The position numbers and the translations under genes were made by a program. This document shows, in pieces, positions 1-41,047 of a stretch of DNA of 41,047 bases. Every line of letters begins with the position of its first letter. Position 1 is the stretch's first letter. Source of the DNA: Candidatus Gastranaerophilales bacterium (GTDB lineage Bacteria; Cyanobacteriota; Vampirovibrionia; Gastranaerophilales; Gastranaerophilaceae); assembly GCA_944324365.1 (NCBI GenBank), contig CALUWA010000019.1, forward strand, positions 1 through 41,047, read 5' to 3'. Below the pieces are notes generated by a model. The model was not told the DNA's origin. It searched no databases and saw nothing but the letters and a program-made list of their open reading frames with translations.

Positions 1-87
1 CGCAGAAGCAGGAATTGTATTCTTTGTCCCGCCATAGGCCAATGCACCGGCCATTGTCGTTGGTTGTATTATTTCTGCTGTTTTCAT
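1..87 (-). CDS. Tail fibre/tail protein, N-terminal fragment
   Basis: This is the first 29 codons of a minus-strand gene that runs off the left edge. The start is MKTAEIIQPTTMAGALAYGG, and AAGGAT upstream of the ATG at 87 acts as SD. It follows the DUF2612-type baseplate gene with a 12-nt gap, where myophages of this type normally carry tail-fibre or collar genes. The visible residues are too few to assign a family, so the tail-fibre role is inferred from position only. Confidence 0.6.
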   Translation of the reverse strand, partial: MKTAEIIQPTTMAGALAYGGTKNTIPASA

Positions 88-99
88 TATAAATCCTTT

Positions 100-720
100 C
101 TAATTTCCTAATTCCGTTTGACCCTGTGTTATTGCATTTTTGTCCCAGAATGGAGCTTGATTAAAACCGGTAAATCCACTGCCGTTAAACCCAAATATCT
201 CTGAAGGCGGCATTACTAAAATTTTATATCTGACGCCAGCGGGTTTGGGTAAAACACTTGTATTTAACAGGACTGCAGTTTGCTCTTCGGTTGGGTTAAA
301 TTCTAGGACATAATTCATAGTCATATCCAGATTGTCCTGAATATATGCTCGTCCGCTGTCACTAAAAATTAGCTTCAAGTATTCATTTATTTCAGGAATG
401 CTCCCACGCATCCTAAGTAAAAATAAACGCCCTCTTAATAATAACCTGTATTGTTCGGTGTCTAATGTTGTCATTACACCGTTAATTTCATATGTTCGCG
501 GGACTTGAAGCCAGTTTCCCCAAATATTTAAGCCAAAGTCTGTTGCAGTTTCAATTGATAATACTTGGGTAACCCAATTTTGCCAAAATTCTTGATGATT
601 TGCCAGATACCAATTTTCTTTTGCTGATACAAGTGAATTGAGTTTATTTGCTGTGCTGTACTGCCAAATAACGTGTTTTAAAAAATCAACGCTTAAGTTA
701 TATTCAAAAATTCTAGTCAT
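100..720 (-). CDS. DUF2612-type baseplate/tail protein
   Basis: A 206-aa protein. The central part contains a GLNIWGNWLQVPR-type segment and an Arg-rich helix. The C-terminus is Gly/Phe-rich (FGFNGSGFTGFNQ), as I remember for DUF2612 proteins encoded directly after baseplate J in contractile-tail phages. It overlaps the 3' end of the baseplate J gene by 8 nt, so translation is probably coupled. The likely role is at the baseplate periphery or wedge, or as a fibre-attachment adaptor. The family assignment is from memory of sequence pattern and gene order; no catalytic motif is visible. Confidence 0.7.
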   Translation of the reverse strand: MTRIFEYNLSVDFLKHVIWQYSTANKLNSLVSAKENWYLANHQEFWQNWVTQVLSIETATDFGLNIWGNWLQVPRTYEINGVMTTLDTEQYRLLLRGRLFLLRMRGSIPEINEYLKLIFSDSGRAYIQDNLDMTMNYVLEFNPTEEQTAVLLNTSVLPKPAGVRYKILVMPPSEIFGFNGSGFTGFNQAPFWDKNAITQGQTELGN

Positions 721-1921
721 TTATTGTTACCGTGATATTTTCGATAGAAAATTGTGCTACTTGGTTTATATTAATCGGAATTTCTGCAGTACTTAAGTTT
801 CCGGATATAGTTCCAATTTTTAAATCTTGAACAACAATACCTGTGACAGCTGCACCAATACCTGCCGCTATTTCAAATGCCGAAATATCCCCTCCCACTT
901 TAAATCCGCTAAAACCTTCTATGTTTCCATTGCTGTAGTCGATAAAAGCTTGTTTTACGGTTGATTCTAAGTCCGGAGCTGCAGCTGTACCAGTACTGAC
1001 TGTTATTGATGCATATATCGGGATTGGTGTCGCAAAATCAAAGCTAACCTCATAGGTAGCGTTTGCGATTGAATCAGTTACGTTAACTTTTGTATTCCCT
1101 GTATACCCGCAACCGGGTGATTTTCTTGAAAACAAGGCTTGTGCAACATCATCTGCATTTCCACCATCAACACAACAATATATTGAATGAGCATTAATAT
1201 TCACTCCGTCAATAGTTACAGTTTCGCTGGTGTCGTTGTCGTAAAAGTATGAGCTTTTTACGTTTGCAACCTTATTAACAGCATTTTGATAGTCCGCAAC
1301 AAGCGTAGCTCCTGTGTATAAACCTGATTGCAAATAGCGTGTTTTCAGTGAGGCATCACTTTCTTTTTCTGTTCCTAAAATAGCTGGCGAAGGATTATTA
1401 ATTGTTTCCCAGCCAAAGGTGCCATCTATAATTCTGGTTAAAGAATTAGCCGCACAGGCAATCTCTCCGGTTTCTAAAGATAAGAATGTAGCGGATGTAG
1501 TACCGCCATCCGGTATTGTTATTTGATTTTCTGCATAAAATACGACGCCGCTTGATGTTGAGGCTTGGGAATTTGCAGGGATTACAGTACCCGGAACCCC
1601 GGATACTACGGCAACTACACTTGATGATGTTGCACCTTCCCTATACAAGCCAAAATTAGCTAAAATCGCATCCAGAAATGTACCGTAGGCCATCATCACA
1701 TTGAAGGAATTTGCAAGCATAGCATTGTTTTCCAATACCGATACACGCGCATCTGTTTCTATGTCAATAAGTCTGCCTTGAGGAGTACTATCTTCTAAAG
1801 AAAGATTATCCCCTAAAGCTCCTTTAAATTCATTCTGAACGGTTTCCTTTATGTCTGCTGTGTCAGCTGTTACTAATCCCGTTGCATCTATGAATGTATA
1901 TGACGGTGTGTTACTAGCCAT
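713..1921 (-). CDS. Baseplate J-like wedge protein
   Basis: A 402-aa protein matching the Baseplate_J (gpJ, T4 gp6-like) pattern. An N-terminal helical segment ends in the typical motif of a length-determining residue run (PQGRLIDIETDARVSVLENN region, about residues 47-68). A Gly/Val/Thr-rich beta domain follows, then the ATLVADYQNAVNKV region typical of the family core, and a C-terminal beta domain. In contractile tails this protein builds the baseplate wedge around the hub. It overlaps the gp25-like gene by 8 nt upstream and the DUF2612 gene by 8 nt downstream, forming a tight baseplate module. Size is normal for the family. Confidence 0.9.
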   Translation of the reverse strand: MASNTPSYTFIDATGLVTADTADIKETVQNEFKGALGDNLSLEDSTPQGRLIDIETDARVSVLENNAMLANSFNVMMAYGTFLDAILANFGLYREGATSSSVVAVVSGVPGTVIPANSQASTSSGVVFYAENQITIPDGGTTSATFLSLETGEIACAANSLTRIIDGTFGWETINNPSPAILGTEKESDASLKTRYLQSGLYTGATLVADYQNAVNKVANVKSSYFYDNDTSETVTIDGVNINAHSIYCCVDGGNADDVAQALFSRKSPGCGYTGNTKVNVTDSIANATYEVSFDFATPIPIYASITVSTGTAAAPDLESTVKQAFIDYSNGNIEGFSGFKVGGDISAFEIAAGIGAAVTGIVVQDLKIGTISGNLSTAEIPININQVAQFSIENITVTIND

Positions 1922-2264
1922 TTATTGTAATACTCCCATATTCAGTAATTTCATTTAATTTATAACTGAATACCCCATTTTGCTGGGTATATTCAAAACC
2001 TTCCACGCGCTCAACTTTATCAAGGCTTTCCACTGTCTGGACAATATTTGCCTGAAACATGTCTATAAGCGGAGCATCTGCAAAAATTGTGTTAAAATAA
2101 GGAATTCCCGCTTCCGTGTTATATTCCAATTCACCTTGATTTGTTAATACTGCGTTTTTGGAAATGTTGGCCAAGGCATTTGCATTTTCTGATATTGCCA
2201 AATTCCCGCCATTGTCCAGGTAAATATCATTGTATCTGTCATTTGTTGTGGAAATTGTAAGCAT
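1914..2264 (-). CDS. gp25/gpW-like baseplate protein
   Basis: A 116-aa protein between spike and baseplate J, the usual position of a gp25 (lysozyme-fold-like, non-enzymatic) wedge protein. Residues 40-100 show the typical pattern: an N-terminal strand with D/N-rich turns, NQGELEYNTEAGIPYF, then a helix leading to a VERVEGFEYT strand. It should initiate sheath polymerisation from the baseplate. It overlaps the spike gene by 1 nt and baseplate J by 8 nt. Assignment rests on pattern and gene order. Confidence 0.75.
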   Translation of the reverse strand: MLTISTTNDRYNDIYLDNGGNLAISENANALANISKNAVLTNQGELEYNTEAGIPYFNTIFADAPLIDMFQANIVQTVESLDKVERVEGFEYTQQNGVFSYKLNEITEYGSITING

Positions 2265-2926
2265 TATTGCGGTCCTCCTGTGCTTCCGGAACCTGGTTCT
2301 ACTCCAGAGTGCGTATGCGTACTTAAGCTTATACCCGCACCCATTACATCTCCCGAAACAGTTAGTGTGCCGGTGATTGTTGTATCTCCGGTAATAATAG
2401 TATTCCCTGTAAGCTTAATTTCTCCTGATTTTAATGTAAATTTTGTACTGCCGTCTAATGTAGAGATGACAACGGCTCCTGCGTCATCTTCCGAGATATT
2501 TATGTCATTAATCTTGTCCGGAAGGAAAAATGCATCTGTATATTGATGTTTTCTATATGTGTTAGGGCTCGATTCCGCAAGATTTTGCTTAAAAATTGAG
2601 ATATCCCTGTCAGCTGCAATAATCCATCCAGTGTCACCTGCTTGAATTGGAAAAGACATTACAATGCCGCCTCCCGACATTGAAAAAACAGGGATATTTA
2701 TTAATGGTGGACGCTGTATTTTTTGACCACGGCTTGCTACTGCAGATATTGCCGGCTGTATGATGGCTCTATTTGTATTTCTGTCATAAGACTGAACAAT
2801 TCCAGGCAAAACTTTTTGTAAGTTTAGCAAAATTTTTTCTGACAAAAATGCTGCAAGCCCGTCAAGAGAATGGACGTCTGCAGGATTATTTTCCGGTACT
2901 GTTTTTGTTCCGTTTGTCATAATCAA
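2264..2926 (-). CDS. Baseplate central spike (Gp138-N/gpV-like)
   Basis: A 220-aa protein. Residues about 35-140 form an OB-fold-like N-terminal domain of the Gp138 type (LPGIVQSYDRNTNRAIIQPA, then a PPLINIPVF strand). A beta-helical stalk follows, with short Thr/Gly-rich repeats (TGNTIITGDTTITGTLTVSG, about 170-192). The end is THTHSGVEPGSGSTGGPQ. HTH here is the H-x-H signature that coordinates iron at the tip of P2 gpV-type spikes. The protein should form the trimeric membrane-piercing needle at the bottom of the tail. It overlaps both neighbours by a few bases. Confidence 0.85.
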   Translation of the reverse strand: MIMTNGTKTVPENNPADVHSLDGLAAFLSEKILLNLQKVLPGIVQSYDRNTNRAIIQPAISAVASRGQKIQRPPLINIPVFSMSGGGIVMSFPIQAGDTGWIIAADRDISIFKQNLAESSPNTYRKHQYTDAFFLPDKINDINISEDDAGAVVISTLDGSTKFTLKSGEIKLTGNTIITGDTTITGTLTVSGDVMGAGISLSTHTHSGVEPGSGSTGGPQ

Positions 2927-3795
2927 GCTACCTTATTTTTTCCAGCTATTTCAACATAAAATTGCGGTTCACGGCTTGCAAAATCAAATGTAAGTTCATA
3001 TATTTGATATTGCCCGTTTATAATTGGTAATAAATCAGAGGTAATTTCTACCCAATCCCCGATATTCATCGTCGGATCAAGTAGTGCCTTCGCTCTTAAG
3101 CCGTATTCATCCGGTTGTGGTATTCCAATTAATCCGCTTTGTGGTGATAGTCTTTTTATATATCCGGACTTTTTTGTGGAGCTTGTACTGCTTTGTTGTT
3201 CGTTGTTAGATGATGTGGCCGGTGGTTCAGCGTCTTTGTCTACTACTTTTAAAATTTCATTATCAATATACGCATAAATATTTTCCAGCTTGTTCAGCTG
3301 GTTTATAAGTTCAGCTTTTGCCCCTGTAAAATTTATTGCATCAATCAGTTTTTGGCTCTTTGATTGCCAAGATAACTGCAAATTCATTTCATTAGCAGCA
3401 TTTAGTGCAAACTGCTTAACAGTTGTATTTTGTGTTGTATAAGTAATTATATCCTGCTGATTATAATAATTTGTTTTGGCCTCTATGTTTAGCCAGGTGT
3501 CCGGCATTCCTTCCGGGAGGGCAGTATAAATATCTCCGGAAAATATCTGCCCCACTCCGGTGCTTTCATATCCTGCAAAAATACTTATGCGTTTTCTGTT
3601 TGATTGGTCTACATACGGTGACATGTATGTCGTTAAATACTCGACGTCATCCTTTGTTAAATTTGCAATTGAAATATTTGCAGTTGATGCATTTTCTGAC
3701 ATTTTTCGGGTAACGCGTCCGCGTATAGCTGCATTACGAATTTCTTTTGCGCCTTCTTTAGTCTGGATTACCAGATAAACTTCACGTTTATCCAT
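2923..3795 (-). CDS. Baseplate hub (gpD/gp44-like)
   Basis: A 290-aa hub-type protein lying between the plug and spike genes. The N-terminal strand pattern is followed by NLTKDDVEYLTTYM and FAGYESTGVGQIFSGDIYTA, the pattern of phage late-control D/T4 gp27-like hub proteins. The C-terminal half has a Ser/Asn-rich linker (about 196-208) and a domain ending in a FASREPQFYVEIAGKNK segment. It should form the trimeric hub that carries the spike and contacts the tape measure. Four-nt overlap with the spike gene indicates coupling. Confidence 0.75.
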   Translation of the reverse strand: MDKREVYLVIQTKEGAKEIRNAAIRGRVTRKMSENASTANISIANLTKDDVEYLTTYMSPYVDQSNRKRISIFAGYESTGVGQIFSGDIYTALPEGMPDTWLNIEAKTNYYNQQDIITYTTQNTTVKQFALNAANEMNLQLSWQSKSQKLIDAINFTGAKAELINQLNKLENIYAYIDNEILKVVDKDAEPPATSSNNEQQSSTSSTKKSGYIKRLSPQSGLIGIPQPDEYGLRAKALLDPTMNIGDWVEITSDLLPIINGQYQIYELTFDFASREPQFYVEIAGKNKVA

Positions 3796-4108
3796 CCTCT
3801 AAGTCCTCCAAGTCGTAAAAATACAAATTGCAGGAAGTTCCGAAATTTTCCCAATAAGGATATTCGTCCTTTTCTGTGATAAAAACAAGGTTGCCATTAA
3901 TTTCAGATTCCATCCATGGGTAAGGTAATATAACTTGGTTTGCAAAGCAGGGGACACTCTCGGCGATAACAGAAGTACTTGTGCTCACTGTGGCCAGTGT
4001 TATTCCTTGCGGCCCAGCTTTAAGCTGGATTGTTATATCAATATTATTTATTGTCATGGAAAATTCCTGATTAGGAATATTTTTTGTTTCAAGAGAATAT
4101 ACAGTCAT
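3788..4108 (-). CDS. Baseplate plug-like protein
   Basis: A 106-aa small beta-rich protein. I place the start at the ATG at 4108 (MTVYSLETKN), because the in-frame TTG at 4126 overlaps the upstream gene. The C-terminus is acidic (LYFYDLEDLEDG). Proteins of this size and pattern (NQEFSMTINN, ILPYPWMESEINGNLVF) occur between the Dit-like and hub genes in myophages of this architecture and resemble the plug domain described for cyanophage Pam3. The name rests on memory of that pattern. It overlaps the hub gene by 8 nt. Confidence 0.6.
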   Translation of the reverse strand: MTVYSLETKNIPNQEFSMTINNIDITIQLKAGPQGITLATVSTSTSVIAESVPCFANQVILPYPWMESEINGNLVFITEKDEYPYWENFGTSCNLYFYDLEDLEDG

Positions 4109-4110
4109 TT

Positions 4111-4710
4111 TTATTTGCCTAACCAACTACTGCCAGCATTATAAATAGCCCGTGCTACTGATGAATTAGGTTTGCTTGTCCTTTTTGCCTGTTTGTGTCC
4201 TAAATTTTGTTTTGATGTGTTTTTCTTGTTTTTTACCTGCGCAGCGCGCATTTTCACGTACTGTGTCTGTGCTTTCTGAACACTGCGAAATCTAAGCTCA
4301 TAGCGGGTTTTGTCAAAATAATCAGTACCAACTTTAAAAGGTTTCGCTGCTAATACCATATTGGTATACATTTCGCCTTTAGCTTTGACAATTAATTCAG
4401 TGCCGTTTTTATAGTACTGATTAATTTCATTCAACGAACTGCTATCATCATCTGATATAATAACCGTTACATTTACTTCGTTAGGGTTTTTAACTTCATG
4501 GTCTGTTATAACTGTACCATCTTCAATTGGATGATCCATTAATTGCACATCATCTTGTACTGATGCGTCAACAAAATCCACGGATGTAAATATTTCTTTG
4601 CATTCTGTGTCGTTTTGCTCATAAATGGCAAAATTTTTGACTTTCCCAAATTGTACAATGTGTAAAACGATATTTGTAAATGTTGTAATTAGTCCTGAAC
4701 TTATAGACAT
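4111..4710 (-). CDS. Dit-like/DUF6046-type distal tail protein
   Basis: A 199-aa protein directly after the tape measure. Its core (VDFVDASVQDDVQLMDHPIE, about residues 43-62, then NEVNVTVIIS) matches the N-terminal pattern of Dit-like tail proteins that ring the tail end and link tube to baseplate. The C-terminal 45 residues are Lys/Arg/Ser-rich and probably disordered (KNKKNTSKQ to RTSKPNSS), which is unusual for a core baseplate protein and may contact DNA or the tape measure. It overlaps the tape-measure stop by 1 nt. Confidence 0.65.
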   Translation of the reverse strand: MSISSGLITTFTNIVLHIVQFGKVKNFAIYEQNDTECKEIFTSVDFVDASVQDDVQLMDHPIEDGTVITDHEVKNPNEVNVTVIISDDDSSSLNEINQYYKNGTELIVKAKGEMYTNMVLAAKPFKVGTDYFDKTRYELRFRSVQKAQTQYVKMRAAQVKNKKNTSKQNLGHKQAKRTSKPNSSVARAIYNAGSSWLGK

Positions 4711-6431
4711 TATGCAATAATCCCGTTATTTAAGTTGACAAATGCCTGCTTGATTGCCTGCCTTAAGTCGTTAGCAATTCCGCCTGCATCTGTTGCCTGT
4801 GTTTGGATTGTAATATTTCCTATTGATATAGTCCGATTGCTTGATGAGTTGCTAAATGCATTAGTAATTCCGGAAGGAATTGAATTTAAATTAAAACTTG
4901 ATGTCATTGAAATTGCAGCTTTTGCTTTTGCCAAATTTCTGCGCCAATCGGCAGCTTCGTCTGCAGTCTGAACACGTTCCCCCTTATGCAATTCGGCCAA
5001 ATAGCCATCGTAAGGAACATAATCAAGGCCTGTTTTGTGTTGCTTCCCAACTTTAGTAACGGCAGCAGCTAGCAAGCCAGCCGGCGATAATTTGGCTCCT
5101 AACAACAAACCTTTTCCTATTAACTTTTTAATTGGTTCCGGTATTGCATTCCAAATTAATTGTATAATTTTTAATATGCCGTTTATATACGCCCATATGA
5201 GTTTCCCTATTGTAAGTATTATTACTCCAAGGCCTTTTACAAAGGTCTTTAATTCTTCATAGAATTTCTGAAATTTAATTCTAGCTTCGTCAGCAGGCCC
5301 AAATAATGCTTCCCAGAATTTCCCAAATAAAGAATCTCCGCCTTGAAGCCACGTATATAAATCGTCTATTAATAATGATATTAACAGTATGGCCGCGGCG
5401 ATGGCTGCAACCCACGGATTGCCAACTATCGCTGCCCAAAGGGCCTTACCTAAAGCCCAAACATTTTTTATAACTAATGGCAATAAAGTTATTCCAATTA
5501 CTGTTAACAGTGCCTTAATAAAAGGGCTATGATCTACAAAAAAATCAATAACATTTTTAACGCCAACTGCTAATTTGCTAATAACCGGCAATAATAATTG
5601 TGCTAAATTGGCTCCAATTGCAGCAGTGCCCATTCGGATATCGCGCATAGTCATTTCAAATTGCCGTGCGTTTGAAATGTCATCTTTCGTAAATACCCGG
5701 TATTTGCTTATACCCTCAAGTTGTTTTCTGTAGCCATCAAGACCTTGCGACAGCATTTGTATAGTGCCATCGTCAAGTCCCAGTTCACGTCCAAGCTGAA
5801 CTTTTTCGGCTTGAGTTTTTAAAGTATCCATTTTGGCGGCAACATTTTCAAAAAATTCATCTACACTGCCAACATTTGTACTAATACCCATCTTGGCAGT
5901 AATATCTTTTAATCCGCCTCCATCTCCACCTTTTGCAATGTCTGCTAAACTATCGTTCAGCATTGCAACTGATGCGGCCGCGCCTTCTGCACTTCCGCCC
6001 CAATGTTCAACAGCATTTGTTAAATCCTGCAAAGTGTCTGTTGCGATTCCTGCATTTTGAGCCATTTGCCCAAATGTATCCGCCTTTGCTGCAAAATCGC
6101 TTACTTTTCTAAAAGCGATAAACATTCCACCAAAAGTGCCAGCAATTTTTATAATTTCAGCTTGATGCTTGCGCAAGTTGACAAGCATTCCATCCCAACT
6201 GTTGCTAAGTTTTTTAAGATGCTTTTCCTGCTGCTTTAACTGTTCTGATACTTTTTTAAGCTCTTCTTCTGCCTTTTTTGCCTCTTCTCCGCCATTTTTA
6301 ACAGCGTCTTTTAACTCTTTTTCTTTCTTCTTAAGTGCATCAATTTGTTTTTCAGTCTGGCGCATTTCTGTTGCGACTTCGTCTAGGCCTTCTGTTCCAA
6401 ATTGCAATAAAAAGCTGTCAAGTAGTGTCAT
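4710..6431 (-). CDS. Tape measure protein
   Basis: A 573-aa protein. Residues 10-85 are a Lys/Glu-rich coiled coil. Residues about 255-365 contain several hydrophobic helices (LLPLVIKNVWALGKALWAAI and AAIAAAILLISLLI). A Ser/Asn-rich C-terminal part follows. This layout, and its place between the chaperone and the baseplate genes, identify a tail length ruler. At the usual ~0.15 nm per residue it would give a tail of roughly 85 nm. The C-terminal HKTGLDYVPYDGYLAELHKGERV segment (about 463-485) is a recurrent tape-measure motif. The inverted membrane gene sits just upstream of its start. Confidence 0.9.
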   Translation of the reverse strand: MTLLDSFLLQFGTEGLDEVATEMRQTEKQIDALKKKEKELKDAVKNGGEEAKKAEEELKKVSEQLKQQEKHLKKLSNSWDGMLVNLRKHQAEIIKIAGTFGGMFIAFRKVSDFAAKADTFGQMAQNAGIATDTLQDLTNAVEHWGGSAEGAAASVAMLNDSLADIAKGGDGGGLKDITAKMGISTNVGSVDEFFENVAAKMDTLKTQAEKVQLGRELGLDDGTIQMLSQGLDGYRKQLEGISKYRVFTKDDISNARQFEMTMRDIRMGTAAIGANLAQLLLPVISKLAVGVKNVIDFFVDHSPFIKALLTVIGITLLPLVIKNVWALGKALWAAIVGNPWVAAIAAAILLISLLIDDLYTWLQGGDSLFGKFWEALFGPADEARIKFQKFYEELKTFVKGLGVIILTIGKLIWAYINGILKIIQLIWNAIPEPIKKLIGKGLLLGAKLSPAGLLAAAVTKVGKQHKTGLDYVPYDGYLAELHKGERVQTADEAADWRRNLAKAKAAISMTSSFNLNSIPSGITNAFSNSSSNRTISIGNITIQTQATDAGGIANDLRQAIKQAFVNLNNGIIA

Positions 6432-6466
6432 TGCTGAATTTTCCTTTTAATAGCCACTTAGCTATA

Positions 6467-6500
6467 TTTACAAATATATCTGTTTGGTGTTTACTATATT
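6467..6500 (+). promoter_or_regulatory. Promoter of the inverted membrane gene
   Basis: TTTACA at 6467-6472 and TACTAT at 6492-6497 are separated by 19 nt, and an overlapping TATATT lies at 6495-6500. Spacing is slightly long, so this is a moderate sigma-70 match. It faces right, against the late operon, and lies 36 nt before the start of the inserted gene. Confidence 0.45.
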
Positions 6501-6535
6501 CGGAATGTTTGAGTAAATTAAGTCTGGAGGGTAAA

Positions 6536-7186
6536 ATGAATAAATTTTTAAATACTTGTTTTCAAATCGGTAAATGGTTTATGTCAATTGTTCTCATTCT
6601 GTTGCTATTAACCGGCGTTGGTTTGATTTGTAACATAATATACAAATCTAATAATATGAATACATATGTTATGGATTACAAATTCCCAACGCAAGAAAAT
6701 GGGGCTGCAGTTGAAAAACAAAATAGTGACAAATCTGTTATTGATGAAATTTCAAAACAATACAAAGAGCAAATTATAGCCCAGTTAAAAGAAAGTAATG
6801 TTTCAGAAAAAACTGCAGATATTATTATCAAAAGAATGGTAGTTGTTGAAGAACGCGATAGAAAAGATTTTGTAAATAATCTGTCGCAATATTATAAAGA
6901 TGCAACAAAATATTTAATTAATGACCTCAAAAGTGAGTATAACCTTTCTGAAGCAGAAGCTAAACAAGTATTGAATGAAGAAAAGCAGGAAATTAATAAT
7001 AAAATTATCCCTGATAAATATTTTCAAAGGTACTCAGAACAGGTTGAAGCCAGAAACGCTGAACAGCAGAAAATTGAAGCTCAACGAACAACAAGCTTGG
7101 TTGCGTTACTCGTCTGCTTATGCATGTTTGTTATGTTCTTAACGATTCCAATTCTGATACGGATTGAAGAAAATACAAGAAAATAA
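6536..7186 (+). CDS. Inverted two-TM membrane protein (moron)
   Basis: A 216-aa protein of unknown family. The start is ATG 6536, preceded by GGAGGG. An upstream in-frame extension exists but would read through the promoter and has no SD. TM1 spans about residues 13-36 and TM2 about 187-208. Between them lies a charged, coiled-coil-prone domain of 150 residues (many K/E/Q). The gene sits between tape measure and tail chaperone on the opposite strand to the 20-kb late operon, with its own promoter and a terminator. Such self-contained insertions are usually expressed in lysogens; superinfection exclusion or host conversion is an inference. Function is unknown. Confidence 0.85.
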   Translation: MNKFLNTCFQIGKWFMSIVLILLLLTGVGLICNIIYKSNNMNTYVMDYKFPTQENGAAVEKQNSDKSVIDEISKQYKEQIIAQLKESNVSEKTADIIIKRMVVVEERDRKDFVNNLSQYYKDATKYLINDLKSEYNLSEAEAKQVLNEEKQEINNKIIPDKYFQRYSEQVEARNAEQQKIEAQRTTSLVALLVCLCMFVMFLTIPILIRIEENTRK

Positions 7187-7193
7187 TTTTATC

Positions 7194-7225
7194 AAGTTCC
7201 AAGTTTTTACTTGGAACTTTTTATT
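7194..7225 (+). terminator. Intrinsic terminator after membrane gene
   Basis: An 11-bp perfect stem (AAGTTCCAAGT at 7194-7204 with ACTTGGAACTT at 7209-7219), TTTT loop, followed by a T-rich tract. It starts 7 nt after the stop of the inverted gene. Its T tract overlaps the stop codon (7221-7223) of the frameshifted chaperone on the other strand. Confidence 0.9.
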
Positions 7226-7759
7226 TCTTTTTCGCATAATATTCTGAAATCAGATATTCATTATATTTCGGTACGACTTCCGCTTCCCAAATTGTCATTG
7301 CATCTTCTAAAGAATAGACTGTTTGGAGTTCATGAAGGGTTGCTTTTCCGGATGCGATAATTTGCCCGATAAAGCCGTCAATATTTCGGTAATCTTCGGT
7401 TCTGCAAGGGATACTAACCTTGTTAAGGAATCTAAGCCCTTGCCATTCCTGAAAAAACTGCAGTTGTACTCTATCATTTTCATTTCTAATCTGGCCAGGA
7501 CTTCCCAGTTCGGTACATGGTTATCTATTAATGCCTTATTTGCTAATGCAATTGTTGTTCCGTCATCTTTCACACGCTCTACGTAAGCCATCATTTTTAT
7601 CATCATATCTTCTGACAGCTGATAACTTCCGATTTTTGGAATAAATCCTATCGGATATTGTGATATAATTTCACGGCCAACTGTTGCCGGAAATTTTGAA
7701 ACGTTATATGTATAAGTTTTTCCTTCATAATCAATAGTAAATTCTTGCGGTTCAATCAT
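7221..7759 (-). CDS. Tail assembly chaperone, -1 frameshift fusion (G-T-like)
   Basis: The predicted product of a -1 slip at heptamer TTTTTTC (7457-7451): 103 residues of the short form joined to 76 residues read from 7451 to 7224, 179 aa in all, stop TAA 7223-7221. The -1 frame is open across the overlap. After the zero-frame stop it encodes conserved-looking sequence (IIASGKATLHELQTVYSLED, then MTIWEAEVV), as in the T domains or second chaperone proteins of tailed phages. Without this frame, 7221-7306 would be non-coding. The T-like domain is expected to recruit tube subunits to the tape measure. Confidence 0.85.
7307..7759 (-). CDS. Tail assembly chaperone, short (zero-frame) form
   Basis: A 150-aa protein upstream of the tape measure, in the place of lambda G-like chaperones. 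It starts at ATG 7759 after AAGGAAGG. Codons 102-103 are TTT-TTC preceded by T, making the slippery heptamer T-TTT-TTC at 7457-7451 in the correct X-XXY-YYZ phase. Most ribosomes should end at TAG 7307. The remaining fraction would shift to the -1 frame and make the longer protein annotated separately. It should coat the tape measure during tail assembly. Confidence 0.85.
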   Translation of the reverse strand: MIEPQEFTIDYEGKTYTYNVSKFPATVGREIISQYPIGFIPKIGSYQLSEDMMIKMMAYVERVKDDGTTIALANKALIDNHVPNWEVLARLEMKMIEYNCSFFRNGKGLDSLTRLVSLAEPKITEILTALSGKLSHPEKQPFMNSKQSIL

Positions 7760-7783
7760 GTTCTCTTCCTTCCTTTTTAATAA

Positions 7784-7811
7784 AACCCTCTCCCAAAATT
7801 AAGAGAGGGTT
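7784..7811 (-). terminator. Attenuator-like hairpin between tube and chaperone
   Basis: A 9-bp perfect stem (7803-7811 with 7784-7792) followed on the minus strand by TTATT and then the SD AAGGAAGG of the chaperone. The T tract is weak, so partial termination is likely. This would lower chaperone and tape-measure output relative to sheath and tube. Confidence 0.65.
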
Positions 7812-7835
7812 GCGAGTTAGTTTAAATAGGAGTTA

Positions 7836-8273
7836 TTAAAGTTTATTTTCAAAAACAAATCCGTATGTCTTGGTTTTAATTCTGCCGCCTGATGCAACTC
7901 CATTGCCCGGAAGCCCTTTTGTTATTCTGCCCGGGGTTAGAGTTTTGCGTGTTCCGTCCGGATAATTTGCAATAAAGGTTATAACATCCTTCGTAGTCTG
8001 TTTGTTTTTGGCCACCCTGTTGGCCTCAAATAGAAAGTCTAAATATCTTTCTTCATCCGTTCCCGGAATTACTGATATCGTAACTTCTAACGGTTTTGGT
8101 GCTGACCATACGACTAAATCACCGTTCAAACCCATACCAAACTCCGTAATTTGCATTTCCGGAAAATCTAATGGGTCGCTGTCATCCGCAAATGCTCTGC
8201 AAACAAATCCACTCGGATAAGTTCCGCTTGCTATTATGGTCAGCGATAACCCTGTACCTGATACATCTTGCAT
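7836..8273 (-). CDS. Tail tube protein (DUF3277-like)
   Basis: A 145-aa beta-rich protein directly after the sheath gene. The FVCRAFADDSDPLDFPEM segment, the charge-rich middle and the C-terminal KTYGFVFENKL match the DUF3277-type tube proteins of myophages that use a DUF3383-like sheath. Hexameric rings of this protein would form the inner tube. The following hairpin at 7784-7811 fits a highly expressed structural gene. Confidence 0.8.
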   Translation of the reverse strand: MQDVSGTGLSLTIIASGTYPSGFVCRAFADDSDPLDFPEMQITEFGMGLNGDLVVWSAPKPLEVTISVIPGTDEERYLDFLFEANRVAKNKQTTKDVITFIANYPDGTRKTLTPGRITKGLPGNGVASGGRIKTKTYGFVFENKL

Positions 8274-8288
8274 TTTTATACCCTTTCA

Positions 8289-9806
8289 TTAAATTAGTAC
8301 GTGTGTGCCTTCAACTTTGCGGATAGAATCACCTTTTGAGTAAATAAGCGTGTATTCGCAAATATATTTTGTTATGTTATCATCAACAGATTGAACCAGA
8401 TTTGCATCAAGCAGATAACCTGTTAAAAATATCTGCTGCCATGCTTCATCATCGCCAGTCAATTGTGTAATATATGCCTTTTGAGTGTTTGTTAATTCTT
8501 TACCCGGCGTAATCGTTCCGTTATTGACTGCTTCCGATGCAACATTTTGAATCGTCCCAACTATTTGACTTACTCCTACATCACTTGCAGGAATCCTATC
8601 AACGGCCAATTGTAAATTTAACAATTCGGTTGTGATTGCGTCTTTTAACCAAATTTCATTGGCATACGGCGCAATATCTGTACCGTCTGCGAGATAACCA
8701 TCCTGATAAAATTCAATTTTTGTTCCGGATTTTTGAGTTTGTCCGTTATAGTTAATTTTTAACGGGTCTAAAGTTTCTGCCAGTTCATTTGTCGTTACTG
8801 CAATTGCCTGCGTTGGGAATTGCTGATACATATAGTTAACTGTCCCGTTAACTTTATCATAATTTGTAGCTGCTAAAATTGTTGCAGGCATTAAAAATGC
8901 TGGAAGATTTCCACTGTCGCCGGCATATGGATTATAATTTAAACACATCCCGCTATACTTTGCAGCTTCTGCGGCCAAATCTGTATAGTTTAGCGGGGTA
9001 ACATCGCCGACAAACATATATTGGAAATTATGATTGTCGTTCCAGGTTCCAATGGCCTGATAATCTGCAGCCAGCAAACTTGCGTCCAAAAATGCGAATG
9101 TTGCAAAATTGTCAGACAGTTCAACAGAATTATTTAACACATCTGTTAAGGTCATTGCATTTGTACCGTTTGATAATATCGGATTTGTTGCACTATTCCA
9201 ACCGATAAGACTTGAGATATCTGTTCCCCCACTGCCAGCTGTCGCTGCGGCAATAGTGTTTGCTCCAGTTTCTCCTCCTGTTAATACAAATGAATTTTGT
9301 TCAGCATTATAAGTAACTGTTGCCGCTGTAAACAATGTTCCACCGCCTTCATTTGCCTGTATTGCAGTTTGCAATGTTGATGCGATATCGGCATATGCAT
9401 TTGCAGAACTAAAGTTTACTCCTGTTAGCGCAAAGCTCGTGCCCCCCATTGAGATAGTCATTGCTCCGTCTGATATAGATTTCAAATCGGTCAATGCCGG
9501 TAAATCTCGAGTTGATCTTATGTATGGTGCGGTTGCTTCAAGGGAATATCCCATAAATGAAATTTTTTCAGGTTGTCTGACCTGTTTTGAAACCCAGCCG
9601 AAATAAGCACTTGCGCATTTCGCTTCCATAGATGAGGCACCGGCAAAATTCTGCACATCTTCTGCTGATGTAAATTCAAGAACGGTTTCCATTGGGAATA
9701 AGTTGTTCGTTGTGAATATACGCAATATTAAATCCTTGCGGCTTGCCTGCGCTTGGCCGCCTACACCGGATGTAATACTAACGTATTTTGATTGAGAAAT
9801 AGGCAT
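8289..9806 (-). CDS. Contractile tail sheath (DUF3383-like)
   Basis: A 505-aa protein starting MPISQSKYVSITSGVGG at ATG 9806 after AAGGAGT. The N-terminal region and the VLEFTSAEDVQNFAGASS segment (about 43-60) match DUF3383-type sheath proteins. A long Thr/Ala/Gly-rich inserted domain (about 110-220) is probably surface exposed. The C-terminal TKYICEYTLIYSKGDSIRKV strand-rich segment should supply the arm exchanged between subunits. Its presence makes this a myophage. Confidence 0.88.
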   Translation of the reverse strand: MPISQSKYVSITSGVGGQAQASRKDLILRIFTTNNLFPMETVLEFTSAEDVQNFAGASSMEAKCASAYFGWVSKQVRQPEKISFMGYSLEATAPYIRSTRDLPALTDLKSISDGAMTISMGGTSFALTGVNFSSANAYADIASTLQTAIQANEGGGTLFTAATVTYNAEQNSFVLTGGETGANTIAAATAGSGGTDISSLIGWNSATNPILSNGTNAMTLTDVLNNSVELSDNFATFAFLDASLLAADYQAIGTWNDNHNFQYMFVGDVTPLNYTDLAAEAAKYSGMCLNYNPYAGDSGNLPAFLMPATILAATNYDKVNGTVNYMYQQFPTQAIAVTTNELAETLDPLKINYNGQTQKSGTKIEFYQDGYLADGTDIAPYANEIWLKDAITTELLNLQLAVDRIPASDVGVSQIVGTIQNVASEAVNNGTITPGKELTNTQKAYITQLTGDDEAWQQIFLTGYLLDANLVQSVDDNITKYICEYTLIYSKGDSIRKVEGTHVLI

Positions 9807-9809
9807 TTT

Positions 9810-10355
9810 TTATACTCCTTTTATATTTTTGAAAGTAATTTTTGTTATCTCTTCCTGTTTACTGTCAAGTGATTGTTCTGTTATGAAAACCAATGTAAAC
9901 ATAGGCATAAATTCGAAATTGTCTGAATCGTTAAAAAAATCCGACAAATCAATCTGGTTCGGCTGGTAAATTTCATACCCCGCGGCTCGTATTGATTTTA
10001 GGCCTTGCGAGCTTAAAAAATAAGTCTTAAGTGCTTCTAAAACATCAGAACCATTCTGTGTTGTAATGGCGTCTTTAGGCTTTCTTGCGCGGGTTGCGCT
10101 AAATTGAACATTGATTTCTTGTTTAAATTTTTCTGAATGGGTATAAACTTCATCTACTACTTTGTTTGTTTCGTATTGCCAGCCTCTGCGGCTTTTGAAA
10201 GTAATTGTCACCCATATGGTTGGAGATAACTCCGTAAGCTTTACAGGTTGTTTTAATTGTAAAACCTGCCATTTACCTGATAACTGAAAATTCTCCAAAA
10301 AATTTTTAACAAATCCGATAATATCCGCATACATTTGATTTTCGGTTTTAATCAT
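9810..10355 (-). CDS. Tail terminator/neck protein
   Basis: A 181-aa protein. I choose ATG 10355, which has GGGAG at the right distance and overlaps the previous stop by 8 nt. An upstream in-frame start would overlap far more. The WVTITFKSRRGWQYETNKVV segment and a C-terminal MPMFTLVFITE strand resemble the gp12-like neck-terminator family in myophages. It lies directly upstream of the sheath, as expected for the protein capping the tail at the head side. The family is from memory. Confidence 0.7.
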   Translation of the reverse strand: MIKTENQMYADIIGFVKNFLENFQLSGKWQVLQLKQPVKLTELSPTIWVTITFKSRRGWQYETNKVVDEVYTHSEKFKQEINVQFSATRARKPKDAITTQNGSDVLEALKTYFLSSQGLKSIRAAGYEIYQPNQIDLSDFFNDSDNFEFMPMFTLVFITEQSLDSKQEEITKITFKNIKGV

Positions 10356-10752
10356 TTGAATTTTCTCCCGCAGTAGGAATTTCTTCATCTTTCAGCCATA
10401 CCGCAACAACCCCACACCAGCCATCATAAGTAAACCAATGGGAATTTTTAACAATTTCCCAGATTTTATTATCATAATAAAACCTGTCCGGTTGCGGATT
10501 TTCCGCATTGCCTCTTATATCCTGCGCGCAATAAAAATAACGATAGTTTTTTTCTAAATCAAGCCCCATTTGTTGATATAGTGCATTTTCAACAGCCTGT
10601 ACGCTCCCCCGGATTGTTACAGGTTCGGCATATGACGGGATACTTATCCCAAAATCATTTATAGCTGCACCAAGATATTTGACATATTGAAATTGCTCTG
10701 ATGGTATTATATGTAAAGCTCTATTTAATAAATTCTTACGTAATAAAGTCAT
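10348..10752 (-). CDS. Head-tail connector/collar protein
   Basis: A 134-aa protein between the gp10-like and terminator genes. It contains a W-rich C-terminal part (KIWEIVKNSHWFTYDGWCGV, about 95-114), a pattern I associate with phage collar or head-closure proteins in this slot. Proline-rich DRFYYD and a mixed N-terminus precede it. No enzymatic motif is visible. It is separated from the upstream gene by a single base. Confidence 0.6.
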   Translation of the reverse strand: MTLLRKNLLNRALHIIPSEQFQYVKYLGAAINDFGISIPSYAEPVTIRGSVQAVENALYQQMGLDLEKNYRYFYCAQDIRGNAENPQPDRFYYDNKIWEIVKNSHWFTYDGWCGVVAVWLKDEEIPTAGENSND

Positions 10753-10753
10753 A

Positions 10754-11335
10754 TTATATTTTTTCTATTTTGTGGCTTAAGGAATCTAACATTAACCCGG
10801 AGGCCACAAGCCTTTTTGTTAAATTTCCGGTAGTTTTTGTATCTTTGTAACGTCTGCGCTTTTGTCGTATGGTGCTTGGTTTTAGCGGGTCATTTACTTC
10901 GGTAATTACTTTTGCTATATCGCCCTCTACCATCATACCGAGTTTTCGCATTACGTTCTCTTCGCTTTCCTTACCTGAAAACATCATTGCAAAACCGTCT
11001 TTTACTGTTTCTTTCCAATCTTCTTTATGAGCTTCAATTGTTTTTTCCATAAAGTGTGTTGGCGGAATTACTATTGTATGTGGTTTAGTCTTTGGTAATT
11101 GTCCGGCTTTTGAATTTTGGAGGCTTACAAATTGAGCTTGCCCGTCCTCATTTATAAAATAAGGAGTTCCGCCCGGATGGCTTATTGTTGCACCGTAATT
11201 TTGAACTGCTGCAATGCCTCCTATAGATTGCCCGTTTGAATATTTTGAATTTTCAAACCAACCCACTTGCACTTTTAAATTTTGGCGCATTTTTAAAAGC
11301 GCATCCATTGTGGCTTTATTTGTTTGTCGCTTCAT
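10754..11335 (-). CDS. Tail completion protein (HK97 gp10/gpS-like)
   Basis: A 193-aa protein. The pattern KVQVGWFENSKY, then AAVQNYGATI, IPPTHFMEKTI and near the end LTKRLVASGLMLDSLSHKI is the standard outline of virion-morphogenesis or HK97-gp10-like proteins. In relatives these sit at the head-tail junction and help tail completion. It overlaps the connector gene by one base on its upstream side. Confidence 0.75.
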   Translation of the reverse strand: MKRQTNKATMDALLKMRQNLKVQVGWFENSKYSNGQSIGGIAAVQNYGATISHPGGTPYFINEDGQAQFVSLQNSKAGQLPKTKPHTIVIPPTHFMEKTIEAHKEDWKETVKDGFAMMFSGKESEENVMRKLGMMVEGDIAKVITEVNDPLKPSTIRQKRRRYKDTKTTGNLTKRLVASGLMLDSLSHKIEKI

Positions 11336-11736
11336 TATGTCAAAACCCTCACAAATGAACCTCCAACGAGAATTGGGGTAGAAATTTTACTTTGCAATAA
11401 GGCCAACAGCTCCGTTCCGTATTTTGTAAGCCCAAGCCAATAATCAAATGCATTTGTTGAAGGCGGCGGAGTTAATGTGACGCTTACTTTATCAATAGAG
11501 GCGGATGTTTCCATTCCGCCTGATGTATCTCCGTTTGCTATCATATCCTGGAGCGTCAGCAGATGTGCTGTCATCAGATATATTGCCAAAATACGACAAT
11601 CTCCGCATAAATATCCGTAATTATCAGTTGTGACATAGCATTGCGCACGTGCCAGCATAGCCGAATTATTTGTATTGTCGGCAAATTCCGGAAACCATTC
11701 AACAAATTGTTCAACTGTTACGACTACTTTATCCAT
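11335..11736 (-). CDS. Head-tail connector (DUF4054-like)
   Basis: A 133-aa helical adaptor protein. The N-terminus VEQFVEWFPEFADNT, the middle DCRILAIYLMTAHLL and the SVTLTPPPSTNAFDYWLGLT stretch fit the DUF4054 connector pattern. Such proteins form the adaptor ring under the portal. It is joined by 1-nt overlaps to the genes on either side. Confidence 0.75.
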   Translation of the reverse strand: MDKVVVTVEQFVEWFPEFADNTNNSAMLARAQCYVTTDNYGYLCGDCRILAIYLMTAHLLTLQDMIANGDTSGGMETSASIDKVSVTLTPPPSTNAFDYWLGLTKYGTELLALLQSKISTPILVGGSFVRVLT

Positions 11737-12110
11737 TAAATATCTTTATCCTTTGTAGTTTTTGGCTTTCTCTTGCCTTGTTTTTTATAATCATCAGGCG
11801 TAAGTTGTTTTGAATTATCTTTTGTTAATGTGTTCTCTGCGTTATCCGCAGCTTTATAATTGTTATAGAAATTTAAACATCCGTTCTTTAAATGTTCCTG
11901 GAAAACAGCATTTGATTTCAAGAGGTCAAAATCTTCATCACTTAGTGATGTAACAACCCCGTGCGGAGTTTCTAACGTTTTTTTATTGATGACATCTGCG
12001 CCGCCATTGATTGTAATGGTCTTATATACTTCGTTAAGCCCGCTTGGGCCTTTTTTGTAAAAAGCGTAATCCACACCGGTTGCCATGCGGCTTGCTACAT
12101 AAACTGTCAT
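11736..12110 (-). CDS. Unidentified head-region protein
   Basis: A 124-aa protein I do not recognise. The N-terminal half (SRMATGVDYAFYKK, TITINGGADV, TLETPHGVVTSLSDED) looks globular. The C-terminal 40 residues are Lys/Asp/Asn-rich and probably disordered. It sits between the 108-aa HeH-like protein and the DUF4054 connector, so a capsid or connector accessory role is plausible but unproven. Confidence 0.7.
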   Translation of the reverse strand: MTVYVASRMATGVDYAFYKKGPSGLNEVYKTITINGGADVINKKTLETPHGVVTSLSDEDFDLLKSNAVFQEHLKNGCLNFYNNYKAADNAENTLTKDNSKQLTPDDYKKQGKRKPKTTKDKDI

Positions 12111-12133
12111 AAAATCTCTTCCTTTCTATTTCT

Positions 12134-12460
12134 TTATTCGTTCTTAAATTCAATATTATTTTCAGTTAATTTTGCTTCTAATTTTGCAATACCTGTATTC
12201 TGGTTAACTTTGATGTTATTTATTTTGCAAAGCTCTAATAAATTTTTTCGATATTCGTTTGTTTCTGTAGAAGTTTGCGGGGCTTGTTTTGAGGCTCCTA
12301 TAATTTCAACTGCACCACTTGCAACATGCATTGAGAATACTTCATTTTGCTTGATAGATTCATCTGCATCAATACAAGAATCGGCATCAAGTCGATAAAC
12401 CTTTTCGCCACATACGTAATCAACTCCACAATTCATTTTATTTTTAATTTTAATTTGCAT
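12134..12460 (-). CDS. Small head-region protein with HeH/LEM-like end
   Basis: A 108-aa protein. I select ATG 12460 (MQIKIKNKMNCG), with AGGAGA 9 nt upstream; a longer reading from 12523 would translate the tetranucleotide repeat. Residues 1-60 form a short beta domain. Residues about 73-108 (YRKNLLELCKINN, then TGIAKLEAKLTENNIE) look like a HeH/LEM helix-extension-helix fold, common at the C-terminus of small phage proteins next to the capsid gene. The function is unknown. Confidence 0.75.
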   Translation of the reverse strand: MQIKIKNKMNCGVDYVCGEKVYRLDADSCIDADESIKQNEVFSMHVASGAVEIIGASKQAPQTSTETNEYRKNLLELCKINNIKVNQNTGIAKLEAKLTENNIEFKNE

Positions 12461-12493
12461 TTTGAAAAGTCTCCTATTCTTTAGTTCAAATCC

Positions 12494-12534
12494 TGACACC
12501 CGCACACGCACGCATGAACGCACGCACGCGGGAG
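12494..12534. repeat. GC-rich (ACGC)n tetranucleotide repeat
   Basis: Between the capsid gene and the HeH-like gene lies a run of CACGC/ACGC units bounded by CCCGC and GCGGG, interrupted once by ATGA. It is strikingly GC-rich for this AT-rich genome and could pair into a stem through its outer 5 bp. Repeat number may vary between copies. Confidence 0.75.
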
Positions 12535-12552
12535 CAGGAAGAGAGGGTTTTC

Positions 12553-13650
12553 TTAGATACCGGAATACCTTACTATACCGACTGGTTGTTTAACCATTAT
12601 GCCGGCTGTAGCGTTTGAATAATCTTCTAAAAAGCCTTTAGCTTTCTTTTCAACGCCCAACATTCTGAAAATCTCCTGGACATACTGGTCTACAACTCTG
12701 GTACCGCTTAGAGTATCAGCATGAACATAAAAAACGTTTGCGCTGCCGTTAGCACCATCAAGCTGAATTGCGGATGTAATTCTTGCTTTAGGGTATGTTT
12801 CTGTTATCCATGTGTAAACTGACTTATTGCCGAGTTCGTTTTGGACAGTAAGATATTCCATACAAGAAACAGCAATAGCAATTGTGCATGCATCACGTTC
12901 AGGCTTAAATAAATTCCCTGATTGAACCCTTAATGTACTCATAGCCGTTCTGATATCATTGCAGATTTCATTATACGTTTTTGTTTTCCAGGTTGCTGTA
13001 CCTGCAGCACCATTTGCAACTGTCACGTAGTTTGGCAGGTTAGGGTCATTCAAAAAACCGTAAGTTCTGTTTTCACCTTCATTGTAGCCATAAAAACCTA
13101 CATTATTCATTTCAATTGCGAGTGCTTCGGCTGCAGCTGTTCTTTTTTCCTCAGAGCTGTCAATTTGCATAGCGGAAGCCCGTTCCTGTTCCAAAATACC
13201 TACCTGACAACCTTGTTCAAATCTTACAATGTCACGGTACTCAAAATTTGTATTCCAGGAAGAAAGCGGAATGTTTGTATCATCACCGTAAGGTTGAGCA
13301 GTTCCGGTTCTTTCAAGAATTTTTGCAACAATCTGGTCATCTGACCACTTGCCGGCAATAGTCCTACCAACAATATCGTCAATTTCCCTTGCTGCTGTTA
13401 CTATCGGGATTACTTCCGGTATCCAGTACTGCAAGAACTGTACCGGCGTTGCTGTTGATGGTGTTGTAATCATTGGAACGGCTGCGTCCATACCATATTG
13501 TTTTCTAAGATTTCGCCATTCGTTTACGCCGGCACGGCTTGCACCTATCCCCATAAGTTCTAATGTTTTTCCGGTAGTATTATCATCGCAGGCGTAAGCT
13601 CTTACTTTTCCTGCAGGGATAAAACTCCGCACTTGTGTTGTGTTTGGCAT
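12553..13650 (-). CDS. Major capsid protein (DUF2184-like)
   Basis: A 365-aa protein. I recognise the DUF2184-type capsid pattern: a central NRTYGFLNDPNLPNYV, a region with TYNEICNDIRTAMSTLRVQS, then YPKARITSAIQLDGANGSA, and a C-terminus GFLEDYSNATAGIMVKQPVG ending RYSGI. These map to the HK97-fold P and A domains. It follows the protease-scaffold and cement genes, as is usual, and should be the most abundant virion protein. Confidence 0.9.
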   Translation of the reverse strand: MPNTTQVRSFIPAGKVRAYACDDNTTGKTLELMGIGASRAGVNEWRNLRKQYGMDAAVPMITTPSTATPVQFLQYWIPEVIPIVTAAREIDDIVGRTIAGKWSDDQIVAKILERTGTAQPYGDDTNIPLSSWNTNFEYRDIVRFEQGCQVGILEQERASAMQIDSSEEKRTAAAEALAIEMNNVGFYGYNEGENRTYGFLNDPNLPNYVTVANGAAGTATWKTKTYNEICNDIRTAMSTLRVQSGNLFKPERDACTIAIAVSCMEYLTVQNELGNKSVYTWITETYPKARITSAIQLDGANGSANVFYVHADTLSGTRVVDQYVQEIFRMLGVEKKAKGFLEDYSNATAGIMVKQPVGIVRYSGI

Positions 13651-13681
13651 TTTATTAAATCTCCTAAAATTATTGTAAGTA

Positions 13682-14164
13682 CTAAGTTAATTCTAATATC
13701 GCCAGTTCATTGGCCTTTGCTGAAATTCTGATAAATTTCGCGTTAGGTATTACAGTTGCGGATGCTGTTCCTGCAGCCCCACTATCTTCATAAGCTGCAA
13801 TTGCACCGGTTGTAGGATTAAATGCAGCAATATTGCCCGGAGTAACAGCCGTTGTTGATGTTACATAAACATGTCCCATCGTACAAAGCTGACCGATTGA
13901 ATTGTCCGGAAGCTCAAGACTTGCCGTCAGGTTATTATAAATTGCATAATCCTTTGAATTTACTGCAACCCCGACAAATGCCCCATTTCCGCCAATTGTC
14001 GCTTCATTATCTGCTGCCCCTTGGGTGAATGCACCACCAATTGCAGGCATTACCTCTCCGTTTGCAGTCAAGTTGTAAGGCGCAACACGTTTCGGACTGT
14101 CGTCTGCAAAATCCCCGACAACTCCAATCGCCTGTTGTGTGTAAACTGTTTTTTGTAAAGTCAT
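13682..14164 (-). CDS. Capsid cement/decoration protein
   Basis: A 160-aa, Ala/Gly/Thr-rich beta protein immediately upstream of the capsid gene. The N-terminal GVVGDFADDSPKRVAPY matches the pattern of structural cement proteins (Gp24-like) that sit on HK97-fold capsids. Low Lys/Glu content and many small residues fit a trimeric surface protein. The assignment is from pattern and position. Confidence 0.72.
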   Translation of the reverse strand: MTLQKTVYTQQAIGVVGDFADDSPKRVAPYNLTANGEVMPAIGGAFTQGAADNEATIGGNGAFVGVAVNSKDYAIYNNLTASLELPDNSIGQLCTMGHVYVTSTTAVTPGNIAAFNPTTGAIAAYEDSGAAGTASATVIPNAKFIRISAKANELAILELT

Positions 14165-14185
14165 TTTTATTTCCCTTTCCGGATT

Positions 14186-15442
14186 TTAACCTTTAATATA
14201 CTCTTCAAACGCTTTATCTTTTTCTAATTTTTTAGATGTAAAACCGCTGTCAAGTGAATATGTCTTATTAACTTTGTATTTATCATAAGCCCTTAAATAA
14301 GCGTTAACAGCTGTCAATTCCTGACCTTTAGCAGGCTTTAAATCCAAACAATCACAAGCGTGTTTTGCAAGCTGTCTTGCGCTCATGTATTCAAATTTGG
14401 AGCTGCTACCGATTACCGGAGCCAGACGTTTAATTAGTCTGTTACGCTGCGCAATAGCTTTGATCATTGCGTCTTCTGATACCGCTTTTGGAGCTTCGGG
14501 TTCGTCCTCATCTCCGCAAGGTTTATCGTCTTCATCTTGCGCATCCGGTTTTTGTTCTTCTTCCCCTTCATCACTACAAGGCTTGTTGTCCTCATCTTCT
14601 GTTTTGTTTTCATCAGCTAAGGCCGGTTCGTCCTCATCCTGACCCTGTTCGGTGTCATCTTCATCATTGTTGCCGGCAAGAGAATCATTATAGAAGCCTG
14701 TATGAATAAGTTTCATAACAGTGTTCCAAATTTCATTGTCCACTTTGTCTTTTAAAATCCCGCCGATTTGTTCTTCAATTGCGCGTTTGTCGATGTCTTC
14801 ATCTCCTGCTTGTTCGATTGGTGCTGGTGATTCCAAATCTTCATCCATTACGCGCTTGATAGGTTTTGAAGATAATCTGTTTTTCTTTTTCATCTCGTTA
14901 ATCTCCTTTATTGAATCAAAAGTAAGTCGTTTATCCATTACGCACACGTCTTTGCCCATCCTGCCCTCGTCAACAAGTGCGACATGGTTACCTCTTATAT
15001 TTCTTTGAATTGCATCGTAGTGTTGCCCTTTATAAGTGCCCGGTGTTAAGTCATAATCACAAAAATAGCCCATTGAAAGGTCTTTTTTGCCGTTTTCGAT
15101 AAGGTCTTTGAGAGTTTCAGAATAAATCTTTAAATCGCCTACAACCATATCCTCTTTTGCTTTTACATTTTCGCCAATAACGCCATGGATGCCTTTTTCT
15201 TCTGCTGGCATCATTCCGTCACCGGTGCCAAGCATAGTATGATCATCTACAATTGGTAACAGCTTAAAACTGTTTATTGTTTCTTGTGATTGAATTTCTT
15301 CTGCCGGTCTTAGAACTTGATAAATCTTATCCGGTTCAAGTTTGTCTGATATTTGGCTGCCTAAATACGGAAAAACTCCTACTTTTGTAAGCGGGTTTTC
15401 CTCTATGAGCCAAAATTCATTATAATCAACTTTCTTTGTCAT
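14186..15442 (-). CDS. Prohead protease (DUF2213-like) fused to acidic scaffold-like region
   Basis: A 418-aa protein. Residues about 1-175 follow the DUF2213 pattern: PIVDDHTML, KDLSMGYFCDYDLTPGTYKG, IRGNHVALVDEGRMG. Such proteins are predicted capsid maturation proteases. Residues about 205-335 are a long Asp/Glu/Pro/Gln tract typical of scaffolds. The C-terminal ~80 residues are Lys-rich and helical, suitable for binding the capsid. A fused protease-scaffold removes the need for a separate scaffold gene, and none is seen. Confidence 0.8.
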   Translation of the reverse strand: MTKKVDYNEFWLIEENPLTKVGVFPYLGSQISDKLEPDKIYQVLRPAEEIQSQETINSFKLLPIVDDHTMLGTGDGMMPAEEKGIHGVIGENVKAKEDMVVGDLKIYSETLKDLIENGKKDLSMGYFCDYDLTPGTYKGQHYDAIQRNIRGNHVALVDEGRMGKDVCVMDKRLTFDSIKEINEMKKKNRLSSKPIKRVMDEDLESPAPIEQAGDEDIDKRAIEEQIGGILKDKVDNEIWNTVMKLIHTGFYNDSLAGNNDEDDTEQGQDEDEPALADENKTEDEDNKPCSDEGEEEQKPDAQDEDDKPCGDEDEPEAPKAVSEDAMIKAIAQRNRLIKRLAPVIGSSSKFEYMSARQLAKHACDCLDLKPAKGQELTAVNAYLRAYDKYKVNKTYSLDSGFTSKKLEKDKAFEEYIKG

Positions 15443-15447
15443 TTTAA

Positions 15448-16335
15448 TTAAACCTCAAATCTAATGATAGGCCGCATTCTACAATGGCAATATGGTTCAT
15501 CTCCCGGATAACCTCTTCGTCCGGTGTCAAGGTTTATGACGGGCGGATTATCCAATCTAAAAATAAAACCGTTCAATCCATTTGGACGGCCATCTTTTAA
15601 GCCACTGCTGCCATCCCATTTTGTCCTGTGGTAATCTCTTGGTCTTTGTGAACCGCCGGAGTGCAACCATTCAGCTTCTTGTACGCCTGTTTCTTGCATG
15701 TTTCGTAAATTAATGGAATTATATGCTTTTCTGGTTTGGTCTTCTGCGATATTGCGGGCGCGACGTTTTGTCATACCCTTATATTTCATTAATTCTTTTT
15801 CAATATGGGTAATCCCCAGTCCTGCCTGAATTGACCGTGAAACTGCGCCGGTTATCTGTTTAAAATATTCTGATTGAATACTTGTGATATATGAAACATT
15901 ATCAAATAATAAGGCTTTTATGGCTTCTTCCTTTTCCGGTGAAATTATTGAGCCACTCATTGTGAATGTATTTTGGCCAACTTCTTTATTAACCATTGTT
16001 TGAATTGATGACCAGAAGGCAGTCCGCGCATAACGATTGGTTTTCTTCAACATTTTTTTAGCAAGGGTAGTTCCTTGCTTATTGAATTTCTTTTCATATT
16101 CTTTTCGCAAGGCATTCAAGCGAATACGCGCCTGCGATGATATACTAGGCTGGGATTGAATAGAGGCATCTTGCGAAAATGTAATCTGGTCTTTATATTC
16201 TCTAAATAATGGTGAAATCTCTTTCAGGGCTGAATCTGTGAGCTTATCGACCAGTTTAAGCAGTTCCTTTATATACCAGCGCTGTATTCCAACGTTGAAG
16301 TTTAAAGGATTTCCTTTTACAATTGTTTTTTGCAT
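15448..16335 (-). CDS. MuF-like minor head protein (SPP1 gp7 family)
   Basis: A 295-aa protein from the preferred start ATG 16335 (MQKTIVKGNPL). An in-frame ATG at 16386 has no SD and would place a strong hairpin inside the reading frame. The C-terminal 110 residues carry the MuF pattern: ARNIAEDQTRKAYNSINLRN, then WLHSGGSQRPRDYH, and GDEPYCHCRMRPI with the closing Cys-His-Cys. It is packaged in few copies and linked to DNA ejection. It follows the portal gene, as usual. Confidence 0.82.
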   Translation of the reverse strand: MQKTIVKGNPLNFNVGIQRWYIKELLKLVDKLTDSALKEISPLFREYKDQITFSQDASIQSQPSISSQARIRLNALRKEYEKKFNKQGTTLAKKMLKKTNRYARTAFWSSIQTMVNKEVGQNTFTMSGSIISPEKEEAIKALLFDNVSYITSIQSEYFKQITGAVSRSIQAGLGITHIEKELMKYKGMTKRRARNIAEDQTRKAYNSINLRNMQETGVQEAEWLHSGGSQRPRDYHRTKWDGSSGLKDGRPNGLNGFIFRLDNPPVINLDTGRRGYPGDEPYCHCRMRPIIRFEV

Positions 16336-16349
16336 AAAAATTCTTATAA

Positions 16350-16375
16350 AATTGGTGCCTAAAAAGGTACCAATT
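16350..16375 (-). terminator. Hairpin upstream of the MuF-like gene
   Basis: An 11-bp stem with one mismatch (16365-16375 with 16350-16360), loop of four, followed on the minus strand by TTATAAG. It lies 15 nt before the preferred MuF start. Either an attenuator or a hairpin that controls which start codon is used. Confidence 0.5.
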
Positions 16376-16400
16376 AAAGTATACATTATGGTAAGTAAGA

Positions 16401-16631
16401 TTAAATTTCTATTCCGTCTGCAATATCTCCGGCAGCCAGAACAATTAGTTCATCATCAGTAACATTTTCTTCTTCAATAAAATCAATAAGTTTTTGACGT
16501 TTTTCATCACCTTTGACTTCTGATAAAGTTCCGACAATAAAATCTTCGTCATCCCAAATATTTTTGAGCAAATCAAATAATTTTCTGCCAGTTTCTGTTT
16601 TAAATTTTGTTCTATCAATCGAGCATTTCAT
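16401..16631 (-). CDS. Small acidic protein of the head module
   Basis: A 76-aa acidic protein, unrecognised. It overlaps the 3' end of the portal gene by 17 nt and is followed by the MuF-like gene. The sequence is helical with clusters of D/E (WDDEDF, EEENVTDDELI). Small acidic proteins in this slot could act as chaperones, or as an antidote for the basic C-terminal extension of the portal; the latter is speculation based only on adjacency. Confidence 0.75.
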   Translation of the reverse strand: MKCSIDRTKFKTETGRKLFDLLKNIWDDEDFIVGTLSEVKGDEKRQKLIDFIEEENVTDDELIVLAAGDIADGIEI

Positions 16632-18495
16632 TTATTTCATATTTCCCTATGATTTTATAATTATTAAAGCCATTGTTTTGAACTTTATATGTGTGATTTC
16701 CTATTGAACGCCTAAACACTTTTTTGTTTTTTAACTCTTTAGGTAAATTGGAATTAAGTTCGTGCATCACTTGCGCGTATTCATCTTTCGGAAGCTGAAC
16801 CTCTTTACGGGTCCTTTTTCTTATTTTATCACTTCTGGAAGATTTCGCAACATTACTGCCGGAACCGGTACCAAATTGGCCATTTTTCTTGCGAGGATGA
16901 TCGCTTTCATTCCATTCATCAAAACTAAAAGGGTTTTGCGGAGTTGTGCCGTTTCCTTCCTCTTCAAGGTCACTTCCAAAAAGGTTTGTTTCTTCCTCCA
17001 CTTCCGGAACATCTTCATCTAAATAGTCAAATCCGCTTGTGGGATCTTTTCGTAAGTAATCCCGAACCTCTTGCGAATCAATTGCTCCTGCATTCTGATA
17101 TCCGATAAGGGTTCTCGACTTGCTTTCGTTAATCTCCGCACGTTCTTTTTCATCTGGAGTATCAATTTCATCAAAAGTAACAATTATATGAAGCTTTTTG
17201 TCAAACTTGGATTTTGCAAGCAATCTGTAATGCAATTGCAATAGAGGCACAAAGTCTTCTTTTTGAATTGTCATTAAAAGGCGTCTATTCTGGTCTTCTT
17301 CATATTCCCCTGTTGAATTGAACCCCTTCGGTTGTGTTTCCAATAATTTAACAGCTGTCATTCCTGCAGCGGCCGCCACAAGCTGAAATTGTGACATCAT
17401 CATATCATCAAAATCAGTCAAAGAGGTATCAATCTGCCCTATATTCTGGTCAGGTCTTTTAACAACAACGCCCCAGTTGTCGCGAAAATAAGAAAATGCT
17501 TTTGCATCGTTTTCAGCTTTGCGCTGGTCAAGGGCATATGTATTCAAATTCCCGTCCATATATAATAGACGCTTTGACATCGCAAGCATTGGAGCTTCAT
17601 TCGCAACCTTTTCTGCTGCATATACACGCTCAAATATTAGTTGTGGAATAGGATAGCCGCCAAAAAAATATGTCGGCTTAAGTACATCCGGGACTTTTCC
17701 GTTTATCCCAAAAATAACCCAGCTTCTGTGAACTCGTTCCCCGTTTGGCATTCCAAAGTATGTTGGTTCATAAAAATTTAAGCTTGCTGGGTCACTTACG
17801 GCATTGCCGTCTAATTCCGGGCGAATCCACATCGGGTCAACTATACTCATTCCCTTATAGGAGCCTTCTGTTACCATATCAATATTGAACGGTTTTGAGT
17901 AATCCACCCCCTCAATTACGGGAAAAGCTAATACTTGGCCAAACTGACGTTTCTTTTCTGCAAATTCCTGACATTTATTCTTAATGTTAAATTTATCTGT
18001 TGCATCGGAAATTTTCTTGAGTTTTGCAAGAAAATCCTCGTCTATTTTTTCATCTTCGTTGTTAAGCTCGTATGATAGGTTATATTCAGTTGCAATAGCT
18101 TCTTTTGGCGGAAGTGAGCAAGCTTTATTAATTAACCAGTTTTGGCTTAAAATAGCACATGCCTGAAACCCGATAAACCCCTGTGTTGCAAAATGAGTAT
18201 AGATTATATCGCTAACAGTACCCGATATAGCGAATTTATCCTGAAATTTTGCGCAATTCTGATTTACTGCGCTATCCATTACGGCATCTGCAGAATCCAT
18301 TGCTGTTTTTGGCGGTGTAAATGCGGTTACAAAATCCTTCGGTGTTCTCTGTATTGAATGCGCAAGCAATTCTGCCCTGTCCGGTTCCGGGAGTAGGAAT
18401 TTCTCACAAATCGCGTCTGTTTGTTTTGGCTTTTGCTCATCAATTATCTTCTTTATTAAATTTGTCAAATAATTGTTTACGAACTTGTTAAACAT
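16615..18495 (-). CDS. Portal protein (DUF1073-like) with C-terminal extension
   Basis: A 626-aa protein. Residues about 60-480 match DUF1073-type portals: DPMWIRPELD, YFGGYPIPQLIFERVYAAEK, then FDDMMMSQFQLVAAAAGMTAVKLLETQPKGF. Residues about 485-525 are acidic. From 526 there is an unusual tail: a DHPR-KKNGQF motif (about 532-541), a basic linker, and a 65-residue domain (about 560-626) with KDEYAQVMHELN and NGFNNYKIIGK. That last pattern resembles domains found at the ends of phage MuF or portal proteins that are predicted nuclease toxins or polyvalent-protein domains. The portal ring itself sits at the capsid vertex through which DNA passes. Confidence 0.85.
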   Translation of the reverse strand: MFNKFVNNYLTNLIKKIIDEQKPKQTDAICEKFLLPEPDRAELLAHSIQRTPKDFVTAFTPPKTAMDSADAVMDSAVNQNCAKFQDKFAISGTVSDIIYTHFATQGFIGFQACAILSQNWLINKACSLPPKEAIATEYNLSYELNNEDEKIDEDFLAKLKKISDATDKFNIKNKCQEFAEKKRQFGQVLAFPVIEGVDYSKPFNIDMVTEGSYKGMSIVDPMWIRPELDGNAVSDPASLNFYEPTYFGMPNGERVHRSWVIFGINGKVPDVLKPTYFFGGYPIPQLIFERVYAAEKVANEAPMLAMSKRLLYMDGNLNTYALDQRKAENDAKAFSYFRDNWGVVVKRPDQNIGQIDTSLTDFDDMMMSQFQLVAAAAGMTAVKLLETQPKGFNSTGEYEEDQNRRLLMTIQKEDFVPLLQLHYRLLAKSKFDKKLHIIVTFDEIDTPDEKERAEINESKSRTLIGYQNAGAIDSQEVRDYLRKDPTSGFDYLDEDVPEVEEETNLFGSDLEEEGNGTTPQNPFSFDEWNESDHPRKKNGQFGTGSGSNVAKSSRSDKIRKRTRKEVQLPKDEYAQVMHELNSNLPKELKNKKVFRRSIGNHTYKVQNNGFNNYKIIGKYEINEMLD

Positions 18496-18509
18496 ATATT
18501 AACCTATAA

Positions 18510-19748
18510 TTAAACTTTCAACGCATATGGCATATCGGCTTCAAGTGCATATCTGACGGCATCTATCGTGTGGTCGTTTTTGTCTGGATATTCGTTTCTG
18601 ATGCTATCGTCTTTTTCTCTCTCAAATTCGGCCATTTGAAATTCTCTTGCTGCATTTTGGCACGTTATTGGGTCAATAATAATTTTCTCCAAACCCTGCA
18701 GGAATTTGAAACCATAGCCACGTGAACCTGGCCCTTTTTTAGCACCTCTTATGTCAAAACCTGCATCCCAAAACTCACCAATGGATTTTGGATCTTCGCT
18801 GTCGGCAGTTAATGTCGCGGCATAAAAATGTTTTTGCCTTATACGCTCCATTGCGCCGGTATTCAATAAGCCGTATTCGTATATTTCGTTAAAAATATAC
18901 AGTCGTTTGTATTTTCTTGAATAATGTACCTGAACCCAGGCAAACGGGTCTGCAGCATATCCCCAGTCTATCCCCTCACGAATATTATCAAATCTGTCGC
19001 GTTCTTCTTGTGGTATTTCCCGAATTTCAATATTTTTAAATACATTTAATCCGGTTCCTGTTACTTCGCCCAGATATTCATGCCGGTATGCAAGTTCGTT
19101 GACTTCTTTTAGGTGCTCCGCTTCAAGGAGGAAAATTTTTCCAAGCCAATCAGAAGGTACATCTAAATATGTAGAATGGTGTACTAACCGGCCAGGTGTA
19201 GAAACGTTTGCTTCTGTGTTCACCCAGTTTGTTGTTTCAGCAGGCGGGTTATATGAATAAAATGTAATCGCTTCGTCAGTACCCCTGATAACGGATTGTT
19301 TGACCTTTCTTATCTCCGACATTCCGGCAACTTGGTTTAATTCTTCAAACCAAACGTATTTAATAAATCCTTGAGGAACTTTTAAAGATTTTATCTTTTC
19401 CGGGTCATCAAGCCCGAAAAACAAGATTAATTGCTTTGTCTTTACGTATTCAATACGCATCGGACTTTTATAATATTTAAACCTATCCGCGATATTCAGG
19501 GCAGAGATAGCCCATTTAATCTGGTTATAAACTGATGTTTCAAGAGTATTCCCAAATTGACGAAAACAAATAGCGTGTGCGTTTGGGTCTTTTAACAAGC
19601 CTAATACGATTTCGATACTGATAAAAGATGATTTTGTTGAACCTCTGCCACCTTTAAGCCAATACTCTAAGTGTCCATAATGCTTTATATCATTGTGAAC
19701 TTGATAAAACGAGGGTGCAATTATTTTTTTTAAGCGTATTTCTGTCAT
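18510..19748 (-). CDS. terL: Terminase large subunit
   Basis: A 412-aa packaging motor. The N-terminal ATPase shows Walker A GGRGSTKS (residues 33-40) and Walker B VWFEE (132-136). The C-terminal RNase H-like nuclease shows REGIDWGYAADP (catalytic Asp near 260), TADSEDPKSIGEF (near 310) and HTIDAVRYALE near the end. The pattern is that of the PBSX-type Terminase_3 family. It overlaps terS by 4 nt (ATGA). Confidence 0.95.
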   Translation of the reverse strand: MTEIRLKKIIAPSFYQVHNDIKHYGHLEYWLKGGRGSTKSSFISIEIVLGLLKDPNAHAICFRQFGNTLETSVYNQIKWAISALNIADRFKYYKSPMRIEYVKTKQLILFFGLDDPEKIKSLKVPQGFIKYVWFEELNQVAGMSEIRKVKQSVIRGTDEAITFYSYNPPAETTNWVNTEANVSTPGRLVHHSTYLDVPSDWLGKIFLLEAEHLKEVNELAYRHEYLGEVTGTGLNVFKNIEIREIPQEERDRFDNIREGIDWGYAADPFAWVQVHYSRKYKRLYIFNEIYEYGLLNTGAMERIRQKHFYAATLTADSEDPKSIGEFWDAGFDIRGAKKGPGSRGYGFKFLQGLEKIIIDPITCQNAAREFQMAEFEREKDDSIRNEYPDKNDHTIDAVRYALEADMPYALKV

Positions 19749-20107
19749 CCATCAATATCATCCTTTATAATTACATCCTCAATGTTAATTTTATGATTTT
19801 CATTCTTTAAACCGCTGATTTCTAACGCTTTGCCTATGGCGTTAATTAAGTCAGTTGTTTTGATAAAGGGGCTTTCTAAAATGCCCTCTAAGCGTTCAAG
19901 AGCTATATTGGTAATCCGATTAACCTTATCCTCTGCTTTTTCTCGTATTTTTTCGCTAATTTCCGCCCGCTGTGCTGTCCATTTTTCCTTGTTCGCTTTA
20001 TCTGAAATTCGCTTAGGAGTAAGTTTATATTTAGCGGCAAGTTCTTTAGGTGTGCAGCCTTGCAAATATTCAGATTTTATTTTTGCCCATGGGGTCGTTT
20101 TTTTCAT
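19745..20107 (-). CDS. terS: Terminase small subunit
   Basis: A 120-aa DNA-recognition protein. Residues 8-47 form a helix-turn-helix (KSEYLQGCTPKELAAKYKLT, then KRISDKANKEKW), the pattern of PBSX-type small terminases. The C-terminal half is helical and charged, for oligomerisation and TerL contact. It lies between the Dps-like gene (8-nt gap) and terL (overlap). Confidence 0.85.
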   Translation of the reverse strand: MKKTTPWAKIKSEYLQGCTPKELAAKYKLTPKRISDKANKEKWTAQRAEISEKIREKAEDKVNRITNIALERLEGILESPFIKTTDLINAIGKALEISGLKNENHKINIEDVIIKDDIDG

Positions 20108-20115
20108 AAAAAATA

Positions 20116-20523
20116 TTATTCCAATTGTAAATTGAGCAGTCCAAGATTATTTTTTAAATCTTCCGCGATATTTCCAATAAGGTTTGCATCTGCAACATCT
20201 AATTTACTCAAACTATTTATATGATTAAGCGTATTCTTTATGAGAAGAGCAAGCGAATCGAAATTTATTTTGTCATCTACATTTATTTCCGGCAAAAATT
20301 CTAATTCAATTTGTCTGTATTCTTTTGAGCTTAATGGCTGCAACCCGCTGCCAAGTATACATACTTCTTTTAGCTTATCGACATAATCATAAAGATTTTC
20401 ATTTATGCGGTCAGCAAACAGATGTTTGCCATAAAAAGCATCACCTTTGCAGTTGTAGTGAATATCTTTTGAAAAGTCTGCTATCGCAAGTAAATAGCAT
20501 ATAAGTTTATTAATATTTTCCAT
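20116..20523 (-). CDS. Dps-like mini-ferritin
   Basis: A 135-aa helical protein, first gene of the late operon. It contains HYN-C-KG at H22 and then H34, D38, D49 and E53. Spacing is identical to the E. coli Dps ferroxidase ligands H51, H63, D67, D78, E82, and D46 also matches D75. This strongly suggests an intersubunit di-iron ferroxidase site. It is shorter than Dps (about 167 aa) and lacks a Lys-rich DNA-binding tail. Related phage proteins have been grouped as DUF5856-like, from memory. Possible roles are iron or peroxide protection, or a structural role in virion assembly; its place beside terS is unusual. Confidence 0.75.
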   Translation of the reverse strand: MENINKLICYLLAIADFSKDIHYNCKGDAFYGKHLFADRINENLYDYVDKLKEVCILGSGLQPLSSKEYRQIELEFLPEINVDDKINFDSLALLIKNTLNHINSLSKLDVADANLIGNIAEDLKNNLGLLNLQLE

Positions 20524-20540
20524 AAAATCCTCAATAAAAC

Positions 20541-20559
20541 AGGGCAGCTAATCTGCCCT
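20541..20559 (-). terminator. Leader hairpin before the late operon
   Basis: A 7-bp perfect stem (AGGGCAG with CTGCCCT, loop of 5) followed on the minus strand by GTTTTATT, then the SD GAGGA and the Dps-like start. It lies between the late promoter and the first gene, so it can act as an attenuator or an antitermination target. Confidence 0.6.
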
Positions 20560-20569
20560 TGCAAATAAA

Positions 20570-20577
20570 TCAAAGAG
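20570..20577 (-). promoter_or_regulatory. boxA-like element in late leader
   Basis: On the minus strand the late leader carries CTCTTTGA, matching the core of bacterial boxA antitermination elements (CUCUUU(G/A)A), 11 nt before the leader hairpin. Short match, so tentative. Confidence 0.35.
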
Positions 20578-20629
20578 AGTAAGAATTTAGGAATGTGTAC
20601 ATAAGTCTTTTGACAAAAATTCCATTATG

Positions 20630-20658
20630 AATATAAACGATTTTCAAAGTGTTATCAA
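20630..20658 (-). promoter_or_regulatory. Late-operon promoter
   Basis: TTGATA (20658-20653), 17-nt spacer and TATATT (20635-20630) form a good sigma-70-type promoter reading leftward into the Dps-terminase-head-tail operon. Predicted start near 20623, giving a leader of about 100 nt. Confidence 0.7.
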
Positions 20659-20727
20659 GTGTGACTTAGTGGGAGTTTTTATAACGAGTAGATATAAAAC
20701 AAAAAACGCTTTGTTGAAGTCAGCAAA

Positions 20728-20758
20728 AAGCCCTGTAATACTATTTATTACAAGGCTT
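20728..20758 (-). terminator. Terminator of the secreted-protein gene
   Basis: A 13-bp stem with one mismatch (20746-20758 with 20728-20740) followed on the minus strand by TTTTT. It overlaps the last codons of the gene it ends. Confidence 0.85.
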
Positions 20759-21166
20759 TGTCGGTTCTGATTTAATTACGGCCGGCCGCAAATACTCCGG
20801 CTTAAGCGTAAATGTCCGCATATTAACCCCTTTTTTATAAGCAGCTTTCCGCAAGCGCTTAAGATATTTTAAATCTTTTTCGCCATTTTCCATAATAAGA
20901 ACACAGGCGGGCTGTTTACCTGTCATTTTGCTATAGTACATTGCTTGGCCGATGCATTCCGCCCATTTGTTCGCAAAATCAAATTCAACAGCCAAATCCT
21001 TTGTGAGGCAGTCCACACGGGTTTTATCGTTAAGCCGATACTCAAGCTGGCCATAATGCGCGTCACACCATTTGGCCTGATATTCGGATTCCGGGTATAA
21101 CCTTTTCGCCCACCCGGGCTGGATGGTTATAGATAATATTAAAATGCACAAAAAGATAAGTTTCAT
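20741..21166 (-). CDS. Secreted protein with PD-(D/E)XK-like pattern
   Basis: A 141-aa protein with a clear signal peptide (residues 1-20, Lys then hydrophobic, cleavage after GWA). The mature part contains TRVDCLTKDLAVEFDFANKW (about 48-67), IGQAMYYSKMTGKQPACVLI and KDLKYLKRLR. The D...E-x-D/K order, GQ and Y resemble the core of a restriction-endonuclease fold, and I remember similar secreted small proteins in other bacteria. The activity is unknown. Four Cys residues could form disulphides. It is its own transcription unit with promoter and terminator, probably leaderless, between late and lysogeny regions. Confidence 0.75.
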   Translation of the reverse strand: MKLIFLCILILSITIQPGWAKRLYPESEYQAKWCDAHYGQLEYRLNDKTRVDCLTKDLAVEFDFANKWAECIGQAMYYSKMTGKQPACVLIMENGEKDLKYLKRLRKAAYKKGVNMRTFTLKPEYLRPAVIKSEPTKPCNK

Positions 21167-21172
21167 TAGATG

Positions 21173-21178
21173 ATTATA
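21173..21178 (-). promoter_or_regulatory. -10 element giving a leaderless mRNA
   Basis: A perfect TATAAT ends exactly 6 nt before the ATG at 21166, so transcription should begin on or next to the start codon. No SD is present. The -35 region is weak. Confidence 0.6.
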
Positions 21179-21196
21179 CCAAAAAGTATTTTATAT

Positions 21197-21226
21197 TTGA
21201 CACAAGAATTTAGAACATGATAAAAT
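21197..21226 (+). promoter_or_regulatory. Promoter of the membrane GAF-like gene
   Basis: TTGACA (21197-21202), 18-nt spacer and TAAAAT (21221-21226). It reads right, divergent from the secreted-protein gene, with the GAF-like gene starting at 21257 after AGAGGG. Confidence 0.75.
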
Positions 21227-21256
21227 CGTGTAATATCATAAATCAAAGAGGGTTAT

Positions 21257-22327
21257 ATGAGAGATAAAAATACCATAAAAGAGATCCAAAAAATTTTCAA
21301 AGAACACAATAATGAAAAAAAGTTGATAAGTTTTGAATTGTGTAGAAACGTTATATTACAGGTTATCCCTACGGTATTAACTGTTATTATTACAATAATG
21401 ACAGCAAACATTGCTAGTACTTCACTAAAAAATCCTTTATTGATTGTATGTGGTTTATTAATTGTTTTTTCTTTTTTTAATATTTGGAACGAGCGTGTAA
21501 AAAATGGATTTGTTGAAGAATTATTCCAATTTAAACAAAAAGAAATAATTTATAATGAGCAAAAAAATGAATATGCAAATGTTTTAATCGAATTATACAA
21601 AAATACCATTTGGTCAGGGTATTCACTTCGTATATTTGCAACTATCATGAATTATATTTCTAATATGAAGAATAAAAATAGAGAACAGAATTTCTCTGAA
21701 TTCATCAATGAAAGCATTATTAAATGTATATATGAAGTTATGTCTTATATGTCAGAAGTAGGGGAGCTAGTTTCTGTTGCACTTTATGTGTATGATGATG
21801 CGAATAATATTTTAATTGATTACAAAAGTAAAAAATCAAAAAGCATGCGCAGAAAAGAAAAAGGAAGAATTTGGCCAGTTAAATCAGAATCGCACATTGC
21901 TCACACATATAGGAGTGGAAAATATAGAGTTTATTATGACTTGCAGGATATGGAGCCAGGTGTAGAAGAAGAATTATCACGAGAGTATGATAGCGATTAT
22001 TATCGCTCTAGTGTTACATATCCTATAAAATTTTCAAACTCTCCTAATGTCAGAGCTGTTTTTTGTGTTACTAGTAGTCTTGTGGGCGCTTTCAGTTTAA
22101 ATAAAAAAGACAAAGAGGATGAAAAAAAGATTCATATGGATAGATTATACACAATTCGCCAAAATTATATTTTTAGTATTTGTATATTAATTGAGTACTT
22201 ACTCAATACAGTCTATCCAGCTACAAACAAAGAGCTTATAGAAACTGCTAGAGAACAGTATACACCTGAAGAATTGCAAAAATTTACAGCTGATTCTTTG
22301 CAGGTTGATAAACACGAAGTTCTTTAA
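21257..22327 (+). CDS. Two-TM protein with GAF-like sensor domain
   Basis: A 356-aa protein. TM1 is about 31-51 and TM2 about 59-76. A basic or amphipathic stretch follows, then a cytoplasmic domain (about 150-330). This has the outline of a GAF domain: VSVALYVYDDANNILIDYKS, GRIWPVKSESHIAHTY, YRSSVTYPIKF and AVFCVTSSLVGAF. GAF folds bind nucleotides or other small ligands. The gene has its own promoter within the accessory block, so it is probably expressed in lysogens. A membrane effector gated by a ligand, as in abortive-infection systems, is an attractive inference, but no partner nucleotide cyclase is present in the window. Confidence 0.75.
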   Translation: MRDKNTIKEIQKIFKEHNNEKKLISFELCRNVILQVIPTVLTVIITIMTANIASTSLKNPLLIVCGLLIVFSFFNIWNERVKNGFVEELFQFKQKEIIYNEQKNEYANVLIELYKNTIWSGYSLRIFATIMNYISNMKNKNREQNFSEFINESIIKCIYEVMSYMSEVGELVSVALYVYDDANNILIDYKSKKSKSMRRKEKGRIWPVKSESHIAHTYRSGKYRVYYDLQDMEPGVEEELSREYDSDYYRSSVTYPIKFSNSPNVRAVFCVTSSLVGAFSLNKKDKEDEKKIHMDRLYTIRQNYIFSICILIEYLLNTVYPATNKELIETAREQYTPEELQKFTADSLQVDKHEVL

Positions 22328-22433
22328 ACGTGTTATAATAATCAACAAATTTATTATCTTTATCGTTTTTAATAATCCAAGCAGAACTATCACCAGTTTT
22401 GTCATTATTAACTTTTTTTTCAATTTGTTCCAT
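22284..22433 (-). CDS. 49-aa mini-protein antisense to the GAF-like gene end
   Basis: A 49-codon gene, ATG 22433 with AAGGAG 9 nt upstream, stop TAA 22284. The sequence is polar and charged (KTGDSSAWIIKNDKDNKF, then YYNTFKELRV). It overlaps the 3' end of the GAF-like gene by 44 bp on the opposite strand. It has a strong promoter of its own (22582-22554), which supports a real transcript. No family is recognised. It may be a regulator or antidote of its convergent neighbour, or act mainly as antisense RNA. Confidence 0.55.
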   Translation of the reverse strand: MEQIEKKVNNDKTGDSSAWIIKNDKDNKFVDYYNTFKELRVYQPAKNQL

Positions 22434-22553
22434 AACTGAAGCTCCTTATCTTGTTTTATTATTATAAACAAACTAAATTTATATTTGTTGCTTAAAATGA
22501 ATGATTTATTAAAATAAATTTACACCTTTAGTACGATTGAGCACTGTCTTACT

Positions 22554-22582
22554 ATTATAACGTACTCTTACCCACTTTTCAA
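22554..22582 (-). promoter_or_regulatory. Strong promoter of the mini-gene
   Basis: TTGAAA (22582-22577), 17-nt spacer, and perfect TATAAT (22559-22554), reading left. The predicted start near 22548 gives a ~115-nt AT-rich leader before the 49-aa ORF. Confidence 0.75.
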
Positions 22583-22672
22583 GTTCACATTCCAAAAGTC
22601 GTAACATTTTCTCTCACATGACCAGTATACCATGGATTTTCTAGTTTGCAAAGTTGATGAGATTTGTTACAA

Positions 22673-23821
22673 TTACAACTTGATATATCTTGCTAATTTA
22701 TTTTTGACAGATTTCACTGTTAAGTCTTCTGTGTAATTAAAATAAATTAGGGTTAATCCATTCGCTTGACAAAGCTTAGCTTTTAAAAGATCTCTTTCTT
22801 GGCATTTTAACATTGCTTCTTCTCCTCCAAAATATTCAATGGGTCTAAAATGCTGCTCTCCTTGATATTCAATACCAACATTATAATCTTTTATAAATAT
22901 ATCTATACGCTGTTTATTTAGCCATTTTGGCGAGTATTCTCGTATAACATTGGAATTAGGAAAAATTTCACGACAGATTTTATACAATACTGTTTCATTA
23001 ACCCATTTTTCACCAATTAAAGGATATCCTACTTTTTTTCTAATATAGTTTTCGGCATTTCTTCTTATTTGTGAATAATTTAGATTGACATTTGGCGTAT
23101 TTTTTAGATTCAAATCAATATATTCTCTTATTGCTTCAATATATGGATCATATCTATACGCAAATTTAGAACATTCCGCAAATATATAGTTTTCATCTGG
23201 GACTTTTCCAGTACAAAGATGACAAATTTTTGCTTTATAGTGCGCGCCCATATAAAAATCGTTAGCATGAGTATAATTTTGAGCTATTTTTTCATAATAT
23301 TTACGTTGACACTCGCATACGTATAACTTTCCACAATTTTTGCATATAAAAATTAAGGGTAACGTTCTACCTGATATGATATATTCTTTTAGGTCAATAC
23401 ATTTACAAGTCTCCAACCCAGAAAACCTTTGAAAAAATAAAGGCGAGAAATTAAGTTCATTTATTTGTACATAAACACCATTTTCTTTTTTGGGTGCAAT
23501 AAACACTCCATTTCTAATTGTTGAACGCGGAAAAGGTTTGCCAATCTTGATATCTTTTATTAATACAGGAGTTGGAAAATAAATGTCAAACAATAAGGTG
23601 TTTACAAGTAAACCTTCATTTTGAATTTTTTGAGCTTCTTTATGCTTATAATAAACCTTAAACCCTTTTATTTTGGTTCCAATATAAATTTCTTCCAATC
23701 CCTTCAAAATAGTACTTTTTAATGCTTTTTCAAAAGTTTTGTAAAATGTGTTTTTGGTTTGAAAATTAATAAAGCATTTTTGGTAATAGCTATAGTCAAA
23801 ATTTACAGTTATTGACTCCAT
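22673..23821 (-). CDS. Zinc-finger/Vsr-like predicted endonuclease
   Basis: A 382-aa protein. The middle contains Cys pairs for zinc binding: C160-x2-C163, C169-x-C171, C200-x2-C203. The C-terminal domain (about 295-380) has the PD-(D/E)XK/Vsr pattern: RIDIF (D307), GIEYQGEQH (E318, Q320, E322, H324), FGGEE, ERDLLKAKLC (D344, K347). Such nucleases occur in phage-defence and mobile-element contexts. It lies 39 nt behind the repressor gene on the same strand, so it should be expressed from the repressor transcript in the lysogen. DNA cleavage of incoming phage is an inference. Confidence 0.8.
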   Translation of the reverse strand: MESITVNFDYSYYQKCFINFQTKNTFYKTFEKALKSTILKGLEEIYIGTKIKGFKVYYKHKEAQKIQNEGLLVNTLLFDIYFPTPVLIKDIKIGKPFPRSTIRNGVFIAPKKENGVYVQINELNFSPLFFQRFSGLETCKCIDLKEYIISGRTLPLIFICKNCGKLYVCECQRKYYEKIAQNYTHANDFYMGAHYKAKICHLCTGKVPDENYIFAECSKFAYRYDPYIEAIREYIDLNLKNTPNVNLNYSQIRRNAENYIRKKVGYPLIGEKWVNETVLYKICREIFPNSNVIREYSPKWLNKQRIDIFIKDYNVGIEYQGEQHFRPIEYFGGEEAMLKCQERDLLKAKLCQANGLTLIYFNYTEDLTVKSVKNKLARYIKL

Positions 23822-23860
23822 GCTTTTATCTCACTTCCATTTTAAATCATATAATACGAA

Positions 23861-24484
23861 TTACAATCCCCTGGATAAGTTTTTAACAACTCGACCTTTA
23901 ACAACGATTTCAATATTGTCATCAGGCTTAAAAGTTTCAACCGGATACTTTTCATTATCTGATATAACATCTAATTCACCTGACAGACGTTTCCTTAAAC
24001 GCTTTACAAACCAATCATTATTAATTGTTAGCAGAAATATTCCGCCATTTGAAAAATCTGTTCTGCCGGTATCTACAAGAAGCATATCCCCATCTTCAAT
24101 AATTGTTTCCATACTATCTCCAGTAGCTCTAAATGTTTTTAAATTTTGTGGATGAGAAATTTTCATTACAGATTGTAGCATTGCAGTTCCAAGTTTTATT
24201 GGTGTTATATCCGCATCATCTAAAACAACAGTACCTTTGCCGCAAGATGGATTAATATGAATATGATCGACAATTACACAATCATCAGTATTATTATCGT
24301 TGACTTTTGTAAAGTCAACATCAAAAAATTTCTCAATTTTTTGTATTTGAATATCTGTGAGTTCCTTTGATTTTATTTGTCCTACGTACTGCTTACTAAA
24401 TCCTAAGGCTTTTCCTAAAGCTTCATAACTGACTTTTTCGCCTTTAAGTGACATTATTTCTGAAATTGCCTGCTGGACTTGCAT
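23861..24484 (-). CDS. CI/LexA-type repressor (S24 peptidase)
   Basis: A 207-aa phage repressor. The N-terminal HTH (residues 18-40, SYEALGKALGFSKQYVGQIK) binds operators. A linker with C81-G82 is the likely self-cleavage site (UmuD also cleaves at Cys-Gly). The S24 domain has S124 in GDSM and K161 in FVKRL, 37 residues apart, exactly as S119 and K156 in LexA. It is therefore expected to self-cleave on RecA activation and release the early promoter. SD AAGGAG precedes ATG 24484. It lies at the genetic switch opposite the early promoter. Confidence 0.93.
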   Translation of the reverse strand: MQVQQAISEIMSLKGEKVSYEALGKALGFSKQYVGQIKSKELTDIQIQKIEKFFDVDFTKVNDNNTDDCVIVDHIHINPSCGKGTVVLDDADITPIKLGTAMLQSVMKISHPQNLKTFRATGDSMETIIEDGDMLLVDTGRTDFSNGGIFLLTINNDWFVKRLRKRLSGELDVISDNEKYPVETFKPDDNIEIVVKGRVVKNLSRGL

Positions 24485-24504
24485 TTGTACTCCTTTTAGT
24501 CTTA

Positions 24505-24539
24505 TTTACTTTTGGAAGGTTTTACTTGACAAAAGTAAA
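24505..24539. promoter_or_regulatory. Repressor operator sites
   Basis: An inverted repeat TTTACTT-N5-AAGTAAA (24521-24539) covers the -35 of the early promoter. A further half-site TTTACTT lies at 24505-24511. The 11-bp arms ATTTACTTTTG and CAAAAGTAAAT also face each other across the region. Confidence 0.7.
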
Positions 24540-24554
24540 TACGTTTGTTATAAT
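24526..24554 (+). promoter_or_regulatory. Early (PR-like) promoter
   Basis: A perfect consensus: TTGACA (24526-24531), 17-nt spacer, TATAAT (24549-24554). It reads into the long leader and the early genes. The operator overlaps its -35. Confidence 0.9.
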
Positions 24555-24785
24555 AATTTTGTTAGTTAAATGTGTGTAACAAATTCAATATAACATAAAC
24601 ATAAAAACTAACAATTTCAACTGAAAATCTACAATTAGCGACCGGACGATAACCGGAATAAAAAACGAGGTTAAGCAAAGCTAAACAAGGATTACAGCTG
24701 ATAACAAAAATTTTAAAAGAGTTAAGTTTTTAGAAGGTCTTTTGTGTAAGAAGCCTAATTGAGGCTTGGCTCGGCTATGCAGAAA

Positions 24786-24808
24786 TTTGAACATTTATAA
24801 CTGAATAA
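24786..24808 (+). repeat. boxA-like direct repeat, copy 1
   Basis: TTTGAACATT, three variable bases and AACTGAATAA. Twenty of 23 positions match copy 2 at 25165-25187. Resembles the TTGAAAACTGAATA segment near boxA in bacterial rRNA spacers. Confidence 0.6.
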
Positions 24809-24820
24809 AACTTGAAAAAA

Positions 24821-24845
24821 GAGGAGAAAGTAAAGCTCTCTCCTC
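24821..24845 (-). terminator. Terminator of the 44-aa gene
   Basis: Stem GAGGAGA/TCTCCTC (24839-24845 with 24821-24827) followed on the minus strand by TTTTTTC. Confidence 0.85.
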
Positions 24846-24862
24846 CCCAAATCAAAATCTGA

Positions 24863-24997
24863 TTACTTTTTCTTGCCTGTCTTTGTTTGAGACAATGCAG
24901 AACCGGCAACAGATTTTGCTTTTGCTCCGTAGCGGTTATCTCTGAGAATATCAGAGGCTTTGGAAGCTACGGACTTGCTGGTTTGCTTCTTGTTCAT
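24863..24997 (-). CDS. 44-aa Lys/Ser/Ala-rich protein of mobile elements
   Basis: A 44-codon gene, ATG 24997 with GGGAG upstream and stop TAA 24863. The sequence MNKKQTSKSVASKASDILRD, then a Gly-Ala-Lys segment and AGSALSQTKTGKKK, is a pattern I remember from many bacteria and mobile elements as a tiny hypothetical protein. Basic and helical; DNA or RNA binding is plausible but unproven. It has its own promoter and terminator and is transcribed against the early leader. It lies between two boxA-like repeats. Confidence 0.8.
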   Translation of the reverse strand: MNKKQTSKSVASKASDILRDNRYGAKAKSVAGSALSQTKTGKKK

Positions 24998-25019
24998 TTA
25001 AGAAACTCCCTTTTTCAAT

Positions 25020-25053
25020 TGGCAGATACTTTCGAGCCCTCTGCCACTAGGGC
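25020..25053 (-). promoter_or_regulatory. Alternative hairpins in the 44-aa gene leader
   Basis: Two overlapping inverted repeats: TGGCAGA (25020-25026) with TCTGCCA (25040-25046), and GCCCT (25036-25040) with AGGGC (25049-25053). They share bases and cannot form together. The first lies directly upstream of the SD, so a switch-like leader is possible. Confidence 0.4.
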
Positions 25054-25119
25054 AAAAGTGTTTTCTACTCTCTTCTCTGGTTTAGAAAAAGGGACAAACC
25101 AGTATTAGTCTGTAACCCA

Positions 25120-25148
25120 TGTATAGCATGGATTTACGGGCTTTTCAA
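25120..25148 (-). promoter_or_regulatory. Promoter of the 44-aa gene
   Basis: TTGAAA (25148-25143), 17-nt spacer, TATACA (25125-25120), reading left. Predicted start near 25113 gives a leader of about 115 nt. Confidence 0.7.
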
Positions 25149-25164
25149 GCTTTTAAATATGATT

Positions 25165-25187
25165 TTTGAACATTGAAAACTGAATAA
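25165..25187 (+). repeat. boxA-like direct repeat, copy 2
   Basis: TTTGAACATTGAAAACTGAA followed by TAA. This is the better match to the rRNA-spacer boxA-type sequence. It sits just outside the promoter of the 44-aa unit, so copies 1 and 2 bracket that unit exactly. Confidence 0.6.
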
Positions 25188-25440
25188 CGTAAGACGACCG
25201 CCGGGCTACGTCGGGTAATTAATGAAATCGGTTACCGACTGACGCAATAGCAGGCATTATGGCGCTGGATTTCAATGGACGAAAACGAAAGTTTTTAATC
25301 AGCACAAGCTGAGCAGAGGCACGAGCGATAGCGAGAGGCGAACACGCATCAACGTAAACGTTGAGTTTTCGTTGTAAGTGTGAGCGCTGCCGTTTAATGC
25401 GAGGCGCCGGATGTAAAACTTGTGCTGCCATAAGAACTCA
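25188..25440 (+). ncRNA. GC-richer structured leader region, possible RNA
   Basis: About 250 nt with no convincing gene, visibly richer in GC than its surroundings and full of inverted repeats. TCGGT-T-ACCGA lies near 25227. TCAACG-TAAA-CGTTGA is a 6-bp hairpin (25349-25364). CAGCACAAG (25300-25308) pairs with CTTGTGCTG (25419-25427). CGAAAAC (25280-25286) can pair with GTTTTCG (25365-25371), which would make a pseudoknot with the previous helix. A 70-codon minus-strand ORF here lacks SD and looks incidental. It may be part of the early leader RNA, or a remnant of other DNA. No known RNA family was recognised. Confidence 0.4.
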
Positions 25441-25530
25441 ACTGTCAAGGATTACTTGACAATTTACAAATGTTCAAAAATACGCAATTTAAATGAGTTA
25501 AAAGTTTTTATATTTGTATAGGATTTCATT

Positions 25531-26076
25531 ATGTTAAAAGATAAAAACAAAGTAAGAATTAATTTACAAGACCTTTGGGGAAATTATGAACGCCCCAAAA
25601 CTGCTAAAACAATCAATTTGCGTAATATTGAAGAATTATTACAGTTTCTAAAAGATAACAATATTGACCAGGAAGAATTTAGTAAGGCAATATTTGAAGA
25701 TAGTGATATATCTTATAATATTTTAGGTCATCCCCAAAAAGAAAACGAAAGGGAAGAAAAAGAAATGAAAAACAGTAATTCAAATGATGAAATACTCAAT
25801 ATGTATCGTGATATTAAAGCTGAAAATAAAATCATTTATAATAAAATTGAAACAACAAGATGGTTATTAACTGTTCTTATAACAGTATTTGGAATATTTA
25901 CACCGCTTATGTTTAGCATTCACGCGCGTAGTATTGATGCTAAATTTGAATCAATAAATACAAATATCAATTCGAAATTTGAACTTATAGAACAGCAATT
26001 ACAATCACAAAAAGAAATAAATCAATTACAAATTGAAAGGGATGTATCAAAAGAATTTTTAAATCACAAAAAATAA
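25531..26076 (+). CDS. Single-TM coiled-coil protein, first early gene
   Basis: A 181-aa protein. Residues 1-85 are polar and contain a possible small helical domain. A TM helix spans about 111-130 (WLLTVLITVFGIFTPLMF), and the last 45 residues are a Gln/Lys-rich coiled coil. The start ATG 25531 has AGGA upstream. It is the first plus-strand gene after the early promoter and leader, and a strong terminator follows. The function is unknown; a membrane-associated early takeover or exclusion factor is possible. Confidence 0.78.
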   Translation: MLKDKNKVRINLQDLWGNYERPKTAKTINLRNIEELLQFLKDNNIDQEEFSKAIFEDSDISYNILGHPQKENEREEKEMKNSNSNDEILNMYRDIKAENKIIYNKIETTRWLLTVLITVFGIFTPLMFSIHARSIDAKFESINTNINSKFELIEQQLQSQKEINQLQIERDVSKEFLNHKK

Positions 26077-26097
26077 TACAATTTTTATTTAATCTTT

Positions 26098-26124
26098 AAA
26101 AAGCACCTTAACCGGTGCTTTTTT
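26098..26124 (+). terminator. Intrinsic terminator after the TM gene
   Basis: A 10-bp stem AAAAAGCACC/GGTGCTTTTT with a 6-nt loop and T run. The SD of the next gene begins only 8 nt later, leaving no space for a promoter. Confidence 0.88.
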
Positions 26125-26142
26125 AATGCAGAAGGAGAGATT

Positions 26143-26436
26143 ATGAACTATGTAATGCACTTTTGCCGCAATTCGCGGTTATCTGAACGCAGTAAAAACT
26201 ACTGCAATAATGGCTGGATTGATAAGGATTTAACTAATGTTAAGTCGTATGCTCCCGACTGGAAATACTGTCCGGAATGTGCAGAAAAGTTAGGAATAGA
26301 TTACGACACACAAACCCCTACGAGCAATTTAACAGAAAAAGAATTAGAGCATTTAGAATTTATGAAAGAAAAAGCTAGAAAAATGAGAGAACGTGCGAAA
26401 CAAAAAATTAATTCTACGGTTACAAATCGGGGGTGA
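26143..26436 (+). CDS. Small Cys-containing early protein
   Basis: A 97-aa protein. C8, C21 and the KYCPECAEKLG pair (C43, C46) suggest a zinc-binding N-terminal domain. The C-terminal half is a charged helix rich in Lys/Arg/Glu. The SD GAAGGAG is strong. Function is unknown; small zinc-ribbon proteins are common in phage early regions. It is followed by a 510-nt gap without genes. Confidence 0.78.
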   Translation: MNYVMHFCRNSRLSERSKNYCNNGWIDKDLTNVKSYAPDWKYCPECAEKLGIDYDTQTPTSNLTEKELEHLEFMKEKARKMRERAKQKINSTVTNRG

Positions 26437-26946
26437 TTTCGCATTTTCTGTGGTGCTTGAATATAAATTCACGTACGAATATAAAAAAATCGATTTTAGG
26501 CGGTTTTTTCTTACATATCTCACGGGATTATTAAGAGGGCATATTTACCCCTTATCTTCTTATTTTGTGTGTATTTCTTTGCCCTCTTTTTCTTATTTCC
26601 GGCTTTCCCGATGTGCTGCAAATCGGTTTTTGGCAGTTAAATTCAAACTGTCCGGGGTCTGGCTTTATCACGGAAAAATAAAAAGTCTGTTGGATGTCAA
26701 ATCTTCCGCTTTGGCCTGATGCATTTCTATCCTCCAAGTGCTAACTTACTGTACAGGCCATCGCCGAACATTTAATCCAACTTATTCTGCAGGGCAACCC
26801 TTTATGTTTATGCTACCATGCCCTGCTTTTTCTTAAATTTTCATCACGATAACACATATAACGCATGCGGGCCTATCAGCCATTCTTGATCATTATGTTT
26901 CCCGGCCCGCTTTTCTTTATTTTTGAAACAAAAAGGAGATTACATT
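26437..26946 (+). repeat. Gene-free stretch with serial large-loop hairpins
   Basis: This 510-nt gap holds no gene I believe. It carries several stem-loops: 26533-26588 (9-bp stem, then T tract), 26608-26626 (5-bp stem, then TTTTT), 26712-26760 (7-bp stem, no T tract), 26789-26826 (GCAGGGCA/TGCCCTGC, then TTTTTC) and 26867-26910 (GCGGGCC/GGCCCGC, then TTTTCTTTATTTTT). Four of the five end in T tracts on the plus strand. They may be serial terminators or attenuators, or one structured RNA. The 108-codon ORF that crosses its first half overlaps the previous gene and has no SD. Confidence 0.6.
26867..26926 (+). terminator. Last hairpin with T tract before the mini-gene
   Basis: GCGGGCC (26867-26873) pairs with GGCCCGC (26904-26910) across a 30-nt loop, followed by TTTTCTTTATTTTT. 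The SD AAAAGGAG of the next gene comes immediately after. Confidence 0.6.
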
Positions 26947-27036
26947 ATGCAAAAAGAGAGTTTACAAGAATTTATATGCACATTTGTTCTATTCGGATTG
27001 CCGTTTATAGCAATCGGGTTGGAACTATTGAAATAG
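26947..27036 (+). CDS. 29-aa single-TM mini-protein
   Basis: A 29-codon gene, ATG 26947 with AAAAGGAG, stop TAG. The sequence starts MQKESLQEFICT and continues with a hydrophobic helix (FVLFGLPFIAIGLELL). Too short for standard gene finders. The SD and membrane pattern support it. Function unknown; tiny TM peptides often modulate membrane partners. Confidence 0.55.
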   Translation: MQKESLQEFICTFVLFGLPFIAIGLELLK

Positions 27037-27039
27037 ATA

Positions 27040-27080
27040 GTTAAGAGATTCTTCGGGCTTTGCCCTCAGGATGACAAAGG
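27040..27080. repeat. Dispersed REP-like repeat
   Basis: AGATTCTTCGGGC, TTT, then GCCCTCAGGATGAC. Close variants of this imperfect palindrome are, from memory, scattered in intergenic regions of many gut bacteria. Here it sits inside the phage early operon and supplies sequence close to the SD of the 79-aa gene. Confidence 0.45.
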
Positions 27081-27087
27081 AGAAATT

Positions 27088-27327
27088 ATGTTATCAATCG
27101 AAGAGAGAGCAGAATTAATAAACCTTGCTATGCAGGCAGAGGCTGAATGCTACAACAGCTATTTTATGCAAGGGCTAACAAAAATCCTTACAGACTATGC
27201 AGAGCGCCACGGCGCAAGGGTTTTATGGGGCTTTTTGATTAATGCAAGCCCTGTTACATACAGGCTATACCTTGAATATTGCCTGTTGGGTTCAGAAATT
27301 AAAGAGAATATCTCGTACAAAATTTGA
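27088..27327 (+). CDS. Small early protein, unidentified
   Basis: A 79-aa helical protein, not recognised. AAAGGAGA precedes ATG 27088. Alternating charged and hydrophobic residues suggest a soluble, possibly dimeric helix bundle. It is 12 nt from the next gene and belongs to the early operon that leads to the recombination genes. Confidence 0.72.
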   Translation: MLSIEERAELINLAMQAEAECYNSYFMQGLTKILTDYAERHGARVLWGFLINASPVTYRLYLEYCLLGSEIKENISYKI

Positions 27328-27339
27328 GAGGTCAAAATA

Positions 27340-27660
27340 ATGAGATACGAATATGTATTTTACGAACGCGACGTTTCGTTCGATTACGGAGATTTTCCGG
27401 GCGCAACCTGTTCAGGGATTGAGAAAAACGGGTTTTCAGTAGAAATCAACAAAGACGATAACGTCGATGTTTCAAGCCTTGAGGGCTTCGGAGATTTTCA
27501 ATTTATAGAGCGGAATATTAAAACTCCGGAAGGTTTAATCAAATTTATTGATGAGCATAAAGCTGATGTTGAAGAAACAAGCGATACATCACTTTGGGCA
27601 AATAGGGAACTATTTGACGAGTTAGTAGAATTTTTAAAAAATGAAAGGGTTGAAAAATGA
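27340..27660 (+). CDS. Acidic early protein, unidentified
   Basis: A 106-aa acidic protein (many D/E; GDFPGATCSGIEKNGFSVEI, then FGDFQFIERNIKTPEGLIKF). It looks globular with beta strands followed by helices. Its stop overlaps the start of the RecT-like gene (ATGA), so the two are probably translated together. The function is unknown. Confidence 0.75.
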   Translation: MRYEYVFYERDVSFDYGDFPGATCSGIEKNGFSVEINKDDNVDVSSLEGFGDFQFIERNIKTPEGLIKFIDEHKADVEETSDTSLWANRELFDELVEFLKNERVEK

Positions 27661-28571
27661 ATTATTTAGCAGAACAAAACGACAAAGGCGCAGTTACATC
27701 AATGCCTAACGTAGGGCAGGAGGTTGAAAAAACACGTGCATTGCAGGAAGTGCAAGCTGCAATTTTTATGGCGAGACAATTCCCGCGCGATGAAACCAGA
27801 GCATATAGAAGAGTTATTGAGGCATCAAAAAGACTTAGCTTAGCTGAAAAGGCAATTTATTGTTATCCAAGAGGCGGGCAACAAATAAAAGGCCCGTCAA
27901 TCAGAACAGCTGAAACAATAGCTAAATACTGGGGAAATTTAAGCTATGGAATAAAGGAATTAAGCCAGAATAATAGCGAACATACCTCTGAAATGATGGC
28001 TTATTGTTGGGATTTAGAAAGCAACGTAAGAGTTGAGAGAATTTTTAAAGTTCCTCACATAAGAGATACAAAACAGGGGCCGAAACTTTTAACAGATGCG
28101 CGCGATATTTACGAAAAAACTGCCAATGATGGTGCGAGACGTTTAAGGGCTGCAATTTTAGAGGTTTTACCTTCAGATGTTGTTGAAGATTTTATGAAAG
28201 CCTGCGAAAAAACAATTGAAGGAAGCAGCGACAAACCGATTAAAGACCGTGTTCAAGATATGCTTAGATTGTTTGAAGAGCTTGGCGTTACGAAAGAAAT
28301 GATTGAACAGAAAATCGGTACCAAAACAGATAATTTCATTGCTAAAAATATTGTTGATCTAGGTGGAATTTATAATTCAATAAAAAATAATTTTGCGCCG
28401 ATAGAACAATATTTTGACGTTCCGACAGATGCGGAGAAACAAAAAGAAGCAGCTGAAGCAAAACTAAAAGAAGCAGGAAAAACAAACAAGAAAAAACAAT
28501 ATGAGCCAACTCCTGAAGAAATGGAGCAGTTAGAAGAAATATACGGTGCACAAGATGAAGCTAACGAATAA
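27657..28571 (+). CDS. RecT-like ssDNA annealing protein
   Basis: A 304-aa protein. Residues about 35-190 carry a pattern I know from phage proteins paired with RecE-like nucleases: AAIFMARQFPRDE, IYCYPRGGQQIKGPSIRTAE, YWGNLSYGIKE, then CWDLESNVRVER and ANDGARRLRAAILEVLP. The C-terminal third is Lys/Glu/Ala-rich and flexible. The protein should anneal complementary strands made by the neighbouring exonuclease. It overlaps the exonuclease gene by 17 nt. The exact annealase superfamily is not certain. Confidence 0.72.
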   Translation: MNYLAEQNDKGAVTSMPNVGQEVEKTRALQEVQAAIFMARQFPRDETRAYRRVIEASKRLSLAEKAIYCYPRGGQQIKGPSIRTAETIAKYWGNLSYGIKELSQNNSEHTSEMMAYCWDLESNVRVERIFKVPHIRDTKQGPKLLTDARDIYEKTANDGARRLRAAILEVLPSDVVEDFMKACEKTIEGSSDKPIKDRVQDMLRLFEELGVTKEMIEQKIGTKTDNFIAKNIVDLGGIYNSIKNNFAPIEQYFDVPTDAEKQKEAAEAKLKEAGKTNKKKQYEPTPEEMEQLEEIYGAQDEANE

Positions 28572-29331
28572 GAATTACTATTCCACAAAAGCTAATCAAG
28601 CCTTTTTCAGTGTTTCTCAAGTTAAGGATTTTCTTAAATGTGAAGCATATGCAATGGCTAAAATTAACGGAGAGTGGGTAGAAGAACCAACTACACCGAT
28701 GTTAATCGGCTCATATGTGGATAGCTATTTTGAAGGTACTTTGGAGGAGTTCAAAGAAAGGACTCCTCAAATCTTCAAGAAAGACGGAACTTTAAAATCT
28801 GACTATATCAAAGCTCAACAGATAATCGGTCGACTACATCAAGATGAACTGTTTATGAGCTGCATGTCCGGAAAAAAGCAAGTTATAATGACCGGTGAAA
28901 TTTACGGCGCTAATTGGAAAATCAAAATGGACAGTTATATTCCGCATGAAGCAATTGTCGATTTGAAAGTCGTTAAAAAATTACGTGAGGTTTCATATCA
29001 TAAGGGCTGGAAGCAAAGCTTTATTGAAAAATCAAGATACGATTTACAGCTGGCAGTTTATCAGGAAATTGTAAGGCAAAATACGGGTGAGCTTCTGGAC
29101 TGCATTATAGCAGCAGTTGATAAACAAGATTATCCGGATTTGGATTGTATCCTAATTCCAAACGACCAATTAAAATTCCAGCTTGATCAACTAAGATGGA
29201 AAATGCCGCATTTTATAGACGTGAAAAATTACAATGTACCCGCAAAAAGATGCGGCGTCTGTGATTACTGTAGAGCAACAAAAAAACTGGAAAAGTTGAT
29301 TTTCCCTGATGATTTAATTGTTTTTGATTAG
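28555..29331 (+). CDS. RecE-like PD-(D/E)XK exonuclease
   Basis: A 258-aa protein from ATG 28555; a GTG at 28546 is in frame and also possible. The fold is that of RecE/exonuclease VIII-like nucleases: SVSQVKDFLKCEAYA near the N-terminus, GSYVD at 52-56, and the active-site pattern KMD-x9-VDLKV (D126, D136, K138). A QL-AVYQEIV helix follows. The C-terminal CGVCDYCR may bind a metal cluster. It resects double-strand ends for the annealase just upstream. Confidence 0.82.
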   Translation: MKLTNKNYYSTKANQAFFSVSQVKDFLKCEAYAMAKINGEWVEEPTTPMLIGSYVDSYFEGTLEEFKERTPQIFKKDGTLKSDYIKAQQIIGRLHQDELFMSCMSGKKQVIMTGEIYGANWKIKMDSYIPHEAIVDLKVVKKLREVSYHKGWKQSFIEKSRYDLQLAVYQEIVRQNTGELLDCIIAAVDKQDYPDLDCILIPNDQLKFQLDQLRWKMPHFIDVKNYNVPAKRCGVCDYCRATKKLEKLIFPDDLIVFD

Positions 29332-29370
29332 ATGCTTTTTCTGTTATTATTTAAACAGAAAGGAGAGAAT

Positions 29371-29694
29371 ATGAAATATAAGGTTGATAAAATTAAAAAT
29401 GGTGATATGTTGGTAGATTTTTACACATATTACTGTGAAAAATGCGGTACATCCTTGCCGGAAAATAATCCTCAATATGTTAATGGAAATAAACATTACT
29501 GCGGAGATTGTGCCTTCAAAGAAGGGTTGATTACTGGTGAAGAACTTAAAAAAGATTTTTATTATTGGATAGCGACAGGAAACTTTCAAGACCATCGAAT
29601 GCCAATAATATTGGAAAATGAGATATACTGGATTACAAAATCAATGTATACAAAAATAAAAGAAGAAAATTACAGAATTTGTCATTCAGAATAA
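29371..29694 (+). CDS. Zinc-ribbon early protein
   Basis: A 107-aa protein. I choose ATG 29371 after AAAGGAGAG; the upstream part of the frame has no SD. Residues 22-48 hold CEKCGTSLPE and HYCGDCAF, a four-Cys zinc ribbon. The rest is mixed alpha/beta with many aromatics. Its function is unknown. A strong terminator follows. Confidence 0.76.
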   Translation: MKYKVDKIKNGDMLVDFYTYYCEKCGTSLPENNPQYVNGNKHYCGDCAFKEGLITGEELKKDFYYWIATGNFQDHRMPIILENEIYWITKSMYTKIKEENYRICHSE

Positions 29695-29724
29695 AAAGAG
29701 AATTAAATACTAAATTAAAATAAA

Positions 29725-29752
29725 AACTACCTTTAGAGGGTAGTTTTTTTAT
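29725..29752 (+). terminator. Terminator upstream of replication gene
   Basis: AACTACC (29725-29731) with GGTAGTT (29739-29745), then TTTTTTT. The SD AAAAGGAAGG of the replication gene begins about 5 nt later, so the replication gene depends on readthrough or antitermination. Confidence 0.88.
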
Positions 29753-29768
29753 TAAAAGGAAGGCAAGA

Positions 29769-30512
29769 ATGGTAAAAAAAATAGATGGTGGTTATATTCT
29801 TCTTGCTAGAAATATTATTGATTCAGAAATTTGGAAGAAACCTGCTGCATATTTAAAAATCTGGATTTATATTTTAAGTAAAGTCAACTGGAAAACGTCT
29901 AAAAAAATTCCAATCGGCAGCCAATATTTTAATTTTCGTCAAATAAAAATACCCGATGTTACGCAATACCAAATGTATGAATTTCTAAGATGGGCAAAAA
30001 CATTGAACCCCACGGATTCAACAACACAGATAACAACAAAGAAAACAACACGGGGAATATACCTACAAGTCACTAAATATGCGTATTATCAGGATGTAAA
30101 AAATTACTCTCACCAAAACACTTACCAACAGCCGCACCAACAAATCACCAACACTATATCAAAAACAGTAAACAAGAGAGAGATTATAAATAATCTCTCT
30201 CTTAGCGAGAGAGAAATTTTAAAAAAATATCTTATTTTTTGCAATGAAAAACGAAAAAACAAAATTGATGATATCGATGCATATATCCATAAGCTTATGG
30301 AAAACGGCGACTGCTTAACGAAATTAGAAAAGGCGATGAAATGGCTTGAAAGGAAAAAGCAGAAGGAAGTTATTCCGCCGCCGGAAAAAATCGAAAAATC
30401 AAACCCCGAAGTTGATAAACAGGGGTTAGAACTTATGAGAGCGACTGCACAAAGAATTAGAAAAGGAGAGAACAATGACAAAAACAGCAACAAAACAAAA
30501 GACATCAGGTGA
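29769..30512 (+). CDS. Phage replication initiator (winged-helix, DnaD/O-like)
   Basis: A 247-aa protein. The N-terminal 100 residues (GGYILLARNIIDSEIWKKPA, LKIWIYILSKVNWK) match the winged-helix domain of phage replisome organisers. A Gln/Thr-rich linker follows, then a helical domain (about 150-210) and a basic tail. It should bind the phage origin and recruit the host helicase. No helicase or loader gene is seen nearby. A perfect 8-bp hairpin followed by an AT-rich run lies inside the gene (30194-30230) and may be the origin. Confidence 0.75.
   Translation: MVKKIDGGYILLARNIIDSEIWKKPAAYLKIWIYILSKVNWKTSKKIPIGSQYFNFRQIKIPDVTQYQMYEFLRWAKTLNPTDSTTQITTKKTTRGIYLQVTKYAYYQDVKNYSHQNTYQQPHQQITNTISKTVNKREIINNLSLSEREILKKYLIFCNEKRKNKIDDIDAYIHKLMENGDCLTKLEKAMKWLERKKQKEVIPPPEKIEKSNPEVDKQGLELMRATAQRIRKGENNDKNSNKTKDIR
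30194..30230 (+). other. Candidate replication origin hairpin
   Basis: TCTCTCTC (30194-30201), loop TTAGC, GAGAGAGA (30207-30214), then an AT-rich stretch. It lies inside the initiator gene, where lambda-like phages place their origin. Only one hairpin and no clear iterons are seen, so this is a weak call. Confidence 0.3.
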
Positions 30513-30999
30513 GGCAAAATCAACAGGATTGTTGATTACAAGAATTCAAATTAAGGACAACAGAGCAATCATATCTTACCACGATGACAAAGATTTCAGT
30601 TTAAATGAAGGAACCCACACAGGAAAAGATGATTGCACGGGTGATTTTCTTCAAAAATTTGACAGTGCAAAAGAAATTTTTGGTGAAATTATTCAGGGTC
30701 TACGGAACGAATTACCAACAATCACAATGAACGTAATTAAGTTTGAATACAATAAACAAGGTTTTCTGGATAAAGTACTGATGGTTGTAAAATACAAATT
30801 CAACAAACAAGGGAACGTTACCAATATTTCAACCGGTAATATCCCGATTTATAACGATAATTTGGGTGAGAATACTGTTTGCGTATCCGGCAAACATATT
30901 GAACTTCTGCACGAAATTATTCAAAAAGCAAAGGATTATATGAATGGTGACACGAGGACTAAACAAATGAAATTAGTCGTTGATAATACCGAAGCTTAG
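30475..30999 (+). CDS. Conserved phage early protein, unidentified
   Basis: A 174-aa protein, overlapping the replication gene by 38 nt. SD AAAAGGAG precedes its ATG. The pattern (KDNRAIISYHDDK, GTHTGKDDCT, ITMNVIKFEYNKQGFLDKVL, CVSGKHIELLHEI, GDTRTKQMKLVVDNTE) looks well conserved, and I remember similar proteins in gut phages without known function. It lies between initiator and resolvase, so a ssDNA-related role is plausible. Confidence 0.75.
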   Translation: MTKTATKQKTSGEAKSTGLLITRIQIKDNRAIISYHDDKDFSLNEGTHTGKDDCTGDFLQKFDSAKEIFGEIIQGLRNELPTITMNVIKFEYNKQGFLDKVLMVVKYKFNKQGNVTNISTGNIPIYNDNLGENTVCVSGKHIELLHEIIQKAKDYMNGDTRTKQMKLVVDNTEA

Positions 31000-31022
31000 C
31001 TTACACTTGGGAGAGATAGCAA

Positions 31023-31496
31023 ATGATAGAATTTATAATCCCTGTTAATCCGCGGCCGAAGAAAAATAATCCTATGATACTTTGGCGGAAACAGGATTTT
31101 AAGGTAAAAATCGGTGCGAGGGTATTGGCAACAATACCCTTTACACCTTTTGTTGTACCGTCAAAAGGCTTTAGTGATTTTGAGAATGAGATTATGCCAT
31201 TTTTAAAACGGATTAAGGAAGAAGTCGGAGTTATTGATTATCCTTGCAATATTCAAGCCGTTTATTACAGAAGCACAAAGCACACAATAGATCTAACAAA
31301 CCTGAATGAAGCTTTGCATGATGCGATGGTGAAATCGGGCTGCATACTTGATGACAACCGAGATTTAATCGCAGGAACAGACGGCTCCAGAATTTTTTAC
31401 GATAAGTTTAACCCAAGAATTGAAGTGGCTATTTCCAAGATGGAAAATTATCACCAATGGAAAAACACATTAGTCGAACAAAAAAAGTTGTTATGA
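31023..31496 (+). CDS. rusA: RusA-type Holliday junction resolvase
   Basis: A 157-aa protein. N-terminal PVNPRPKKNN and the acidic pattern D90 (HTIDLTNLNEAL), D100 (LHDAM) and D110-D111 (ILDDNRD) match the RusA active site (D70, D72/D91-type residues in E. coli RusA). It should cut Holliday junctions made during phage recombination and before packaging. SD is GGGAGAGA. It overlaps the next reading frame at its stop. Confidence 0.88.
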   Translation: MIEFIIPVNPRPKKNNPMILWRKQDFKVKIGARVLATIPFTPFVVPSKGFSDFENEIMPFLKRIKEEVGVIDYPCNIQAVYYRSTKHTIDLTNLNEALHDAMVKSGCILDDNRDLIAGTDGSRIFYDKFNPRIEVAISKMENYHQWKNTLVEQKKLL

Positions 31497-31507
31497 GGAT
31501 ACTTAAA

Positions 31508-31717
31508 ATGAAAGAAAAGATTAGAAAATATAGCGAAAAGGATTTAAAAGTAATTAATTACATTGCACGCGGGTTCACTGATGCAGAAATCTCAAGCGAG
31601 ATAGGTATTACACCTACCGGCGTTAGAAATATTGTTAACAAGTTGTTAAATAGAAGCGGTACGGTTAATCGTGCGCATCTAGTGTATGAGGCTTACAAGA
31701 CAGGTTTAATTAAATAA
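31508..31717 (+). CDS. Single-domain LuxR/GerE-type HTH protein 1
   Basis: A 69-aa protein. The ATG at 31508 has GAGGA 8 nt upstream and is preferred over ATG 31493 and earlier in-frame starts. Residues 8-65 form a complete GerE-type HTH (KDLKVINYIARGFTDAEISS, then GVRNIVNKLLNRSGTVNRAH). No receiver or sensor domain is attached. It may act as an early or middle transcription regulator. A second protein of the same size and fold lies at 33886. Confidence 0.82.
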   Translation: MKEKIRKYSEKDLKVINYIARGFTDAEISSEIGITPTGVRNIVNKLLNRSGTVNRAHLVYEAYKTGLIK

Positions 31718-31737
31718 AAATTTTCAGGAGAGCTTAT

Positions 31738-32250
31738 ATGTACGAACCGATAACCTTACAGCGGCTTGACGATTTTGCAGAAGTTAATAAAGAGTACAAT
31801 TTTCTGTTAAAGCAAAAAGCCGGGCTTGAAAGAAAACTTAATTCTCTAAAGAGTATTGACTATTCAAAAATTAAAGTCACATCCGGAAATGCTCATAAGG
31901 ATTCGGAGCAGGAGCAATATGTCCTTAAACTGGAAAGAATAAATAAAAAAATTTCCGAATATAAAGAGTGGCTTGAGCCTGAACGGGAAATCCTAAAAAC
32001 ACAGATCGCACGAGTAAAACAATGGAATTACCGAAAAATCTTGGTTTACCGCTACATTGAAAAGTGGAAATGGGCTGAAATTATTCAGGATTTTTTTGAA
32101 TTTGAAGAAGATTACGAATCTGAAAAAAACAACAAATATAAAGATACGATTATGTATTGGCACAGGCGCGCGCTTGAAGAATTGGCGGAGATTAGTAGCA
32201 AACCGTATGAGCCGATTCTGCCAAAACAATTGACAATACAAAAAAAATAG
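31738..32250 (+). CDS. ArpU/RinA-like late regulator candidate
   Basis: A 170-aa protein. Residues 1-85 are a charged helical region with a coiled coil. Residues about 95-155 carry RKILVYRYIEKWKWAEIIQD, then an acidic segment and YWHRRALEELAEI. This pattern of a sigma-region-4-like HTH ending in W-HRRAL is typical of ArpU/RinA-type phage activators of late genes. The late promoter at 20658-20630 is a plausible target. Inference from pattern and position at the end of the early region. Confidence 0.65.
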   Translation: MYEPITLQRLDDFAEVNKEYNFLLKQKAGLERKLNSLKSIDYSKIKVTSGNAHKDSEQEQYVLKLERINKKISEYKEWLEPEREILKTQIARVKQWNYRKILVYRYIEKWKWAEIIQDFFEFEEDYESEKNNKYKDTIMYWHRRALEELAEISSKPYEPILPKQLTIQKK

Positions 32251-32258
32251 GAGAAGTG

Positions 32259-32456
32259 ATGATAAGCATTGATGAAATAAACCTTCTGCAATCCCAGAAC
32301 GAAGGATTAAAAAAGCAAAATAAGAGTTTGCAAAGAGAAGTAAACAAATTCAAGCGCGAATTGCAGGTTGAGCGGCTCCGCAACACAGGGCTGCTAAAAA
32401 AATTAAGAGGATTTGATGCAAAAACAGGAAGGACATGTAATGCAATTAAGTATTGA
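32259..32456 (+). CDS. Small coiled-coil protein
   Basis: A 65-aa protein, ATG 32259 with AGGAG just upstream. Residues 6-48 form a coiled coil (NLLQSQNEGLKKQNKSLQRE). The C-terminus is basic. It overlaps the next gene by 17 nt. The function is unknown; it could be a small structural or regulatory dimer. Confidence 0.65.
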   Translation: MISIDEINLLQSQNEGLKKQNKSLQREVNKFKRELQVERLRNTGLLKKLRGFDAKTGRTCNAIKY

Positions 32457-32676
32457 TACAATAATCAAAAATATGTATTTTGTTGAAACCAATTTAGTGT
32501 ACAGTCGAAGAATGGCCTACTGTCTCAGCCCTATTTATAATGACCTATATGTAATTTACTCTTGGCGCGGGCGCAAAAAAAGTATTCACTTAACGGATAA
32601 AATTCAAATTGCACGGCATTTGAACAAATTAGAACGTATGTTTAATATCATTATTCCACCGTTCGAGGCGGTATAA
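32440..32676 (+). CDS. Small early protein, unidentified
   Basis: A 78-aa protein. I choose ATG 32440 (MQLSIDTIIKNM), preceded by AGGAAGGA; earlier in-frame starts lack an SD. The protein has several Tyr and basic residues (YSRRMAYCLSP, YSWRGRKKSIH). No family is recognised. Confidence 0.68.
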   Translation: MQLSIDTIIKNMYFVETNLVYSRRMAYCLSPIYNDLYVIYSWRGRKKSIHLTDKIQIARHLNKLERMFNIIIPPFEAV

Positions 32677-32776
32677 AAGATAGACCGGATGTATTCCTTC
32701 AGTGTCTACCCTGACTTTTTGAATAGGAGGTAAAATTTGACAGATTATATAACGAGTGACTGAATATAAAATTTGT

Positions 32777-32890
32777 ATGGAATACAATGACTGCTCTGAA
32801 TGTCCATTTGGGAAGTCAACTGGTAAGTATTTTACTTGTGGGTTAGGTGCTGGAAAACAAATACTTGGAGAATTAGACGATGACAGATAA
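32777..32890 (+). CDS. 37-aa Cys-containing mini-protein
   Basis: A 37-codon gene, ATG 32777, stop TAA 32890. Sequence pattern C6-x2-C9 and C21 in a short Gly-rich peptide (YNDCSECPFGKSTGKYFTCG). It overlaps the next gene by 11 nt (next ATG at 32880). SD is weak. The coupling and Cys pattern favour a real small zinc-binding peptide, but evidence is limited. Confidence 0.45.
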   Translation: MEYNDCSECPFGKSTGKYFTCGLGAGKQILGELDDDR

Positions 32891-33125
32891 AGAGATAATA
32901 ATTGAAAATGTAAAACTTCTTGCAACTACAAAATCTGTAAAGAGATATATGAGAGACGGTTGCAACTATTCAATGTATTGCGATTGTAACAAATGCAAAA
33001 ACGAAAGTTGGTATGATGACGATTATTGTAATAATGAACGATTGCGTGACAAATTGACACTTGATGAATATGTCGAGATTTTACAAATAGTAAATAGATT
33101 TGAGGGGTTTAACCCTCCATTTTAA
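32880..33125 (+). CDS. Small Cys-rich early protein
   Basis: An 81-aa protein with clustered Cys (DGCNYSMYCDCNKCKN, and YCNN), probably zinc-binding. The C-terminal half is a helix ending LQIVNRFEGFNPPF. It follows the 37-aa mini-protein with an 11-nt overlap and is followed by terminator-type hairpins. Its function is unknown. Confidence 0.72.
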   Translation: MTDKEIIIENVKLLATTKSVKRYMRDGCNYSMYCDCNKCKNESWYDDDYCNNERLRDKLTLDEYVEILQIVNRFEGFNPPF

Positions 33126-33150
33126 CCCCCTCATACTTGAGGGGATTTTT
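33102..33150 (+). terminator. Terminator upstream of methyltransferase
   Basis: CCCCTC (33127-33132) pairs with GAGGGG (33139-33144), followed by ATTTTTG. A second stem GAGGG/CCCTC lies at 33102-33117. The methyltransferase SD AAGGAG follows immediately. Confidence 0.82.
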
Positions 33151-33163
33151 GTAAGGAGAGCTT

Positions 33164-33889
33164 ATGGTTTTAGAAAAATATACAAACAAAATCATTCATG
33201 CTGACTGTATGGATATTTTGAAGCAACTACCAGATAAATGTATAGATCTGGTTGTTATCGACCCGCCATATATGATAAATGTTTCACAATCTGCAGGGGC
33301 TTTTGGGGTAAAAAAGAGAATGCATTATAAAAAGGAATTGGAAGCATTGTCAACCGGGATTCAAGATGAAGTGTTGCAGGAATTAGTGCGCGTAATGAAA
33401 CGAATCAATATTTATTCCTTTTGTTCATATAAGCAAATTCCGCAGTTAATAAACTTCTTTTTACCTTTAAAGTGCAACTGGCAGCCAATAACTTGGCATA
33501 AAACAAATCCTATTCCTTCTTGTGGTAACTCATATATGCCGGATACGGAATATTGTTTGTTTTTCAGAGAAAAAGGAGTTTTTGTGGGTGGTACCGCAAA
33601 AACAAAAAAGACTTACTATATAACCCAAACGAATAAAGAAGATAAACAAAAATATAAACATCCGACCGTCAAACCGCTTGAGATTGTCAAAAATTTAATA
33701 ATTAATTCGTCAAACGAGGGTGACTTGATTCTGGATTGTTTTTCGGGTTCCGGAACAACAGCCGTAGCCTGTCAGGAATTAAACCGAAATTTTATTTGCA
33801 TAGAAAAAGATTACAACTATCGGGAAACAAGCGTTGAACGATTAGAAAATGCTAAAGCACAATTGAAATTAATTGAGGAGAGCTTATGA
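33164..33889 (+). CDS. Orphan DNA methyltransferase (beta class)
   Basis: A 241-aa protein. The catalytic motif IV DPPY is at residues 33-36. The SAM-binding motif I, DCFSGSGTT, comes near the C-terminus (about 200), preceded by KHPTVKPLEIV. This order is the beta class of N6-adenine or N4-cytosine methyltransferases. There is no adjacent restriction enzyme, so it probably protects phage DNA from host restriction or alters expression. It overlaps the second GerE-type gene by 4 nt (ATGA). Confidence 0.9.
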   Translation: MVLEKYTNKIIHADCMDILKQLPDKCIDLVVIDPPYMINVSQSAGAFGVKKRMHYKKELEALSTGIQDEVLQELVRVMKRINIYSFCSYKQIPQLINFFLPLKCNWQPITWHKTNPIPSCGNSYMPDTEYCLFFREKGVFVGGTAKTKKTYYITQTNKEDKQKYKHPTVKPLEIVKNLIINSSNEGDLILDCFSGSGTTAVACQELNRNFICIEKDYNYRETSVERLENAKAQLKLIEESL

Positions 33890-34095
33890 ACTTAACGCCG
33901 CGAGAAATTCAAGTATTAAAGCTTCTGTGCCTGCCCAGAAAGACCATAAGCGAAAGGCTTTGCATATCTTTGCCAACAACGAGAAGGCATATTGAGCATA
34001 TTTTTAACAAGCTCGTTTGCTCAAATAGAGTAGAAGCACTGGTTAAAGCTATTAAAGAAGGAATTATTAAAGCAGACGAAATTGTAATTGATTGA
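33886..34095 (+). CDS. Single-domain LuxR/GerE-type HTH protein 2
   Basis: A 69-aa protein, the same length as the first. A complete GerE HTH (TPREIQVLKLLCL, KTISERLCISLPTTRRHIEH, IFNKLVCSNRVEAL). It is translationally coupled to the methyltransferase. The GGAGAG upstream of its ATG is a good SD. As above it lacks any sensory domain. The pair may control middle genes or compete with host LuxR-type regulators. Confidence 0.82.
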   Translation: MNLTPREIQVLKLLCLPRKTISERLCISLPTTRRHIEHIFNKLVCSNRVEALVKAIKEGIIKADEIVID

Positions 34096-34148
34096 ATCTG
34101 CTTTTTGTTACAAAAATTCATGAAAATATATTAAAAAGGAGCAAGAAA

Positions 34149-34355
34149 ATGAGGAACAATGTTATTAATTTTAAAAAGAGTAAGATTGATTTTCCAAAAG
34201 ATTTGATTAATTTTAAAGACTTTGCTTTAAAGTATGATATGAAAGTTGGTTATCTTTATAAACTTTGCAGCAAAGGTCAAATCAGACGTTATAAACGCGG
34301 TGTTTGGAAGATTTCAGAAAGTGAAGTTTTACAGGTATTACAGAGGGTAGTATAA
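34149..34355 (+). CDS. Excisionase-like protein
   Basis: A 68-aa protein. ATG 34149 has AGGAGC upstream; a longer reading begins without SD. Residues 20-62 match the excisionase/MerR-like winged HTH (NFKDFALKYDMKVGYLYKLC, then KGQIRRYKRGVWKIS). Its stop overlaps the integrase start by one base. It is expected to direct integrase towards excision. Confidence 0.8.
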   Translation: MRNNVINFKKSKIDFPKDLINFKDFALKYDMKVGYLYKLCSKGQIRRYKRGVWKISESEVLQVLQRVV

Positions 34356-35512
34356 TGGCAGGAATAAGTAAAAAAAGAATAAAAACTAAAAAAGGTATAA
34401 TAACTAAATATACAATAACTTACAGAGATATTTTCGGAAAACAGCATACGTCAGGACTTTATGAAACAATAAAAGAAGCCAAAAAACATCTGACAGATTT
34501 TGAAAATATTAATCCGGAAAAACAGAATATAACTTACGGAGAAATTTTTAAATATTATCTTGAAAAAATTCAGAGAAAATACGCGGACAACACGATAAAA
34601 AATTATACACGATATTATAAAGCATATTTCCAAAAATTCGATAATATTAAATATGATAAAATCGATTCTATAAGCTGGCAATCATTTTTTGACGATATAT
34701 CTAATAATAACAGTCCATATATAGCGCAAATATGTTTAAAAATGGCGAAAGCTGCAGTAAATTACAGCATAAAGCATGGAGTGATTGAATATAATGTATT
34801 CAACAAAATAGAAAAGGTAGAGTTGCCAAAAGCTGATATAAATCATTTGACTATAGAGGAAATAAAAAAACTCTTAAAGGAATGTGAACATTCATATCCA
34901 GAGTATTACGCTTTACTTTATACTTTTATAGGTACTGGAGCGCGAGAAGGGGAAATTTTTGCATTGACGAAAGAGGACTTTAATTATGAAGAAAAAAGTT
35001 TATCAATAAATAAGCAGTTTACAAATAATAAATTACAAGAAAAAACAAAAACCTTGACTTCAAATAGAAAAATTTATATATTTGACGAGTTGGCCGAAAT
35101 ACTACAAAAGCATATACAAACTCTTGATGCGGATAATAAAATATTATTTCCGAATCGAGCAGGTAATTACTTAAATTCTAATAACATGAGGACGCGCTTT
35201 TGGAAACCTTTACTTAAACTATGTAATATCAATAAGAGAGTTCGGTTGCATGACTTACGAGGTTCTTATATAGATATGGTGTTATCAAGCGGTTTAAGCG
35301 TAAAATTTGCGCAACATCAGGCTGGCCACTCAAGAAGTGAAACGACATTAGATGTTTATGCCCGCAATAACAAAGATATGATAGATATTGCTACAGAAAA
35401 AATAGGGAATATTTTTGCAAAAAAATGTGAGCAAAATGTGAGCAAAAATAAAAACCTACCAAATAAAAAAATAATCCAGTTTCCTAAAAGGCTTACTGGA
35501 CTTATGTTATAA
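34355..35512 (+). CDS. int: Tyrosine integrase
   Basis: A 385-aa site-specific recombinase. The N-terminal arm-type domain (about 1-55) precedes a core-binding SAM-like domain (about 58-150) and the catalytic domain. Catalytic residues visible are R197 (GTGAREGE), K232, H299-x2-R302 (LHDLRG), H325 (AGHS) and Y335 (DVYAR). It ends 1 nt before the tRNA-Val gene on the opposite strand, so the phage is integrated at the tRNA 3' end. It is co-transcribed with the excisionase. Confidence 0.95.
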   Translation: MAGISKKRIKTKKGIITKYTITYRDIFGKQHTSGLYETIKEAKKHLTDFENINPEKQNITYGEIFKYYLEKIQRKYADNTIKNYTRYYKAYFQKFDNIKYDKIDSISWQSFFDDISNNNSPYIAQICLKMAKAAVNYSIKHGVIEYNVFNKIEKVELPKADINHLTIEEIKKLLKECEHSYPEYYALLYTFIGTGAREGEIFALTKEDFNYEEKSLSINKQFTNNKLQEKTKTLTSNRKIYIFDELAEILQKHIQTLDADNKILFPNRAGNYLNSNNMRTRFWKPLLKLCNINKRVRLHDLRGSYIDMVLSSGLSVKFAQHQAGHSRSETTLDVYARNNKDMIDIATEKIGNIFAKKCEQNVSKNKNLPNKKIIQFPKRLTGLML

Positions 35513-35513
35513 A

Positions 35514-35560
35514 TGGTGGGCGTTAGAAGACTCGAACTTCTGACCCTCTCCTTGTAAGGG
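35514..35560. other. Candidate attachment site (3' part of tRNA-Val)
   Basis: The integrase stop lies at 35512 and the tRNA CCA end at 35514. The att core should be a piece of the tRNA 3' half, with the second copy at the other prophage end outside this window. Exact limits cannot be seen. Confidence 0.45.
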
Positions 35561-35589
35561 AGACGCTCTACCAACTGAGCTAAACGCCC
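35514..35589 (-). tRNA. tRNA-Val (anticodon UAC)
   Basis: A complete 76-nt cloverleaf on the minus strand including encoded CCA. The acceptor stem is GGGCGTT with AACGCCC. D-arm GCTCAGTTGGTAGAGC, anticodon stem TCTCC/GGAGA with loop CTTACAA (anticodon UAC), T-arm with loop TTCGAGT. The prophage abuts its 3' end. Confidence 0.97.
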
Positions 35590-35619
35590 TTTTTCTCGGG
35601 GTGTCTTTCGACATTCCCT

Positions 35620-35648
35620 ATACTAACTTAAACATTTTTTCTTGTCAA
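35620..35648 (-). promoter_or_regulatory. tRNA-Val promoter
   Basis: TTGACA (35648-35643), 17-nt spacer, TAGTAT (35625-35620), reading into the tRNA gene. Integration at the 3' end leaves it intact. Confidence 0.75.
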
Positions 35649-35655
35649 TAACTTT

Positions 35656-35940
35656 TTAATCTTCTATTAATTTGAAGTCTTTTGGCAGCCTTTTTTCAAT
35701 TTCTTTAGCAAATTCCGAAAAAGACATGCCAAATGCATTTGCGAGTTTCCATAGTGTAGTTATTTGTACATCCCGCTGCCCTTTTTCAAGCTGCGCAATT
35801 GAACTGTTCGATATATCAAATTCGTAGCTTAAGAGTAGTATCCCCTTATTTTTAGCAATCCGTTTTTCTTTTATTAATTCCCCAATAACTTTTAATAACA
35901 ATCTTTTTTTTGAGTCATTATAATTTCTGGTTTGTTTCAT
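35656..35940 (-). CDS. XRE-family regulator
   Basis: A 94-aa protein. Residues about 20-75 are an HTH_3/XRE domain (LIKEKRIAKNKGILLLSYEF, SNSSIAQLEKGQRDVQITTL, WKLANAFGM). It lies on the host side of the tRNA, divergent from the prepilin gene, and both start from an intergenic region with three near-identical repeats. It may regulate itself and the prepilin gene. Confidence 0.85.
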   Translation of the reverse strand: MKQTRNYNDSKKRLLLKVIGELIKEKRIAKNKGILLLSYEFDISNSSIAQLEKGQRDVQITTLWKLANAFGMSFSEFAKEIEKRLPKDFKLIED

Positions 35941-35950
35941 GTTTACAATC

Positions 35951-36004
35951 CTAATAAGATATGGTATATTAGTTATGGTTAATTAGATATAGCTAATAAG
36001 ATAT
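35951..36004. promoter_or_regulatory. Triple repeat between xre and prepilin genes
   Basis: CTAATAAGATAT at 35951-35962 and 35993-36004, and TAATTAGATAT at 35980-35990. All in the same orientation in the 77-bp divergent intergenic region; plausible binding sites for the XRE regulator. Confidence 0.55.
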
Positions 36005-36017
36005 AGAAAGGGTTATA

Positions 36018-36716
36018 ATGAACAAAGGTTTTACGCTTGCAGAAGTCCTGATAACACTAGGCGTAATTGGTATTGTAGCGGCAATGACGCTGCCTGTGAT
36101 AATTCAGGATACAAAAAACAAAGAGCTTGAAGCTCAATTTAAAAAAGCATATTCATCACTTCAGCAGGCTATTTTGAGGGCCAATTATGAGGGAGAGGAT
36201 TTATACGGCCTTTATAATGGAGATTATATAACAAGCCAACAAGAGGGTAAGCACTTGCATGAAATTATAGGAAAACAATTTGTAAATTCAAAGATAGAAG
36301 ATGAATCACCTAATAGGCTTATTCGTAATATTAAAGGGTTTTCAGGCAAAGATGTTAATACGTCAACAGTGTTAGTGACATGTGCCTGGGACGATGGTTA
36401 TATTTTGGCAGCAGGTCAAATGAGTATTTATTTTGAAACTGTTCTTGATATTTATATAACAGTTGATACAAATGGAGGTACGGGGCCAAACAGATTGGGA
36501 TATGATGTTTTTATGTTTGTCCTTGGAAAGCAGGATAAGTTAATCCCTATGGGTTCCCCGGAATCTGCAAAATATCAATTTGGAGTTCAGGGATTGCCGA
36601 ATGATATGTCAGATCTTGATTTGAGCTGCAGCCAAACTTCTAATGCGCAATATAACGGATTGGGTTGTGCATATGCCGCTCTTACTGATCCTGATTATTT
36701 CAAAAATCTTCCGTAG
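36018..36716 (+). CDS. Type IV prepilin-like (pseudopilin) protein
   Basis: A 232-aa protein with a class III signal peptide: MNKG|FTLAE, processed after Gly4, with Glu at +5 and a hydrophobic helix (residues 8-28). The mature domain has Cys pairs in the C-terminal part (DLSCSQTSNAQYNGLGCAYA), typical of pilin-like proteins of gut Gastranaerophilales as I remember them. It would be processed by prepilin peptidase and assembled into a pilus or secretion pseudopilus. The SD AAAGGG is good. Confidence 0.88.
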   Translation: MNKGFTLAEVLITLGVIGIVAAMTLPVIIQDTKNKELEAQFKKAYSSLQQAILRANYEGEDLYGLYNGDYITSQQEGKHLHEIIGKQFVNSKIEDESPNRLIRNIKGFSGKDVNTSTVLVTCAWDDGYILAAGQMSIYFETVLDIYITVDTNGGTGPNRLGYDVFMFVLGKQDKLIPMGSPESAKYQFGVQGLPNDMSDLDLSCSQTSNAQYNGLGCAYAALTDPDYFKNLP

Positions 36717-36722
36717 AATTTA

Positions 36723-36731
36723 TGCTATAAT
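36723..36731 (+). promoter_or_regulatory. Extended -10 giving a leaderless rlmD mRNA
   Basis: TG-C-TATAAT at 36723-36731, followed by six T and then ATG 36738. Transcription should begin at or beside the start codon. No SD is present, although the prepilin gene ends 21 nt upstream. Confidence 0.55.
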
Positions 36732-36737
36732 TTTTTT

Positions 36738-38084
36738 ATGAATATCAATGATGAGCTGGATGTTAAAATTGAAAAGATTTCTAACCTTGGTACCGGTATA
36801 GCAAAAGTTGACGGATTTGTTGTTTTTGTTGAAAATGCCTGTCCGGGTGATGAGGTTAAAATAAAAATTACAAAGCTTACAAAGAATTACGCAAATGCAA
36901 ATGTTGTGGAAGTCTTAACTCCATCCCAGCATAGAGTGGAGCCGTTTTGTCCTATGCAAAAAGTTTGCGGAGCCTGTCAGTTTCAGCTTATAGATTATGA
37001 TTATCAGCTTGCGTTAAAGCGGCAGATTGTGCAGGACGCGTTGAAAACAATCGGCGGGTTTGATATTAATGTTCCAAAAACAATCCCGAGTCCGGAACAT
37101 CGAGCATACAGGCATAAAATTCAATATCCCGTATCGCAGACAAAAGTTTCAAAGCGTTTGCTTGCGGGGTATTACAGGTCAAAAAGTCATGAGCTCGTAA
37201 ATATTAAACATTGTCCTATTCAGCCTGAAATTTGTGACAGAATTGTTGATTTTATAAGAGAAAACGCTTCAAAATACGGTATAAGAGGATATGATGAAAA
37301 GCGGCATTGCGGTGAGCTGAGGCATGTCGTATTAAGGGTTTCCGCTTATAATAAAAAGGTTCTTGTAACTCTTGTTATTAATGCGAAAAAAGTATCTAAG
37401 GGTCTAAATGATTTTGCATCTTCTATATATAAAACGTTTGAAGATGTTGAAGGTGTTTGCGTGAATTTTAATTCAAAACAAACTAATGTTATTCTTTCCG
37501 ATAAGACAGAATGCTTATGTGGGCAGGATTTTATACAAGAGAAAATTCTTGATAAAATTTTTAAGATAGGTGCAAATACTTTCTTTCAAGTTAACCCGAA
37601 AAGTGCTGAAAATATTTTTGCTTATGTAAAAAATGAAATTAAAAATTTTGATGCTCCGTCAGTTTTGGATGCATATGCCGGGATTGCTGCATTTGGGATT
37701 GTTGTAAGTGATGTTTCAAGTGAAGTTGTGAGCGTTGAAGAAAATTCTGAGTCAATAAAAAATGCATCAGAAGCTTTAAAACAAAATAATATAAAAAATG
37801 TTGAGTTGCATGCAATGGATACAACAAAGTATTTGAAATCAGTAAAAAGAAAGTTTGATGTAACAATTCTTGATCCGCCGAGGAAGGGCTGTACAAAAGA
37901 ATCTTTGGATGAAACCTTAAAACATACAAAAAAGGAAATTATTTATGTAAGCTGTAATCCTGCAACCTTGGCGCGTGATTTGAAATATTTATGCGAAAAA
38001 GGCTGTAAGATTAAATCTGTCCAGCCGTTTGATATGTTTTGTCATACTTATCATGTTGAAACTGTTGTTGTTTTGGGAGTTTGA
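36738..38084 (+). CDS. rlmD: 23S rRNA (uracil-C5)-methyltransferase, RlmD/RumA type
   Basis: A 448-aa protein. An N-terminal TRAM domain (about 1-60) is followed by Fe-S cluster cysteines C71, C77 and C80 (CPMQKVCGAC) with a later Cys in HCPI. The SAM-binding domain has FFQVNPKSAENIF, LDAYAGIAAFGI and ILDPPRKGC (nucleophile region), then YVSCNPATLARDL. The family makes m5U at positions such as 1939 in 23S rRNA. Which position(s) this enzyme modifies (RlmD, RlmC or RlmCD) cannot be decided here. Its 3' end overlaps the convergent gene by 34 bp. Confidence 0.92.
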   Translation: MNINDELDVKIEKISNLGTGIAKVDGFVVFVENACPGDEVKIKITKLTKNYANANVVEVLTPSQHRVEPFCPMQKVCGACQFQLIDYDYQLALKRQIVQDALKTIGGFDINVPKTIPSPEHRAYRHKIQYPVSQTKVSKRLLAGYYRSKSHELVNIKHCPIQPEICDRIVDFIRENASKYGIRGYDEKRHCGELRHVVLRVSAYNKKVLVTLVINAKKVSKGLNDFASSIYKTFEDVEGVCVNFNSKQTNVILSDKTECLCGQDFIQEKILDKIFKIGANTFFQVNPKSAENIFAYVKNEIKNFDAPSVLDAYAGIAAFGIVVSDVSSEVVSVEENSESIKNASEALKQNNIKNVELHAMDTTKYLKSVKRKFDVTILDPPRKGCTKESLDETLKHTKKEIIYVSCNPATLARDLKYLCEKGCKIKSVQPFDMFCHTYHVETVVVLGV

Positions 38085-39334
38085 GGTCTTTTTCCGTATT
38101 TTTTTATCGTTTCAGCAAATCTTTCCTGAACGGCACGAATAACTTCCATATCTTCTGCTTTGTGTTCTCTAAGAGTTTTTATAAGTTTCTTCCTGGTCTC
38201 AAGAATATCATCAATATAGATGGTTTTATCTTCTCTGTCTTTATATTCTGCAGAGGATTTAATAATTTTCTCAATTTCTTTGTCATATTCTTTTGAAGAA
38301 ACTTTTGCTATTTCGGCTTTATAGTGAAGCGGGATTTTTGAACGAATACCTTCCAAAAGCCCGTTTAATGCTTCTGCATTGGCTTTTGTTATTTCAACCG
38401 GCAGTTGGAATTCATCGTGGTAAAAATCTAAGTTTTTAGCATTGATGTACAACGGTTTTGATATAAAACTGTTTAATTGGTCTTTTATTATTGCAATATT
38501 ATTTTGTATTCTTTTTGCCGGGGTATTTAATTCCGGTTCTTTTACTTGCGCGGCGTGCAGAGTGTTACTTAAGGCACGGGTAATATCGTATACATAGTAA
38601 GATTCATTGTGTTTTGCTTCGGCGTAGTTTTTGCCAAATAAAATTATTAGTTCTATAGGAGTTTTATCTTTTCCTCTTTCTGTCATATCGACAAGGCGCA
38701 TTTGGATATCTTCATAGCCTGATTTTTGCGGTTTTCCTACACATGATTTTAACTTGTCACTTAGATGTTGTATATCTTTATCCTGTATGTCTGCAAGTCT
38801 TATGTCAAAATCGGGTTTTTTGGCCAGAACTTTCCTGCCGGATGTTTTAGCCGGAATCATAAGAAGCTCGTATCCTCTTGCGTTGAGTTCCGGAAGCAGT
38901 TCATCATTAATTAATTTAAGGTCATATGGATTTTCTACAAATAAAGTTGCACGAACTCTGTCCATAGGCTGTTCGCCGCTTCTGATTAGTTTGGATAAAA
39001 ATGATTTAGTGGATTTTACGGTACTTTTTTCACAGTATTCACGGTCAAACGTTACCCCTTTATCTTTTAATCTGTTTGCTATAACTTCAAGAGAGTCCAT
39101 AAGTTTATTACCCATAATCCTGTATTTTGGAATTTGGGCGTCGTATGAGTCGCGGATTAAGTCTTTTATTGTATGAGCAGTTCTTTTTGCCGCTTTTTCT
39201 TTTCCGGAAAAAGAAACTGTGTCGTGTGGCAAATAATTTAAATTATTTGCCTGAATAACATTTCTGTTATTCAAAAAGTTCTTCTTAGGTGTTTGTACAT
39301 TTTGAAAATTTGGGGTAATTGCAAATATATTCAT
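38051..39334 (-). CDS. RelA/SpoT-like-fold protein with SFSGK motif
   Basis: A 427-aa protein. ATG 39334 (MNIFAITPNFQ) follows AAGGATTT, and the longer reading has no SD. The N-terminus has DTVSFSGK, a short motif I associate with a Gastranaerophilales-specific protein group. The middle resembles the RelA/SpoT nucleotidyltransferase fold: YCEKSTVKSTKSFLSKLI, MDRVRATLFVENPYDL, GYEDIQMRLVDM, PIELIILFGKNYAEAKHN. Family synthetases make (p)ppGpp; whether this one is active is unknown. The C-terminal third is a charged helical region. Confidence 0.72.
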   Translation of the reverse strand: MNIFAITPNFQNVQTPKKNFLNNRNVIQANNLNYLPHDTVSFSGKEKAAKRTAHTIKDLIRDSYDAQIPKYRIMGNKLMDSLEVIANRLKDKGVTFDREYCEKSTVKSTKSFLSKLIRSGEQPMDRVRATLFVENPYDLKLINDELLPELNARGYELLMIPAKTSGRKVLAKKPDFDIRLADIQDKDIQHLSDKLKSCVGKPQKSGYEDIQMRLVDMTERGKDKTPIELIILFGKNYAEAKHNESYYVYDITRALSNTLHAAQVKEPELNTPAKRIQNNIAIIKDQLNSFISKPLYINAKNLDFYHDEFQLPVEITKANAEALNGLLEGIRSKIPLHYKAEIAKVSSKEYDKEIEKIIKSSAEYKDREDKTIYIDDILETRKKLIKTLREHKAEDMEVIRAVQERFAETIKKYGKRPQTPKTTTVST

Positions 39335-39435
39335 ATAAAAATCCTTCCAAAAATATAACTCTCGTGAATTTTTTATTTTACCTGTAAAAGCTAAATTTGT
39401 ACTGAAATGTAACATAAGTTAACATGCAAATCTTT

Positions 39436-39464
39436 TTGTCAAAAAAACATGTTTGTATTATCAT
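39436..39464 (+). promoter_or_regulatory. nifJ promoter
   Basis: TTGTCA (39436-39441), 17-nt spacer and TATCAT (39459-39464), upstream of a strong SD AAGGAGG at 39508-39514. Confidence 0.65.
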
Positions 39465-39491
39465 GATGCTATATGATGTTTACCATAATGA

Positions 39492-41047
<1,556 letters not shown>

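Follow-up and report, generated by a model that had tools for sequence, protein, structure and literature searches.

Accessory genes that lie directly behind the lysogeny repressor and on its strand are known from phage lambda (cI-rexA-rexB) and Gordonia phage CarolAnn (gp43/gp44), where they share the repressor's transcript and keep other phages out (PMC6426606). Each of these systems, RexAB and gp43-44, comprises a DUF4747 protein and a membrane protein, with no nuclease. P2-like and P4-like phages carry hotspots of interchangeable defence cargo, i.e., fixed places in related phages with exchangeable content, which differ in location from the place behind the repressor and for which defence is reported (PMC9122126). 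Among nucleases, the closest described proteins are the very-short-patch repair endonuclease Vsr and I-Bth0305I, the type enzyme of the EDxHD homing endonucleases (PMC3943268, citing Taylor et al. 2011). A Vsr-like effector also occurs in CoCoNuTs, in another setting, and the TerB-domain protein SngA of the Shango system is matched by one relative of the nuclease described below.

The window analysed here, 41,047 nucleotides, is the whole of one contig (C19) of a 2.05-Mb Candidatus Gastranaerophilales genome. A tyrosine integrase gene (34355..35512, + strand) abuts a tRNA-Val gene (35514-35589, - strand), the likely attachment site, and the locus is therefore read as an integrated prophage, whose far end lies outside the contig. 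Its CI-type S24 (LexA-like) repressor of 207 residues (23861..24484, - strand; Peptidase_S24 in Pfam, E 1.4e-18; transcriptional repressor in PHROG, E 2e-25) is followed on the same strand, after a 39-nt gap (23822..23860), by a gene for a 382-residue nuclease (P0001; 22673..23821), as the preliminary description had stated. The nuclease ORF starts with ATG, its reading frame is whole and it is not a chance ORF; its G+C content, 0.284, is below the 0.361 averaged over the window's genes. Within the gap, a purine-rich, ribosome-site-like stretch, GGAAGTGAG, lies 5' of the nuclease ATG, and no terminator-like site was found between the two genes. On the other side of the repressor, a perfect 12-bp inverted repeat (TATTTACTTTTG / CAAAAGTAAATA; 24503..24541), a candidate repressor operator, overlaps a sigma-70-type promoter with a 12/12 match (TTGACA-17-TATAAT; 24526..24554, + strand) that points toward the early genes and away from the repressor. 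Immunity regions are commonly arranged in this way, with an inverted repeat overlapping the early promoter beside the repressor. Convergent to the nuclease gene, a 356-residue membrane-type protein of no known family (21257..22327, + strand), with a hydrophobic stretch at its N-terminus and a similarly low G+C, may be a further cargo gene of this slot; it had no Pfam match above cut-off and none in PHROG, NCBIfam or plasmids (tblastn). A conserved 141-residue prophage gene (20741..21166, - strand) follows, whose homologue in the related L158 prophage lies directly behind the repressor.

The C-terminal part of the nuclease (codons 271-382; 22676..23011, - strand) was assigned by structure comparison. 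An AlphaFold2 model built on a 25-sequence alignment has a mean pLDDT of 78.9, mostly above 90 from residue 281 on, and its residues 271-382 superpose in VIA-align on Vsr (1cw0; Z 11.1, rmsd 2.4, 106 residues) and on the catalytic domain of I-Bth0305I (3r3p; Z 10.2, 95 residues). Foldseek alone gave nothing at E <= 0.001, with Vsr at E 0.035, and a PDB sequence search with the nuclease gave chance matches only; it was VIA-align that settled the fold. As modelled, the domain is a Vsr/EDxHD nuclease fold, with which PHROG and tblastn matches to annotated homing endonucleases agree; the Vsr part of the earlier assignment, "Vsr/PD-(D/E)XK-like", holds, and the classical PD-(D/E)XK part does not. 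By alignment and residue counts, the domain carries E276, D307, E318, Q323, H324, D344 and K347. All 113 relatives compared have D307, E318, G321, Q323, H324 and D344; K347 is kept in 112 and E276 in 111 of the same set. The preliminary description had picked out D307, E318 and K347, all of them real. With Vsr, the protein has in common the fold of residues 271-382 and, presumably, an Asp and a His at a similar spacing; it differs in an additional 270-residue N-terminal part and in that no Dcm-type methylase lies nearby, Pfam and PHROG identifying no methyltransferase among the six neighbouring ORFs.

N-terminal to this domain, the protein has four cysteine pairs (C139/C141, C160/C163, C169/C171 and C200/C203), not the three counted before, and only one four-cysteine site among them is conserved. 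C169, C171, C200 and C203 are present in 25 of 25 full-length sequences, C160 and C163 in nine of the 25, always both or neither, and the C139/C141 pair shows no conservation in this alignment. The resulting region (codons 160-203; 23213..23344, - strand), i.e., an optional CxxC followed by an invariant CxC...CxxC, probably binds zinc at C169/C171/C200/C203, as judged from the conserved cysteine pattern. The preceding variable region (codons 1-159; 23345..23821, - strand) is modelled as two helices and then mostly beta strands (pLDDT about 50-78), and structure comparison found no reliable fold match for it. Weak matches of the N-terminal half to neck and collar proteins of phages (Z about 5-6) were set aside.

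The nuclease exceeds no cut-off in Pfam or NCBIfam (DUF2726 reaches 16.6 bits of the 24.7 needed), matches no family of PADLOC-DB 2.0.0 up to E 1, and its family is not described in the listed titles and abstracts on DUF2726 or on Vsr-like anti-phage nucleases. The combination of zinc site and Vsr-like domain, which the preliminary description could not name, is not unique to the window but belongs to a widespread family without a name. The four-cysteine site is shared by relatives from Deferribacterota, Pseudomonadota, Myxococcota, Bacteroidota, Bacillota, Chloroflexota, Cyanobacteriota, an archaeon and plasmids; the nearest ones are bacterial (Deferribacteraceae, Halomonas, Acinetobacter and Idiomarina), some of them plasmid-borne. 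Only one of the 25 aligned members has a PADLOC match: L050, a fusion with a TerB_N domain, which the window nuclease lacks, matches SngA. Among 144 related genomes no close homologue was found, and even distant relatives occur patchily, in two besides the nuclease's own genome. Homologues are found in several settings: one (L141) stands alone in a chromosome, L001/L002 adjoin terminase genes rather than repressors, and one relative adjoins a ParDE pair.

In a tree of the nuclease domain (114 rows), 28 phage enzymes, mostly with zinc-ribbon arrays, stand apart from a mostly bacterial group that includes the window nuclease (SH-aLRT 93, from few columns and with a midpoint root). Both kinds coexist in the window's order: those with zinc ribbons adjoin fragments of tape-measure genes or lie between such fragments, and the other forms are chromosomal. 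In two loci of that order (L190 3998-12827 and L191 3-7898), zinc-ribbon EDxHD nucleases lie between two tape-measure-like pieces, as if a homing gene had split the gene.

Related prophages, located via a conserved 135-residue gene and the terminase, show that the position behind the repressor is a variable cargo slot. In G040, a 404-residue protein with the same nuclease domain and an unrelated N-terminus lies 14 nt behind the repressor; in G051, whose repressor is 60% identical to the window's, the place is taken by a 378-residue protein of unknown type and then an opposite-strand SocA/Panacea-type gene; in G151 (repressor 68% identical), small membrane-type proteins and a DUF1796-like gene follow; and in G025 a conserved 131-residue gene lies directly behind the repressor, with no cargo. 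The nuclease is absent from the corresponding place in L158, L155 and L156, whose flanks are too diverged for insertion points to be compared, the cargo-free L158 prophage being strongly diverged (repressor 23%). A common origin of the repressor-linked nucleases of the window and G040 was rejected (AU p = 0.002); the two are not sisters, and an EDxHD-class nuclease has accordingly entered the post-repressor place at least twice, co-location with a repressor being seen once for the exact window nuclease. The coupling to the repressor proposed in the preliminary description is supported by position, strand, the lack of a terminator-like site and the recurrence, in a second prophage, of a repressor with a nuclease of another lineage. 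Farther along the cargo region of the G040 prophage, a pair resembling HicA/HicB was noted by eye (L142 11571-12153). The early regions of three related prophages (L155 3999-5009, L156 6371-7768 and L158 3-731) encode highly repetitive proteins with QIGSSGYSAKIGSSGDS-type and NLTVGGYLDLSGTNISSLPD-type repeats.

The surroundings of relatives were compared with PADLOC, using up to three flanking ORFs per side. Around 20 relatives, 115 neighbour proteins gave 132 models, among them SIR2, type I restriction-modification (R-M), a CBASS cyclase with a 4TM effector, Thoeris ThsB and a type IV restriction endonuclease. Around 22 further relatives, i.e., 16 genome-contig loci, mostly of the window's zinc-site architecture, and six plasmids looked at beforehand, 119 neighbour proteins gave 97 models, including two CBASS cyclases, a 4TM effector, a type II methyltransferase and restriction endonuclease, IetA and QatA. 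The 120 proteins of 20 control windows, taken from other parts of the first set's contigs, gave 35 models; most of these were generic ATPase models, with Mokosh-type (MkoA, MkoC) and RtcR-type matches besides. The neighbours of the relatives are richer in defence genes than the control windows, in small sets counted per model, and because models overlap, the ratio of these counts is no test statistic. Plasmids and variable regions are in general rich in defence genes. The annotation of three plasmid regions agrees with the PADLOC result, listing a BsuBI/PstI R-M system with S-4TM and a nucleotidyltransferase in the first, an ATPase with an S8 peptidase in the second, and a nucleotidyltransferase, ThiF and Mov34 with type I R-M in the third.

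Because the nuclease occupies a variable cargo slot behind the repressor and its relatives have defence-rich neighbourhoods, we favour the reading, with a probability of roughly 0.6, that it is lysogeny-coupled anti-phage cargo of a temperate phage. Its relatives often sit among anti-phage genes, and it is therefore a probable guard against rival phages; these two lines of evidence support a defence role indirectly, and what has been shown for RexAB and gp43-44 is here a prediction from sequence. The fold with its catalytic residues, the TerB_N fusion of L050 that matches SngA and the precedent of lambda and CarolAnn also speak for it. Against it weigh the small neighbourhood sets with their overlapping models, the missing PADLOC family, the catalytic domain shared with phage homing endonucleases, the solitary L141, the terminase neighbours of L001/L002, the single co-location with a repressor and the lack of close homologues among the 144 related genomes. 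The nuclease would be translated from the repressor's transcript, hence during the prophage's silent state, and would protect the lysogen against other phages. Its N-terminal half may recognise an infection-specific DNA, RNA or protein target, while E276, D307, E318 and H324 would bind the metal that serves to cleave phosphodiester bonds, in the manner of Vsr and I-Bth0305I. The cut would fall on the invader, in a restriction-like manner, or, less likely, on host nucleic acid, with an abortive outcome. Upon induction, the repressor would be cleaved and the prophage would leave its silent state; at a guess, nuclease synthesis would then fall, sparing the phage's own lytic DNA.

The main rival, which the preliminary description had not mentioned and which is serious although we consider it unlikely, is a free-standing EDxHD homing endonuclease of the I-Bth0305I kind that cuts a site near the repressor in phages lacking the gene and is copied into the break, with no protection involved. 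Homing has to be considered since the catalytic domain is that of phage homing enzymes: the window nuclease is a multidomain protein with the fold and, as predicted, the Vsr-type metal-dependent active site of I-Bth0305I, among its PHROG matches (residues 160-381) are families labelled HNH, homing and intron-encoded nuclease, and many phage relatives found by tblastn carry homing or intron-encoded endonuclease annotation. The tape-measure placement of L190 and L191 and the missing gene at this position in related prophages also fit such an origin. However, the phage enzymes with zinc-ribbon arrays branch apart from the window nuclease (the node supported at SH-aLRT 93 under a midpoint root), which has one conserved four-cysteine site in place of such an array and nearest relatives that are bacterial and in part on plasmids; Rfam shows neither a group I intron nor any other element in the gene's vicinity, and there is no split gene; and the defence-rich places in which relatives often lie are not expected for homing genes.

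Two further readings leave both homing and defence aside. A lysogenic conversion gene whose role is toxin-like or host-modifying and has nothing to do with defence, or a degenerate, functionless passenger, appears improbable: the low G+C fits recent acquisition and a ParDE pair adjoins one relative, but the active-site and cysteine residues are all intact in a whole frame, and no antitoxin-like partner adjoins the nuclease in the window. Least probable, in our estimate, is a nuclease of phage or host DNA metabolism (repair, recombination or a packaging helper) placed behind the repressor by chance. Vsr, of the same fold, is a repair enzyme and the L001/L002 homologue adjoins terminase genes, yet neither a mismatch-repair nor a methyltransferase partner lies near the window gene, which is absent from related prophages and has the patchy distribution among the 144 genomes given above.

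Beyond lysogeny-coupled defence at this one locus, we tentatively suggest, at somewhat short of even odds, that the nuclease belongs to a wide class of one-gene anti-phage systems without a name, in which a Vsr/EDxHD domain is joined to exchangeable N-terminal sensors (four-cysteine, TerB_N or other types). The class would extend across many phyla and plasmids, and temperate phages would have placed it behind their repressors at least twice, thereby arming the lysogen. If such a class exists, homing enzymes and defence nucleases would have one catalytic domain in common. If the anti-phage reading of the window nuclease is right, it provides a concrete case of one fold serving in homing endonucleases and defence effectors, and current defence catalogues have missed a widespread nuclease family. 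The post-repressor position in prophages of Gastranaerophilales, a barely studied gut lineage, would then be a place to seek more defence genes.

Two minor observations concern related loci. On an Arcobacter plasmid (L183 492-2559), a gene annotated as DUF2971-type lies behind a relative of the nuclease, and in a genome of the window's family (L145 7476-9529) another relative is followed by a gene resembling this Arcobacter neighbour; a nuclease relative with a DUF2971-type gene is possibly a recurring pair. In three genomes of the window's genus (L159 in G009:C17, L160 in G000:C14 and L161 in G008:C8), a portal gene and a terminase with 64% identity to that of the window share one chromosomal location, next to an mnmE-like gene. 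The stretch read showed neither a repressor nor an integrase, and this cluster is perhaps old, domesticated or gene-transfer-agent-like.
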